From Rhizophagus irregularis (lineage: Eukaryota; Glomeromycota; Glomeromycetes; Glomerales; Glomeraceae): a stretch of 64,000 nucleotides of DNA. Both the position numbers and the translations under genes were made by a program. The stretch spans positions 728,001 through 792,000 of the forward strand of contig NC_089451.1 of the NCBI RefSeq assembly GCF_026210795.1, given 5' to 3'. Numbering within the stretch: the stretch's first letter is position 1; every line of letters begins with the position of its first letter. Positions 1 through 64,000 of this stretch are shown piece by piece. Below the pieces are notes generated by a model. The model was not told the DNA's origin, did no database searches, and worked only from the letters and a program-made list of their open reading frames with translations.

Positions 1-156
1 TTCAATTGTCAAGTTTGGGTACTTATCATTAAAATATTTCGCAATTTCTATATGCGTTTTATTTTTATTAGTCTCTGCCTATTCACAGATTTGGCATTTA
101 ACGTCATCACTAATAGCTGAACGATGCTTTTTAAGTTGATTAGATTGAGTCATCAT
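1..156 (-). pseudogene. pogo/Tc-type transposase, N-terminal relic (cut by window edge)
   Basis: Reading the minus strand from ATGs at 156 or 153 gives an N-terminus beginning MMTQSNQLKKHRSAISDDVK, then an in-frame TAG, then a helix-turn-helix-like stretch (IEIAKYFNDKYPNLTIE) that runs off the window. This resembles the start of CENP-B/psq-type DNA-binding domains of pogo/Tigger-like transposases (inference from family memory). The TAG sits where family members usually have TGG, so one G-to-A change explains the break. Several short CAGT-ended, TA-flanked elements in this window may be non-autonomous relatives. The rest of the gene lies to the left of base 1. Confidence 0.5.
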
Positions 157-1740
157 AATAATAAAGACGCGTATATGAAAAGGAAAAGTGGTGTTTGCTG
201 CAAATACTGCGCACTGCAGAATTTTTATACGTAATGTGCAAATCAAATGATCGATTTTTTAACCAATAAGAAATCATGTGATTGTAAGGAAGTTTTTAAT
301 AATAACAAATCAATATGTTCGTTACAAATTATTTTTGGTGATAGTGACTATATAATATAAGTAATTACAAAAGGGTTTTTTGATTAATTTTAAGTCGGTT
401 ACAGATAAATATGTGCTTACAAAGAGTTGTGATTACACAGGAGGTGATTACATAGAGGTCCGACTGTATTCTATTTCTTATTAATATTTCGTATATCTGT
501 TCTGTGAATTTAGAGCATAATTTAGGCACTTTAGTCAAAGGAAACATCCAAAACCTTCTTAAGTTAAGTTGTTCAGCAAGTTCGAATCTACTTATATATA
601 ATTTTTTTATTATGATTGAATAGATATTTATGGATTTATTCATGTTTTTTGTAACGCCACCAATACGCAGAATTTTTATTTTTAAAATTTACTGTAAAAT
701 TTGTCAAAAAAAATATTTTTAAAAAATTTTCTAAGTAAAAATGAAATAACTTTTATTGATTTATATTACAAAAATTATAGTGTAAAATTATAAAAAAACA
801 GAAAACCACTTATTTTTCCCTTTCCACTCACCCGTTGCTAGGGATTGAAATCAATTTTACAATAATCGAATTTATCGAAAATCGATAAGAATCGATTTTA
901 AATCGATTATCGAATAAAAATCGAATTTACTTATTGTGACGCAGTAGCGTTAATAAGATTTCCCCTGCGTACCCTACAAGTATTGGCCTATTTGTCACAC
1001 ATTATTTGTCACATAGTTAATTTCTTAATTTCTTAATGCTGGCCGTCGTTTCTGTGACATTTTAAAGGGGTAGTCCGTTAATAAGAAGTTAGGTTGATGT
1101 CACGTGACATTAACAAAAATCCAAAAAAAAGGAAATTTTGTTGTCCAATGAAATTCAAGTTATGTTGTACAAAATTCCCAAAAAGGAATTTTTTATGTCA
1201 ATCTTAATAATTTTGATAGTCACGTGACCGACAGTAGTATAATTTTGATTAATGATTAATCGATGATTAATCGATTCTAAAATCGATTCTAATAATGATA
1301 ATTGATTCCAATCTCTACCCATTGCTTTTATTTTCAATATATATCTTTTAACTGTTACATGAACACGTATATGATTTATAATTTTAATGTTACATGGACG
1401 CGTATTTGTTTTATCAAAAATACGTTACATGATCACGTCTAAAAATGATTCCTGTATTACGTATACAATTAACCTATTCTTTGTATTAAAAATAGTAAAT
1501 TTTTTTACAAAACATGTTTATAACTTTGTTTACATATTTTATTAAATTTTTTTAATATGAAAAATGTAAATATATATTATATTATACTGTATATATATAT
1601 TAAAAAATCTATCCTGCTACGCAAATATATATCTGACTATTAATAATTTAATACTCTGCTACACATAATTATATCTGACTATTTAAAAATTATGTTATCA
1701 AATAAGCAATAATAAATATCACATAGGAAAAATTTTTATA
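157..1740. other. AT-rich intergenic DNA with ATCGAT palindromes
   Basis: No convincing gene. Two clusters of interleaved palindromes built on ATCGAT (about 845-930 and 1235-1300) may be ends of one fold-back repeat, but no target duplication was found. Short CACGTGAC motifs recur at 1099-1106 and 1220-1227. Open frames here are low-complexity and lack domain features. Confidence 0.4.
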
Positions 1741-1810
1741 TGTTGGTTAAGCAAACTCAAAACCTACCTTTATATATATTGTTCGGGATCCTGCGACAGC
1801 TCTATAATAA

Positions 1811-2127
1811 CTTAAGTACCATGCGAAGAACTATCTCTGGGAGATTTTTACTAGCCTACTGAAACGTTTTCAACGTGACTTTTCTTCACCTCCTTCTACA
1901 CCTTCTTCTACACCTATTGTTTACATCTTTCCGCTGGCTTTTCCTATTCATCAAGTTACAAGACTTCCGATTAGGATACCATCTGAAGAATTTTGGAACA
2001 ATTCACATCACAAACTTGACGCGTTCTTGGACACCTTCCGCAACTTGCCGGCATCACAACAATTAATTCTTAATATGGAAAATAACTTCTATTTTGGATT
2101 AATTTACAGAACAGACAACCTATTATG
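1811..2127 (+). pseudogene. Unidentified protein-coding relic
   Basis: One frame stays open for about 105 codons between stops at 1808-1810 and 2125-2127 and reads like protein: a Ser/Thr/Pro-rich start, then FPLAFPIHQVTRLPIRIPSE, EEFWNNSHHKLDAFLDTF and NLPASQQLILNMENN. No good ATG or splice sites frame it. The composition is less AT-biased than its surroundings. It is probably a fragment of a transposon-encoded protein or a dead host exon. No family is assigned. Confidence 0.25.
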
Positions 2128-2904
2128 AAACTCTAATAGCTTTTTCAGTGTAATGCTCAGTCCAACCTTTTTCTGATATTGTAAAACTAACTGACTCTGG
2201 TTTCTCTTTAAACAACCTTCGATAAAAATTTTGGACTTCATTTTCGACTGTGCTTACACACTTCAGAGGAAGAAGGATAGAGACAAAAATTGATATTATG
2301 AAGCCTTGATTTTCTTGATAGTTTTATTTTTTTCTTTTTTTTTATGTTTATCAATTTTATTTAGTATTTAGTATTAGAATTAGTTTTCATTTTAATATTT
2401 TAAATTTGGTTAAAGCTTATCTTGGATGGTTGATTGGAGTTTATATTGGGTGGCAACTATCAGTGTTCAAGATTATATGTCATGACAGTGGATATCCGAT
2501 ATTAGAGTTTACCTTTTCTTACAACAAACAACTTTCTAATAGTAAATAGGCTTCACGCTAATTGACCTTGAGAACTGGGAATGTTCCACATTTGCTACAG
2601 TGAGTTAGTCAGTCCTGGTCTCATCGTGCGTACTTTGGATCCTATGGCTTAAATAGTAGATGCTTCTCCTTTCCATTTTCTTCAGGATGCTTGTGGAAAG
2701 AATGAATTGGATGATTTCTTCATATTATAGTTTTATTTACTTATAATGCAAATCTTTTTTCTTTTTTTTCGTGATTTAGTAGATTCTGTGAATGCCTTGT
2801 GCAGAAAGAGAGGGCATTTATGCTAAGAATGGCCATTTTTAAATGAACCATACCCTCTGAGTAAAAATTTCACCTGACAGTGCATATGTAGGGTGCTTTA
2901 TAGC
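2128..2904. other. Probable 3' tail of a degenerate retroelement
   Basis: No gene recognised. The stretch around 2870-2904 continues after the hAT MITE at 3623-3760 and ends in an A-run near 3742. Similar sequence, also followed by an A-run, is seen at about 60370-60525, suggesting a shared 3' end of a retroposed element. Confidence 0.3.
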
Positions 2905-3622
2905 TAGGGATGGTAAAGTCCTAGGTCCTGGACCTAAAGACCTGGTCCTAGGACCTGGTCTGCAGATCTTTAGGTCCAAATTTTGGACCAGAAGCGGACC
3001 AGGTCCTAAAAAGTCCTAGCCAATAAGGTTATAAGAGATCTATATGTTTAAATTATATATGTATAATTTGCTGTAAATTTGATTTTAAGTAATTATAAAT
3101 TATAAAAAAGTGCACTGCAATATTGCAATACAATTTTTATATTATTAAAATCATATAAAAAATGAGTTGCGATATTGCGATTCACATTTTTATATTAAAA
3201 TCAATATAAAAAAGTGAATCGCGATACCGCAACTCACTTTTTTTATATAAAATCAATATAAAAAAGTGAATCGCGATACCGCAACTCACTTTTTTTATAT
3301 AAAATCAATATAAAAAAGTGAATCCCGATACCGCAACTCACTTTTTTTTATATAAAATCAATATAAAAAAGTGAATCCCGATACCGCAACTCACTTTTTT
3401 TATATAAAATCAATATAAAAAAGTGAATCCCGATATCGCAACTCACTTTTTTTATATTTAATTATTACTAAAATTCATAAAATCTATAAATAACTTAGTC
3501 AGGACCAGGTCCTGGGACCAGGTCCAGGACTGGTCCTAACAGGACCTGGTCCGCAGGTCCGTTCAATAGGACTTATAGGTCCCAGGACCAGGACCAGACC
3601 AGGACCGACCTAACCATCCCTA
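2905..3622. mobile_element. hAT-type MITE with 8-bp target duplication
   Basis: The ends are inverted: TAGGGATGG at 2905 and CCATCCCTA ending at 3622. They are flanked by a perfect 8-bp direct repeat, TTTATAGC at 2897-2904 and 3623-3630. An 8-bp duplication with TAGGG-type termini is characteristic of the hAT superfamily. The outer arms (2915-3010, 3500-3610) are dense in AGGACC/GGTCCT words in both orientations. The core (about 3150-3455) is a tandem array of hairpin-forming units. No transposase is encoded, so the element is non-autonomous. Confidence 0.85.
3150..3455. repeat. Tandem hairpin array inside the hAT MITE
   Basis: About five to six units of roughly 57-60 bp. Each pairs AAAAAAGTGA with TCACTTTTTT across a loop of about 16 bases (AATCSCGATACCGCAAC-like). 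The later units are nearly identical, which points to recent amplification. Confidence 0.75.
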
Positions 3623-4680
3623 TTTATAGCATGACAAGTGGTTTGATAGTTAATAATATTAGATAGTTAAATTAGGTTTTATTTACTTTATTGTATTTTC
3701 CAATTCTTTTTGCTATTTAATAAACTATCAAATGCATTGTGGAAAAAAAAAAAATTAATTTATTAATTATAAGATTTTAAATTTTAATAATTAGATTTAG
3801 TGATTTATCATAATTTCAGTAGAATTTCGAAAGAATTCTTGCCATATAATTTGTTTTTTTTATTTTGATTTGAATTATCATTTTCATCTATTAATAATCT
3901 ATATTTAAATCTCATATAACTTGATATGTCACTAATACTATTTTATTTTTAGAAATAAGAGTTTTACAATGCACGATTACACTGAACTTTCTTTATAGTA
4001 TTGTTATAAGTAAAATGGTTTCAAATCCAGCTGTGTTTAGAACTACTACTTTTTTCATTTACATCTTTTTTCTCTTTATTATTACTTTCATTTTGTTGTT
4101 CTTCAATATTTCTTTTATTTTTCCTTTCATTATCTAAATCATAAGTTGTTTAAGATTAAAGGCTAAATTTTCACTCATTTTAAAAAGAAATGTTTATTTA
4201 TTTATTAACAAAGGTAGTAAGAAATGACAACTGAATAAACTGACAAGTTTATAATCAGATTAATATAGATTATCTAGAAGAAATAAAAAATCAAAAAAAA
4301 AATTTGTGATACAGTAAAAAAAGATTATCAGTTGGCCAATTATAATAGTCAGATTGGTAAATTGGTTTAAAAAATGATAAAACTGATATTAAAAACTGAA
4401 ATTACTGAATTAATTGGTAAATTACTAAAGTGATAGGTCAATAATTTTTGATGTAATTACTGACTGAAAACTGAAAACTAATCAGTTCAGTTTCATCAGA
4501 AAATCATAACATCTGTTTTTGATAAAGCGTGAACTTATTAAGTACGATGAAACCATACATCCAGAAGTATAGTTAATTGGTAATTACTAAAATTGATCAA
4601 AATCCTAAGTATTTGCAAATATTTTTTTTATATATATTATTAAAAAAGGTTAAGATTTTAGTTATTTAATAAAAATTATA
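3623..4680. other. AT-rich repeat-derived DNA, no gene
   Basis: After the A-run near 3742 the stretch holds only AT-rich sequence without a supported coding frame. Around 4310-4620 it is rich in TTGGTAAATTA-like words, suggesting an old tandem or dispersed repeat. Confidence 0.3.
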
Positions 4681-4852
4681 CAGTTAACTCTTGTTATAAC
4701 GAACTCTAGGTTTCAGACCTCAACTTCGCTATAAGGCTATAATGAAGATTTTAAGAGATTTGATTGGTTAATTCATTATAGTAAGGGGAAATTTATTATA
4801 GTTGTCTAAAAAATTCACTATATTAAGAGTTCGCTATATTAAGGTTTAACTG
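4681..4852. mobile_element. Pogo-like MITE (172 bp, TA-flanked)
   Basis: The termini CAGTTAACTCTTGTTATAAC and, reversed, GTTCGCTATATTAAGGTTTAACTG are imperfect inverted repeats flanked by TA on both sides (4679-4680, 4853-4854). Insertion at TA with CAGT termini is typical of the Tc1/mariner-pogo superfamily. It has no coding capacity. At least five other elements in the window share this end type. Confidence 0.75.
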
Positions 4853-5021
4853 TATTTATTAAATAAATAAATAAATTTTTTAAAATTATATTTAAAAATA
4901 ATAGTAGTAAAGGCTATGACATATATTAACTAATTTTTTAGAAGATAAAAGGTTAAATAAAATCTTACATAATATAAAATTAAATATTTTTATTAGTTAA
5001 AATTAGTATTATATATATATA

Positions 5022-5719
5022 CAGTCAGACCTTTATATACCGATACAATATATACTGATATTTGCTTATACTGATAATTTTTAATTTTCCCATTTTCAAT
5101 TAATAAAAAAATCTCATTATACTGATATTTTATATGATTTCACAATATAACGTTATTTGATACTATTCCTTTATCCCTCATATAATAACATATATATAGA
5201 TCTGGTTTATATACTAATATATTAATTATTTAAGGTTAGATTACATAAATGAAGTTATACAATTTTCCCTACTTTTAATTCTTAATGTAATTATATAATT
5301 GATTGTAATTATATAATTGATACAATTTTATTTCTAATCTCTTAATATATTAACTAATAATATTAAGATTTAAGGCGTTACATGGAACATTAAACGGTTA
5401 TACAATTTTCCCTACTTTTAACCTTAACCTAATAATTATATAATTGATTGTAATTATATAATTGATACAATTTTATTTCTAATCTCTAATGTAATATATA
5501 ATTGATATAATTGATACAATTTTATTAGTAAATTTTTTGAATTTTATAAATGTAGAATAAAGTTGTATGTTTATATGGTATATTAAAATATTTTATACTG
5601 ATATTAATTACGTTATTTATAATAATATTAGCATATAAAATTTTTTTTATAAACTGATAATTCAATATACCGATGCTTTTTTCCCAAAATAGCAATATCG
5701 GTATATAGAGGTTTAACTG
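5022..5719. mobile_element. Pogo-like MITE (698 bp, TA-flanked)
   Basis: It begins CAGTCAGACCTTTATATACC and ends GGTATATAGAGGTTTAACTG, with TA at both edges (5020-5021 and 5720-5721). The interior is AT-rich with inverted ATACTGATAT words and a locally duplicated TATAATTGAT-rich block (about 5270-5520). No ORF is present. Confidence 0.7.
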
Positions 5720-5879
5720 TAAATGAATATTATTAATTAAAAAAGATCTTATTTGAGGGTAAGGGGTAAAGCTTCTTATAAAACTAATATTAGCTAACTA
5801 AATATATATTACTACATTAACTACTTTTTTTTAATTACTTTTATTAAATAAATTTATATTTTTTTTTTAGATTATAACT

Positions 5880-6130
5880 AATTTTCACTCAGGATGAAAT
5901 TGCCTAGGTGATATCACCTGATTATTTTTTTGTTTATCAGTTATTTGTTTATCAGATAATAAATAACCTTTTTTTAACGTTCTTTAACATCCTTCGATTC
6001 AACATTTTTTGACATTTTTAATGTCTTTTAACATCTTTTAGCACTCTTTAACGTTTTTTTTTTCTTCTTAGACATTTGAAGGTAAGTTTTTTTTTTTATA
6101 ATAATTGTTTACTTTTTTATTTGCTATTGT
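5880..6130 (+). repeat. Fragment of a dispersed TTTAACAT-rich element with splice-like signals
   Basis: The run of TTTAACATCTTTTA-like words at 5970-6060 recurs in inverted orientation at about 41390-41470. At 6061-6090 a polypyrimidine tract ends in CTTAG, followed ten bases later by GTAAGT, so it looks like a micro-exon flanked by acceptor and donor. Confidence 0.4.
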
Positions 6131-6137
6131 TTCTTAA

Positions 6138-6303
6138 GGTATAGAGATAAACTGTACTGTACAGTCAGCTGAACTGTACTGTACGAAATTTTTTTTTAAA
6201 AATTTATCATACAGTACAGTACAGTACTATATATAGCACTATATTGTACTGTACAATAAAATTGTAAAATATAAAAAAATCGTACAGTACAGTTTATCAC
6301 TAT
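6138..6303. mobile_element. Small fold-back element built of GTACTGTAC words
   Basis: TATAGAGATAAACTGTACTG near 6140 is mirrored by CAGTACAGTTTATCACTATA ending near 6303. The interior repeats the ACTGTACTGTAC motif in both orientations. The target duplication is uncertain. A lone GTACAGTACAGTTTAT at about 22264 is a related end. Confidence 0.55.
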
Positions 6304-6812
6304 ATTTACAATTGCATAAACTAACAATTATAATTATAAGATAAAGTAAAATATAAAATTTTATAATTTAATAATTGAATATTCGTGAAATACTAATAAT
6401 TTAAATTATTATTAAATATTAATCATTTCATATGTAAAATGTGATATTTTATTCACAAAATATTTATTTACAAAAGCATGTATAGTACTACATATTATTA
6501 TTTAAAAAGACTATCGTTTATGGTACATTAAATTTCACATTAATTATTTTCCTAAAATATGATTTCACTTCTCAAGCAACATAATTTCTCTTTCAAGTTT
6601 GTCATTTATTTGTTTCTGAAGAAGCAACTTTTCTTGCGCTAATTTATTAATTTTTACTTGTTGATCAAGTAAATCATTATCTATTATGATAATTTCATTT
6701 TCATTTTTCTTGTTTCGTGAATTGCCTCTCTGTTTTTTTAATGTACTAGAAACTTTATTTGAAGATTTTAAAGGTTGCTTGCCCTTACGTCTTTTTTCTA
6801 AATAATTTAAAT

Positions 6813-6963
6813 AAAGATTTTTACTTAAAATCACCGGGGGTGATCATCACCGTTGGCCAGAATTATCAATTTTTACCGGTACTATATTTTTTTAATGCTA
6901 GTCGATTGTCATAATTTTAGTCACTGGTGATCATCACCCCCGGTGATAGTTAGAAAAATTCTT
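6813..6963. mobile_element. Palindromic MITE with GGTGATCATCACC core ends
   Basis: The inner ends pair ATCACCGGGGGTGATCATCACC-type sequence (6830) with its inverse (ending 6947), and the AT-rich outer parts also mirror each other. A closely similar copy lies at about 38371-38500, including the shared right flank AGTTAGAAAAATTCTTA. This copy interrupts the tail of the MULE relic. Confidence 0.6.
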
Positions 6964-7257
6964 AAATAAATATGTTACAATTTTTATAATATTAAATATA
7001 AAATTTAAAATAAAATTATATTATAATTAAAATATCGTCGTTTATCAGCTTGGATTGATCGTGCTAATTCAGATTTATTTTGATAAGAATCTGGAACATT
7101 ATACTGCTCATATACACAGATATTTTCCCATTGTCTTTTGTCAAAATCATGCCCTCTTAAAAATAAATTAGTAAAAATTATATTTTTGTGCTAATAAATA
7201 AATCCAATAACGAAAATAATTACCTATAAATTCCTGCAAGGAGTGATAAATTTCACC

Positions 7258-7534
7258 CATTATGATTAAGGTTGCTTGTCTAAACCTCTTCAAAATCCTA
7301 TGATTAGTTTCGTCAAAATTTTACTATAAATTTATTATAGTTTTGGCAGAGTTTTGGCAGAGTTTTGGCAGTTTCAGCATTTATAATAAGTTTTGGCAGT
7401 TTCGCCTTTCTCTAAAGTTTTGCCAGTTTCTTAATATAACTTTAATATAGTTTCGGTAGAATTTCGCTTTTCGGTGAAACGCCATCTTGCTTAAACCCCT
7501 AAGTTTTGGCAAGCAACCTTAATCATAATTAACA
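7258..7534. mobile_element. MITE with ATTATGATTAAGGTTGCTTG ends
   Basis: The inverted termini are ATTATGATTAAGGTTGCTTG on the left and its complement on the right (ending about 7534). The centre repeats TTTTGGCAGAG three times. It splits a MULE exon: coding-like sequence resumes on both sides (HANVN to the right, GEIYHSLQEFI to the left). Confidence 0.65.
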
Positions 7535-7668
7535 TTTGCATGAGCACTCTTTCCAATGTTGGTATTATTTGGAGATTGATTCTAAATAGTACGATCTATC
7601 TTGGTAAATGCACTTGAAATACCTGACAATACCCATGGAACTAGTTTGTCTTTTGTCCAAGCTATATA

Positions 7669-7866
7669 CAGTCGACCCCCTATATAGTCACCCCCCGTAT
7701 AATCACAACATATAAAATTCCCCTTTATAAGCACACCATATTTTGGCCCAATGTACTAATAAATATATTAGAAAAACCTCCTCTATAATCACAACATATG
7801 ACTTTTTTTATAATCACACCCTTTTTTTTCGGTCCCAAGGGGTGTGACTATAAAGGGGGCTGACTG
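7669..7866. mobile_element. Pogo-like MITE (198 bp, TA-flanked)
   Basis: It starts CAGTCGACCCCCTATATAGT and ends ACTATAAAGGGGGCTGACTG, with TA at 7667-7668 and 7867-7868. The interior carries ATAATCACAACATAT repeats in direct orientation. It lies within the MULE relic. Confidence 0.8.
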
Positions 7867-7963
7867 TAATAAATAAATTCTTAATGTTAATAATATAATA
7901 ATTATAATTCAAAAATTGATAAATTTCATTTAATATTGTTTATTATTACCTACCTGCTGCTCC

Positions 7964-9106
7964 AGGACCCCAAAGAATACATATACAACTCAGATCCAGA
8001 CCCAAAATTTTAATATAACTTTATACGTCTAATTTTATTAGAAGCTTTATACAAAATCATCACATAAGTTCAAATTTTATTATAAATTATACAATTATAA
8101 ATCTGAGTTTATATAAAAAAAAAATTTTTAAAGAAAAATTTCAAATAAATTTTATTGAAAATTTTAATAAATATTATTAAAAACTATTTAAAAATTCTAA
8201 CAAATACTTAAAAAATTTTTTTAAAAAAAATTATTAAAAAAAATTATTAAAAAATAACTTAAATAAAATTTTTAAACAAAATTGCATGTTAAAATTTTTA
8301 AATACCCGATAGATATTGATGCCCAATATGTATAATATAGTAAGTTTTATGCAAAAATTTGGGTGTATACTACAAAATAAAAGAAAATACATTTTATTAT
8401 ATATCTCACCACCCAGTGATCGTAAAAAGATGAAACATAGCTCGTTGGATTTGTCTTGACAAGACGAATCGAATGGTAGTAGTTTCGTGTTTCTAGGTGT
8501 GATAGATGATGAGCTATACCACACATTGGCACTTTGTATTTTTGTCTACTGTGCATTTTTACATTTTATCACATAACTCGGCATCTATCACGCCTAGAAA
8601 TATGAAACTACCACCATTCGACTCATCGTATTGAGACGATTTTCTCTATGATCACTGGATGCTGAGATATATAATAAAATGTATTTTTTTTAATTTTGTA
8701 AATGAATTTTAAAAAAATTTCTTCATTTTTATTAAAAAAAATGTCTTTAAACGAACCCTTAAAAACTTCTTAAACAAAAAACAATTTCTATTAAAAAATA
8801 TTTCAAGTGTTTTTTAAAACAAATAAAAAAACTCTTTATTAAAAAATATCTTAAAAATTTCTTAAACAAAAAATAAAAAAAAACTTTAAAAAATTTTAAA
8901 CGTATATAAAAAAAATTCTAATATCCGTTATACAAAATAAAAATCTTACTTATTGTAAAAATCATTATTGTTATACAAATAAAAATCTGACTTTTTGCGT
9001 AACTGCTATTTGGTTATACAATTTCAAACATATGACTTATTAAGAAATTACATAGTAAGTTTATATAAAATTGGATCCCAGTATTATATGTATTCTTTGG
9101 GGTCCT
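7964..9106. mobile_element. Non-autonomous TIR element (1143 bp) with 8-bp target duplication
   Basis: AGGACCCCAAAGAATACATA at 7964 is matched in reverse at 9087-9106; a further GATCC in each arm extends the imperfect repeat to about 30 bp. GCTGCTCC flanks both sides (7956-7963, 9107-9114), which suggests a hAT-like 8-bp duplication. It cut the MULE gene exactly after its CDEPGAAG codons, at an exon end. Inside, 8400-8680 is a second, older palindrome containing the CGATTCGTCT hairpin motif also found at 37.9 and 46.5 kb. The rest is poly(A/T)-rich. Confidence 0.75.
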
Positions 9107-10955
9107 GCTGCTCCTGGCTCATCACAAAGTTGTATTTTATTAAATATAGTTAAAACTTCCTTTTGTGTATTTAAGGTAGGAATTAAATACATAGCACTAC
9201 GAATTTCGCTTGAAAAATGTTTATTTTTATCAATATTTTTATAATGAAAAAAAATTTTTTTATTAATATTAGTATAATTATGCTTAAATAAACAAATTAT
9301 ATAATATTTACCATTTGTAATGTACTTGTTAAAGTTTGTAAATGTGTTGTAAATGTTCAATAGGAGTTAAGTGCGAATACCTTGAATTTAAAAATTGCCT
9401 AATCCTAGTTATAAATATATAATTTAGACGAAATTATAATAATTAAAATTACATAATATTTAATCTTACCAAGAGCTTGTCCTTTATGTTAGTCAGTAAG
9501 AACACATCCTAATCCTTTTCCATGAATATGGTGAAAATTAAATGTTTCGCCAATATCTTTTTCTACGCATCTAAATAAATCATCAAATAGATTTTGATAA
9601 GCTTGAGCGGTTTCAACATTTGTAAATATTCGCACAAATGTTAAAACTATATATATTTAATAATAAATAAGTAATTTTTTTTTAAAAAGAAAAAAAAAAT
9701 ATAATTTAAAAATTTCAACCTACTTTTTTGTATACGAGGTAAATATGCTGAAATTTTCCATTCATTTGTATTACCATTTATCCTTTTAAATGCCATGTCA
9801 ATTTCCATATGTGTTAGTTCTGAAATAGCCTTAAGTTATTGCTTAGTAACACATAAAATAATATATTGCCCATCATCAAGAAAACCTAAATGTGAGCAAT
9901 AAACAATTTTTAATATTTTTTATAGTAAAAAATAATCAATAATAATTAATAATACTTATGAATTGATCAAATATATGGATCTGTACTTTTCTCATGTCTC
10001 ATAAATTCGTGTATAATCCCAATATATTTTGCTCAAATGGATATTGAGAATGTCAGGTTTTTTCAATGTAATAATTTATCTTAGATTGATTATTTAACGA
10101 TAGATGTAAGTTACTTAATGCTTTTCCATTTAAATAACTTTGAATCATAGATCCTATTAATATTCACAATCATTAAAAAATATGAATATAAATTTATTAG
10201 TCTTCAATATTGTTTAAATTATACAATAATTAAATTATAGAATATATACCTGTTAAAAACTTTCTTGTAGTTAAATCAAGAATATACTCATTATCAATTA
10301 TTCTTTGAAGTTGTGCTTTAATATTATATGGCGTTTTACGTGGTAGTGGAGATGGGTGATTATGTTGATCTACTGAAACAATTGCGATAAATGGACATTC
10401 CTTTAAATTAACGGGAATAATATGATAAAATTTGACTGGGTATGGGTTGATTTTTTACTTATAACTCCTTTAACAACAGTATTTCCACATTTATGCAAAA
10501 ATGCTTTAAATATAATAATAATAATTTATTGATTAATACTTAAATTATTACTAAAGTATTATAAATTGAAATTACTTATGACATTCATCAGATTGTGCAT
10601 TATTAGGTCGTACAATAAAACATTCATCTATTGTATTATTTTGATCGTTCTATAATTTAAATATTAAATTAATTAGTATATATTTTTTTTTTATAGATTT
10701 ATATTTATAAAAATTAAATTTTACCTTGAAATCATTATTATGAGAATGATAAAAATTTTCGTTAAACATAGTTTCTAACAGTTCCAAATCAATATTATTT
10801 GGAATTGTTAAAAACTGATAATTTTTGTCTCCAGCTTTCCAATTTTCGCATCCAATAAACTTCTTCTTTGATGATATCAAACCATTTACCTGTGAATAAT
10901 ATATTAAAAAAAAATCAATTAAAAATAAAAAATATATATATTTATATACTGTATA

Positions 10956-12554
10956 CAGTCCCCTCTCGATATAATGAACCCTAGGTTCCAGCTGATCAGG
11001 GCTTCGTTATAAGCAACTTCGTTAACACTATAACGAATTATTCGGTATTGTATAATGAATTCTTCGGTATAGGAATATCGGTTATACAGATCATGTGACT
11101 TGTTGATCTGATTACCGATAATTTAACATTTTTTTTAATCTTTTTTTTATAGGGGTGCTTTCTAAACTTCAAAATAGATGCCTAGAATGAGAAGTAAGTG
11201 GGAACTGGGGGGTTTTTTATATTAATTTCGTTTAAAAACATTTACTAATGTTCTTTTTTTATTTTTTTTATTGTAGGAAACTTCCTGGACTTCGAAATGG
11301 ACGCCTGAGACGAGAAGTAAGTGGGGAACTCAATTTTTTTTATTTAAGAACATTTACTAATGTTCTTTTTTTATTTTTTTATTATAGGGAACTTCCTGGA
11401 CTTCGAAATGGACGCTTGAGACAAGAAGTAAGTGGGGAACTCGATTTTTTTTATTAATTTCGTTTAAGAACATTTACTAATGTTCTTTTTTATTTTTTTT
11501 ATTGTAGGGAACTTCCTGGACTTCGAAATGGACGCTTGAGACAAGAAGTAAGTGGGGAACTCGATTTTTTTTATTAATTTCGTTTAAGAACATTTACTAA
11601 TGTTCTTTTTTATTTTTTTTATTGTAGGGACTTCGACATGGACGCTTGGGACAAGAAGTAAGTGGGACAACTCAATTTTTTCTTTTAATTTCGTTTAAGA
11701 ACATTTACTAATGTTCTTTTTTATTTTTTTTATTGTAGGAACTTCGAAATGGACGCTTGAGACAAGAAGTAAGTGGGACAACTCAATTTTTTCTTTTAAT
11801 TTCGTTTAAGAACATTTACTAATATTCTTTTTTATTTTTTTTTATTGTAGGGACTTCGAAATGAACGCTTGAGACGAAGTAAGTGGGACAACTCAATTTT
11901 TTCTTTTAATTTCGTTTAAGAACATTTACTAATGTTCTTTTTTTATTTTTTTATTATAGGGAATGCTTCCTGAAGTGTTCTATATAAAAATGTTTATTAT
12001 AATTCCTTTTTTTTGTAGGAATGCTGTTTAACAATAACTGACTATATAATAAATAAATTATTAATGATATATTAATTTAACTAAGTGTCCTTACCCCTGC
12101 GATAAATATAAATTAATAACAATTCACATCGAATCCTAATACAACCGAATTAATGTAAATTAATGTAATTCTGCCTAAATATTAAATAAAATAGCCAGAA
12201 TTATTAATCCCGATACGATCCCTGATACAATCCCTGATCTATAATTTAAATATAAAACACAGGGGTGATATTTAATGTCATAATGCATCAATATTTATTA
12301 ATAATTACATTTAATTATAAAGAAATTATTCGTTATAACTGAAAAAAATTCGTTATAAAAAAAATCCGTTATATCGAGAGGCATTTTTATATAAGAAATT
12401 CACACACTTTACTTCATACTACGTTATACGGTAAATAAATAGTAAACTTCGTTATATCAAGGTTTTTTTCATATTTAAAATCGGTACCACACTGTATGAT
12501 CCGTTATATCATGTTATTCGCTATATCGAGGTTCGCTGTAGAGAGGGGTGACTG
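10956..12554. mobile_element. Pogo-like element (1599 bp) carrying a minisatellite
   Basis: The termini are CAGTCCCCTCTCGATATAAT and, inverted, CGCTGTAGAGAGGGGTGACTG, flanked by TA. Secondary inverted blocks (GTTATAAG, TTCGGTAT) lie inside each end. The core is the tandem array described at 11150-11990. No transposase is encoded. It sits in the MULE relic between its N-terminal region and its zinc-type block. Confidence 0.75.
11150..11990 (+). repeat. Minisatellite whose monomers mimic exon plus intron
   Basis: About seven to eight units of roughly 111 bp, with TTCGAAATGG-type anchors at 11291, 11402, 11522, 11632 (TTCGACATGG), 11743 and 11855. Each unit reads as follows: a T-rich tract ending ATTGTAG; a 26-40 nt conserved block (CTTCGAAATGGACGCTTGAG core); GTAAGTGGG; then a gap containing the hairpin GAACATTTACTAATGTTC, whose TTACTAAT resembles a fungal branch site about 30-35 nt before the next AG. 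All signals point along the plus strand. No long coding frame survives across units. Confidence 0.75.
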
Positions 12555-14056
12555 TATACAGTATAAAAATAAGAAACTGCGTGAGTTCGCCTAAAATTAG
12601 TCCACTGTTACATCGTTTTCCATTTTTGTTAATATGGCTACATTTATATTTATACGCCTTGGCAAAAAAACTACAAATTCAAAATTAGGGTTAAAAATCA
12701 AACTACATATATTTAGACTTTAAAAATCTTACTAACCGAAGTGTAGTTTTTTTATGAAACTCTTCATTTGCATTAAACATATTTTCAAAAAGAGGTGTGG
12801 AAAAATCTACAGATGTGTGGCCAATATCTAATTCTTTAGATGTGTATTGACACACTTTTACACTAAGACATTCGCGCTATTCTTTAATTACTGAAATATT
12901 TGGAAAAAATTCACAGTTTTTTACTGTGCGAATTGTTCCATTTCCTCCATATGAGTATTAGATATTAGTTAATGCAAATGCTTTTCGCGCTTCATGTTCA
13001 TCCTATCCTGATATATTAAAAATGCTCGCAAAATCAGTTTCGAACATATTAGGATATTCCTAGAATTCTAAGTAATAACGAATCTCTGAAGTTGTTAAAT
13101 TCTTTCCAAATTTAGCAATATTTTGAATAGGCCACTATAAAAAATGAAATATAAATTAATCATTATGATTTATACAATACGAAAATATATATATTTTTAG
13201 TAATGATAACCAATTTTAACAAAAATAAATACTAATTTTAGTATTTTTAATAAACATTTTTTGGCCTATTTTAGCATATATTAGGCGAATATATTAAGGA
13301 TAAATTCTATAATTAGAAATTCCAGCATTTGCCAATACTAATGACTACAAATGTCTATTTTACACCTTTTTTAATACTTGATTTACTTCTTCAACAAGTT
13401 CTTCATTGATTATTATGGAATCTTCTGCCATTTTATTGGAGATTTATGTTTTACAAGTCTTTTGGACACGTTTTTTTACAAAAAAAAGCAAAAAAAATAA
13501 AACAAAAATTTTTTTTTGATCAAAGTTTGATTGGCGAATAGTTATTTTTTTTTTGTTTATTATCACTAGTCGAAATAGTCCAAATCAGATAGAAATCGAT
13601 CATCTGATTTTAATCTGATTTATAACTCAATTTTGACCGATTTTTTTAAAAAAGCAATATTCCGTTTGGGTTCTGAGTGGTTGCCACTCAGATATAATTC
13701 AGAATAAGAAATCAGATATAAATCGGATATAAATCAACAAATACTACTAAATCCGACACTATTAATTAGACATAAATCAACTAAATTTATTATATAAATC
13801 GGATATAAATCAGATATAATTCAATTACAATTCAATTTATAAATTCAGATATACTATAAAATATATTATAATACGCAAAACTAAAAATTAGAGTAAAATA
13901 AATTCATATATGCTATAAAAAATATAATATAATATAATACGCAAAACTAAAAAAAGAGTAAAATTAATTCAGATATGTAATAAAACATACTATAATACGC
14001 AAAACTAAAAAAAAAGAGTAAATTAGTAATAAAATAGAATTCTAAAATTCCAACCA

Positions 14057-16422
14057 TTAATCTTCTTGCATAAAACTTTCTGATTTATCTGCTTTATCTT
14101 CCAAAATTGCATCTAAATCTTCATCATTAATATTTAAATCGTCTGTATATTCTGTGTCATATACCATATCCGGTTGATCAACATATGACCAATCGGGAGC
14201 ATCATCCGGTGGTACTTTATCATAGCATTGTATCTCGTCGTCATAGTTCCGAGGTCGCAATTGCTACGTCATTTGTCCCACTCTTAAATGTTTATCAAGA
14301 ACATTTCTTAATAAAAGTCTCAACTAAAATGTAAAAATAAATAAAATCAGAAAATGTAAAAATAAGTAAAATTGGAATTAGTGAAAATAAGTAAAATCGG
14401 AATTAGTGAAAATTTATAGCAAAATAAATTATCAAGATAAAATAAGTAACCTCTTCTAAGCGCCACGATAGATCATAAACATTAATGACTGATTTTGAAC
14501 CTTCATCTTCGGTTTCACTCACTTCCGGTGAATGATATGCATGATTTGCCAGAATTTTTAACAGATCCCGTTTTCCATAACTCGTAATTTGGCTATCCTT
14601 TTTATTAAAGAGATCTTTCACAGCCTTTATCCTTCGCAATTTTTTCTGATTGATAAATTTAAAATGAGTTAATATGGATTATTAATTTGCCACTGGATTA
14701 CATTACATACATCATTTAATCTATTATTGGCATGAATTCGTCAATTGTCTATGCTTTCTTTGCCGGATATCCTCAAACTTAACTTAGATCATCGAGATTT
14801 ATGTAGGCTACTTAACCACCTTGTTACCTGGTTAAAGGATGGTCGATAATTTGGAGTAAGTGATTTTCGGATTTCGGAAATTAATTTACGTTGAATTTTA
14901 ATGTTTTTTGCACTGTTAAACGTTTCATTGTAGTTTAAGTTATATTTCTCATTAAGTGTTTTAAGATTGATTTCATTTCGATTTAATTGATATTTAGAAA
15001 AAGAAAAATTAAAGAAAGTATTATGAAATAATAAAATTAGCAACAAACAGATATGTTAGTAGAAAATTTAGTATAAATTTGTGGAGCCAAAAACGTTAGT
15101 TATTGAAATTAATAAAAAATTGGTAGTTCGTAAAAGTTAGTATACGAATTTGTGTTGAAATTAGTAAAAATTAGTAATTGTAAAGTTAGTATACGAATTT
15201 GCATTAAATTAGTAAAAAATTAGTAATTCGTAAAAGTTATTATATGAATCGTGTTAAATTAATAAAAATTTGTAAAAAATTAGTAATTCGTAAAAGTTAG
15301 TATATGAATCACGTTAAATTAATAAAAATTTGTAAAAAATTAGTAATTCGTAAAAGTTAGTATATGAATCGTGTTAAATTAATAAAAATTTGTAAAAAAT
15401 TAGTAATTTGTAAAGTTAGTATATGAATCGCATTAAATTAATAAAAATTTGTAAAAAATTAGTAATTCGTAAAAGTTAGTATATGAATCGCGTTAAATTA
15501 ATAAAAATTTGTAAAAAAATTAGTAATTCATAAAAGTTAGTAGTATATGAATTATGTTAAATTAATAAAAATTTGTAAATTATCGTAAAAGATGAAATTA
15601 GTATTGAAATCAGTTGCAAAAATTAGTATCAAATATGATTGTCAAAACTTAACAAACTCTTGCTTCTCTTTCGTTAGGCTCTTCAGGTGATTCTTCAGTT
15701 GCATTTGATTTAGAATCCATCAAGTCGTCATCAACATTTTCGTCTTTATCATCATCGTCACTTATTTGGACTACACTTATTTTGCCCTTGGCTTTTTTCA
15801 TTTGGAAAGATGCTTGGATTCGATATCATCGATCTCACTTGCTCTGATTTTTTTTTTTAATTCTTCATTTTCTGTACTGAATGCATCGTTAATTTCCATA
15901 AGCGTACTGAAATCCTCTTTTAAGCCTTTTAATTCCTTAGAAATATCTACGTTTGTTTTCTCCAACTTCGTATTTTTATTACGCAAATCAGTTATTGTCG
16001 CACGTAATTTATGATTTTCTAAAATTTATTAACCAAATTCGGAAACAAACAAACTTTCAATGTAAAGCAACCAAAACAGCAACCAATTTTAGCAATTTTG
16101 TTACAATTATACCAGTTTCCAAAGATGGATTATCATCATAAAGGTCTAAATTATGGCGAAGATCCTTTTGCTGTTAAATAGGAATCTGGAACCTTGAAAT
16201 TTTTATATTGTTCTTTCATATGCTGAACTTTTGATTTTGAAGTAACGGTCGATTTGCTAGTGGTAGCAGGCGCAGGAGTAGTTTCGTTGCTAGTGGTGGC
16301 AGCAGGAGTAATTTCAGAAATTTCAGAAGCTCTTTTGCTAGTGATGGCTGCGGTGGCAGCAGGAGTAATTTCAGACGGATATTTATAAACTTTGGTAATT
16401 TTTTTTTTTCTTGTTGGGACAT
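14057..16422 (-). pseudogene. CACTA accessory protein gene, broken
   Basis: This is the second gene of the CACTA element. It starts at 16422 (MSQQ). Nine A residues near 16400 then shift the frame: the better continuation (ITKVYKYPSEITPAATAAI to YKNFKVPDSYLTAKGSSP) is one base out of phase. Further exons are coiled-coil-like (15798-15986, ISKELKGLKEDFSTLMEIND), basic (14789-14990, NQVTRWLSSLHKS) and central (14455-14639, FNKKDSQITSYGKRDLLKIL). The last part (14057-14320, LRLLLRNVLDKHLRVGQMT, a TAG, then LRPRNYDDE) ends in an acidic tail. The function is unknown; by analogy with plant CACTA second genes it might bind subterminal repeats (inference). Confidence 0.5.
15070..15600. repeat. 60-bp tandem repeat inside the CACTA element
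   Basis: Eight or more units centred on AAAGTTAGTATATGAATCG and TTAAATTAATAAAAATTTGT; TATATGAATC recurs at 15241, 15301, 15361, 15420 and 15480. It lies within the accessory gene's span, probably in an intron. Confidence 0.8.
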
Positions 16423-16917
16423 GGTGAAAGTAAAAAATTAAGAGAAAGAGAAAGAAAAGAAAGATGAGAGAGAAAAAATTCAAAATTTAGACTTTTATAG
16501 CTTAAAATCAGTCGAATTAAGTTTTTTTCTTATAAGCTTAATCACAATCAAATTATCATGATATTGTATTTACCGTCGATTCCTTAAAAAATTTTTAACA
16601 ATTAAATTTATCCCTTAAATGATTAAATGATCTTTTTTATTCTTTTGATTATACGACAAATTTCTTATATTGTTCTTTAAAAAAGGATCTAATTTAACTC
16701 TTATGTATTACTTTGATTATATGGCGAATTTTTTATATTGTTCTTTAAAAAATAATCTTAATTGAATAATTGAAAACATATTATGGCGATTTATAATGTG
16801 AAATTGAATTTGTTCGATTTGTAGTGCAGCAGGAATTTACTTTTTAAAAAGAATTAAATTGACATTATTTAAAAATATATTGAGATAAATATTGTAAATT
16901 TTTTATTTCATAAAATA

Positions 16918-19900
16918 AGTAGACGAAAGAGATCAATTTCTGCTTTACTTAGCAATGATGAAGAATCAATTACAGCTCGCTCTTCTCGTAAAAGTAGAGC
17001 GATCTCTAGAGTAATTGATGAAGAATCTGAAGAATCAATTTCAATTATACATACACATGACAGAAGAATGGTTCCTTGCAATTGTTCTAAATGTAACGGA
17101 AAAATAGTAGATGTTTGTACAAAATTGAACCATGAGGCTGATCGAGATTCGGATGATGACCAAGATTTGGAAGTTGTTCAAGATTATAGTAATCCTTTAC
17201 CATCATCATTTGAAAATTATAGTAATCCTTTACCATCATCATCTGAAGATTATGATAATCCTTTACCAGAAGATAACCCGGTATCGTCTGACGAAGATTC
17301 AGATAATAATCAAAATGTAATTCAACGAATGGAAATGGAGGAAATAGATGACTTATCAACTGATTTACTTTATCAACAACGTTCAAGAAGATACGCAAAT
17401 CAACAAGCAACAATTACCGAAGAAGAAATTCTTCCAGAATTATTCATAACTGATAAAGAATCAAGCGAAACTGATGAAGAATCAAATGAAAGTGAAATCA
17501 ATAATGGCGATAATAATGATTATGAGTATACTGAAATTTTTGAGAATTATGCACCACCTGTTTATGAGCAATTTCAAGATCGAATTAGTCCAGACACAAA
17601 TTCCAATAGACAATTTTTGTGGATTTTGCTGTAGATAATGAGCTTTCGCAAAAAATTTAATATTCCAGAAACAGTAACAGAAGCGCTTATTCAATTCATA
17701 AAGCTGTTATTGATAGAAATCGGCGGTTCTAATTTTGAAGAATTTCCTGGCTCTTTATACTTAGCAAGAAATGTTCTTGGGCTAAAAGATCAAAATCATA
17801 AGTCATAACTTTGCGGCATGTCTGAAATGCCACAAATTATATAATAAAAAGGAAGTAGAAGAATTTCAGCAAAATGGAAATCTTACAGTTATGAAGTGTA
17901 GTCATGTCAAATTTCCTAATTCGACATCCAGGAAATTAAAACAATGCCAGACGTCTTTAGCAGAAAGATCAACGTTATTACATGGCCGTATTAAAATTCG
18001 ATCTGAGAAGATATTTCCATTTGCTAGTATCAGAAATCAATTAGCATCAATATATTGCCAGCCGGAATTCAAAAGAAACTTACGTCACTGGTCTGAACGC
18101 AAACGATTTGATGATATTTTAACTGATATCTATGACAGTCAGGTCTGGAAAAATTTTAAAGAAACAAGCGATGAAAATTTGTCGAAATTTTTTCAACCTG
18201 AAGTGGCTGATTCTAATTTTGGTTTAATGTTAAATCTCGACTGGTTTCAACCATATGATGGTGTTGTCCATAGTACTGGAGTAATATATGCCGCAATTTG
18301 TAATCTACCACGGGATATGCAGTTTAAACGTGAAAATATGTTAGTTCTTAGTTTGTTGTCCAGCCCAAACGAAGTGAGTCTCCACCAAATTAACCATTAT
18401 TTGGCGCCAATTGTCAATGAATTAGTGTTACTTTGGGACAGAGTGACGTTTGATAACACTTTTGAGTACTAAGAATCAAGAAAAATTCGAGCGGCACTGA
18501 TACTCATTTTGTGCAACATTCCCGTGGCAAGAAAAATATGTGGGCATATTTCAGCCCTTTCATCGTGTTATAGATGTGAGAAGAAAGCAAATTACGAAAA
18601 TCATAAACATAATTTCGCTGGAATGGATAATATGAGTGAATGGTTCATTAATCGAGATTCAGCATAATTTCGCGAGAATGCTCTTGGATGGCGTCACTGC
18701 AATTCAAATGCTGCAAGGAATCGCTTTGTAAAAACTACTGGCGTAAGGTGGTCTGAATTGCTGAGATTGCCATATTTCGACCCAATTCAGTTTTTATCAA
18801 TTGATCCAATGCACTGCCTATTTTTAGGCATTGCAAAGTGGATTGTTAAGCAGATTTGGGTTGATGAAAATATATTAAAACCGGAAACTCTAAAAGAAAT
18901 TCAAAAGAAAATGAATCAATTCTAAGTACCAGCTGATATAGGTAGGATCCCGGGAAAGGTAGAATGTGGCGAAGGTTTTGCAAATTTTATGGCCGATCAG
19001 TAGCGAATATTTTTTAACATTTATGCCACAGTGTTACTTTGGAAACACCTTCCTGGCGTAGATAAGAAGATTCTTACACGCTTTGTAAGAATTTGCTCGA
19101 TTTTGGTAGGATGAATTGTTTAATCCAATTTAATGGATGAAGCTCACCAAAAATTGGTTGAAATCGTAAAAATAATTGAGCAAAATTACGGTCAAGATAT
19201 GATAACTCTGAACCTTCACCTTTCGCTCCATTTATACAAATGTGCAAAAAATTTTGGGCCTCTTTACGCTTTTTGGTGTTTTTCGTTTGAGCGCATGAAT
19301 GGCGTGCTAGGTAAGATGCCGACTTCTAAAAATATCCTTTTTCTTCTAAAATTAATTTTAAATTCCATTCCTTTATTTATTTTTTAGGTTCTTTGCCTAA
19401 TAGCCATCGGAAAATTGAACCAGAGCTCATGCGCCGAATTATGAACGATAAACAAATTAATAATATTGTTAGTTCTGGAATAGTTGATACCATATGGGCT
19501 GATCCTTGGAATCTAATTTTTTTATACAAAAATAATTTTATTAAAGCAAATATAAATTATCATTTATATAAGAATAATAAATTTATACCAAATAATGCAA
19601 AAAAAACTAATTAATTATATAATTTTTAATTTTTTTTTAATATAAGATATCATTAAAATTTAAAAGATCAAATATAACTCTCATGACAAAATCATTGATA
19701 ATTCTCCGTAGAAATAAGCTATACAAATAAATTTACATTCATTTGAAAGAGAAAATCGAGATCTATCTAATGAATCTAAAATCAAGTGAATTGAATCACT
19801 AGTTGTTTAGTAATCACGTTCAGTATATTATTGAATTTTATCTAAATTTGATCATTAATTACTTCACATATAGTGATTCAATTTGAATGATCTTTGCTCC

Positions 19901-21694
19901 CTAAGGTGATGCCAACTTTTATCTTTAAAATAAACTTAAAATAATTCGTTTAATATATGTAGATGTTTAGGAATCATCAATTATATTATTAATATAAAAT
20001 TTTATAAGTTTGATAAAATCTGATATAAAAAAATTTATTAAATACCTGTAGATGCAAGCTACACGAATAAAATTATATTCATTTGAAAGAGAAAATTGAG
20101 GTCTATCTAATAAGCCTAAAATCGAATGAATTGAATCACTGGATTGTGAATAATTGCGTCTAATATATTTATTTTTAATTTTTAAATTTGATTTAACTTT
20201 GATCGTTAATTACGCCTCATCCAGTGATTCAATTTTCCTGATCTTTGATTCTTACGATAGAGCAAATTCTCAGCTTTCAAATGAATGTAAAATGATGACG
20301 TTAGCATATCTCCAGGAATAATAATGCACGATTTTGTCACCTGCATAAAGTCCGATCTGAAAATTTTATTTCTTACCAAAAAATGCTTTCATAAGAGAAT
20401 CCCAAATTCTTTTACTTTATTTAAAAGATTTTATTTGCCATTTAAGGATTTTAGTAAAATAAATCTAATAAAATAATTTAAAAGATAAAAAACAAATATA
20501 TAATTAGTTATTTTGAAAAAAAAAGAATATCTTATTATTCATTTTACAACTATTTTACATCATAATTATTTTTTATTTGCATGTATTTTTTACAAAGAAA
20601 AAACAATAAATTAAAGCTAAAAATTATGAAAAAATATGTCTTATCTATGTATATAAAATATTAAGTTTTTTCTTTTACTTACCACTTAAAAATAACTGCT
20701 ATATTTGCTTATAAACTTTTTTGTCATATTTAATAAAAGTGAATAGAAAAATGATGGAAAAGTGATGGGAGTGATGGGGAAAAAGAAGTGGTTATTACCG
20801 TTATTTTTGAATATTTATTAAAAAAATTTTTTTTATTTTTTATTAAATCTGAGGTACGTAAATATGTAACACATATTTAATTTAGATTTGTGTAATGTTA
20901 ATCTTACTAAAATATTAAATTTTTATAAAAATCTTAATTTAGACTAATTCCAAAAATTGGCACATATGCAAAAGGTCTCGATATACTTGATACCAGACCT
21001 TCAGTCGGTTCAATTTCAGAACCCGACGAATTTACTTCAGTTGAAATGGAGCGATATTTGCCGGCTATACTCGCAAATATTAAAGAATCTCCGATTGCTG
21101 GATGTGAAGCATTTTCAGGAGAAATGCTAGGCCCTTCTTCAGAAAAAGTTATAATGTCAAGTGAAATGCTTGACATAATGGTAGATTATTATAATGCGAC
21201 CTACCCAGCAAATAACTTTCAAAAACCATTTGGAGAAGGACCCGAAGATTCAATTATTATTCGCGTCAAAATGAATCAATTCGAAAGATGCAGAATTGGT
21301 TCTGAAATATTCAGCTCAAAAATGTCGTCTTGTTATGTGAAAAGTTCATTTGTTATGGCAAAATTTATAACGATTGATGATGATGTTGACGTTTACCTGG
21401 TCAAGTTCAATATTATTTTACTCATACAGTTGACCTTCCGAATGGCTCTGCCGAGCATTTTTTGATGCAGGCTCTAGAAATATTCGATATTATTTCAGTA
21501 GTGATAATGACATTAATACTTGTAATGTTGAGCTATGGTGCGCCGAATTTTATCAAGAGTCACGTGATTGTATTATTCTGGTTCATCATATTCTTAGTCG
21601 ATTTATTCCAGTAAATTACCGAATTTCAGACCAAAGGAATGCAAGAGAGTATTTAGCCGTAAATCAAATAAATAGAAAATACCATATTCGCTAA
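16918..21694 (+). pseudogene. CACTA transposase (tnp2/Transposase_21 type), multiply broken
   Basis: In order: a Ser/Arg-rich start; an acidic region (17068-17634) opening with CNCSKCNGKIVDVC; a core at 17890-18475 (MLNLDWFQPYDGVVHSTGVI); YFDPIQFLSIDPMHCLFLGI at 18774-18833, the hallmark of tnp2-type transposases; FGPLYAFWCFSFERMNGVLG at 19250-19310; an intron at 19311-19387; then LPNSHRKIEPELMRR. After a 1.3-kb interruption holding a MITE, the C-terminal part resumes at about 20960 and ends at 21694 (YLAVNQINRKYHI). There is a frameshift after 17600 and another near 21400. In-frame stops include FEY-TAA, DSA-TAA, NQF-TAA, ADQ-TAG and VG-TGA-IV-TAA. No initiator ATG was identified before 17068. 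Confidence 0.75.
19684..20341. mobile_element. MITE nested in the CACTA transposase gene
   Basis: TTACATTCATTTGAAAG (about 19735) is mirrored by CTTTCAAATGAATGTAA (about 20276), and the outer arms beginning ATGACAAAATC pair with GATTTTGTCAC. The interior has two copies of an AGAGAAAATYGAGRTCTATC block and AGTGATTCAATT inverted words that also occur at 48.4-48.7 kb. Boundaries are approximate. Confidence 0.6.
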
Positions 21695-22299
21695 TAGATT
21701 CTTATTTGTCAATTTATAGATTAAAACTGGATTTATTATGATTTATCCAGATTTATTGGTATTTGATCGAGTTTGGGAGGATAAAAATTAACTTTAACAA
21801 TTTTATCATATGCTAATTTTAAATTAAATGTCAAATTTATTATAATTTATTATATTTATTATGATTTATCCGGATTTATTGGGTTTGGGAGGATAAGAAT
21901 TAACTTTAATTAAAGTTCGTAATTTATGTTGTTTAATGATTTTATCATATGCTAATTTTAAATTAAATGTCAAATTTTTATTGTCATAAATCAGAAATGC
22001 CGAATTGTGTAAATTGTCTGATTGTTTTAAATCAGAAATGCTGAATTTTGTAAATTTTCTGATTGTTATAAATCGGAAATGCTGAATTGTGTAAATTTTC
22101 TGAATTTTAGCTGAATTTAGTTTGATTTTCAGCTGATTTATCACATGTCCGATTTGCCTTATTTCGACCAGTGTATTACACAAATGACACAATCATATGA
22201 TCATCAAGTTATATGGTGAAATAGGTTGTACTATACAAATCAAGTAATCGTACAATTATCATTCGTACAGTACAGTTTATATGTATATCCTGTTTCTTA

Positions 22300-23060
22300 C
22301 TTACTCATTTTCTTTGTAGATTTTTCAACTTCAGTATCCTAGTAAATGTAGTAAATAATAAGTTTCAAGTTTTTCAGAATTTCAGAAGTCTAGTTTCTTT
22401 ACAGTAACTAACCAGTTTTATTTTTCATTTAGGTTTCTTCTAATATTTTGGCTGGATTTTTCCTTGAACTTCTTCTTTGGATTTCTTCTTGGGTTTCATT
22501 GTATTTCTTTTTTGAGTTTTTTTTGGATTTTTTTTTGGGTTTCATTGGGTTTTATTTGGGTTTCTTCTGGGTCTTTTTTTGGATTTTTTTTTGTTTTTTT
22601 TTGGATTTCTTTTCATGTTTCTTCTTCAGGTTTTTTGATTTTTTCTTTGAATTTCTTTTTTGGGTTTCTTCTTTATATGATTTCATTTTTACTTGTGTTT
22701 GATTTGGTTTTATTATGATTTTGGTTATTCATTTATCTTCTCTTTAGTTTTAGTTCATTCTAATCTTGTATATTTTTATTTCTGAATTTATTTAATCTCA
22801 TTTAATTTTATTGTTAGTTTATTATAATTTTAGTATAATTTTCAATTATTTTTAACTTTAATGGTGATATCAAGGGTTATCATATAAGCCATATATATGA
22901 TGTAGCATGATTATAGATTTTTCTATTCACAATAAATGTTCGTAAAATTTATTTTTATATGCAGATCAAAATAAAAATTTTATACTTGGGTGAAATCACC
23001 TGATTTTAATAAATTTATATATGAGTGAAATCACCTGGATGATTTCACCCGAAGAGCAAA
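22300..23060 (+). repeat. Dispersed TTCTTGGGTTTC-rich element, copy 1
   Basis: The low-complexity GGGTTTCATTGG/TTTCTTCTTGG tract (22440-22680) and its left neighbour (ATTTTTCAACTTCAGTATCC onwards) recur inverted at about 40690-41320. Phe-rich open frames here are a by-product. T-rich tracts ending in TTTGTAG or TTACAG and CATTTAG look like splice acceptors, so the unit may be a spliced non-coding or decayed element. Near 22985-23055 GGTGAAATCACC palindromes mark a possible end. Confidence 0.45.
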
Positions 23061-23210
23061 TTAGCAAGATTCTTTTTTTTTATTTCTGCAAATAATTTAT
23101 TATTATACAAAAATCTTTATGTAGAATTTGAAAAATAAAATAGCTTTAATTAACACAATATAACAGGATATATTATAATACAATACCTATATAATAATAA
23201 GAAATAATGT

Positions 23211-23354
23211 ATTTACCACACCCTGCGTTACAAATTTATATATATTTTTATGTTTATCATTTGCCATTTTAAGGGGTGCGGTGTATAAACTAAAGATCGA
23301 TATAAACAATTTACAAAAAAGGAAGAATGCATTGTAACGCAGGGTGCGGTAAAT
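23211..23354. mobile_element. 144-bp MITE with ACCCTGCGTTACAA ends
   Basis: ATTTACCACACCCTGCGTTA at 23211 is the near-perfect inverse of TAACGCAGGGTGCGGTAAAT ending at 23354. No coding capacity. The target duplication is ambiguous in AT-rich flanks. Confidence 0.75.
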
Positions 23355-25567
23355 AAATTCACTCTAATAATAATATATAAAATATAAAGAAAATCTATAT
23401 ATATATTTATTAGCCATCGCCATCTATTCAGTTAATAATAATTAATTAAATATAATTTGTCAGTAAAATATTTGTCTATATATATAAGTTTGCATTGCTT
23501 ACCACTTAGTATTAACTATATATATTTTTCAAATTATTTTGGACTGCTATAATTATAAGTAAAATTCCAAATTTAATTATGATATTTCAAATTATTTTGG
23601 TACTTTACATAGTAAATTATATATAAATTGAATGAATTACAGCATTTTAAACAATAATTATGGCATTCCAAAATAATTTGGATAGCATGTATAATATTAG
23701 TTATATGATTTTAGACAGATATTCAGATTTAAGTAGATTTATATAAGGTATATATAGTAATTATTTGTATTTTTTGTTTATATAAAAAAATTATTTTTTT
23801 TAATTTCTTTTTTTTTCTTATAAAGATATATATGATAATATGATATAAATAAAATATAAAAGATGAATTTTATTACATTATATAATAATATAATGTATAT
23901 AATAGTACTTATATAAATCTTTTAAATATGTAAATATGCAATATAAAAATTTTATTACTTTGCTTATTAAAATAAAAAATTGTTTAATTTAAAAAATAAT
24001 CATAATTTTATTTTATTTTTTTTATAAAATATTTTATATTTAAAAATATTTAAAATATTCATAAATTCTGTTTTATAAACTAATTAGCCAATTTTAATTT
24101 ATATTATTTTTTAAAAGTTAACTGATTCTAAATATTAAAATGAAATTGTTTGTTTTAATAAAAGCTTACTAACCAGGCTCTTTTGTTTCAATTTTATTAA
24201 ATAAATTATTAATTTCAACTTTAGAAGTAGTGCAAATATAGTTCTATTAATTACAATATTAGGAGTTTTTATTGTGTCATATAAGATTTTTGTTAGCCCT
24301 AAAAAATTATGTAAAAAATGTCATGACCCTTATACCACGCGTAGCAAAACCACATATTAATTAGTAAAATGAATTACAGTAAATCTTCCGGATCTAACCC
24401 GTTTGCACAAAATATATTCGATGAATGTTTATTCCAACTATAAAGTATTATTGATGAGCTCCCAGAAAGCCTCATAGACTTTGCATTACTCTAAAACCCT
24501 CAAAAATAAATTTTCGAAAAATATCACACAATGATCATACACATAAAAAATTTATGCGAACATACGTTAATTCTGAAATTATATGAAGTGTGGACACTCT
24601 GTGCATGTGAATAATATAAATTTAATAATAATTTTTATGCTCATAAAATATGGGCATTTGTTTTATAAAGAAAAAAATTTTTGTTTTAAATTTTTATTGT
24701 GCAAAAAATTACGTATATACCATCCGGTGCCGGATAAATTCCGGGTGATACAATTAGTTTTTTTTAGTCTTTAGACACGAAATCAAGGCAATTATGATAC
24801 AAAGGACCATGTTTACACAAAATTTCAAAAAACAAATCACTTATATTAAAAAATGATTTGGCAAAATGGTAATATTAAAAATCACGTATGCATATTAAAT
24901 AATTGTTGGGTTGCACAAATAATAGTATTCATTTAACCAACTTTAAATTCAATGAATACTTAATTTTAGAATGCTGTTAGATCTATTTATCGATCTTATG
25001 ATCTAATATTAATATTGTTGTGATCGATAAACTTCTGTGTAATCCGCCGTAAATTATCGGTAATTCCGTAATTACTATTTTTATATGTAAAGCATCCATT
25101 AACTTCTCTTCTTCTCTTGATTTGAATTTATAAAACTTCTCTTTACATAATTTTTTGTGCAAAGGTAATTTTAATTACTAAAATCTACTAAATCCAAATT
25201 TTCATAAATACAGTGTATAATATATTCCACTTATATAATCAATATGTTAATCGATATTTCGGAATTACTTTATTATTTTTAATTGCTACTGCGTCTAATG
25301 AGCAGTATTTATAATTTTGTGTTTTGAATTCAAATGTTAAAAATAGGATATCTGTAGTATCAAAGAATCAAAGATATATTTAATGAGACTTACTACATCT
25401 AGGTATTATAGCCACAAATAAGTTACATTATGTAATACTTTGATTTCTTTACTGCAAAAGAATTGTTTATTGTAATACATAGAATTACTTTTATATAATG
25501 TTCCAATTTTCTTCCTGAAAAGTTTTCTAAATCTATCATACACTCATAAGATTTGTTTACAGTAAAT
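23355..25567. other. AT-rich intergenic DNA upstream of the channel gene
   Basis: No gene supported. A coding-like scrap (GSNPFAQNIFDECLFQL, about 24391-24440) with stops on both sides hints at a dead gene. The final few hundred bases would hold the promoter of the channel gene; no specific element is recognised. Confidence 0.3.
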
Positions 25568-27644
25568 ATGAATGACGATATAGAGGCACAAGAATATAAC
25601 GTTTATAAAAAAATTCTTGATGATTTGGAAGCAAAAAATAGTTGCAAAATTGATGAAAATGGGTTAATTAAAATTTTGGAAAATAGCAATGGCATCGATG
25701 AAATTCAGTCACTTGAAAATCTGGTACATAAATTAGTTAATTCCAAAGTTGAGGAATTACCATGCCATGGTTCTTTAAGGAAACTTATTGACCTGAGAGA
25801 TGAAAAGTTAATTTCGGAGTTTTTTGATTATTGTGCGAAGTTATGCATTGAAGAAGAAAAGCTCGAACTCATGTGTGAAGTTACTATCTTGCTTCAAGAT
25901 TTTATTGATATTTCCTTCTACAAGAGTCCAGTTTCCAAGCTTGTAAAACAGCTAACTTACGTTAAAGTTCCATTAAAATGGTGTGAAATAAATGAGTACC
26001 AATCAACAAACGAAAATCTTTATGGTTACAAGATTCATAATCCAAAGATACCCAAAATTGATAAGTATGTTTTTACACTCCTTTTCACTTTCTTTATATT
26101 GCACACTAATTGTGGTTTATAGGTTTCAAACAATCCCCCGTCATTATGCCACACTGTGCTATTCACCATTTCCCGGCCTATTCAGTTATCCGGATGACTC
26201 TAGTTTTCTCAACATCTTATTTCCACATAAATTAAGTCCCTTTGCAAAATTCATAATCACCTATCCAGACGAAATATTTCAAGCTAATCATGGCTCCTCT
26301 GAAATAATTGATTCTCCACTTTTTCATGCCATAGTCAAGTTCAAGTGGCGTACCTTTGCGCGTTATCACTTCTTTATGATTTTTTTTATATATCTCGCTT
26401 TCTTTGCCTTTTTTATTGCAGCGATTGAAACTAACAGTATGCCACTGCTTATTATAAGCACTATCATGGGAACATTTCAATCACTCTGCGTATTCCGATA
26501 TGGTATTATAATGTATTTGAACGGTGTTGGAATCAGATTTTTTACCCCTACAACATTTCTTACATTTTCAGTAACTGTCTTTCCTGCCATTACTGCATTC
26601 ATGGGGATTTTCATAGAACCAAGTAATAACTTACTCATTCTTTTCCGTGCTTTATCAATGATTTTCTTATGGATTGGTGCAATCGAATTCTTAGTAGCCT
26701 TTAAGAGGATCGGAATTTTCATCATTGGTAAGAATTTCTCAAAAAACTGCTTATCTGATAGTTTGATAACCTATTAACCTTTTCAATGTACAGCTGTTGC
26801 ACATATTTGCAGAGAGGTTACGTGGCTATTTATCTATTTAGCCTTGGTTATACTCGCTGCTTCTCACGGAACAGTGATCTATTCCTCTATGTTACTTGAT
26901 TATAATCAAGTTCCAATGACTGATGAATCTTATACAAAGTTTCAAGATCTTATTAAATATTCTAATTCACTCAACGCTTATTGGTCGGCGTTTCTAAGTG
27001 ACTACGGTTCATGGCCAGAAGGGGATAAATTTATAGCTATCGCCAAGGTCGCATACTCACTTTTTATAACTGTCGTAATTTTGAATCTTATGAGTATGTA
27101 CTATTTTTATTTTTTCTCGTATTTAACAGTTTCTGTTCTAACGTCCTTTTTCTTCGACAGTTGCACTTGTAAATAATGTTTATTCAGATGTACTTAATCG
27201 TGTAAACACTGAATGGTCCATGGTACGGGCACAAATTATCGTAATTATTGAACTCGCTACGTTGACGCCAGCTGATCGTCAAAATAAGTATGTACAAATG
27301 AATTTGTTATAATATTTTTAAAAATTGCGTGAAAATACAAAATTCAAGTAAACGTTTTGTGACCATTACTGCTCATATTTTAATCTGGTCATTAATTGCT
27401 TATTCACAATTACAGGGATTATTTTCCTTGGACTATATTTTATAAAGCCTTCACTGAGGATGTTGAACTTTGGCAAAAAAAGCTCGAAGATGATGATATA
27501 TCAGTTTCACGAGATCAAATTCAATTGTTAAATAAGATGGCAGATAAAATGAAAGACGAAATAAACAAAATAAAAGATGATGATTTGAACAGAACAAAGA
27601 TGATAGATACATTAAAAGAGTTAAAGCAACTCTTCTCTAAGTAG
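25568..27644 (+). CDS. TRP-like ion-transport-domain membrane protein, five exons, ~585 aa
   Basis: Exons: 25568-26064, 26123-26727, 26794-27093, 27161-27287, 27416-27644; all introns are GT-AG, 58-128 bp, and keep frame. Residues 1-240 are soluble and mostly helical, without the WD40 propeller that many related fungal proteins are thought to carry. About six hydrophobic segments follow (roughly 248-268, 272-298, 309-330, 335-360, 376-396, 448-475). Between the last two is a loop with AYWSAFLSDYGSWPEG that could be the pore region. The end of the sixth segment reads LNLMIALVNNVYSDV, split by intron 3, and matches the conserved LNLLIALM motif after S6 of TRP channels. A charged coiled-coil tail (540-585) could assemble subunits. 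The likely role is a cation channel; ion and membrane are unknown. TTACAG just before the ATG could be an acceptor, so an upstream exon is possible. Confidence 0.8.
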
Positions 27645-28606
27645 ATGTTTGCATTTAAACAGAAACTATGTATTAAATACATTTACCGTATAGTAATGCC
27701 TAAATTATGCCCTTTTCATGTAAATTACTCGTCTCGAATATATCGATTATGTATATAATTTTTTAAATTGACGTTAACATATTTAATAATATTATTAAAT
27801 TTTTCATTTCTAGTATTAGCAGTATTGATGCCATACCTGAGAGTATTACAATATAAAAATACTTTGTAAAAAAACTCAACGGTGTTATATATAGCCTTAT
27901 ATTGTAATAATAAATAAATATTATTTTATTTTAAAAAATGTGAAAATTTTATTTTACCTCTCATATAATATTTTATATTTTTTGTTGATTATGTAAAGAA
28001 ATCAAATTGGTTTTATTATTTGTAATCAAATACTTTCAGTTGAAACTACAGTATTAGGTGTCACATTTTAAAGAAAATAATATTGGAGTTCCTATGATAA
28101 ATGAGATCGTGTTATAATTACGCACTATTTGAGGATGTCAAACAAATTGCTTTTTAACTGAAACGGAAATGTTCCTTTTTTTACATATAAAATCCATATG
28201 GAAAACACTTGACCTTACAGTATAAAAATAGATAAAACAAAAAACAATACATCATTAAATAAGAGTAAATAATGATAACCTAATCAACTGTCACTATATC
28301 ACTATATGAACAGTATGAAAAAAGAACACGAATTTCAATTTTTTTTTTTTTATCTGATCATGTGCAAATGCATAAACATCATTGTTTATTTCTAAATTTA
28401 TCAGATAATGGTTTGCTTCAATTATAACTGATTATCAAAATAAAAAACATTTCTTGTGCGAGAAAGTACTTCAAAAACGTCTGATATTTTAATTTTCACA
28501 AGCTTTTTTATACGATATTTCAAGTTTTTCATATTCAATATATTCAATAACTTTGTGAATTACTAGTTGAACGCCTTCCTACACAGTAGTTATTTTTAGA
28601 AAAATC
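27645..28606. other. Intergenic region between channel and RING genes
   Basis: AT-rich, no coding signal. It contains the 3' end of the channel gene and the 5' region of the RING gene. No specific motif is recognised. Confidence 0.35.
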
Positions 28607-30235
28607 ATGACTGAAATAAATGCAAAAAGCTCTACATCTCTCACAATACATCAAAAGGATTCTTCTAATGTACAAGAAACGGTATCTAGCCCTAGTTCAA
28701 GAAGAACTGATTCTTCTGATAACCAGAGTATTGAAAAAGAAAACAACCAGAGCTCCAATCATGAAGAGCTAAAAGCATCCACCGGGTTAAAACGTAAGGC
28801 TTCAACGGCATCTCTTACGGAAGCTAAACGCAAGCGATCAATTGAGAATCAAGTCCCTGAAGAAAGTAGTTTGGAGCCTGTGGAGCCTGAAGATAAAATT
28901 AAAAATTTAATATTTCATGTGGATTCATTAAAAGCAGAATGTATATGGAAAGATAGCCAGATAGAAAAACTTAAGGTTGAACTTGCCGAGAAAGAAGAAG
29001 AAATTAAAAGACTCCTGGCAACAAACAACCGGTACAAGTCAGGCGAGTTGTCATTTGTTCCATAATATTTGTCCTCTATTATAAAAATTAATTTGAATTT
29101 TTTATTAGGTCTTGCCTGTATCATTTGTACAGGTTATTTGGCGAATCCTTGCACGATCAATTGTGGCCATTCGTTCTGTTATTCTTGTCTTCGAGAATGG
29201 GTAATTAATTATTCTTTTTTTTTTTAACTAAATTATTTTTTAAATTATTATTTTAATTCAGTTAAAGACGAATAGAGAAAATGGTTCCAATTGTCCCTCG
29301 TGCCGGGCTAAGATTACAACTTATCCCGTACTTTCATATGTCTTGAAAGATCAGGTTGAAGCGATGATTGAGCAGCTTTCATCTGAAGAGAAAAAAGGAA
29401 TCCTAGAAACTCTTGAAAAGGAAGATCAAATATACAAACAAATATCTGATCATTGGGCTGGAATATTCGACCCATCAGTTCGTCCACTAGTTGACGACGA
29501 AGATGGTGTGTTGAGGTGTCCAAACTGTGGATGGGAAGGTAAGCCTCTTTTTTTTTTCAAATAATGGGACTTTTGAGAATCAAACTCAAATAACTAAAAT
29601 ATATTTTAGTGGAAGGTTCTGTCTGTCGAAATTGCAGGCAGCGTATTGACATAGAGAATAGAGACTGTGATTCTGTCAGTAATGATGACAATGACGATGA
29701 TAATTCGGAAATTGATAACGGGATCGATACCTATGATTCTAATGACTCATTTATTGACGATGGTTCTGATATAGTAGTAGAACCACAAGTTATAGATTTA
29801 TTTGACACAGACGATTACAGAGATTTCGACGCTGGCCAAATGAGTCCTAACGAATCATATGTCATTGATGAATACGAAGGTGAGAGCCGGTCGCTCAACG
29901 CTATAGTAATAAATGGTAGTTCATCCGAGTTAAGTGAGTTAAATGAGTTGGGTGAAGAGCAAAGTGAATGCGACAGCATTGGAGAAAAAAATGATGTCAT
30001 TGTCATTTCAAGCGATGGTGAAGATGATGATGATGAAGAGAAGAGTTTACGTTCTTTTAATTCAAATGGAAACCAACCATGTTCTCCATTATCTCCATTT
30101 GTGACTAATCCTTCTTCTTGTGAACCAGGTTCAGAAGTTGAATATGCCGAGCGTAACTCGGATATTCATATTTCAGGTGATTCTGATGGTTCTCGTCACG
30201 TACAAACCGACGATTATAATCATGATCATGATTAG
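28607..30235 (+). CDS. RING-finger protein with CxxC zinc motif and SUMO-interaction-like motifs, four exons, ~476 aa
   Basis: Exons: 28607-29042, 29109-29200, 29262-29538, 29610-30235; frame is kept throughout. Residues 1-100 are Ser/Thr-rich with a basic LKRKASTASL-type stretch, then a coiled coil at about 104-142. A C3HC4 RING spans 149-190 (CIIC, CGHSFCYSC, CPSC). A second zinc motif follows at 262-277 (CPNCGWE then CRNC). The remaining 200 residues are Asp/Ser/Glu-rich and hold VIDLFDTDD (329) and DVIVISSDGEDDDDEE (397), both like SUMO-interaction motifs. Predicted role: nuclear E3 ubiquitin ligase, possibly acting on SUMO-modified targets (inference). The first intron fits only as GC-AG; no GT donor near the exon end gives the right frame. 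Confidence 0.8.
29043..29108 (+). other. Putative GC-AG intron in the RING gene
   Basis: The exon ends CAG and the intron begins GCGAGT, which differs from the donor consensus GTRAGT mainly by the C; it ends TATTAG. The 66-bp length matches neighbouring introns. Only this junction joins the coiled coil to the RING in frame (phase 1). Confidence 0.65.
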
Positions 30236-31527
30236 CTTGCCTTATATATATTTATCATAAAAATTTAATTTATTCCCGTATAAAGGTGATTGCTGCTTAA
30301 ATACTAAATCAATCAATCATTCATTAATAAATGGAAATCATTAAACACGTCAATAAAATAACGTCGTATGATTTTTAATATTATATATTTACTGAATGCA
30401 AAATGACGAGATTATAAAAGTTGACATTTTAAATGAATTATTAAATTTTTGATTCATCTTTTATAAATAAAATTTATGTAATATTTATATGTATTATGTA
30501 TATATATATATAATCTTAATATTAACACTTTTCGTTTGATTAATACATTTGAATTTTTTTTCTTTTCTTTTTCTTTTTTTTTTTGTACTCCTCATTTTTC
30601 CTTGTGAATAAAATAAATATAATCATTTTTCACAAAACGAATCTCTTTTTATACCTAAACTAGACCAACTAACTTCATTAATTATAATGCTGTTTCATCG
30701 ATTCTCTCAATTATGGGGTTTTTTTTTTAAAAAAAAAAAAGAAAAAAAAAAGAGGAAAAAAAAAGAAAACCGATTGGAAATTTAAATATTATGGTTACTA
30801 TTCAGTAAGAAAAATTCATTTTTTGGTGGCAGAAAATTAAAGACGAGCCAGATAGGGGAGAGGTGAGTCCTCAAGATTGTATATATGTGTGTGTATATAT
30901 ACCGTTTATACCCGTTATAACTTACACTTAATAGTGTAAGTATGGGGAGAAAGGAAAGTAATGGTAATGGTAATATAGTAATGGGTAATTAAAAAGAGAG
31001 AATAAGCAAACCCAAAAAGTCGTATATAATAAAAAAAAATAATAATGGATCATAACCACCAACAACCTTGAACATCAAAAAAAAATAATAATATATATAT
31101 GGAACATATTATTAATCAAAAAAAGGGAATCTTTTTTTTTTTAGAGTCACAATATATTCAAAATAGTTTGTGAAGAAGGAAGGTTAAACTGTGAAATAAA
31201 TGTTCGAAACCCGTAAATAAAAAAAAAAATAATACTAAACTATGTAAATAATAATAATTTTCACTAAACTAACTTTAGTAATAGTAAGTAAAAGTAAATA
31301 TAATAATTAATATACCCACTCATTTCAGTACGAGGTATTATTTAAACGTCAACAACATATAGAAATACATAAAATGAGGAATACCTTTTTTCTATTTGTA
31401 AAAAAAAAAAAATCGTCTCTGGAAATTATATGTATATGTATATATATATATTCTAACTTTAATTAAAGAGAGCTAACTAAGTTTGTGTTTAAAATATATA
31501 TAATATAATAATCCAATGCGATAATAA
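30236..31527. other. Convergent intergenic region with homopolymer tracts
   Basis: It separates the 3' ends of the RING and Opi1-like genes, which are transcribed towards each other. It holds long A/T runs (about 30541-30590, 30718-30770) and (TA)n tracts. No gene is supported. Confidence 0.5.
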
Positions 31528-33677
31528 TTAAGATAGATCCATTCTGTCGTTTTCTTTTTTACCTCCCTTCTTTCTCTTTTTGGTTCCATTTATACCATTA
31601 GAATGTTGCTGTTGTGATTTTACATTTGCATTCTTAAGAGCGCGCTTTTGGGCGTTATCCATTTCCATGCGCATGGATTCAATCTCGGAATCTGATGATG
31701 AATCTGAATCATGACCATTAACGATTGATTCATCATCATCTTCCTGATGAAGAACTGGTGTTGTACGTGAATGCTTACGTGGGCCATGACCATTCATACG
31801 TACAGAACTGGATGATCTTCTTGAACGAGAACCAGATGAGGACGGAGAACTGTACATATTATAACCATTAGATGATCCATTGGCTTGTGATGACCATATA
31901 TTATCAAATTGTAAATTTCCCGCAGTGTTGGCGGTTGCTCCGCTTGTAAAACCGACAACTTTAAGACTTTCTAACAAAGCTTCTGCTTTTCCAACAGTTT
32001 CACCGAAAATTCCAGCAACAGATCTTAACATTTCTAATGATTCTGTTGCTAAACTCAAAAGGCGACGGGCATAATCTGTAGTTTGATTTAGTGGATGACC
32101 ATTTGCAGGAGCCAATTGTGGAGAGGACATTGGGGACGGTGAAGAAGAATGTTCAGTATGATTTATTGAGGCCCAACGAGTTGGTAAGTTTAAGATAAAA
32201 CTCCTAACGCTTCTTTTAGCATGATCTGGTAAACATGCACCAGCATATTTAGATACTACTTCAATAACCTTCCTTAAGGTGTCAATCACCTCTTTTTTGA
32301 TAGAAGCAAGAGTCGACGTAGACGAAGTATGTACAACCGCTCGATTAGACGGGTTTGTAAGGTTAACAATAAATTCCTTTAAAACTACAATTTGAGCATC
32401 TATATGTTGCGTAGCATACTAAAAAATAAAAATAATTTAGTAATTAACACTTAAAAAAGTTTAAATAAAAATAAATTTCAAATAATTAATTTAACCTACA
32501 TTTATCCACTGCAAACAATATTTGAGACTTTTCATAGATTCTTCGCTTACGGCTGCTCCGGCTGCTCCAACGGCCGCTCCGGTACCTATAACCATTTGTT
32601 GCCAACGGCTTCGGGTTACTTTTGAAGAGTCCGACGTAGATGTTGATACTGTAGAATTAGGATAAGTGTATGGAGCATAAGAAGTACTATTCGAAGAACC
32701 AGATGATTGTGAAGTTCTATGAGGTCTCGAGGGGTTTCTATATGAAGGTGACGAGCTACGAGAAATTTCACAGCCCATATTCCTTCTTTTACGAAGTTCA
32801 CTTTCTGAATCATCTTTTTTAAATCCTCTATCATCATTATTATTATTAACTAAAGGTCCATACACATCATCATCAATAATTTTATCGTTTTTATTTAAAC
32901 CCCTTGCATATTGATCTACTATAGCAAGGTGTTCAATAACAGGTTTTGAAAACCTAGTTACACTTGATTCGACCATTTTTATGAAAGGGGAATTGGCTTT
33001 ACCCGATTCATAGGCGCCAATTGTTCTCTTCACGATCGGTATTTCGCCTAACCGTGACATAAAACCTGTATCCACTGATGGTGAATTTGGGAGCTGTGAA
33101 GGTTCTGCGTGTGTTCGAGGTTCAAGAGGTTGTGGTTGTGGTGGTGGTGATGATATATTTGCTATTAATAAAATTAAAAATTATGAGTACATGTGTGTGT
33201 GTGTGTATATGTATGTATGTATGTATATATATATATATATAATATGAAAGGTTTAGTGTAACTCATATGAAAGTCACAAAACTTCTAATATACTCTCATA
33301 TGTTAATATGAGCTATCCAAAAAAAAAAAAATTAAAAAAAAACATGTATTTGATTCAAACTTACAGATTGGAGGTAAAGTTTTCATATTTTCAAGAACTT
33401 CTGCCACTTCTTTTACTTCCTCAGGATAATCGGATTCCGTATCATTACATAATTGATTTATGGACATCCTAGAGTGATTGTTACTGTTATTATTATTGCT
33501 ATTATGAGTAATAGGTGTAGTTCGTATAGGAGGTAAAGGAGTCTGTTCAAAATCTTGTTCTTGTTTGATATGGTGCTGCACAATATCACCGTTGGTAAGT
33601 GAAGAATTATAATTATCAACGACACCGTTACCAATGGCAGTTATTGGTGGTAGTGTGGTCTGAGATTGTGTATACAT
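31528..33677 (-). CDS. OPI1: Opi1-type transcriptional repressor of phospholipid synthesis, three exons, ~621 aa
   Basis: Exons (minus strand): 33677-33365, 33161-32500, 32418-31528; introns are GT-AG of 203 and 81 bp and the frame is continuous. The Opi1 domain is split. Residues about 137-190 carry SRLGEIPIVKRTIGAYESGK and SPFIKMVESSVTRFSKPVIE, matching the part that in yeast includes phosphatidic-acid binding. Residues about 360-410 carry TLRKVIEVVSKYAGACLPDH and RSFILNLPTRW, the activator-interaction region. Between and after these are Ser/Asn-rich linkers, and a Lys-rich cluster near the C-terminus may be a nuclear signal. In yeast Opi1 represses Ino2/Ino4-driven genes such as INO1 when released from the ER. 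No clear FFAT motif was seen. A T-rich stretch and TTTCAG lie 25 bases before the ATG, so a 5' UTR intron or an upstream coding exon is likely. Confidence 0.88.
33185..33243. repeat. (TG)n/(TATG)n/(TA)n microsatellite in Opi1 intron 1
   Basis: Consecutive TG, TATG and TA runs lie inside the 203-bp first intron and account for its unusual length. They are likely to vary in length between strains. Confidence 0.85.
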
Positions 33678-33723
33678 CTTTTCTTTAATACTTTCAAACT
33701 GAAATTAAAAAAAAAACAGAAAA

Positions 33724-33730
33724 AAGAAGA

Positions 33731-33765
<35 letters not shown>
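33724..33765. repeat. (AAT)n microsatellite upstream of the Opi1-like gene
   Basis: Ten or more AAT/ATA triplets lie within 100 bases of the start codon, in the inferred 5' UTR or promoter. Confidence 0.85.
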
Positions 33766-33768
<3 letters not shown>

Positions 33769-36700
33769 TATATATAAATATATGAAATGGATTTGTTCAA
33801 AGAGGAGAGAAACCCTGATGTAAAAAAAACGTCAGTTTATTTATTATAAAAGAAACACTATTTATTATATATATATAATACAGTGAGTGAAAAAGTGAAA
33901 AGTGGTTTATGTATTTTTTTTTGTGGTGTCAACTGATAAATGTACAAACAAAGTAAAAAGAAAACGATTATTTTTTGTTGTATTTAAAATTATTTTTTTT
34001 TTTTTTCTCTCTTTGGGCGCTGGGAATAAGTTGTATCAATAAAAGAGAAAAAAAAAAAAAATTGAGAACAGGGAGCGTGCTTGATATTGAGGAGGAATGA
34101 AAAATTGATTAGTAGGAAAAGTTGAATCGAAAAGGAAATTGCGGCGCAAATGTTTTTGTAACATCATGCATTAAAGCACCGATTTTCATGAGCTAGTTTG
34201 AATATCATGATTTTTTTTAACAATAATGAATTCACGTATTGGAAGGTCAAAATATATTAAATAGATTCGGGAACATGTGAATTCAAAAGTCAGCGGGCCA
34301 AAACGCTGTACAACCTTAATTTCATGAAAGCCGCCACTCATTTCTTTCTTTACACGTTTTGCAATACTTTAAAAGTAAAGCATAAAATATATATACCAAA
34401 TAAAGGGTATAATATCTTTATACAGGAAACAATTGTGTGATATAATAATTTTCGTATTTTAATAATAATATGATAAATAAATTATATTATGAAAAAATAT
34501 ACAATGTCATAATTATATCATCTGATATAATTTTTATAATTATAACTAACTGACAAAGGAAAAGATTCGAAAGATTGTTTTTTAGGGGTTTGTTGTTCAA
34601 AATATTCCGACTTGCCGACCTTCAAAAAAATTGCTCGTGAAAGTCATCCAATACTGGTTTGAAAAGCGGTTTGATCTTGAACACAATTTTTTGAGTATTG
34701 TTTTTATTATCAAATCAGTATATAATTTTTTTTTTTATTGATCTTCGTAGAAATAAGAGATTCTCTGTGATATTTTAATATAATCATAAGGGATTTAATT
34801 AATATCCCTTCTTAAAGGAATCTAGAATAAGGTAATCTTCAGGTGTTAATTCACATGTATTATATGTAATGAATTTATTTTTAGTATATAATGGTGATTA
34901 CTGATGAACTATTATTTACTATCTATGTAAATGAAATTTTGTGCAGAATGGAAAATTTGGAATTTATAAAATAATTTTTTTAGTAAAAAGACAAGAAAAA
35001 AAAAAGGAGTTCAAAAAAAGAAATATTATTTTACAAATAATTTTTTTAACTTTGAAAATAAATGCATGCAAAACATTAAATTGTTTGCATCAAAATGAAA
35101 AAGTTAAAAAAAGAAAAAAGAAAAAAAAGAAAAAAAAAACACGTCGGAATTATCGAGTCTAATTTATATATTTAGGATGATATAAAACGCGAGGGGGCGA
35201 ATAACAACAAATATTACTCGTTTCAAAAGTCCGAAAGAGACTTAGACTAACGCTTAGCAGATGCTTCATGACGTTCACATTACGTCAAATCTTTGAAAGT
35301 AAATTGTAATGTAAATCAATAAAATCTTTTTGACACTTTTTTACCGAATAATTTTATTAGCGGGGGGGAAATTATTCAATTTTGGGAACTTATTTTTCTT
35401 TTCCGTTCAAAGGTAATTTAAGCATCATGAAAATTAAAATAAAATATGTAAAATTATATGTCGATTACACATGTAACTTAATGAAGAAATTCAAATAAAG
35501 AAATTGGTAGATCATTTTTTGCTTTCGAAAAGACGATTTTTAGACAATCATTCAAATCTATTACACTTAATAAAGAATATTGATACTCGTTTTGCATCTT
35601 TTATTTTAACATGACCAATTGAATTTTCGATCTTCACATTTTTTTTTTTTTTTTTTTTTTTTTGCGAAAAAAGAAAAAATGATTTTTTTTTTTAAATATC
35701 TGATATTCATAATATGATAACTCCGAAGTAATGATAATTATCGGGCAGCCAATTATACTTTTATTAGCAAGTCATGTTTGTTTGCTTATTTATAAATATT
35801 ATGCAGGGTATGTAAATGTTTGAATGAATTATCATTTGATTAACTAATTTAAGTAAATGATTTCGTCCAATCCGCGTAATTTTAATATACAAATTAACTG
35901 TTAATTTATTATGCATTAATTTATTTAATTACTGATAAAAAAAAAAAACTTACTGATTAAAAAAAAAATGATTAATGATTAAAATGAAACAATATAAATA
36001 TTTTATTTAGATTATCTGTTGTGTAATTTTACTGCGGTAATTTTTTATTGACACGTTTATTTGTCGGAATTAAATGGAATTGGATTGTCATTAAATCTCA
36101 TGCATCTGAAAAAATTTTTTTTTTTCTTCTCTTCTTCCCCACAGTGATATTTGAACGTGGATGATAAATTTGTGAAATTCATTTTTTTTTTAAAAAAAAA
36201 TCTTTTTTTTTTCAATTTATTATCTATATTTAAAAAATTTCATCTTTTTCATGGTATATTTATTCTCACGCACGGTGAATTGTGAGACCCTTTAAAAAAT
36301 TGTCACACGACACAAATATGAGGGTCATTTTAGTAAAATGTCAAAATGTCTAATAGAAACAAAAAAATCGGGTTTTTTTTCTTGATTTTATCTCATGTGG
36401 GAAATTTCCCGCAAAAAGTGATAAAACTTTGATTTTTTTTTTTTTATTTTTAATTCTGTTGCATTTTTTTTTTTTTTTTAAAGTAATAGTTCTTAACTTT
36501 ATAAATATAAATAAATTATTATTATAAATTATTTATAATTTGAATAAATATATTTACATACATATTTTTATGTATGTATGTACATAGTATAATTGTATAT
36601 CATTCTTTTTTAGCGAACGGACAATCGGATAAAAAAAAAATTTCTTCTGACATATGATACTACGCCACTCATCAAAAAAATTTATACATACTACGCCTAC

Positions 36701-38370
36701 TCGCTTATTTAATGCATTTAAGCATTGCCCAGTAAAAAAAAATTCTATATATTGTTCCGTTTTTGATGTAATCATGTTATACAAATGACATAAATGACAT
36801 AAATTCATGGGTTAAAAAAGAGATTTCGATTCTTTAGCCACGCAAACACGCATTGTAGTACACACAAAAATGTCATTTAACTCATTTTTAATACAGCCGA
36901 AATTTTCCTTTATTTTTTTTTTTATTTCCACATGTAAAAATGAAAATTATTTATTGCTTATCCGCCAAACAAGGAGATTTTTTTTTTATTTCTACTTGAT
37001 TTTTTGTTTTCCTAATTTATCAATAATTATCCGTTATACCGTAATGGTAATTCTGGCCGAGATTAAATATTTGAAGACATGTGATTTTTGTCTCTTGTTG
37101 GTAAAAAAAAAATAACGCGCTATTCACAAAGAAATTTTTTTTTTTTTTTTTTTTCCTGCGCGATGGTTTATTAGAACATTTTTATGCTGTTTACTTTCGT
37201 AAAACTATTTTTATTTAATTTATTCAATGATTTCATTTTTAGTAACGCTGACTACTGACTACAGTAGAAAATAATTCATCCTAAACCATAAGTATTAACT
37301 AATGGAACCGCCTTTCCTTTTATTTTTATATTAATTATTATACTGTACTAGCAGAAACCCCCAAAAAGATTAATTTACCATTTTTAATCCAAAAATAAAA
37401 TAATCATGATCACGTGACTAATATGAACATCTCAAAATGAAATGTTTTTAGAAAAAAAATAAAAAATTTTATGTTGTTCGCAAAATGGAACCAATCAGTG
37501 AAACTAAATTATTAGTTTATTAAGAATAAAGGAAAATGATTTTTTCTATATATAAAAAAAAAAATTGAGAGAAATCGTTTTAGCCTTATAAATTTTTTTA
37601 AAATCGTAATAAAAAAATTTTTTTTTTTTTAATGAATAGGTGGTGTCAAAATTCTTGAGTTACGGCGTCGGCGTTACGCCATATGTCGAAATTATTTACC
37701 ATAAAAATATTACGCCATTACGGTATACAGCATAAAGCCGTAATTAGTTTCGCAGCCGTACCGCAACACGTATTACAATTTCGACGGCATCTAAATAATT
37801 ATGAAATTAATTTTGTGCCAATCCGTGAGAATTTGGCATTATTTTAATAATAAATTTTGGGGGGAAATAACTCAATATCTAATGACTGTAGAAGTGAGAA
37901 ATATAGCTCATTAAAATCGTCTTATTGAGACGAATTTAATGGTAATAATTTATCTCTCTAGAGTTGATAGATGACGAGAAATCTTAAAATATTTTTTAGA
38001 TTCAAATCTGCTGGGGACAAAAAAATAAAAAATCGTAAATTTTGAAGAATTGATTTTTTGAGCTTATAGGAAAGTGTCTTTTTTTCTAAAAAAATTCTTG
38101 AATTGGTATAAGTATTCGTAGTTATGAATTTATTTTATAATATGGCCCCTACACATTTTAGAACATATAAAAATTACATATAAATTTACCCCAAATTTAT
38201 ATATAGTGATTGTGCCGGATTCAGCACTTAAAAAAAAAATGTATTTTAATCCAATCATAACAGATAATAATTATTAAAAATCCTATTCGTCACCCTTATT
38301 CGTCACGGAAGTAATTCCTCCGGTAATTTTCTTATAACTTTATTTTATTTTGTTATTTTATTTTTTACTT
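33766..38370. other. Long intergenic region, promoter side of the Opi1-like gene
   Basis: No gene supported. It is AT-rich with many poly(A/T) runs (notably 35640-35662 and 37131-37154); Lys- or Phe-rich frames follow these runs. At 37640-37800 lies a short GC-richer patch with repeated ACGCC/GCCGTA words in both orientations, perhaps a small MITE. At 37885-37985 is a copy of the CGTCT-hairpin repeat also seen at 8.4-8.7 and 46.5 kb. Confidence 0.4.
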
Positions 38371-38500
38371 CAAATCATCACCGTTGGCCAGAATTATCAA
38401 TTTTACCGGCACTATATTTTTTTAATGCTGGTCGATCGTCATAATTTCAGTCACCGGTGATTATCACCCCGGTGATAGTTAGAAAAATTCTTATTTCACT
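38371..38500. mobile_element. Second copy of the GGTGATCATCACC-type MITE
   Basis: The stretch containing GTTGGCCAGAATTATCAATT, ACCGG, GCTGGTCGAT and GGTGAT aligns closely with 6845-6963. The left end is shorter here than in the first copy. Confidence 0.6.
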
Positions 38501-38504
38501 AATT

Positions 38505-40390
38505 TTAGATTTGAATAATCTTATTAATTTTTATTTTAATTAATAATACTGTAAATAATCTTATTAATTATTATTTTAATTAATAATACTTTGAATAATC
38601 TTATTAATTTTTATTTTAATTAATAATACTTTGAATAATCTTATTAATTTTTATTTTAATATTCAATTTTATTCCCATCTTGAAATTTGGTCAAGAAAAA
38701 AGCAAGGCATATTTATACCTTTTGCTATTATTTTATTATAATTTTATTATATTATCAAGCTGGGAAAAGTATTAGATTTGAATAATCTTATTAATTTTTA
38801 TTTTAATATTCAATTTTATTCCCATCTTGAAATTTGGTCAAGAAAAAAGCAAGGCATATTTATACCTTTTGCTATTATTTTATTATAATTTTATTTAATT
38901 ATAATATTATTATTTTATTATATTATCGAGCTGGGAAAAGTATTAGATTTGAATAATCTTATTAATTTTTATTTTAATATTCAATTTTATTCCCATCTTG
39001 AAATTTGGTCAAGAAAAAAGCAAGGCATATTTATACCTTTTGCTATTATTTTATTATAATTTTATTTAATTATAATATTATTATTTCATTAATATTATCG
39101 AGCTGGAGAAAGTATTAGATTTGAATAATCTTATTAATTTTTATTTTAATATTCAATTTTATTCCCATCTTGAAATTTGATCAAGAAAAAAGCAAGGCAT
39201 ATTTATACCTTTTGCTATTATTTTATTATAATTTTATTTAATTATAATATTATTATTTTATTATATTATCGAGCTGGGGAGAGTATTAGATTTGAATAAT
39301 CTTATTAATTTTTATTTTAATATTCAATTTTATTCCCATCTTCCCCATCTTGAAATTTGATCAAGAAAAAAGCAAGGCATATTTATACCTTTTGCTATTA
39401 TTTTATTATAATTTTTATTTAATTATAATTTTATCATTTTATTATATTATCGAGCTGGAGGAGAGTTAAACAAAGTATTAATTTTTATTTAATATTCAAT
39501 TTTATCCCCCATCTCGAAATTTGGTCAAGAAAAAAGGAAGGCATATTTATACCTTTTACTATTATTTCATTATATTATCGAGCTGGAAAAAGTATTAGAT
39601 TTGAATAATCTTATTAATTTTTATTTTAATATTCAATTTTATTCCCATCTTGAAATTTGGTCAAGAAAAAAGAAAGACATATTTATACCTTTTGCTATTA
39701 TTTTATTATAATTTTATTTAATTATAATATTATTATTTCATTATATTATCGAGCTGAGGAAGTATTAGATTTGAATAATCTTATTAATTTTTATTTTAAT
39801 ATTCAATTTTATTCCCATCTTGAAATTTGATCAAGAAAAAAGCAAGGCATATTTATACCTTTTGCTATTATTTTATTATAATTTTATTTAATTATAATAT
39901 TATTATTTTATTATATTATCGAGCTGGGGAGAGTATTAGATTTGAATAATCTTATTAATTTTTATTTTAATATTCAATTTTATTCCCATCTTCATCTTGA
40001 AATTTGATCAAGAAAAAAGCAAGGCATATTTATACCTTTTGCTATTATTTTATTATAATTTTATTTAATTATAATATTATTATTTTATTATATTATCGAG
40101 CTGGGGAGAGTATTAGATTTGAATAATCTTATTAATTTTTATTTAAATATTCAATTTTATCTCCATCTCGAAATTTGGTCAAGAAAAAAGCAAGGCATAT
40201 TTATACCTTTTGCTATTATTTTATTATAATTTTTATTTAATTATAATTTTATCATTTTATTATATTATCGAGCTGGAGGAGAGTTAAACAAAGTATTAAT
40301 TTTTATTTAATATTCAATTTTATCCCCCATCTCGAAATTTGGTCAAGAAAAAAGGAAGGCATATTTATACCTTTTGCTAAGCTACTCATC
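38505..40390. repeat. Satellite-like tandem array, ~172-bp monomer
   Basis: About ten units. ATTAGATTTGAATAATC recurs near 38771, 38942, 39114, 39287, 39595, 39768, 39938 and 40111, giving a period near 172 bp. Each monomer also holds ATTCAATTTTATTCCCATCT, GAAATTTGGTCAAGAAAAAA and TTATACCTTTTGCTATTATT, and ends in TATCGAGCTGG. Two near-identical variant units (at 39470-39560 and 40275-40380, with GGAGAGTTAAACAAAG) show higher-order duplication. The first 200 bases are shorter 60-bp sub-repeats. Confidence 0.9.
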
Positions 40391-40689
40391 GCACCTTATT
40401 TGTTTTATTATAAATTTATAAATTGTCCATCGCACCTTATTTGGTTCATTATAATATTTTAAATTAATTAATAATTTATTTCAATATTTATTATCAGTTA
40501 TATCAAACATAATTATAATGATTATTATAATTTCAATAATTTTAACCAATAGTTTATTATTAAGAGTTTCATAATAAATCACGAATAAAAAATTAAAAAA
40601 TTTTATATAAAATTTATATATAGTTTTAATTTAATGAAACTTTGATTATAATCTAAAATACATTAAGAATGAAAAAATCTATAATTCCG

Positions 40690-41480
40690 TTACATCATAT
40701 TACAGTTCATATGATTTTTACAGACTTTTAATAATCATACCAAAGTCAAAAATAATTAAAATTTGGAATGAACAAAAGATAAAATTAAATGAGATCAAAA
40801 TGAGATTAAATGAAACCAAAAATAAAAGATACAAGGTTAGAATAAACCAAAACCAAAAGATAAAATAAATGAGAAGATAAATGAATAGCCAAAATTGAAG
40901 TAAAACCAAAATCAACAATAAAGTAAAAATGAAATCATAAAGCCAAAGTATAAAGAAAATAAAAAATCTCAACCAAAAGAAAAGAAGCCCAAGAAGAAAC
41001 CCAAAAAGAAACCCAAGGAAGAACACGAAAAGAAATCCAAAAAAAAAACCAAAAAAATCCAAAGAAAAGACCCAAGAAAGAAACCCAATAAACCCCAAAA
41101 AAAAATCCAAAGAAAAGACACAAGAAAGAAACCCAATGAAACCCAAGAAGAAATCCAAAGAAAAAGTCCAAGAAAAAAAGCACAGCCAAAATAGAAGAAA
41201 TCCAAATGAAAAATGAAAAAAAAACTAGTTAGTTACTGTAAAAAACTAGAACTGAAATTCTGAAAAACTTGACTTACCATTTACTGGAATACCGAAGTTG
41301 AAAAGTCTACAAAAAAGAAAAGGGTAATTAGGGAACAATAGCAAAAAAAAAGAAAACAAATATTATAAAAGAAAAAGATTAAAAGTTTAAGAAAAGGCGT
41401 TAAAAATGGTAAAGGACGTTAAAAGACATTAAGAATGTTAAAGGTTGTCAAAGACGTTGAAGGATGTTAAAGAATATCAT
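40690..41480 (-). repeat. Dispersed TTCTTGGGTTTC-rich element, copy 2 (inverted)
   Basis: The reverse complement of this segment matches 22300-22870: the same GGGTTTCATTGG low-complexity core, then the ACTTTTCAACTTCGGTATTC block preceded by a T-rich tract ending TAG. It continues into a TTTAACAT-rich stretch shared with 5970-6060. Phe-rich frames on the minus strand are compositional artefacts. Confidence 0.5.
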
Positions 41481-41645
41481 TATATAAAATAAAAATTAAT
41501 TGGTGATTTATAAATTATTTAATATTTTTTTAAAAAAATTAATTGTGATTTATAAATTATTTAATATTTTGTATAAGTTAACGCCCATATTTTTTTTTAT
41601 CAATATTATTCATTATCTGTTACAAAATTAACAAAGTAAATCAAC

Positions 41646-41960
41646 ATGACGATTGAATATATAATCGTAATGGCTGTCCAAATATATGATAATTTAAATA
41701 ATTTAAATCAAATATATAATAATCCATACCAAATATATAATAATCCATATCAAATATATAATAATTCATATCAAATATATAATAATTCATATCAAATATA
41801 TAAAAATTCACGTCAATTTCATAAATGTCAATTTTATAATCAATTATATCAATTATATCAATTAATAAATAATTTTAATCAATATCATATTATAATTTCA
41901 ATAATTTTAATCATAGTTACCATAGTTATTATTAAGAGGTTTATTAACTTGCTCACTTAA
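41646..41960 (+). CDS. Small repetitive ORF with hydrophobic tail (doubtful)
   Basis: 104 codons from ATG to TAA. The middle contains about five copies of a 21-bp repeat encoding QIYNNxY, then QLYQLYQL, then a hydrophobic stretch (IIISIILIIVTIVII) that could span a membrane. A second, stop-ridden version beginning MTIEYII is at 42494-42690, with similar ATCGCACTT-rich flanks (40385-42470). It is AT-driven and may be chance; the duplicated start is the only argument for a gene. Confidence 0.2.
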   Translation: MTIEYIIVMAVQIYDNLNNLNQIYNNPYQIYNNPYQIYNNSYQIYNNSYQIYKNSRQFHKCQFYNQLYQLYQLINNFNQYHIIISIILIIVTIVIIKRFINLLT

Positions 41961-44039
41961 TAAAAAAAGATGTATTTTAATTCAATAGTAAATAAATAAT
42001 AATTTTAATCAAAATATATTTTAATTTTATTTTGTTTTATTTTAAATCAATAAATTTATTTTTATAAGTTATTGTGCTTTTGCAACGATTAATATCAGTT
42101 ATTTAACCAATGATTTGGCTACTTAGGTCAAATCTGTGATTTTCGTATGACCCATTGTATGTATGGACTTTAGCTTATTTTTGATTTTAAAATATATTTA
42201 ATATAACGGAGCACGGAGCAGTCGGAGCACGGAGCACGATAATTTGTTTTATTATAATATTATAAATTATTCATCGCACTTAATTATTAACAAGGTAAAA
42301 ATATTTTTTTTTTAATATTATTAATTATCCATCGCACTTTATTATTAACAAAAGTAAGTCAATAATTTTATTTTTGTTTTTTTATTATTATAAATTATAT
42401 TATTCATCGCACTCAATAATTTGTTTTTTTTATTAATATTATAAATTATTCATCGCACTTATTAACAAAGTAATTCAAAATATCCATAATCAACATGACG
42501 ATTGAATATATTATAATTATAATCAAAATGGTTATTAATTTATATCACTGAAATATATAATAATTCATATCAATTTTATAATAATTAATTTATATCAGAA
42601 TAATTTTAATCAATATATTACAATTTTAATAATTTTAATCATAATTACAGTATTATTAAGAGTTTTGCTAACTTGCCTTTTGAGTTAAATAACCTGGGTT
42701 AAATCACCTTAAAATTTATATTTTACATTAATCATTTTTAAAAAAACAAAAAAAAAAAAATTATTTGTATTATTATTCATTTTACTTTATATAGTAAATT
42801 TTATTTATTTAGACATTATAGAGCATAAATAACCAAGTTTTCTTGCATTTTTCATTGTGACCACAATTTTGAAAATTTGGGCAAAATTATACTATAATTA
42901 TACAAAATTTATTAGGTTAAAATTAGTTTAATTTTTATACATTTATAAAAGGTGTATATTTATAAAAAAATTTATTTTGAAGATTTAACATAACCAATAT
43001 TAAAATGATTCTAATAGTATAAATTCATGTTTTAGTATAAATATTAATAAAATTATAGTTTAATGAAAAAATATTATATATTATTTAACCAAAAATGATT
43101 GATAAATTGCGGCCTTTCCAATAAATTTTCAACTTTGCCTATTATTTGATATATCTGATTATGCCATTTATTACTGGAATGTAATTAAACAGATCAAACA
43201 GATCATGTTATTTAATCAATTTTTTATTATAATAAAACATCAAATATTGGATTCATTTTTTATGCTAAGAAAAAAATGCATTAAGGTTTATACCATAATA
43301 TACATTTAATGAACAGTCACATAGCATTTAAAATGTTCTTGTTTATTTTTTATAATTAAATAATGTATTAAATGTATTATATATACATCTCACCCATACT
43401 TATATAAAAAGTAAATACTTGAACTATAAGTGAAACTTTATTAATGTTTACATTTGAGAAATTCAGTAATAAAAACAGCTTATAAAAGTTCAAATTTGCT
43501 TGATGAACATATCAAATTTTCTTTTGTCAAAAAAAGGAAAATCACTTATGCATAAACAATTATTTATGCTGATTTTGCATCAGTCTTTTAAGGAATAACA
43601 AACATTATTTTTTGCAATAAATTTTATTTTTCTGAATAAGAATTACAGAAATTATATGATTAAAATAAGATATTTGATTAAACTACCAAGTTAATATATA
43701 AAATAAAATATAATTTTATTAATTAGAAAGTACAGAAGATGAAATATTTAAAACTAAAATATGAATTTGTGGAAAATGAATTCAATTTTTTATAATATGA
43801 CTAATCAGTAGGAGTAGATGATTTATTCAATTTATCAATAAAATGATTAATTCTTTTCTAATTAACAAAAAATAATTAGTTATTATATATATGATTTCTT
43901 GAATTATAAATATATTTTTTTTTTTGCAAGGTAGTGCAATTTATGAGTTTATTAGTTATACAAAAGTACAGGAGTGTCTGCTAAATATATAACTAATCTA
44001 TTAAAACTCTGAACCAGTTCCCCATCCTATAGATTGCTC
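41961..44039. other. AT-rich repeat-derived DNA, no gene
   Basis: 42200-42480 holds four copies of ATTATCCATCGCACTT-like words separated by AT runs. The rest (42720-44039) is featureless AT-rich sequence in which I see nothing. Confidence 0.35.
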
Positions 44040-44049
44040 CTGTGCCCTA

Positions 44050-45140
44050 TCATCACCAATATAAAATTCACCTATATCCTCCCATAGTAGCTATTAGATT
44101 ATATAGGATCATTATTATTATATGGCTTCAGTATGTGCTTTCACTACCCTCTAAACAAAAAGAAAAATTATATTTGTATTTGTACATCTTAGTATTATTA
44201 TATACCTTCCAAATCACCCTATTTCCTTCTCTGATAAGTTGGTCTATAGTTTTTCCAAGAGCAATTGACCATTGTTCACTATGTTTAAGAATTTTCCTTC
44301 CCTTTAAGTCATAAGTATCGCTTACATTTGTTGAGTTAGAGTTCGTTCATATGTAATATATTGATGTGCTGGTATTTTCTTTCTTAAGTCTTGCTTCTTG
44401 ATTCCTTTTGTGCGTTCCCATTCTGTTATTAAGTTGCAACGTGGTTGCCAAATGATTTTATAAAATTCATTAATAAATATTTCTAAAAAAAGAGTAGTAA
44501 TTGTTAGTGTAGCTTTTTCTGACTTAACAATAAGCTTGATTTCTCTATATTTTTCTTTAGGAAAAAAATTTTTTAGCATTAGATGTACGAAGGGAATAGG
44601 TAACTCTTGATTAGGATCTATTGTATGGCTAAAAAAATTTCTATTCCACAAAAGTAATAGTTGTGTATCCTCTTGATTTAGTTGGAGATATTTCTCTTGC
44701 GAAAGCAAGTCTTTAAAGCATTTGATCACATTTATGCATAGTGTTGTTCGCCACCATTAACCATTTGTCTCTAAGTTGCTAACAATAGATTATGTGATCA
44801 TCGTCTTCATTTTCTTCAAGACACATTCTGCACTTTACATCTCCATATAGATCATATCTCCTTTCTTTCATAATCTCTAAAGTTGGTAGCAGATTATTTG
44901 TCAGTTTCAGGTGCTTAATAAATCTGTCATTTATTATTGATGTTGTACAATTAAGACCTGTGTTTTTTTTAAGTAATGCCCACGTGACTTTTTCTTCTAT
45001 CACACATGTTGTGTCTTAAAAAATTGTTCTGTGTGCATGATTAAAGGACCATGCTACCTCTAATATGGACTCACATATATTATCTATAAATTTTCTAATG
45101 TGTCTGTCAACTCTTTTACCATCCCAATATATATCATATG
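44050..45140 (-). pseudogene. LINE (non-LTR retrotransposon) C-terminal relic
   Basis: Minus-strand frames read in order KRVDRHIRKFIDNICESILE, a TAA, DTTCVIEEKVTWALLKKNTG, then a zinc-type motif CRMCLEENEDDDHIIYC at about 44779-44830. The pattern C-x2-C...H-x4-C is the knuckle common after the reverse transcriptase domain of LINEs. Coding-like sequence continues (DKWLMVANN; PIPFVHLMLKNFFPKEKY; CNLITEWERTKGIKKQDLRK) to about 44060. In-frame stops at three or more places, one at a probable Gln position, mark it as dead. The reverse transcriptase core is absent, as expected for a truncated copy. Family identity is inferred from the motif and general pattern. Confidence 0.6.
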
Positions 45141-46304
45141 AATTATAAATATATTATTAACAAACTTATAAGTAATAAACTATATAAATTTGCAATAATT
45201 AGAATTATAATCAAAAAATTAGTACTTCTGTGAATAACAGCACTTTTCCAATTTGCCTAAAATAATATAAGCCATCAAAAGCTATATTAATACTAAATAA
45301 TTTAATACAACTTCCTATTAAATTATAACTAATTAGTTTGAATGTTATTTAGTAAACAGTAGTAATGATAAGAATAACTTACTACCAATAAGAATTCTAA
45401 ATGTATTATTGAAAGTACTACTTCTTTCATTTTTCTTATTAAAAAAAATTCAGAAATCTAGTTTTCTTCTATGTTTGTGATCATTAGATATTTATTGTTT
45501 CTTTGAACTATTAGACTTATTAGTGTTGGTCTTCATAAATAGTTGTAAGTCTAAAAGTCAAGTAAATATAATAGTTGTAAATTAGAATTATAATTTTTTA
45601 GCTAATTACAATGATGTAGTATTTATAGCTAATATAAAAAATCTGTGAAAATATACTGAAACCGTTATTATTATGATTTATAATTTACATTTATAATATT
45701 ACAACCACTAAAATTGTAATTTAATATATAATAATCATTACTTAATCATTATTTACAGCAACTACCTTTAAGACTTACTATTAGCTTTGATTTCATAAAT
45801 TTATAATTAAATATTTATGTATGTTGTATTTGTATGTACTAATGAAAATTTTTACTTACTATATAAATTTAAGATGATTCATATTAAATACTTCTTTGAA
45901 CATCAAATGACAATATTTGTGAATATAAGTATTTTCATTCATAATATTTTTAATGTAAGTTTAAGAAACTGAAGAGTAGATATATTATTAATATAATAAA
46001 ATAAACACAATAAAAAATAGTATTAATTTTTTAGTTTTAACAGTCAAATATACTTTTTTCATTTTTAGTTATTGAAGAATTCTATTTGGATCAATTTTAA
46101 TATTTTTTTATATATCTAACTTTTCTTTATTAGTTAAAAATTAAATAATAAATGAAAATAAGTTATTAATTATTTATTATAATGCTTCAAAAGGGTTAAA
46201 AGCATGATATTAGAAATCAGCTGATTTAAAAGAAAGTAGAAGGAGTCAAACTTCAAATCAAATTTATATATATCATATGACATTTATATATTTAAATATA
46301 AATA
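45141..46304. other. AT-rich DNA without recognised content
   Basis: No coding frame, tandem array or inverted repeat stood out. Confidence 0.4.
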
Positions 46305-46444
46305 CAGTCAACTCTCTTTATAGTTACACATTTGGGACAGTCCATATTTGGTGATTATAAAGAGATGTGACTATATAAAAAATTTCTTATATTTGTATAT
46401 CATAATTCCGGCCAAAAATTAACATAATTTTAGTCAGAATTATA

Positions 46445-46890
46445 CTTAAAACTTTATTGTATCGTAACTTCGCCAATATTAATCGTAGAGAGATGATCTT
46501 ACCGCCATTCGATTCGTCTTGATGAGACGGTTCTAATGGTATAAAATACGTCGAAATCCAATCACTAGATTAATTTCCAAAATTAAAAAAATATTAATGG
46601 TTTTTGTGTAATAACTCTGTCAATATTGATCCTAGAAAGACGATCTTACTACTATTCGATTCGTCTTGATGAGACGAATCTAATGGTATAAGATACATCG
46701 AAATCCAATCACTAGATCAATTTCCGAAATTAAAAAATATTAAATGGTTTTTAAGTAATAACTCCGTCAATATTGATCACAGAGAGATGAGCTTACCACC
46801 ATTCGATTCGTCTCGATGAGGCGATTCCAACGAGCTATAAATCGTCTTTTTACAATCACTAGGTACCGAGAAATCTAGCAAAATGTTAAA
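46445..46890. repeat. 147-bp tandem repeat with a CGATTCGTCT hairpin
   Basis: ATTCGATTCG starts at 46507, 46654 and 46801, exactly 147 bp apart. Each unit includes a GATTCGTCT-(5 bases)-AGACGAATC-like stem, best preserved in the second unit, and AATCACTAG downstream. A fourth, interrupted unit continues at 48137. Related single copies lie at 8400-8680 and 37885-37985. Confidence 0.8.
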
Positions 46891-46985
46891 TGGCGCAGTA
46901 AACGTGAATCAAGAAATATTATAATGCCGATGTTTAACATTTTGTTGAATAACTCGTTAGCCAGTGATCAGAAAAGGATAAAACT

Positions 46986-47122
46986 GGATATCTTCTATAG
47001 TGGTGCTGTTACCTGAGGAATTAAGTACTCGGTTTAATGGTTGCCCATTGAAGATGATAGGACACAGACCCGAGATTAGTCTCATAAGAAGCAATGGGTG
47101 GTCTGGCCGTAAACATTTGCAA
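46986..47122 (+). mobile_element. 5'-truncated retroposon copy
   Basis: 137 bp nearly identical to the last 138 bp of the retroposon at 47143-48116 (ATRTCTTCTATAGTGG through ACATTTGCAA). It is flanked by 16-bp direct repeats AGAAAAGGATAAAACT at 46970-46985 and 47123-47138. A 3'-end-only copy with long target duplications is the usual product of target-primed reverse transcription. Confidence 0.7.
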
Positions 47123-47142
47123 AGAAAAGGATAAAACTACCA

Positions 47143-48116
47143 AGGGTTGGTCACCCTATCTCGGTGGTTAGTCACTGAGACCCTCATTAAGCCTGAGTAT
47201 GGTGAGGTCGCAGGTTCGATTCCTATGACCACGGAAATAAAAAGAATTTTACTGCGGACGCTACAACCAATAAGCGTACAAGCATACAGGACAAGGTAGT
47301 GGACTGCATCATGGTGAATTAGTGTGTACGGTTAGGCCGCACATTTCAACTAAGGGTCATGGTGTCCTTCTAACGTTCCCTATGAGGCCATTGGCATGTG
47401 CGCAGTCCTGTCCTTTGAGGTCACTACTATACCGGGACTTTCTGTCGAGGGTCACTTTCTACGATACCGCTTGGGGTCAGTAATGGCTAGATGGTCGTCC
47501 TAGATGGTAAAGCTGAGGGTGCAATGTCTTAGTGGTAGTTAGACCTTCTGTTAGGTCTTAGACCAACCAAGGTGTTCGTGCACAGAACAGGTAGTAGTGG
47601 CTATGGGGTTCGATTCCCTACTCCTTGGGTCCCGGTTGGTGATCCCTGGTGGTTGATACCCACCATAAGGGGTGATCCTGGACAGATGCCTGCTACTTCC
47701 TGTCCGAGTGGTCACTACAAAAGTATACCACTTGGGGTAAACAACTGTACTATCGGTGCTAGGTAATCGCGGGCTGTAGTGGCCTTTGAGTGAGACTTAA
47801 GACAAAATGGTGGTATGGAAGGGTACTAGATGGTTGATGTTACCTGTCGAAAGTCCTCCATGAAAGTAGATGCTCTCTAAAGGTCGTTAAATAAATTGAG
47901 TATCAGTATCATGCAATGGGTATAGGATGAGTAGGCGGCGTGTACCTAGCTTCAGATCAGCCTAAATGGCCCGATGGGGGATGTCTTCTATAGTGGTGCT
48001 GTTACCTGAGGAATTAAGTACTCGGTTTAATGGTTGCTCATTGAAGATGATAGGACACAGACCCGAGATTAGTCTCATAAGAGGCAATGGGTGGTCTGGC
48101 CGTAAACATTTGCAAA
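47143..48116 (+). mobile_element. tRNA-headed retroposon (SINE-like, ~974 bp), copy 1
   Basis: The GC content is clearly higher than in surrounding DNA. Near the 5' end is a tRNA-like promoter: A-box-like TATCTCGGTGGTTAG (47155-47170 region) and a perfect B box GGTTCGATTCC (47213-47223). A second tRNA-like pair follows at TCTTAGTGGTAG (47527) and GGTTCGATTCC (47607-47617). The element is flanked by a 20-bp direct repeat, AGAAAAGGATAAAACTACCA, at 47123-47142 and 48117-48136. No reverse transcriptase or long reading frame is present. It aligns over most of its length with the minus-strand copy at 52935-57960. Length well beyond typical SINEs, so the class is provisional. Confidence 0.7.
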
Positions 48117-48412
48117 AGAAAAGGATAAAACTACCACCATTCGATTCGTCTCAGTGAGACGATTCTAACAAGCTATGATACATCTTTGTACGATTATTAG
48201 ATGCCAAGTTATTTAATATATTCTTTATATAACTGTGATTATAAACGGTTCTTTTTAATATAAGATTTTTGAGGATAGGTGTGATAGTGACTATAGATAG
48301 ATTGTGACTATATAGGATAGATTTTAATAATAAAGTGTTTTGAACATTCAACTGGTGTGACTATATAGTAGAATGTGACTATAACGGGAGTGACTATAGA
48401 GGGAGTTGACTG

Positions 48413-51400
48413 TATAAGTAATTTATATATAATTACTATAATGCAATTATCTTGACTTCTAGTGATTCAATTTCAATATACTTTTTTTTTAATTTATAGC
48501 TCTTGTTTAGTTTTACAAATTTAGCATTATAAAACAAAAAAAAATTTGTTCAAATTGAATCGCTAAAAGCTAAAATAATTGTATTTATATTATAATAATT
48601 ATTATAATGCGATTATCTTGACTTTTAGTGATCCAATTTTAATAAACTTTTTTTTTAATTTATAGTTCTCATTTAGTTTTAAAAATCTAGCTTTACAAAA
48701 TAAAAAAAAAGTTTATTCAAATTGAATCACTAGAAGCCAAAATAATTATATAATACTAATTATTATATAATATTTAATATTTAATAATAATAATTTTTTT
48801 AGCCAATTAGATTTCAATCAGATGGAAGTGAAAGGTTAAGGCTACTAATTAAGAGAAATCAGCTGATTTCTAACATATCCTTTAATATAAGATTTATTAT
48901 TGATGTTTAGTTAAATATTTACTGGTAAAAATACTAAAATTAGAGATTTAAATAATGCAGTTTTTTAAATTTGATTAGAATATTTTATATATTTCAATTT
49001 ATTATTTTTTATATAGATGATTGATAAAAGACATCTGCAATAATATATAAAGTTAAAAATAAAGAAATCAATCAACTTTACATAATAAGATACTTACAAG
49101 ATTTTATTAATATTGATTATATAAGAAAATATTAGATCAGTTATTCTTTAATCAATTAATAACTTGTGTTTGAAATTCTTAAAAATTTCTTGAAATATTA
49201 TAGCCATTTGCCAACCACTATAGGTAAAAAAATAAAAATTAATAAATATTCACTATATATGATGAAGTTAAAATATTTTAATGCATACATTATGATCTAA
49301 ATTGTTATAAAATTTTATTTTATTAATAACAGATCCCTACTTATTTATAATAAAGGTCACTGTAACTCTAAGGTAAAATTACTAAGAAAAAAATTTTGAT
49401 GATCCTTAAATAGATAAATTATATCTAAAAAAGGAAATATTACACTGCATTATTATAATTTTTTTCCTTTTAAATCAATTAACTAATAATATTAAAAATC
49501 GGAGTAAGGTAAAATTACTAGTTTAAAATTTTTCCTAGAGACCTTTATTAGAAGTAAGCAGGATTCTTTAATAACGTATTTTCACAAAAATATCATCTTT
49601 TACTGTATACTAAATATTAATTGATTGATTTTTACAAACTTATCTAATTGTAATTGATTATTTGAAAAAACTATTTACCCTTTTCTTCACTTTTTTTGTA
49701 AATTCAGATTCATTACAGATAGTTTGTTTAATATCAATAATTATATTATTTACATCATTGGAGTTGAAAATAGTGGGATTACTAGTTGATTGGCTAGTAT
49801 TAATAACAATTTTCTTATTTGATTTATTTGTTTAATATTCTTGCTTTTGGTACTTTTTATTAACTTATACTTCTGGATTTTTTGATATCTTTAACAACAT
49901 TAGGAGAACTTTAAAAAAAAGTATTTATCTCATATATAAAGTCAGTATTACAATACAGATTAAAAATAAGTTTATGTATATCATATAATAAACAAAATAA
50001 AAAAAACATTATTGGAGAGATTTCAATTGATGTATTTTTAACTTTGATTAATTCTTTATTATAATTGAAGGTTAAGAAGAAGTATAATAACAGGAGAGAA
50101 CTTTTTAACTGATTGTTTTTTGTATTTTCTACTCTGTTATTAATTATAAATAATATATTAATAAAGTAAACAAATGTTTAATTATTAATAGTATTTTATA
50201 CCAATGTATCATTAACATTTTCAATAGTAAAATAAATGATTCTAATTATTATTGCAAAGGTTTTTGTAAAGATACTTATAAATAAACTAGTAAATAAATT
50301 AATACAAGAAAACTATAACTTTTGCAGTTTGTAATTGATTCTATAGTAAAAATTGGAATTTAACTGAAAGACAAGTTAAAAATTATTCAAAAAAAGTTGG
50401 ATTTAAAATTGTAAGACATTATATTAATAAGAATAAATATAATAAAATTAAATATCATATATTCGAGTGCTAAAATTTACATAAATATTGTGCTAAAAAA
50501 AAGCTAATGTAAAAGTAAAAGTATGAAGATAGGCTGTTTATAAAAGTTAATCTTAATTATAATAAAAGTATTATATGAGTTACTTCTATATGCAAAGAAT
50601 ACAATTATTTATAGAAATACTATATAGTATCAAATCATTATTTCAGTTAGAAATGCTAGAAATAATTGAGTTTTTAGTTGTAAATAGAGTAGATCTGATT
50701 ATTTGTTTGCTTCAAAAATGGTTTTTTGATGTAATAATCCATCCAAAAAGTGTATATAATATAATTTGTTTTTTTCAGTATAGTAAAAGTAATGAAAACT
50801 GATACTACTGAAATATATAAAAATAAAAATGCAACATAAGGAATATAGTTGATTTGTTGAAGTAAAATTAGAGAATAATGTTAATTATCTTACTGGTTTT
50901 TTTTTTGAATGAGGTCATCACAAATTGAATTATAATAAAAATTTTATAATATTACAATAAATAATAATATATTATAAATAAATAAATATCAAATGTACTT
51001 GTTCCTTACAATTGTTATTGATAATTATGTATAATTTCAGATAGTTGCTATGGCTGTAATTTCAGATGAAATTAAAGAAACTTATCAGTGAATTCTGAAG
51101 TATTTTTTATATATCACAAATGATTTTATAAGTATCTTATATTAAGAGTGCTTTTTATAAATGCTGATGTTAGCAGTATAATTACTATTATTTATGAGAC
51201 TCTTTCATTGACAAAATATAATTAATATTGCATTTGACATTTACAGAAATCTTGAAAAGAATTTGAAAGAGAAACTTCATAAATACAATAATTTTATAAA
51301 CATATTTGCTGATTCATAGAATTTGCCAATCATCAGTTATGTGATGCAGTACTGATTAAAATCAATCAAAACCGTTCCTATGTAAGAAAAAATGTCAAAA

Positions 51401-52919
51401 AATATATAAAAAAAACTTTTAAGACCTTTCACAAAATATTTACCTCTTTAACCTAAAACCAGTAAAAGGAATTTCTAGAAAAAAAAGGAAAAAATATTAT
51501 AAAGTTAGTTTATTAAAAAAAAAAGAAAAACTTTACAAAATCCAGAATATTTAATGATTTAATGAAAAAAAATTAACTGAAAAATAATTAATAATAAATA
51601 ATATTAAATAGATTTTAATTAAACAACTAATCAATACATAGTTATTTATTTATTGAAAGATTTTTTTTGAATAATTTTGCTTTCTAAATAAATTTTTTCT
51701 ATAAACTATAAAAAAAAAATAAAAAAACAGCTTCAAGTTGTATCTAATATAAAATAATTACTAATATACTTGCAAAAATTCTCAATTTACTTGATATAAA
51801 AATTGGTTGAAAAGTTGATGGGGGAGTTGATGAAAAGTTTAATAGGGAGTTTACAAAAGAAAAAAATTTTTTAACGCTGCTTTTTGTTAAAGTAATTTTT
51901 TGATATCTGTTATATGATCATGTAGCACAAGTGTGATCATTTTTGCAAAACTTAATTTACCTAATTTTTATTAAATTATTGTCAAATTCCTTAATTTAAA
52001 CGAATTTTATTAATTCTGCAGATCAGCGAATATAAAAACTGAAATAAATTTTAAAACAATTTCTTTGAAAAAAAACTATTTTGAAGCACAGAAATATCTT
52101 AAATATATACTGGAAATTGATATGACTAGTTGGATTTTATATTTCATATATTAATTATTTAATACAGATATTCAATTAACATAATATATCAAAAGTTACT
52201 TATTAGGAATTTTATAATAATATATGAACTAGATATATATACAAATTCAATTATAGTTTGATAAGAAAAAAAAATTTGAGCAATTAGAAAAGCAAGTAAA
52301 TTAAAATCTCACAATAGATTTATCTAATATTATCAAAAAATATCTTATACTGTAAGTTTTAAGAATTCAATGTTATCAAATAAATAAAAGCTTATTTTAT
52401 CATATAAAAAAAATTGAGAATTGTAAATATTTGTTTAAACATAAGGTATAAGTTGCAAAATTAATTTATTATTAAATTTTTGGATATATGAGTTATCAAG
52501 TTTATACAATATATTTTAATTTAAAAATTTAAATGGATTTTTAAGCTTACTTTGAATTATGATATTTTATTAAAATAAGATTTTTTTATTTAAGCTTATG
52601 ATTTTAATAAAAAAATAAATGGTATAACTAGCCAAAATAAAAATAAGAATATAATGAAAAACAGAAATAATTCAATAGTAAAGAATAAGAATGACATAAA
52701 GAAAAACAGAACTAATTTGATAATAAATATGTATGATCTAATAATAAATAAAAATAATCTGATGATAAATGAAAATAACTTGATGGAAAAAAAATGTGAA
52801 CAATCTGATGAAGAAGAATAAAAATAATCTGATGAAAAAGAATAGAGACAATATAATGATAATGAATAGAAATGATCTAATAAAAAAGAATAAAAATGAT
52901 CTAATAAAAAAAAACAGGA
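48413..52919. other. AT-rich DNA with two small palindromic repeats
   Basis: At 48446-48590 and 48602-48750 are two tandem copies of a palindrome pairing TAGTGATTCAATTT with AAATTGAATCRCTA. From about 48800 to 52600 nothing is recognisable. From 52610 to 52919 there is an imperfect repeat of AATAAAAATRATCTGATGA-like words that resumes at 57976-58190, on the other side of the retroposon. Confidence 0.4.
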
Positions 52920-54539
52920 ATGATATAATAATAATTTTTTTTTTTTTTTATGTTTTAGAAGACATCAGCATAGCAGGTTCACCAGAGCTACATAGAGGGA
53001 GCACTACAACTAGAAGTTGCGGAAATGCACTCCTACCGTTGAGTGACAGTTAACCAAGCACCTACTCTAATTATTTAGAAGTAACCGGATGTACATCTCC
53101 CTACCCCCTATATACTACACTGGGAAGACGACCCAAGTTTATACCCACACAAGGATGGATCGTAGTGTAGCAGGGTTTCTGACATAGTTATACTACCCAT
53201 TAGCACCCGTCGAAGTGAGCAACCACCCACGTATGGCAGATATAACGGAGCAGACATCTAGAAGTCCTTTCATGATGGTTAGCTTAGAGGAACTGCAATA
53301 CTAAGACTACTAATATGGCCTCACTCAAAGCCCACTACAGGCCGCAATTACCATACCAGCCCACCACAGTTGTAAATCCCCCAGTAGTAATAGCAGTGAC
53401 TACCGGGACAGTAAGCTGCTAAGGGTACTGGGATCATTCCTTTATTATAAGTAACCAATCCCAGCTTACCTAGCGGAGCACCCACCAGTACGTCAAATTC
53501 ACTGAGGAATCGAACCTCACCTTAGAACCTTATATACCTGTGAGCCTACGAACGTCTCCAATCAGCCTAAACCTATTAGAAGGTAAACTACTGCTAAGAC
53601 ATTGCACTTGAGACTTTACCATCTATGAAGACCATCTAGCGTAAGAAATCCCCACAGTAAAGTTTACCACACCCTTAGTGGTATCGTAGAGTGACCACCA
53701 AGACAAGAGCTCACCCAGATGGTATGCAAGCAGTGACCATCCAGACAGGACAATAGGCTTCCCAATGGCCTCATAAGGAATGCTAGGAGGACACCATGAC
53801 CCTTTGTTGAAATATACTGCCGACCAGTACATACTAATTCACCATGATGCAGTCCAACACTGGTCGAAATAGTCCAAATCGGCTAGAAATTGGATGTCCG
53901 ATTTTAGGCTGAATTTGGTGATAAATATGGCCGATTTATTAATTTAGGCAAAGTTCTGATTGGCAGGCCGATCGATGCCGATCAGAATGTCTGAATTGTA
54001 TCTGAATTGCTTAGTATTTTTAATCCGAATTGTTTAAAAAATATTATTCATAAATTTACCGAATTGCAGTGAATTTATTCTGAATTATGGTAAATTTGTG
54101 ACAAAATTTTCTGAATTGTAGTAAAATTTATTCCAAATTGTAGTAAAATTTATTCCGATTTGTAGTAAAATTTATTCCAATTTGTAGTAAAATTTATTCT
54201 GATTTGTAGTAAAATTTATTCCGAATTGTAATAAAATTTATTCCGATTTGTAGTAAAATTTATTCTGATTTGTAGTAAAATTTATTCCGATTTGTAGTAA
54301 AAAATTTATTCTGATTTGTATTCTGAATTGTATCGCAAATTACAGTAAATTTTATTCTGAAATTTAAAATATTACATATACATATAAAACAATTTCACCA
54401 AAAATCATCCCAACTTTCTAACAAATCCGGTATACGTTAAATTCCTTAATTCCCATTTGTTTCTACAAATTGGAGATGATTTTCCTACAAAAAAAAAAAG
54501 AAAAAACATTAAAATAACGTTTTTTTTTAAGTTTCAAGT

Positions 54540-56460
54540 TTCAAAAATCAAAACGTTACCTGTAGGATGGCAAATCGAAGCCAATTTCCATACAAAAAAA
54601 TTAATAAAATATAATAAAAAATGTTAAATTAAACATTTTTATTAAGTTTCGTCAAAAAGTTTCGAAAAATCGAAACTTTACCTGCGGGATTCCGGTACAA
54701 TTTGGAGCTGATTTCCTGCAAAAAAAATAATAAAAAATAATAAAAAAAACGTTAAATTAAACGTTTTTTTATTAATTTGCGTCAAAAAGTTTCGACGAAA
54801 CTTTACCTGCGGGATTCTGGTACAATTTGGAGCCGATTTCCCTGCAAAAAAAATAATAAAATCTAATAAAAAAACGTTAATTTAAACGTTTTTTTATTAA
54901 GTTTCATAAAGTTTCGAAGTTTCATAAAGTTTCGAAACTTCGAAACTTTACTTGCGGGATTCCGGTATCCAATTTGGAGCCGATTTCCTGCAAAAAAAAA
55001 TAATAAAAAATAATAAAAAAAATGTTAAATTAAACGTTTTTTTTATTAATTTGTGTCAAAAAGTTTTGAAAATCGAAACTACTTGCAGGATTCCGATATC
55101 CAATTTGGAGCTGATTTCCTGCAAAAAAAATTAATAAAAATAATAAAAAAACGTTAAATTTAAACATTTTTTTATTAAGTTTCGTAAAGTTTCGAAACTT
55201 TGAAACTTTACTTGCGGGATTCCGGTATCCAATTTGGAGCCGATTTCCTGCAAAAAAAAAATAATAAAAATAATAAAAAAACGTTAATTTAAACGTTTTT
55301 TTATTAATTTGCGTCAAAAAGTTTTGAAAATCGAAACTACTTGCAGGATTCCGATATCCAATTTGGAGCTGATTTCCTGCAAAAAAAATTAATAAAAATA
55401 ATAAAAAAACGTTAAATTTAAACGTTTTTTTATTAATTTTTTTCAAAAAGTTTCGAAAAATCGAAACTTTGCATGTGGGATTCCGGTATCCATATTGGAG
55501 CCGTTTATTTATAAAAATATTAATAAAATATAATAAAAAACGTTATATTAAACATTTTTTATTAATTTTTTTCAAAAAGTTTCAAAAAATCGAAACTTTG
55601 CATGTGCAATTCCGGTATCCATATTGGAGCCGATTTCCCTGCAAAAATATTAATAAAATATAATAAAAAACGTTATATTAAACGTTTTTTATTAATTTTT
55701 TTCAAAAAGTTTCGAAAAATCGAAACTTTGCATGTGGGATTCTGGTATCCATATTGGAGCCGATTTCCCTGCAAAAAAAAATAATAAAATATAATAAAAA
55801 ACGTTATATTAAACGTTTTTTATTAATTTTTTTCAAAAAGATTCGAAAAATCGAAACTTTACCTGCGGGATTCTGGTATCCATATTGGAGCCGATTTCCC
55901 TGCAAAAAAAAATAATAAAATATAATAAAAAACGTTAAATTAAACGTTTTTTATTAATTTTTGTCAAAAAGTTTCGAAAATTCGAAACTTTACGGTATTC
56001 CTACAATAATATTAAAAAAAAAAACGTTAAACGTTTTTTTCAAAGAAGTTTCGAAAATGCGAAACTTATCTGGAATATCGGCGTCCACGTTGGAGCCGAT
56101 TTCCTATACAAAAGTAAAAAAAACGTTTTTAGTAATATTAAAAAACGTTTTTTAAAGTTTCAAAACTTTTGTTTCGAAACTTACCTTTGGAAATCAGTAT
56201 CCAAGTAGGAGCTGATTTCCTATATAAAAGTATAAAAAAAAATGTTAGAAAACGTTTTTTAAAGTAATAGTTTTGCAAAAAAAAATTAATAAAATCAGAA
56301 CGTTAACTAATGTTCCGATTGAAAATATTAAATGAAAAGTTAAAAAACGTTTCGTAAAAAATAAAAATGTTAAAAATTGGAACATTATTTCCGATAAAAA
56401 ATTAAAAAAAAATCCCAAAACGTTTAAAACCGTTTTGTTTAGGAATGAAGTTAGATGAAG
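54540..56460. repeat. Minisatellite of ~115-145 bp with paired hairpins
   Basis: About fourteen units, each holding TTTCGAAAAATCGAAACTTT, GGATTCCGGTATCC, TTGGAGCCGATTTCC and AAACGTTAAATTAAACGTTT. The first and last are self-complementary. The middle units are the most alike; outer units diverge progressively. Frames spanning several units are artefacts. Confidence 0.85.
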
Positions 56461-56639
56461 ATAAAGTTTCGAAACTTTAGTTTAAATAAAGTCTAAATTC
56501 GGTAATAGATCAATTAATTGCCAGATTAATTTTACTGTGGCTGCGGCTTAGTACATCATAAGTTGATTTTGAAAAATCGTTTATTCGAATAACTTCTGAA
56601 ATTGAGACAATTTTTCCATGCCCAAAAGTTTTGATTTCG

Positions 56640-57720
56640 ACCAGTGCAATTTGATATAAAAGTGCCATAAATCAGACAATATTAGGCAAATTTTAAGCTG
56701 TTAATCAAATATGATAATTTTTTGCTAAATTTTTATTGAATTTTTATTGAATTGTTAATTTTCCATAAATCTGAAGTACATATTTGAATATTGTAAATTT
56801 TAGGTTGATTTACAAATTTGTCAGATTTTTTTTTGATATCAATCAGCCATCAATCAAATATAATGATTTTTTAATAAATTTTTGTTGGATTTTTATTGAA
56901 TTTTTATTGAATTGTCAATTTTCCATAAATCTGAAGTACATATTTGAATATTGGGTAAATTTTAGGTTGATTTGCCATTTTGTCAGATTTTTTTTTTAAT
57001 TTCAACGGTACATCAATCAGCCGTCAATCAAATATAATGATTTTTTGCTGAATTTTTATTGAATTTTTATTGAATATTTATTGAATTGTCAATTTTCCAT
57101 AAATCTGAAGTACATATTTGAATATTGGGCAAATTTTAGGTTGATTTGCTATTTTGTCCATTTTTTTTTTTAATTTCAACCAGCATCAATCAGCCGTCAA
57201 TCAAATATACACTGGTAAAAAAATGATTTATCCTACACATATCTTACACATATTGGGTACTTAAAATGTAGAAAATCATCTATGAAATAATACACATATA
57301 AATGCAATATCGGTACTAATATATATATAAATACATATATCAGTACTGATAGGTATACTATATATATAAGTATTCGATATGTGTATTTATATGTGTATTA
57401 TTTGTGTATGATTTTCTACATTTTGAGTACCCGATATATGTAAGATATGTGTAGGATATGTGTAGGATAGACCATTTTTTTACCAGTGATAATGATTTTT
57501 TGCTGAATTTTTATTGAATTTTTATTGAATATTTATTGAATTGTCAATTTTCCATAAATCGGAAGTGCATATTTGAATATTGGGCAAATTTTAGGTTGAT
57601 TTGCTATTTTGTCCATTTTTTTTTTAATTTCGCCAAATCAATCGTCAGTCCGTCAATCAAATATAATGATTTTTTGCTGAATTTTTATCAAATTGTCTGA
57701 TTGGCATCAATCAGATGTGC
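56640..57720. repeat. ~160-180-bp subterminal tandem repeat of the CACTA derivative
   Basis: TTTCCATAAATCTGAAGTAC recurs at about 56760, 56920, 57096 and 57549, along with AATATAATGATTTTTTGCTG and AGGTTGATTTGC. The third interval is lengthened by the MITE at 57210-57488. Confidence 0.8.
57210..57488. mobile_element. 279-bp hairpin MITE with 3-bp target duplication
   Basis: CACTGGTAAAAAAATG and its inverse TTTTTTTACCAGTG bound a near-complete fold-back of over 100 bp per arm (arms share AAAATGTAGAAAATCAT and ATAATACACATATAAAT). ATA is repeated at both sides. The uninterrupted sibling repeat reads AATATAATGATTTTTT, which confirms insertion and the duplication. Termini suggest mobilisation by CACTA-type machinery. 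Confidence 0.85.
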
Positions 57721-57975
57721 CGATTTATAATGTTAGTCAATTTTGGTCTGATTTTTGGCCGATTTTCCATATGTCCGATTTTTTTGATTTCGACCAGTGC
57801 AACCTACACTAATCCCTGTACCTTCACACTATTGGTAGTAGTGTCTGCAGTAAAATTCTTTTAATTTCTGTGATCAGCGAAATCGAACCTGCGACCTCAC
57901 CATACTCAGGCTTCACGAGGGGACTCACAGACTAACCAATGAGCCAAGGGTGATCAACCCATGATATAATAATAA

Positions 57976-59516
57976 TAAATAGAAATAATTTGTTAAAGAA
58001 GAATAAAAACAATCTAATAATAAAGAAGAATAGGAAGGATATGATGATAATAAATAAAAACAATATGATGATAATGAATTTGAATGATCATATGATAATA
58101 AAGAATAAAAATAAGAGCAATTTAATAATAAAGATAAAAAATTTGATAAAAAAAATAATAAAGTTAAATTTGCTAAAAATGATTATAAATTAAAATTGTC
58201 AAACTTACATTTCTTATTTTTATATCTTGATCATATTATTATTCATGAAGTTTGAATATTATGAAATAAAGAATATTTTATAATATTATATAATAATACT
58301 AATTATCTGTATATATATATATAGTTTGTAACTAGAGGGCTAATTTACTACTACTTCTTTTTAGTGATATTTAATTTTAATATATATAATTACATTTTAT
58401 ATTGGATTTATCTCAGTTCATCAATGATATAGTGATATTTTTCTAGCATTTAAGAAGAACTTGCAATCACAGTTTACAGTAAAAAATATGTATCAGATAC
58501 TTATCAGATGATAGTAAACTTATATATAAACATCAAGTTTTGATGAATTTTGATATAATAAATAAAATTTGTCATATATAACTATTTTTTGAAATTGTGA
58601 AATAAAATCTTTCTCATAAAGCTAAGTATAATGAGAGGTTTGATTATACAAAAAGAATTATCTTTTAAATTGAGATGTGAAACAAAATAAATAAAATTTT
58701 ATAAAGCTGAATAAGAAAAAAAAAGTGAAATTTGTGATAAATAGCTGAAACATATAATTGAATCTAAAGAAAATTTGTCAAATATTAGCAATTTTCATTA
58801 GGCATATATAAAAGATGCTCTAAAGAAACATGTAAAGAATATATTAGAAAATACTACTATTAAATTAAAAATAGACAAGATATAAAAAAGTAAGTAGTAA
58901 AACTTATTTAATAAACATTAATTATTAAATTTAAATAGCAATTGATTAATTAATCTTTATGTATATTGAATAAAGAGCTAAATAAACAATCTAGAAATAA
59001 ATTACAATGTGAAATTTCTATTTATTAAACTAAGTATATATGCATTATAGTTATGAATTCAAAAAGAAAATTATTAGGGTAGAAATTAGATAATCAAATG
59101 TTTTTAATTTAGGTTTATAAATATGCAGTTAATTCATAAAATTATTTTTAAAATAAAAACTTTAAATTTTTATATTTATTTTCTTTTGTTTATAATTTGA
59201 TATATGATTACACTTTATGTATATTATTGGTTAAATTAATTAAATATTTTTAATTTTGATTGAAGTGTAATTTTAGCCAAAATTGGTGATGATAATCATC
59301 ACTGGTGGTGAACTTTAGTAATACTCTATAATTATTGTAAAAATCTTAATTTTTTAAAATATTAAAAAGTTGTTAAAGTAATGCATTACTTTATAAATAT
59401 GCTGTATCTAATGAACTAACCAATCAATTTATATAAAATTTTATATTTTGATAAATCATATAATAAATAGATTTTATTTTGATTAGCTTTAATTTTAATA
59501 TTAATTTATGTGATTA
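57976..59516. other. AT-rich DNA, no gene
   Basis: The left 200 bp continue the AATAAAAATRATCTGATGA-like repeat found before 52919. The remainder shows nothing recognisable except a GGTGATGATAATCATCACTGGTGGTGA palindromic core near 59285, possibly a relic of the 6813/38371 MITE family. Confidence 0.35.
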
Positions 59517-59807
59517 TAGTCAACTCTTTATAAATGCATTCCCCTTAGAACCAGATATAAGAATGCATTTAAAGAAGGTGTGCATTTATAGAATACATAT
59601 AAATCTATATGATATTAATCTAAAATTAATGTAATACAAAAATTTTATAAGTAAACTATATAAAATTTTTTTATAAAGAATGCATTTACAGAATACATAT
59701 ATATAAAAACTGTGCATTTAGCATTAAGGCCCAAGTTAGAACTAGATAAAAGGTGCATTTATAGAGGGTGTGAATTTATAGAGGATGCATTTATAGAGAG
59801 TTAACTG
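59517..59807. mobile_element. Pogo-like MITE (291 bp, TA-flanked)
   Basis: It begins TAGTCAACTCTTTATAAATG, with T in place of the usual terminal C, and ends TTTATAGAGAGTTAACTG. TA is present on both sides. The interior repeats AATGCATTTATAGA in both orientations. Confidence 0.7.
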
Positions 59808-60605
59808 TAATGATTAATAATAGGGGTAATGCATTACTTTTACAAGCAATTGTAACTTTCAATTTGCTCTGTTTGATATTATAATTAAAATATTAAAAAT
59901 TGAAATTTTCAATTTATCTAAAATAGAATCTTACAAATATAAATCATTACCAGAATAAGTACAAATTTTTTTGGATAAGGTTTAAATTTTCTTTAAATAA
60001 TATACAAGCAATATATATGGCAGTATTTGATTATATTCTTAATAGTACATATAGAATCCACGATGCTTTGAATTAAATATACTTAAAGTTAAATTGGACA
60101 TCATTAAAAAAGATAAGATAAACACCGTTAAGAGTTATTTGTCAACAGCTTGTCACATAACAAACACATAGAATATTGGATAAAAATGAATTTTTGTGCG
60201 AATCTATGACACGATGCAGGAACTATATCCATTCACTTCTAATAAAAGGTTCTTCACAAACATGAAAACATAGTCGCAATATAGTAGGTCCCATGATCAC
60301 CCTTGCATTGACTACAAGGCCTTTGGCTAAAAAAACGTATTTTACATATGTTTATCTGTATAGTATAATAGATCATTTGACAGTGTATGCGTGGGTATTT
60401 TAATAATATGATGAGCGGTTTATAAATTAATAATATTAGTTTAATTAGATAGTTAGTAATTTTATTATATATTACTTTAATTATTTTAATAAATTTATAA
60501 ATGTGCTGCAATTTAAAAAAAAAAAAAAGATTATATTTTTAACTAATGTTTTTATAAATTGCATGAATTAGAATTTCAGGTAGTTTATTTTAATGGAAAA
60601 TAACA
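59808..60605. other. AT-rich DNA with possible retroelement 3' end
   Basis: About 60240-60530 contains ACAGTGTATGCG, TAATAATATTAGTTTAATTA and a terminal A-run near 60518, resembling the sequence around 2870-3760. No gene supported. Confidence 0.3.
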
Positions 60606-61012
60606 ACTTTACAGAAACTTTAAGTTTTCAAGCGATATTATTTTGATATTATTTTGATATTGATTCAATATTGATTTAATATCGATGTGATATCAAAATA
60701 AAATATTATTATTTTAATATCAAAATGATATCGAAATAGTATCAAAATGATATCGAAATGATAATTAAAATGATATTGAAATAACATCTTTAAGTTAAAC
60801 TTAAATATGTTGTTTCAATGTCATTTCTATTATCATTTTGATATCATTTCGATATCAATTTAATATCAAAATGATATCAAAATGATAATACTTTATTTTG
60901 ATATCACATTGATATTAAATTGATATTAAAATGATATTGAAATGATATCAAAATAATACCGTTAAGATAAACTTAATGATATCAATTCTATATTGTTAAA
61001 TTTCTGTAAAGT
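60606..61012. mobile_element. Fold-back element made of GATATC words
   Basis: ACTTTACAGAAA at 60606 and TTTCTGTAAAGT ending at 61012 are exact inverted ends. The interior is two arms in which TGATATCAAAA or TGATATCGAAA recurs about every 11-12 bases, pairing around a centre near 60800-60810. The target duplication is unresolved. Confidence 0.7.
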
Positions 61013-62521
61013 ATAGAACTACAGTATATTTTAATGGCTGTAAATTTAATGATGAAGAGAAGTTCAATCTTCTTTTATGAAAATATTAATAAAAAAATAT
61101 TTGATAAATATAAAGATAACTGGATATTAATATATAATCAGAAGATAAAGAAATATGAATTTAAATATACCAGAAGTTATATATATTAATATAATAAAAT
61201 TATATTATATTAGTAGTTTAGTACAATAGTTTTTAAACTTAATTAATTTTTATTAAGCTATTTAAAGTTTATAGAATTTAAATTATTTAGATAATTTGAA
61301 ATTGATTTTAATTTAAAAATTATAGTTTTTATACTTTTTTTTTAATAAATTATCTATTATTATAATAAGATATATTTATACAAAAATTGTATTAAATAAA
61401 AGAATTTTTCTAAATATTATAATAGACTTAAAGGTTAAAGTTTACCTGTAGTAATTATTACTATGGGTGATTGTTATTAGTACTTAATTCTAACTAAATT
61501 ATAATTTTAGCTGAAGTTAATAACTCTTGTTATAAATTTAGATAATTTGAAAAATGTAATTTACTTATTACATAGTTTTCTGCTTAATAAAAATCAAATT
61601 TTTATGTTTTTCTTGAGAATTGCCTGAATAACATCCCTTTAACATAAGAAAATCTCATTTTTCTTGTAAATTTACATATAATAAAGTTGAAATAATGTGT
61701 GTTTGTCAGCATTTAATTTTGGAATAAAATCCTAAAATTCAAAATTTATTAAAAATTATATGTAAAAATCATTTCTAACCTTTTTGTCTTTTTTTTTTCT
61801 TTTTCTCCTAAAATTGCATATAAAAAAACTGCAAATCACCGCTAGCAATTTTATACTAATAAAAGAATATATATACAGTATATCAGATATTATTTGTGAT
61901 ACTTTTGTGATATTATGATAAATCGAACTAAGATTTTTTTGGATAAACGGTATTTAAATTAAGTTATATTTTTAAGATAATAAGATAATATAGACAATAA
62001 CCATTAAAAAACGTAATTTAACCCCCTATTTGCAAAGAATTTCAATAAATGCTTGATTTTCAACAGGGTTCATGTCTAGTGGCTAACTGTATAGTACTGT
62101 ATGGAGAAATTACTATTTATGTCAAACTTTTATACCAAGAAAATGGAGTGCTAAACGTAGCTTTTGTCGTCATAAATTCATAATTTTGCGCAAGCATTTA
62201 AGTCTTGTCAGTGATATTATATTCAGGTGATTCAGCCCGTATTTTAATTGGCAACAATTCCGTGAGAAAAAAAGCTTATTTTGTTAGATATATTTGGTCA
62301 GAAATGAAATGCATCGATTTGGTTTTAGCCTGTCACGTTTAGTAGTGTGCAATTTTCACAAAGAAAACGACTTACTATTTATGGAATCATTTCCCAGCGA
62401 TCTTATTGATATAACTCCATTTATCGTTTTCCCTTTCATTTTCAACTCTCCTCGCTTTCGTACCTTTTCTCAAAAAAAAAAATAAAAATAAAAATAAAAT
62501 AATAATATAGTAATAATAAAA
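61013..62521. other. Intergenic region upstream of the small membrane protein gene
   Basis: AT-rich; no gene seen in 61013-62040. The last 480 bp are less AT-biased and likely include the promoter and 5' UTR; CAACAG near 62063 is a possible acceptor of a 5' UTR intron. Confidence 0.4.
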
Positions 62522-62844
62522 ATGAACGCATCAAATACGATCTCGCGATTTGGTTCAAAAAATTTTACAATGTGGTAAATAATTTAAATAAATTTTAACA
62601 TATTTACCTATTTACTTTTTTATAACATAAACATTATTTTCATTATTTTTAAAGGTTAACGGCATCGATAGTTGGGGGAGCAACACTTTACAGTTTTACC
62701 AAATCTCAAGTACAAAGAACAGGTTTTCAGTATGATTTATCCTCTCATTCAAATGGTAATATTGAAAATTTAAGAAGTGAATGGAAAAAGCAAAATAATG
62801 GTATTGGTCTAAAAGATGTTACTCGCTCTTGTGGTGGTGTTTGA
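62522..62844 (+). CDS. Small single-pass membrane protein, two exons, 80 aa
   Basis: Exons 62522-62574 and 62655-62844, with a GT-AG intron of 80 bp that splits a Trp codon; the product has 80 residues. It begins with a short Ser/Asn/Arg-containing stretch (MNASNTISRFGSKNF), then a membrane-type segment (about 17-33, MWLTASIVGGATLYSFT), then a polar tail rich in Asn/Ser/Lys ending DVTRSCGGV. The layout (few acidic residues at the N-terminus, one helix, soluble tail) would suit a mitochondrial inner-membrane or other organelle protein, but I do not recognise the family. Codon use is balanced compared with flanking DNA, and the clean splice supports a real gene. Confidence 0.6.
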
Positions 62845-64000
62845 GGTCTTCTTGTTTTTTTTTAAAAAAAAAGAAATATATATATATACATGTGTATTTT
62901 TTTATTTTTTTTCTTGCGACTTTATGTAAATTATTAAGTTATTAGCTTTTTATTTCTTTTATTCTTTTTTCTTTTTTTTTTGCTTTTTTTTTCTTTTTGT
63001 ATATAATATTTTTTTTAAAAAAAAATGTTCTCACGGAATGGAAGATCATGTATTTTTTATTCACGGATTTCGGCAAATTACGGAATTTTTATTCACAATC
63101 GATTACGTTAGATTATGTTGGGGGCGACTAAAAACAAAAAAGATAATGTAGATCATTGGTCTATTTGATATATAATTGTTATCAAGAAATAAAAATACTT
63201 TTTTCTCTTCATTATCAGTTAAGAAAGTGGAAATATTTAAATGGTTTTTTATTTGTATTACGATACAACCAATGAAACCCGAATTGAATGATATAAAGGA
63301 TAATCGATAACATGATAAACAGATAAACGCAATAATAAAAAATTTTCGAATTTTTTTTATTATTGTGTAATGATCCGCATAAGATCAATGAGATCATTTG
63401 TCCGTGCGTAGCGGCTTTTTTGACGCTATAATTTCCTGTTATTTCTGTTTCTGTATTTCTGTTTTTGATCACCGTAGATTGTGTATCATTTCGTAGAAGT
63501 AATAATATTCTTGTGAAATGAGGTAAGGCTCAAGGCGCGGGAAATGGGAATTACAAATTATAATGTTATAAAAGAGCATAATTTTAATTCTAAATAATTA
63601 TTCATCCTATTCGTCTTTAAAACAAGAAACGTTCTATTGCAGTAAGTACATTTCGAGGGTATGAGAGTTGAATTTGTGTCAATAACTCTATTATTATCAA
63701 AGTTCGCGTTATAGTAGAAGCAAGCAAAGGTAGTTTATTAAAGAAATATTGAGAAATCATTTTTTTTTTTCGCAGTTTAATTAACAAATTTGTAACGAAG
63801 AGTTGAGATTTAAATAATTTGTTTATACTTGATTTAAGTAAATTAGAAATTGTTTAAAAAATTTGTTTCTTTAATCTCTCAATACTCCAGATATTCAGAT
63901 GTCAACAACATACTTCATTGTATATATTACTCATCTATCCTATCAATTACAAAAGAGAATATTACAAATGAGAATAAATTTTAATAAAATCTTGATCCTA
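62845..64000. other. 3' flank and intergenic DNA
   Basis: Poly(T) and (TA) tracts follow the stop codon. A less AT-biased stretch at 63530-63760 may be the promoter or 5' end of a gene beyond the window. Nothing else is supported. Confidence 0.35.

Follow-up and report, generated by a model that had tools for sequence, protein, structure and literature searches.

In the window (the whole 64-kb stretch of Rhizophagus irregularis DNA which was analysed) a nonautonomous DNA transposon carries a tandem array at 11153-11959, where seven units follow one another head to tail, each made of an exon-like block of 28-41 nt and an intron-like block of 71-83 nt (Table 1). A unit reads exon block, GTAAGTGGG, spacer, TTTACTAAT inside an inverted repeat, T tract and TAG; its intron-like block begins with GTAAGT and passes through the TTACTAAT branch motif, enclosed in a hairpin, to the T tract and TAG. 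GTAAGTGGG, TTTACTAAT and TAG are each found in all seven units.

An earlier note on this DNA had described a minisatellite with monomers of about 111 bp, each a micro-exon plus an intron, in which the hairpin GAACATT...AATGTTC surrounds a branch motif placed at branch-site distance from the next AG. The layout was confirmed in seven ordered units on one strand, and the distance holds as well, at 28 nt in five units and 29 nt in two if the branch A and the G of the following TAG are both counted. A uniform unit length does not, as the units measure 109-124 nt, and the hairpin is exact (GAACATT-TACT-AATGTTC) in five of the seven, unit 1 having AAACATT and unit 6 AATATTC instead. The tandem monomers are real, however the array is not free-standing: it is the cargo of a DNA transposon with inverted ends, a TA duplication and many copies.

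Table 1. Positions of the transposon, its array and the second array within the window
Feature	Position	Strand	Basis or remark
TA target-site duplication, left	10954-10955	.	TA precedes the left end in 36/36 copies
Nonautonomous DNA transposon bearing the array, 1,599 bp	10956-12554	+	inverted ends; same ends in many copies
Left terminal inverted repeat, CAGTCCCCTCTCGATATAATGAACC	10956-10980	+	similar left end in transposase-bearing L052
First acceptor-like TAG after T-rich tract	11150-11152	+	
Micro-exon 1, 41 nt	11153-11193	+	
Intron-like unit 1, 83 nt	11194-11276	+	intron-chain finder; hairpin 11234-11255
Micro-exon 2, 40 nt	11277-11316	+	
Intron-like unit 2, 71 nt	11317-11387	+	intron-chain finder; hairpin 11346-11367
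Micro-exon 3, 40 nt	11388-11427	+	
Intron-like unit 3, 80 nt	11428-11507	+	intron-chain finder; hairpin 11466-11487
Micro-exon 4, 40 nt	11508-11547	+	
Intron-like unit 4, 80 nt	11548-11627	+	intron-chain finder; hairpin 11586-11607
Micro-exon 5, 30 nt	11628-11657	+	
Intron-like unit 5, 81 nt	11658-11738	+	intron-chain finder; hairpin 11697-11718
Micro-exon 6, 30 nt	11739-11768	+	
Intron-like unit 6, 82 nt	11769-11850	+	intron-chain finder; hairpin 11808-11829
Micro-exon 7, 28 nt	11851-11878	+	
Intron-like unit 7, 81 nt	11879-11959	+	intron-chain finder; hairpin 11918-11939
Right terminal inverted repeat, GGTTCGCTGTAGAGAGGGGTGACTG	12530-12554	+	inverted ends
TA target-site duplication, right	12555-12556	.	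TA after the right end in 33/34 copies with right end found
Second array, same design, different sequence	about 54500-56200	-	tandem repeat 131 x 10.8 at 54579-55990

The chance level of such an arrangement was estimated with an intron-chain finder which demands a donor, a branch motif, a pyrimidine tract, an AG and exons of 15-65 nt, and with ten 64-kb first-order Markov sequences as the control. Exactly one chain of at least three introns, the array at 11153-11959, was found in the window and none in the controls; the finder requires the very motifs that it reports, and the unit boundaries were set with those motifs in mind. When the donor was relaxed, one doubtful upstream intron was added, along with three intron pairs at other places in the window, of which two belong to the second array; the ten controls gave two pairs. 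An Rfam search of 10900-12650 gave zero matches up to E 1.

The carrier and its family

The terminal inverted repeats of the carrier form 42-nt arms which are 81% complementary, flank included. No open reading frame of 80 aa lies within 10956-12554, and the one frame overlapping the left end has no Pfam match. In the genome of R. irregularis DAOM197198 (146,748,485 bases in 32 contigs) a DNA search with the window array gave 44 matches, and 36 copies with 1-14 units per copy, 211 units in total, were compared as family A; this set leaves out L024 (the same place as L050), L040 and the more diverged L034, L035, L037, L038 and L039. A transposase-bearing relative, L052 (C20:3763400-3767600), shares with the carrier 112 nt at the left end and 234 nt at the right, and its reading frame, on the strand opposite to its array, matches DDE_1 (1.4e-33) and HTH_Tnp_Tc5 (1.4e-17). 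Both elements are taken here to be pogo-like (Tc1/mariner superfamily). Judged by its inverted ends, its TA duplication, this relative and the lack of a transposase of its own, the carrier is a pogo-like nonautonomous DNA transposon, an ordinary one of a known kind, and it is the cargo which is the new part. At the element ends the rate of departure from the consensus is 6.5% for CpG positions and 0.2% for A/T positions, which would fit a young family with methylated CpG.

Outside the 36 copies, 12 places combine the family left end with an intron chain, and every one of the 12 has a chain internal to that end and on its strand. Five loci (L055, L056, L059, L093, L094) have a similar left end yet no chain of two introns; the ends can therefore spread without an array, and array-free relatives evidently move or have moved. 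One of these, L093 (C5:2221900-2222450), measures about 180 bp, has related ends, is flanked by TA and lacks an array.

Beside the left end of the carrier, at 10744-10890 on the minus strand, there is an exon-like open stretch with flanking splice signals and no Pfam match; the element may therefore be located within an unannotated gene on the minus strand or ahead of one.

Recurrence of the design and its conserved part

Arrays of this design but of other sequence are found throughout the genome: pogo-like elements carry them, among these one of 3.5 kb with a transposase, as does a hAT-like element, and a second such array is present in the window. This second array has about eleven units of about 130 nt, in which TTTTGCAG comes before an exon of about 36 nt, for example GGAAATCGGCTCCAATATGGATACCAGAATCCCGCAG, and the acceptor is TTTGCAG; the donor, mostly GTAAAG but GCAAAG or GTAGTT in some units, stands at the foot of one hairpin and the branch motif, TTTAAT or TTTAAC, under a second. 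L052 carries an array of its own, on the same strand as the array at 11153-11959, with exons such as GGAACGACTTGGGAACGGTCTTGAAGGACCTCGG, introns of 77-79 nt and the hairpin AAGAAACGTTCTAACGTTTCTT. Of the ten best places for this array type, at least five have a convergently oriented DDE_1 match no more than about 2 kb away; among the matches listed none had the same orientation as the array. The hAT-like assignment is presumed for L062 from its 8-bp duplication, GCGTGGAG, which accompanies perfect 14-nt inverted ends.

Similarity searches with two arrays returned 67 and 81 matches. Among 20 loci fetched by similarity, and thus derived from queries that were themselves such arrays, 19 hold a chain of at least two introns and L067 none, against two such chains in the control of ten 64-kb sequences. 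A pattern of the consensus hairpin of one type, with up to two mismatches, gave 929 matches in the genome as opposed to 1 for the reversed control. Exon lengths vary with the unit type: 40/30 nt in A (the window array), 34/33/20 in B, 32 in C, 32/22 in D, 39 in E, 26/30 in F, 38-40 in G, 45-55 in H, about 39 in I and 34 in K (L096), with another type in L095. At the latter locus (C2:4060300-4062100) two array types lie on opposite strands about 400 nt apart, apparently as nested or adjacent elements, and at L054 (C11:3265500-3270000) two types face each other, the plus-strand one, with 32-nt exons, having no family end beside it.

For the comparison across types each type was represented by a single unit that occurs exactly as written in the loci, and these units were scored against shuffles. 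Among nine types the exons gave a mean z of 1.1 (z>3 in 1 of 36 pairs) and the intron 5' part minus its first six bases 0.8 (5 of 36), while the intron 3' part, from hairpin to AG, gave 5.7 and exceeded 3 in 29 of 36 pairs, so that the 3' parts are plainly homologous. With L096 and the second window array added, z>3 was found in 2, 5 and 45 of 55 pairs for exons, 5' parts and 3' parts respectively, the type I unit used being one without the branch hairpin. Across these eleven types the similarity of exons and of intron 5' parts beyond the donor is about that of chance; every type has a GT donor (GTAAGT in seven) and an AG acceptor. It can be said that donor, branch hairpin, T tract and acceptor survive while exons and intron 5' parts turn over. 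The earlier note had named the exon together with the splice signals as the conserved part, and this is true within the window array; from type to type, however, the exon is not retained, the recurrent parts being the splice signals and the hairpin part alone. The conservation of the 3' part may partly be due to common descent or exchange between arrays.

Within family A the donor and branch show 13 substitutions, whereas 59 would be expected at the rates of exon and spacer for the same base classes and 18.6 at the rates of the element's own ends; these counts leave out 16 of the 211 units, and as the copies are related no probability is attached to either comparison. After insertion the signals decay about like the element ends, which places the constraint in the source lineage rather than at this locus. 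From these counts, differences among units in the source elements would appear to avoid the splice signals, with decay about even after insertion. The expectation that splice sites vary less than spacer bases is thus borne out in the source lineage (13 against 59), but dead copies change at roughly equal rates (13 against 18.6); the even variation of a neutral satellite was not found in the former comparison and was nearly so in the latter. In units anchored on the exon alone the acceptor TAG is present in 160 of 164, and among 160 donors anchored in this way 138 read GTAAGT; 15 of the other 22 donors look like register shifts of the anchor (AAGTGG 11, AGTGGG 2, AGTAAG 2) and 7 do not.

Such data could also be met in a relic or a repeat maintained at the DNA level, a reading which is regarded as unlikely although it deserves serious weight. 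A transposon would have captured a fragment of a multi-exon gene, the unit would have been amplified and exchanged among elements, and nothing would be spliced now; the motifs would persist through descent, homogenisation or arm correction of palindromes, or else the palindromes would be protein-binding or recombination sites. The plain homology of the 3' part (29 of 36 pairs), the range of 1-14 units per copy and the about even decay after insertion are consistent with it, as are genome searches for spliced copies. No match to the type A exon-exon junction was found genome-wide with up to 3 mismatches, the two matches of the type D junction, both at 3 mismatches, were ruled out as spliced copies by their surroundings, and none of eight junction patterns was found in the fetched loci. 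It is opposed by the GT of all eleven types and the GTAAGT of seven amid surrounding sequence at about chance level (in units delimited by motif), by variation among units that avoids donor and branch, and by two carriers with different duplications.

Hairpins, reading frames and splicing

The consensus stems differ by type yet pair fully: AAGAACATT/AATGTTCTT, AAGAAACGT/ACGTTTCTT and AAGAACGTT/AACGTTCTT, the last combining arms from different units; hairpin rows in the wrong register (type C and some of B, D, E and F) were left out. A non-selective alternative for this pairing is arm-to-arm correction of palindromes. Among seven types, the share of array introns with a stem of at least 8 bp near the branch is 20-88%; for host chaperonin introns it is 0 of 18. 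The latter were placed by a heuristic, some ends being doubtful. The median length of array introns is 73-81 nt by type, and the same 18 host introns span 46-161 nt. Folding of whole introns gave z of about -1.2 to -2.1 in types A, B, D and E, and the window array's own intron is not exceptional (z -1.18). Values of -4.6 to -5.3 were obtained for L096 and the second window array (-4.6 and -4.75 in the latter), one of these four introns being the last unit of its array, which ends in GTATG and not AG. An extra donor hairpin pairs the whole donor in two L096 introns and begins right after GT in the second window array. At L096 (C2:229100-230300) the GTAAGT donor is wholly paired in an 11-bp hairpin which persists with different loops, and the branch lies in a second hairpin. 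Hairpins over branch and donor are expected to hinder splicing rather than help it.

A further reading is a splicing trap, in which the hairpins would slow the introns so that spliceosomes stall, and the array would titrate splicing factors or feed stalled transcripts to RNAi. Frequent stems near the branch, set against their absence from the host introns, agree with this, together with the donor paired in L096 or followed by a stem in the second array and the strong folds of both; a precedent for stalled transcripts entering RNAi is SCANR in Cryptococcus (PMC5851062). The trap is nevertheless considered highly improbable: donor, branch and acceptor of most types are near consensus and not weak, the window intron folds unexceptionally, and a trap would harm its carrier element unless it acted on others.

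Whether the joined exons encode a protein was judged by shuffles of equal composition, and the coding reading was not found convincing. It would make the array a fast-evolving micro-exon gene on transposons, its exons encoding a short repetitive, perhaps secreted, protein. Schistosome micro-exon genes and aphid bicycle genes are examples of fast-evolving micro-exon genes. In its favour, the joined internal exons are fully open in L074 (83/83 codons), L062 (126/126) and L069 and L070 (65/65), 4 of 22 arrays, three of them of type B, beat the shuffles at P<0.05, and exon lengths are multiples of three in type H (4/4) and, within type E, in L069 (4/5), L070 (5/5) and L071 (1/3). The other 18 arrays fail to beat the shuffles (P over all 22 ranging from 0.022 to 0.555), the longest open run of the window array covers 53 of 83 codons, and in family A the exon length is divisible by three in just 87 of 207 cases, which means that the frame of one and the same exon shifts from unit to unit. 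A coding role is thus held to be improbable, and the joined micro-exons are probably noncoding, though not with certainty.

Preferred, with a confidence which stops just short of even, is the reading that the arrays are transposon-borne chains of short putative spliceosomal introns which are kept spliceable, whose micro-exon sequence hardly matters and which are probably noncoding. Starting from the observed carrier, layout, recurrence in several transposon families and pattern of conservation, a transcript would begin near the left end of the element and run through the array, the host spliceosome would remove each intron of 70-90 nt (host introns are about equal in length), and the joined micro-exons would form an RNA, probably noncoding. 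The order or speed of splicing could be set by the branch hairpins and, in two types, by those at the donor. Most speculatively, the retained property would be that of being spliced: an intron-rich RNA may be treated like host mRNA, and strong short introns may lessen its exposure to nuclear surveillance or RNAi. A precedent for the quality of splicing deciding the fate of transposon RNA is again offered by SCANR (PMC5851062). Several points count against the preferred reading, namely that after insertion donor and branch do not clearly change less than the element ends (13 against 18.6), the five chain-less loci with a similar left end, the negative genomic junction searches for two types, and the further chain at L054 on the opposite strand without a family end beside it.

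A wider conjecture, quite possible but more probably wrong than right, would extend this to arbuscular mycorrhizal fungi: they may host mobile cassettes addressed to the spliceosome, built of structured introns and disposable micro-exons, taken up by several DNA-transposon superfamilies and selected for being spliced, since splicing would let transposon RNA pass for host mRNA. The hairpins would act as timers, and the cassettes would form part of the genome's unclassified repeats. If the arrays are spliced, they represent a transposon cargo whose selected property is splicing itself, and their natural variants, which run into the hundreds and differ in donor, branch and exon, would become a test bed for how fungi recognise short introns and micro-exons, how hairpins control branch sites and how transposons meet RNA surveillance. 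They would also give meaning to a part of the 24% of the R. irregularis genome which, according to Dallaire et al. (PMC8647823), consists of uncharacterised unclassified repeats.

Known systems and neighbouring features

The carrier resembles pogo-like nonautonomous transposons in its inverted ends, TA duplication and relative with a DDE_1 and HTH_Tnp_Tc5 transposase, and differs from them by the array of intron-exon units. MITEs with internal variable-number tandem repeats exist, for example Drosophila Tetris. A tandem repeat inside a transposon is common to these and to the Rhizophagus elements, but the monomers of the latter add donor, branch, pyrimidine tract and acceptor, and their design, unlike that of Tetris-like MITEs, recurs with different sequence. 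With 1,599 bp the carrier also exceeds the 50 bp-1 kb by which MITEs are defined for R. irregularis in PMC11075540.

Splice signals inside a carrier are known in other groups of elements. An introner is itself one intron. Introners have transposon-borne splice signals and, in some families, inverted ends and duplications, and the main text of PMC9860276, which describes these, does not name Rhizophagus. In contrast to an introner, where the whole insertion is the intron, the carrier has internal signals of which the first is an acceptor, its first donor lies 216-238 nt inside the element in 35 of 36 copies (1,034 nt in the remaining one), and its ends would stay in the RNA; the introner was rejected on these grounds. 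Maize Ds and dSpm insertions are spliced as introns with splice sites inside the DNA transposon. These sites are cryptic and single, whereas the Rhizophagus carrier contains a row of complete introns.

Tandem units of exon plus intron are also found in host genes, such as micro-exon genes and the kringle repeats of LPA, with coding exons that keep the frame. The Rhizophagus arrays are alike in their tandem units, but in most types their exon lengths rotate the frame, exons that are multiples of three being shared with micro-exon genes by type H and mostly by type E. A frame-keeping micro-exon gene was rejected for the window array (exons of 41, 40, 40, 40, 30, 30 and 28 nt) and for family A by the count given above. 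In the SP7 effector repeats a conserved intron precedes the first repeat and the family motif ends each protein repeat, according to PMC11333574. No counterpart of the array cargo was found in searches of an open-access library, where most subscription journals are missing. No known family tested (introner, frame-keeping micro-exon gene, even-rate satellite) fits the cargo, whose newness would shrink if the arrays prove to be relics.

Other tandem arrays are present in the window at 38789-40379 (171 bp x 9.5), 3101-3457 (52 bp x 6.8) and 15206-15579 (60 bp x 6.2), and the chain finder detected no intron chains in these three. At 17786-18472, on the plus strand, lies a fragment of Transposase_21 (tnp2; PF02992 at 2.2e-07), presumably of the CACTA type.

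What the first reader, a model, noticed from the sequence alone, without database searches (positions are those of the whole stretch)
47143..57960. A GC-rich, ~1-kb retroposon family with two tRNA-like Pol III promoters
Both copies carry two separate A-box/B-box sets (B boxes at 47213 and 47607 in copy 1), long target duplications and, in copy 2, a poly(A) tail. It has no protein-coding capacity. A dimeric tRNA head on a body this long is unusual for SINEs, and the composition stands out from the AT-rich genome. The 3' parts of the two copies differ after GATGTCTTCTA.
Basis: partly seen in the sequence, partly recalled or inferred. Interest (0 to 1): 0.8.

Follow-up and report, generated by a model that had tools for sequence, protein, structure and literature searches.

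The report
Site-specific SINE inside a DNA transposon
In what appears to be the genome of a root-dwelling soil fungus, a short non-coding jumping element was found only at one exact spot of another mobile element, next to a larger element that probably supplies its copying enzyme.

Summary
Copy 1 is a 974-bp, GC-rich, non-coding retroposon with exact B boxes at 47213 and 47607 and no poly(A). With a 5'-truncated sister it sits at one exact position of a ~961-bp TA-flanked DNA transposon (MITE; here 46305-48412). Genome-wide, 94 of 94 exact SINE 3' ends that I examined are followed by the same core GAAAAGGATAAAACT (81 exact in the bases searched, 13 with 1-3 differences). Unusual variants of the core recur at every junction read of the same site, so it is a target duplication. 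A ~7.8-kb LINE (endonuclease, RT, RNase H) uses the same site and is interleaved with the SINE. In 11 adjacent pairs no unit was its neighbour's closest relative, so arrays grow by repeated insertion. Copy 2 is a sister family (71-84% identical) with poly(A) and scattered sites, here split by a 3.9-kb DNA element. Best reading: a Pol III-type SINE made strictly site-specific by borrowing a site-specific LINE. The partnership and Pol III transcription are inferred. My ten paper searches showed no such SINE, but supplements, Repbase and most subscription papers were out of reach.

The parts
46305..48412 (+). Host MITE (2,108 bp with its inserts; 960-963 bp in 10 of 11 copies without insert), ends CAGTCAACTC, TA on both sides
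   Evidence: TA on both sides in 13 of 13 copies printed; superfamily (Tc1/mariner- or pogo-like) is recalled, not tested
46465..46824 (+). 147-bp internal repeats of the MITE
46970..46985 (+). left copy of the target duplication AGAAAAGGATAAAACT
46986..47123 (+). 5'-truncated SINE unit (unit positions 837-974)
47124..47138 (+). middle copy of the core GAAAAGGATAAAACT, followed by extra ACCA (47139-47142)
47143..48116 (+). full-length site-specific SINE unit (copy 1)
47213..47223 (+). first B box
47607..47617 (+). second B box (no sign that retrotransposed RNAs start from it)
47979..48116 (+). 3' module of the site-specific family, ending TTTGCAAA; no clear match in the poly(A) family or the LINE
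48117..48132 (+). right copy of the target duplication
57800..57960 (-). copy 2 (poly(A) family), 5' part
52935..53857 (-). copy 2, remaining body and 15-A tail
53858..57799 (.). 3,942-bp element with ends CACTGG...CCAGTG that interrupts copy 2, flanked by TTG (read by eye)

Best explanation
Copy 1 belongs to a non-coding SINE family that inserts at one site of a DNA transposon by target-primed reverse transcription, most likely with the enzyme of a LINE that uses the same site. Shown by sequence: the site is GATC/(A or G)GAAAAGGATAAAACT/ACCACC in the MITE; insertions have one orientation; each duplicates 15-16 bp of that MITE copy; many are 5'-truncated; SINE and LINE units pile up in one MITE, because each duplication restores the core. 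Inferred: Pol III transcribes the unit from the first head and may read on into the MITE; the LINE endonuclease nicks the bottom strand after GATC; the RNA is placed by its 3' end (TTGCA-A/C-A, shared with the LINE), perhaps helped by pairing of read-through target sequence with the nicked strand, and is copied. A sister family with a similar body but a poly(A) tail inserts at scattered sites, so the strict aim probably came with the changed 3' end.
For: 94 of 94 exact 3' ends examined (of 269 at up to 3 mismatches) are followed by the core: 81 exact in the bases searched, 13 with 1-3 differences. 64 of 64 SINE and 13 of 13 LINE 3' junctions in fetched loci show it, some with differences. Uncommon variants of the core recur at each junction read of five sites: L005 (3 of 3), L033 (3), L071/L061 (3), L021 (2), C6:2563767/2564755 (2). 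24 of 58 SINE 5' junctions are truncated. Neighbouring units are never each other's closest relative (0 of 22 rankings). A LINE with endonuclease, RT and RNase H uses the same site. All reversed-pattern controls gave 0.
Against: No RNA data; Pol III transcription untested, and no tRNA is recognised. LINE and SINE share only about 7 terminal letters, no longer tail. No LINE read here carries the SINE's 3' module. The base before GAAAAGG does not always agree between the two ends of a site (e.g. L010, L017). Units differ from their consensus by 3.8% on average, while MITE flanks mostly differ by 0-3%, which is odd for insertions younger than their host. The 175 more diverged 3' ends were not examined as a set.
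Confidence: 0.82

Rival explanations
1. Satellite: the ~991-bp repeats multiply inside a locus by unequal exchange or slippage.
For: Units stand head to tail with a regular period. SINE-derived satellites are reported in reptiles (PMC10702118, seen in a search listing only).
Against: 0 of 22 neighbour rankings is first, and neighbours differ more (0.086) than units in general (0.069); truncated SINE units and LINEs are interleaved, each with its own core copy.
Confidence: 0.05
2. Hitch-hiking: SINEs inserted rarely, and the loaded MITE then spread by its transposase.
For: The MITE is high-copy, with at least 40 places identical over 167 bp.
Against: Sites differ in unit number, order, truncation points and core variants. 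I did not test site pairs one by one, so some copies may have spread this way.
Confidence: 0.06
3. The SINE is moved by another LINE (for example one that ends in the SINE's 3' module), and the LINE found merely shares the site.
For: The SINE's 3' module has no counterpart in the LINE. Related LINE copies of 72-87% identity also occur at the site, and the protein search lists R. irregularis relatives at 57-68% identity over nearly the whole query. In one search only 40 of 373 candidates were scored.
Against: The LINE shares site, orientation, duplication length and terminal TTGCA(A/C)A with the SINE; the 3' ends of two diverged LINE copies read (L072, L073) have the same tail type, not the SINE module.
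Confidence: 0.2
4. Retrozyme-like or circular-RNA element that inserts as concatemers.
For: Tandem non-coding units of ~1 kb.
Against: No ribozyme family at Rfam gathering scores in the window, none among sub-threshold hits in 46700-48300; neighbours are unrelated.
Confidence: 0.02

Closest known systems
Tx1L LINE in the Tx1D transposon of Xenopus laevis (recalled; not described in the passages I saw)
   Same: A LINE with strict insertion into one site of a repeat-containing DNA transposon.
   Different: Here a non-coding SINE uses the site as well, in mixed arrays; host is a fungus; this LINE has an RNase H domain.
R2 and R2/R1 SIDEs of Drosophila (PMC3414825, passages)
   Same: Short non-autonomous elements at the exact site of a site-specific LINE; the R2/R1 hybrids have a 14-bp duplication.
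   Different: SIDEs rely on co-transcription with the 28S gene and a ribozyme, and carry LINE 3' ends; their authors therefore do not call them SINEs. Ours has B boxes, a body unlike the LINE and a transposon as target.
Tandem site-specific LINEs such as Utopia in U2 genes (PMC4640811, passages)
   Same: Strict target; one family is occasionally inserted in tandem; the paper lists transposons among known targets.
   Different: Autonomous, other target; no SINE partner in the passages seen.
SINE and LINE families of R. irregularis (PMC11075540, passages)
   Same: The paper reports new SINE and LINE families (CR1-Zenon, L1-Tx1, L1-R1, R2-Hero, RTE-BovB, I) in this species; ours may be among them.
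   Different: The main text holds no 'site-specific', 'nested' or 'MITE' (0 occurrences each); supplements were not available to me.

Membership tests
SINE | short, non-coding, dispersed, flanked by target duplications | tested here: met
   269 3' ends genome-wide
SINE | Pol III promoter (A and B box) | tested here: inconclusive
   exact B boxes, conserved; A boxes judged by eye, weak in copy 1; no tRNA recognised
SINE | Pol III transcript | not testable with these tools
   no RNA data
SINE of the stringent type | 3' tail shared with the partner LINE | tested here: not met
   only TTGCA(A/C)A is shared
SINE of the relaxed type | poly(A) tail | tested here: not met
   copy 1 family has none; copy 2 family has it in 6 of 6 loci fetched
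Site-specific LINE (the partner) | endonuclease, RT and one constant insertion site | tested here: met
   13 of 13 LINE 3' junctions at the core, some with differences
R1 or Tx1 clade LINE | position in an RT tree | not tested
   no named reference set; PDB matches are L1 and R2 proteins in general
SIDE (R2/R1 type) | 5' ribozyme and LINE-derived 3' end | tested here: not met
Retrozyme | hammerhead ribozyme | tested here: not met
   Rfam
MITE (the target) | inverted ends, TA duplication, short | tested here: met
   13 of 13 copies printed; no search for an autonomous partner

The most novel reading that the evidence does not exclude
A SINE lineage changed from poly(A)-type, scattered insertion to strict single-site insertion by replacing its 3' end, and so became the Pol III-type partner of a site-specific LINE. 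Recognition rests on a terminal TTGCAAA plus pairing of read-through target RNA with the nicked MITE strand, not on a shared LINE tail.
Probability: 0.45. Interest if true: 0.8.

Novelty: new variant of a known kind. Interest (0 to 1): 0.62.

Why it matters
How a LINE enzyme picks a SINE RNA, and how insertion sites are chosen, are open questions. Here two related SINE families with different tails show two insertion modes in one genome, which makes the role of the 3' end testable. A short non-coding RNA that enters one defined, reusable site through a site-specific LINE would also be a useful system for studying target-primed reverse transcription. For this fungus, in which two-thirds of transposable elements are said to remain unclassified (PMC11075540, abstract in a search listing), it would explain part of the repeats as one layered system of MITE, LINE and SINE.

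Tried and rejected
Conserved RNA structure: the window unit folds with z -2.38 on the sense strand (1 of 20 shuffles as good) and -1.04 on the antisense (3 of 20); first head -1.12, second head region 0.22, tail -1.42. In 33 aligned units the consensus fold has 6 pairs with two-sided changes; slid versions have 3 to 14, and 20 of 200 shuffles reach 6. Paired positions do vary less than unpaired ones (2.7% against 4.3%), which alone is weak. Not supported.

Growth direction: the 5' unit is the more diverged in 5 of 11 adjacent pairs, so no polarity. The extra ACCA at 47139-47142 hints at growth next to the right flank in this copy only.

LINE clade: not resolved. tRNA origin of the heads: not shown. 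Satellite, hitch-hiking and retrozyme readings: see rivals.

Decay: CpG sites differ from the consensus at 7.7% against 3.5% elsewhere in 34 full units; C>T and G>A are the commonest changes. This may help explain why units look older than their MITE; not tested further.

Literature: ten searches. None of the listings or passages seen describes a strictly site-specific Pol III-type SINE or this site. Papers opened were read only as passages around search terms (one search showed no passage).
Full report
What is there. The window lies in an unnamed 146.7-Mb, 32-contig genome. A LINE of that genome has an ORF2 95% identical to a protein named Rhizophagus irregularis, so I take the host to be that fungus or a close relative. 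At 47143-48116 stands a 974-bp, GC-rich, non-coding unit with two exact B boxes. Just upstream, at 46986-47123, is the last part (837-974) of a second unit.

The site. Both units lie inside a DNA transposon of the MITE type, 46305-48412, with inverted ends CAGTCAACTC and TA on either side. Of 11 copies without insert printed, 10 are 960-963 bp long and one is 623 bp. The family is high-copy: 40 places are identical over 167 bp, the most that one search scored. The unbroken site occurs 246 times at up to 3 mismatches and its right half, filled or not, 463 times at up to 2. Reversed controls gave 0.

Strict specificity. A 25-base pattern from the SINE 3' end, without target letters, occurs 269 times at up to 3 mismatches. 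I examined the 94 exact ones. All 94 are followed by the core GAAAAGGATAAAACT. In 81 its first 13 bases are exact after a gap of 1-6 bases. Seven carry one difference and were seen in other outputs. Six were fetched for this purpose and carry one to three differences. The other 175 ends were not examined as a set. In fetched loci, 64 of 64 distinct SINE 3' junctions and 13 of 13 LINE 3' junctions show the core, some with differences. Of the 64, 30 run into another SINE unit, 25 into the MITE, 4 into the LINE, 1 into element X, and 4 into sequence my script did not recognise. The first search included 68 bp of MITE flank and so favoured this site; the pattern did not.

Real target duplication. 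Uncommon variants of the core recur at each junction that I read of the same site: L005 3 of 3, L033 3 of 3, L071/L061 3 of 3, L021 2 of 2, and C6:2563767/2564755 2 of 2. For the last two sites the left flank was not read. The core thus comes from the target. Against this, the base before GAAAAGG (A or G) does not always agree, for example in L010 and L017, so only 15 bp are sure.

Serial insertion. Arrays mix full and truncated SINE units, LINE ends and another element. The largest one read, on contig C6, holds within one MITE: SINE, X+LINE end, SINE, LINE end, X+LINE end, truncated SINE, LINE end, SINE, SINE. Of 58 distinct SINE 5' junctions, 34 start within 6 nt of the element start and 24 are truncated, three of them at positions 83-84. 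In 11 adjacent pairs of long units no neighbour was the closest relative (0 of 22 rankings), and neighbours differ more (0.086) than units in general (0.069). This speaks against local duplication as the main source.

The LINE. L059 holds a short truncated LINE copy alone in a MITE; L060 holds a longer one followed by two SINE units. L061 with L071 holds a copy of about 7.8 kb, itself behind a truncated LINE in the same MITE; L062 holds most of another. ORF1 has an open frame of 680 codons. ORF2 has an AP-type endonuclease, RT and RNase H and lies in two pieces in L061 and in five pieces in L062. One search scored 40 of 345 candidates for its last 555 bp; at least 8 of the 41 matches lie within about 20 bp of a SINE unit listed or read in L060. 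LINE and SINE share site, orientation, duplication length and terminal TTGCA(C or A)A, but no longer sequence. I infer, but have not shown, that the LINE moves the SINE.

Copy 2. It belongs to a sister family, 84% identical to copy 1 over the first 130 bp and 71-73% over two body stretches. All 6 loci fetched end in poly(A). In 5 of them a script found shared flanks of 14-20 bp, different in each; the window copy's 15-bp duplication was read by eye. The head pattern shared by both families occurs 312 times at up to 3 mismatches. In the window copy 2 is split by a 3,942-bp element with ends CACTGG...CCAGTG.

Promoters. A 31-base stretch including most of the first B box, and the second B box (11 of 11), are identical between the two families. 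Within the site-specific family the second box is no better conserved than average. Neither ARAGORN nor Rfam recognises a tRNA. No 5' junction points to a start at the second box set.

How it probably works. Shown: one staggered site, 15-16 bp duplication, one orientation, frequent 5' truncation, and re-use of the restored core. Inferred: Pol III transcript, bottom-strand nick after GATC, enzyme from the LINE. The consensus has no T run longer than 4, and the first T5 downstream of copy 1 lies in the MITE at 48252-48256, so a transcript may carry target sequence that can pair with the nicked strand. Nothing here tests this.

Known or new. Site-specific LINEs, also in transposons, are known (PMC4640811, passages), and so are short non-Pol III elements at R1/R2 sites (PMC3414825, passages). 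SINEs and several LINE groups are reported from this fungus (PMC11075540, passages). In ten searches I saw no report of a strictly site-specific Pol III-type SINE. I rate it a new variant of a known kind.

Noticed in passing
L070 2188-5405, L069 488-3651, L038 1-1413 (orientation): A third element (X, ~2.7 kb, open frames of 706 and 117 codons in one copy, product unknown) stands directly before LINE 3' ends without a core between them, in three places; its first ~86 bp are 83% like the LINE's 5' start. It may be a LINE derivative or a product of template switching.
   Followed up: partly
window 53858-57799: Element with ends CACTGG...CCAGTG and a TTG on both sides interrupts copy 2; it resembles CACTA/EnSpm elements (recalled) and contains 131-bp and 174-bp repeats.
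   Followed up: no
SINE unit positions 83-84 (L006, L010, L024): Three of 24 truncated SINE units start at 83-84, just behind the first B box; perhaps a stop for reverse transcription at a folded head.
   Followed up: no
arrays in general, e.g. L033, L034: SINE units differ from their consensus by 3.8% on average, up to 15%, while the MITE around them mostly differs by 0-3%. CpG decay explains at most part.
   Followed up: partly
L025, L036, L072, L073: LINE copies of 72-87% identity to the main LINE also sit at the same site, so several LINE subfamilies share the target.
   Followed up: partly
L044: A shorter MITE variant of 623 bp with the same ends; the pattern of the insertion site was not found there.
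   Followed up: no
window 38789-40379: AT-rich tandem array with a ~171-bp unit, about 9.5 copies.
   Followed up: no
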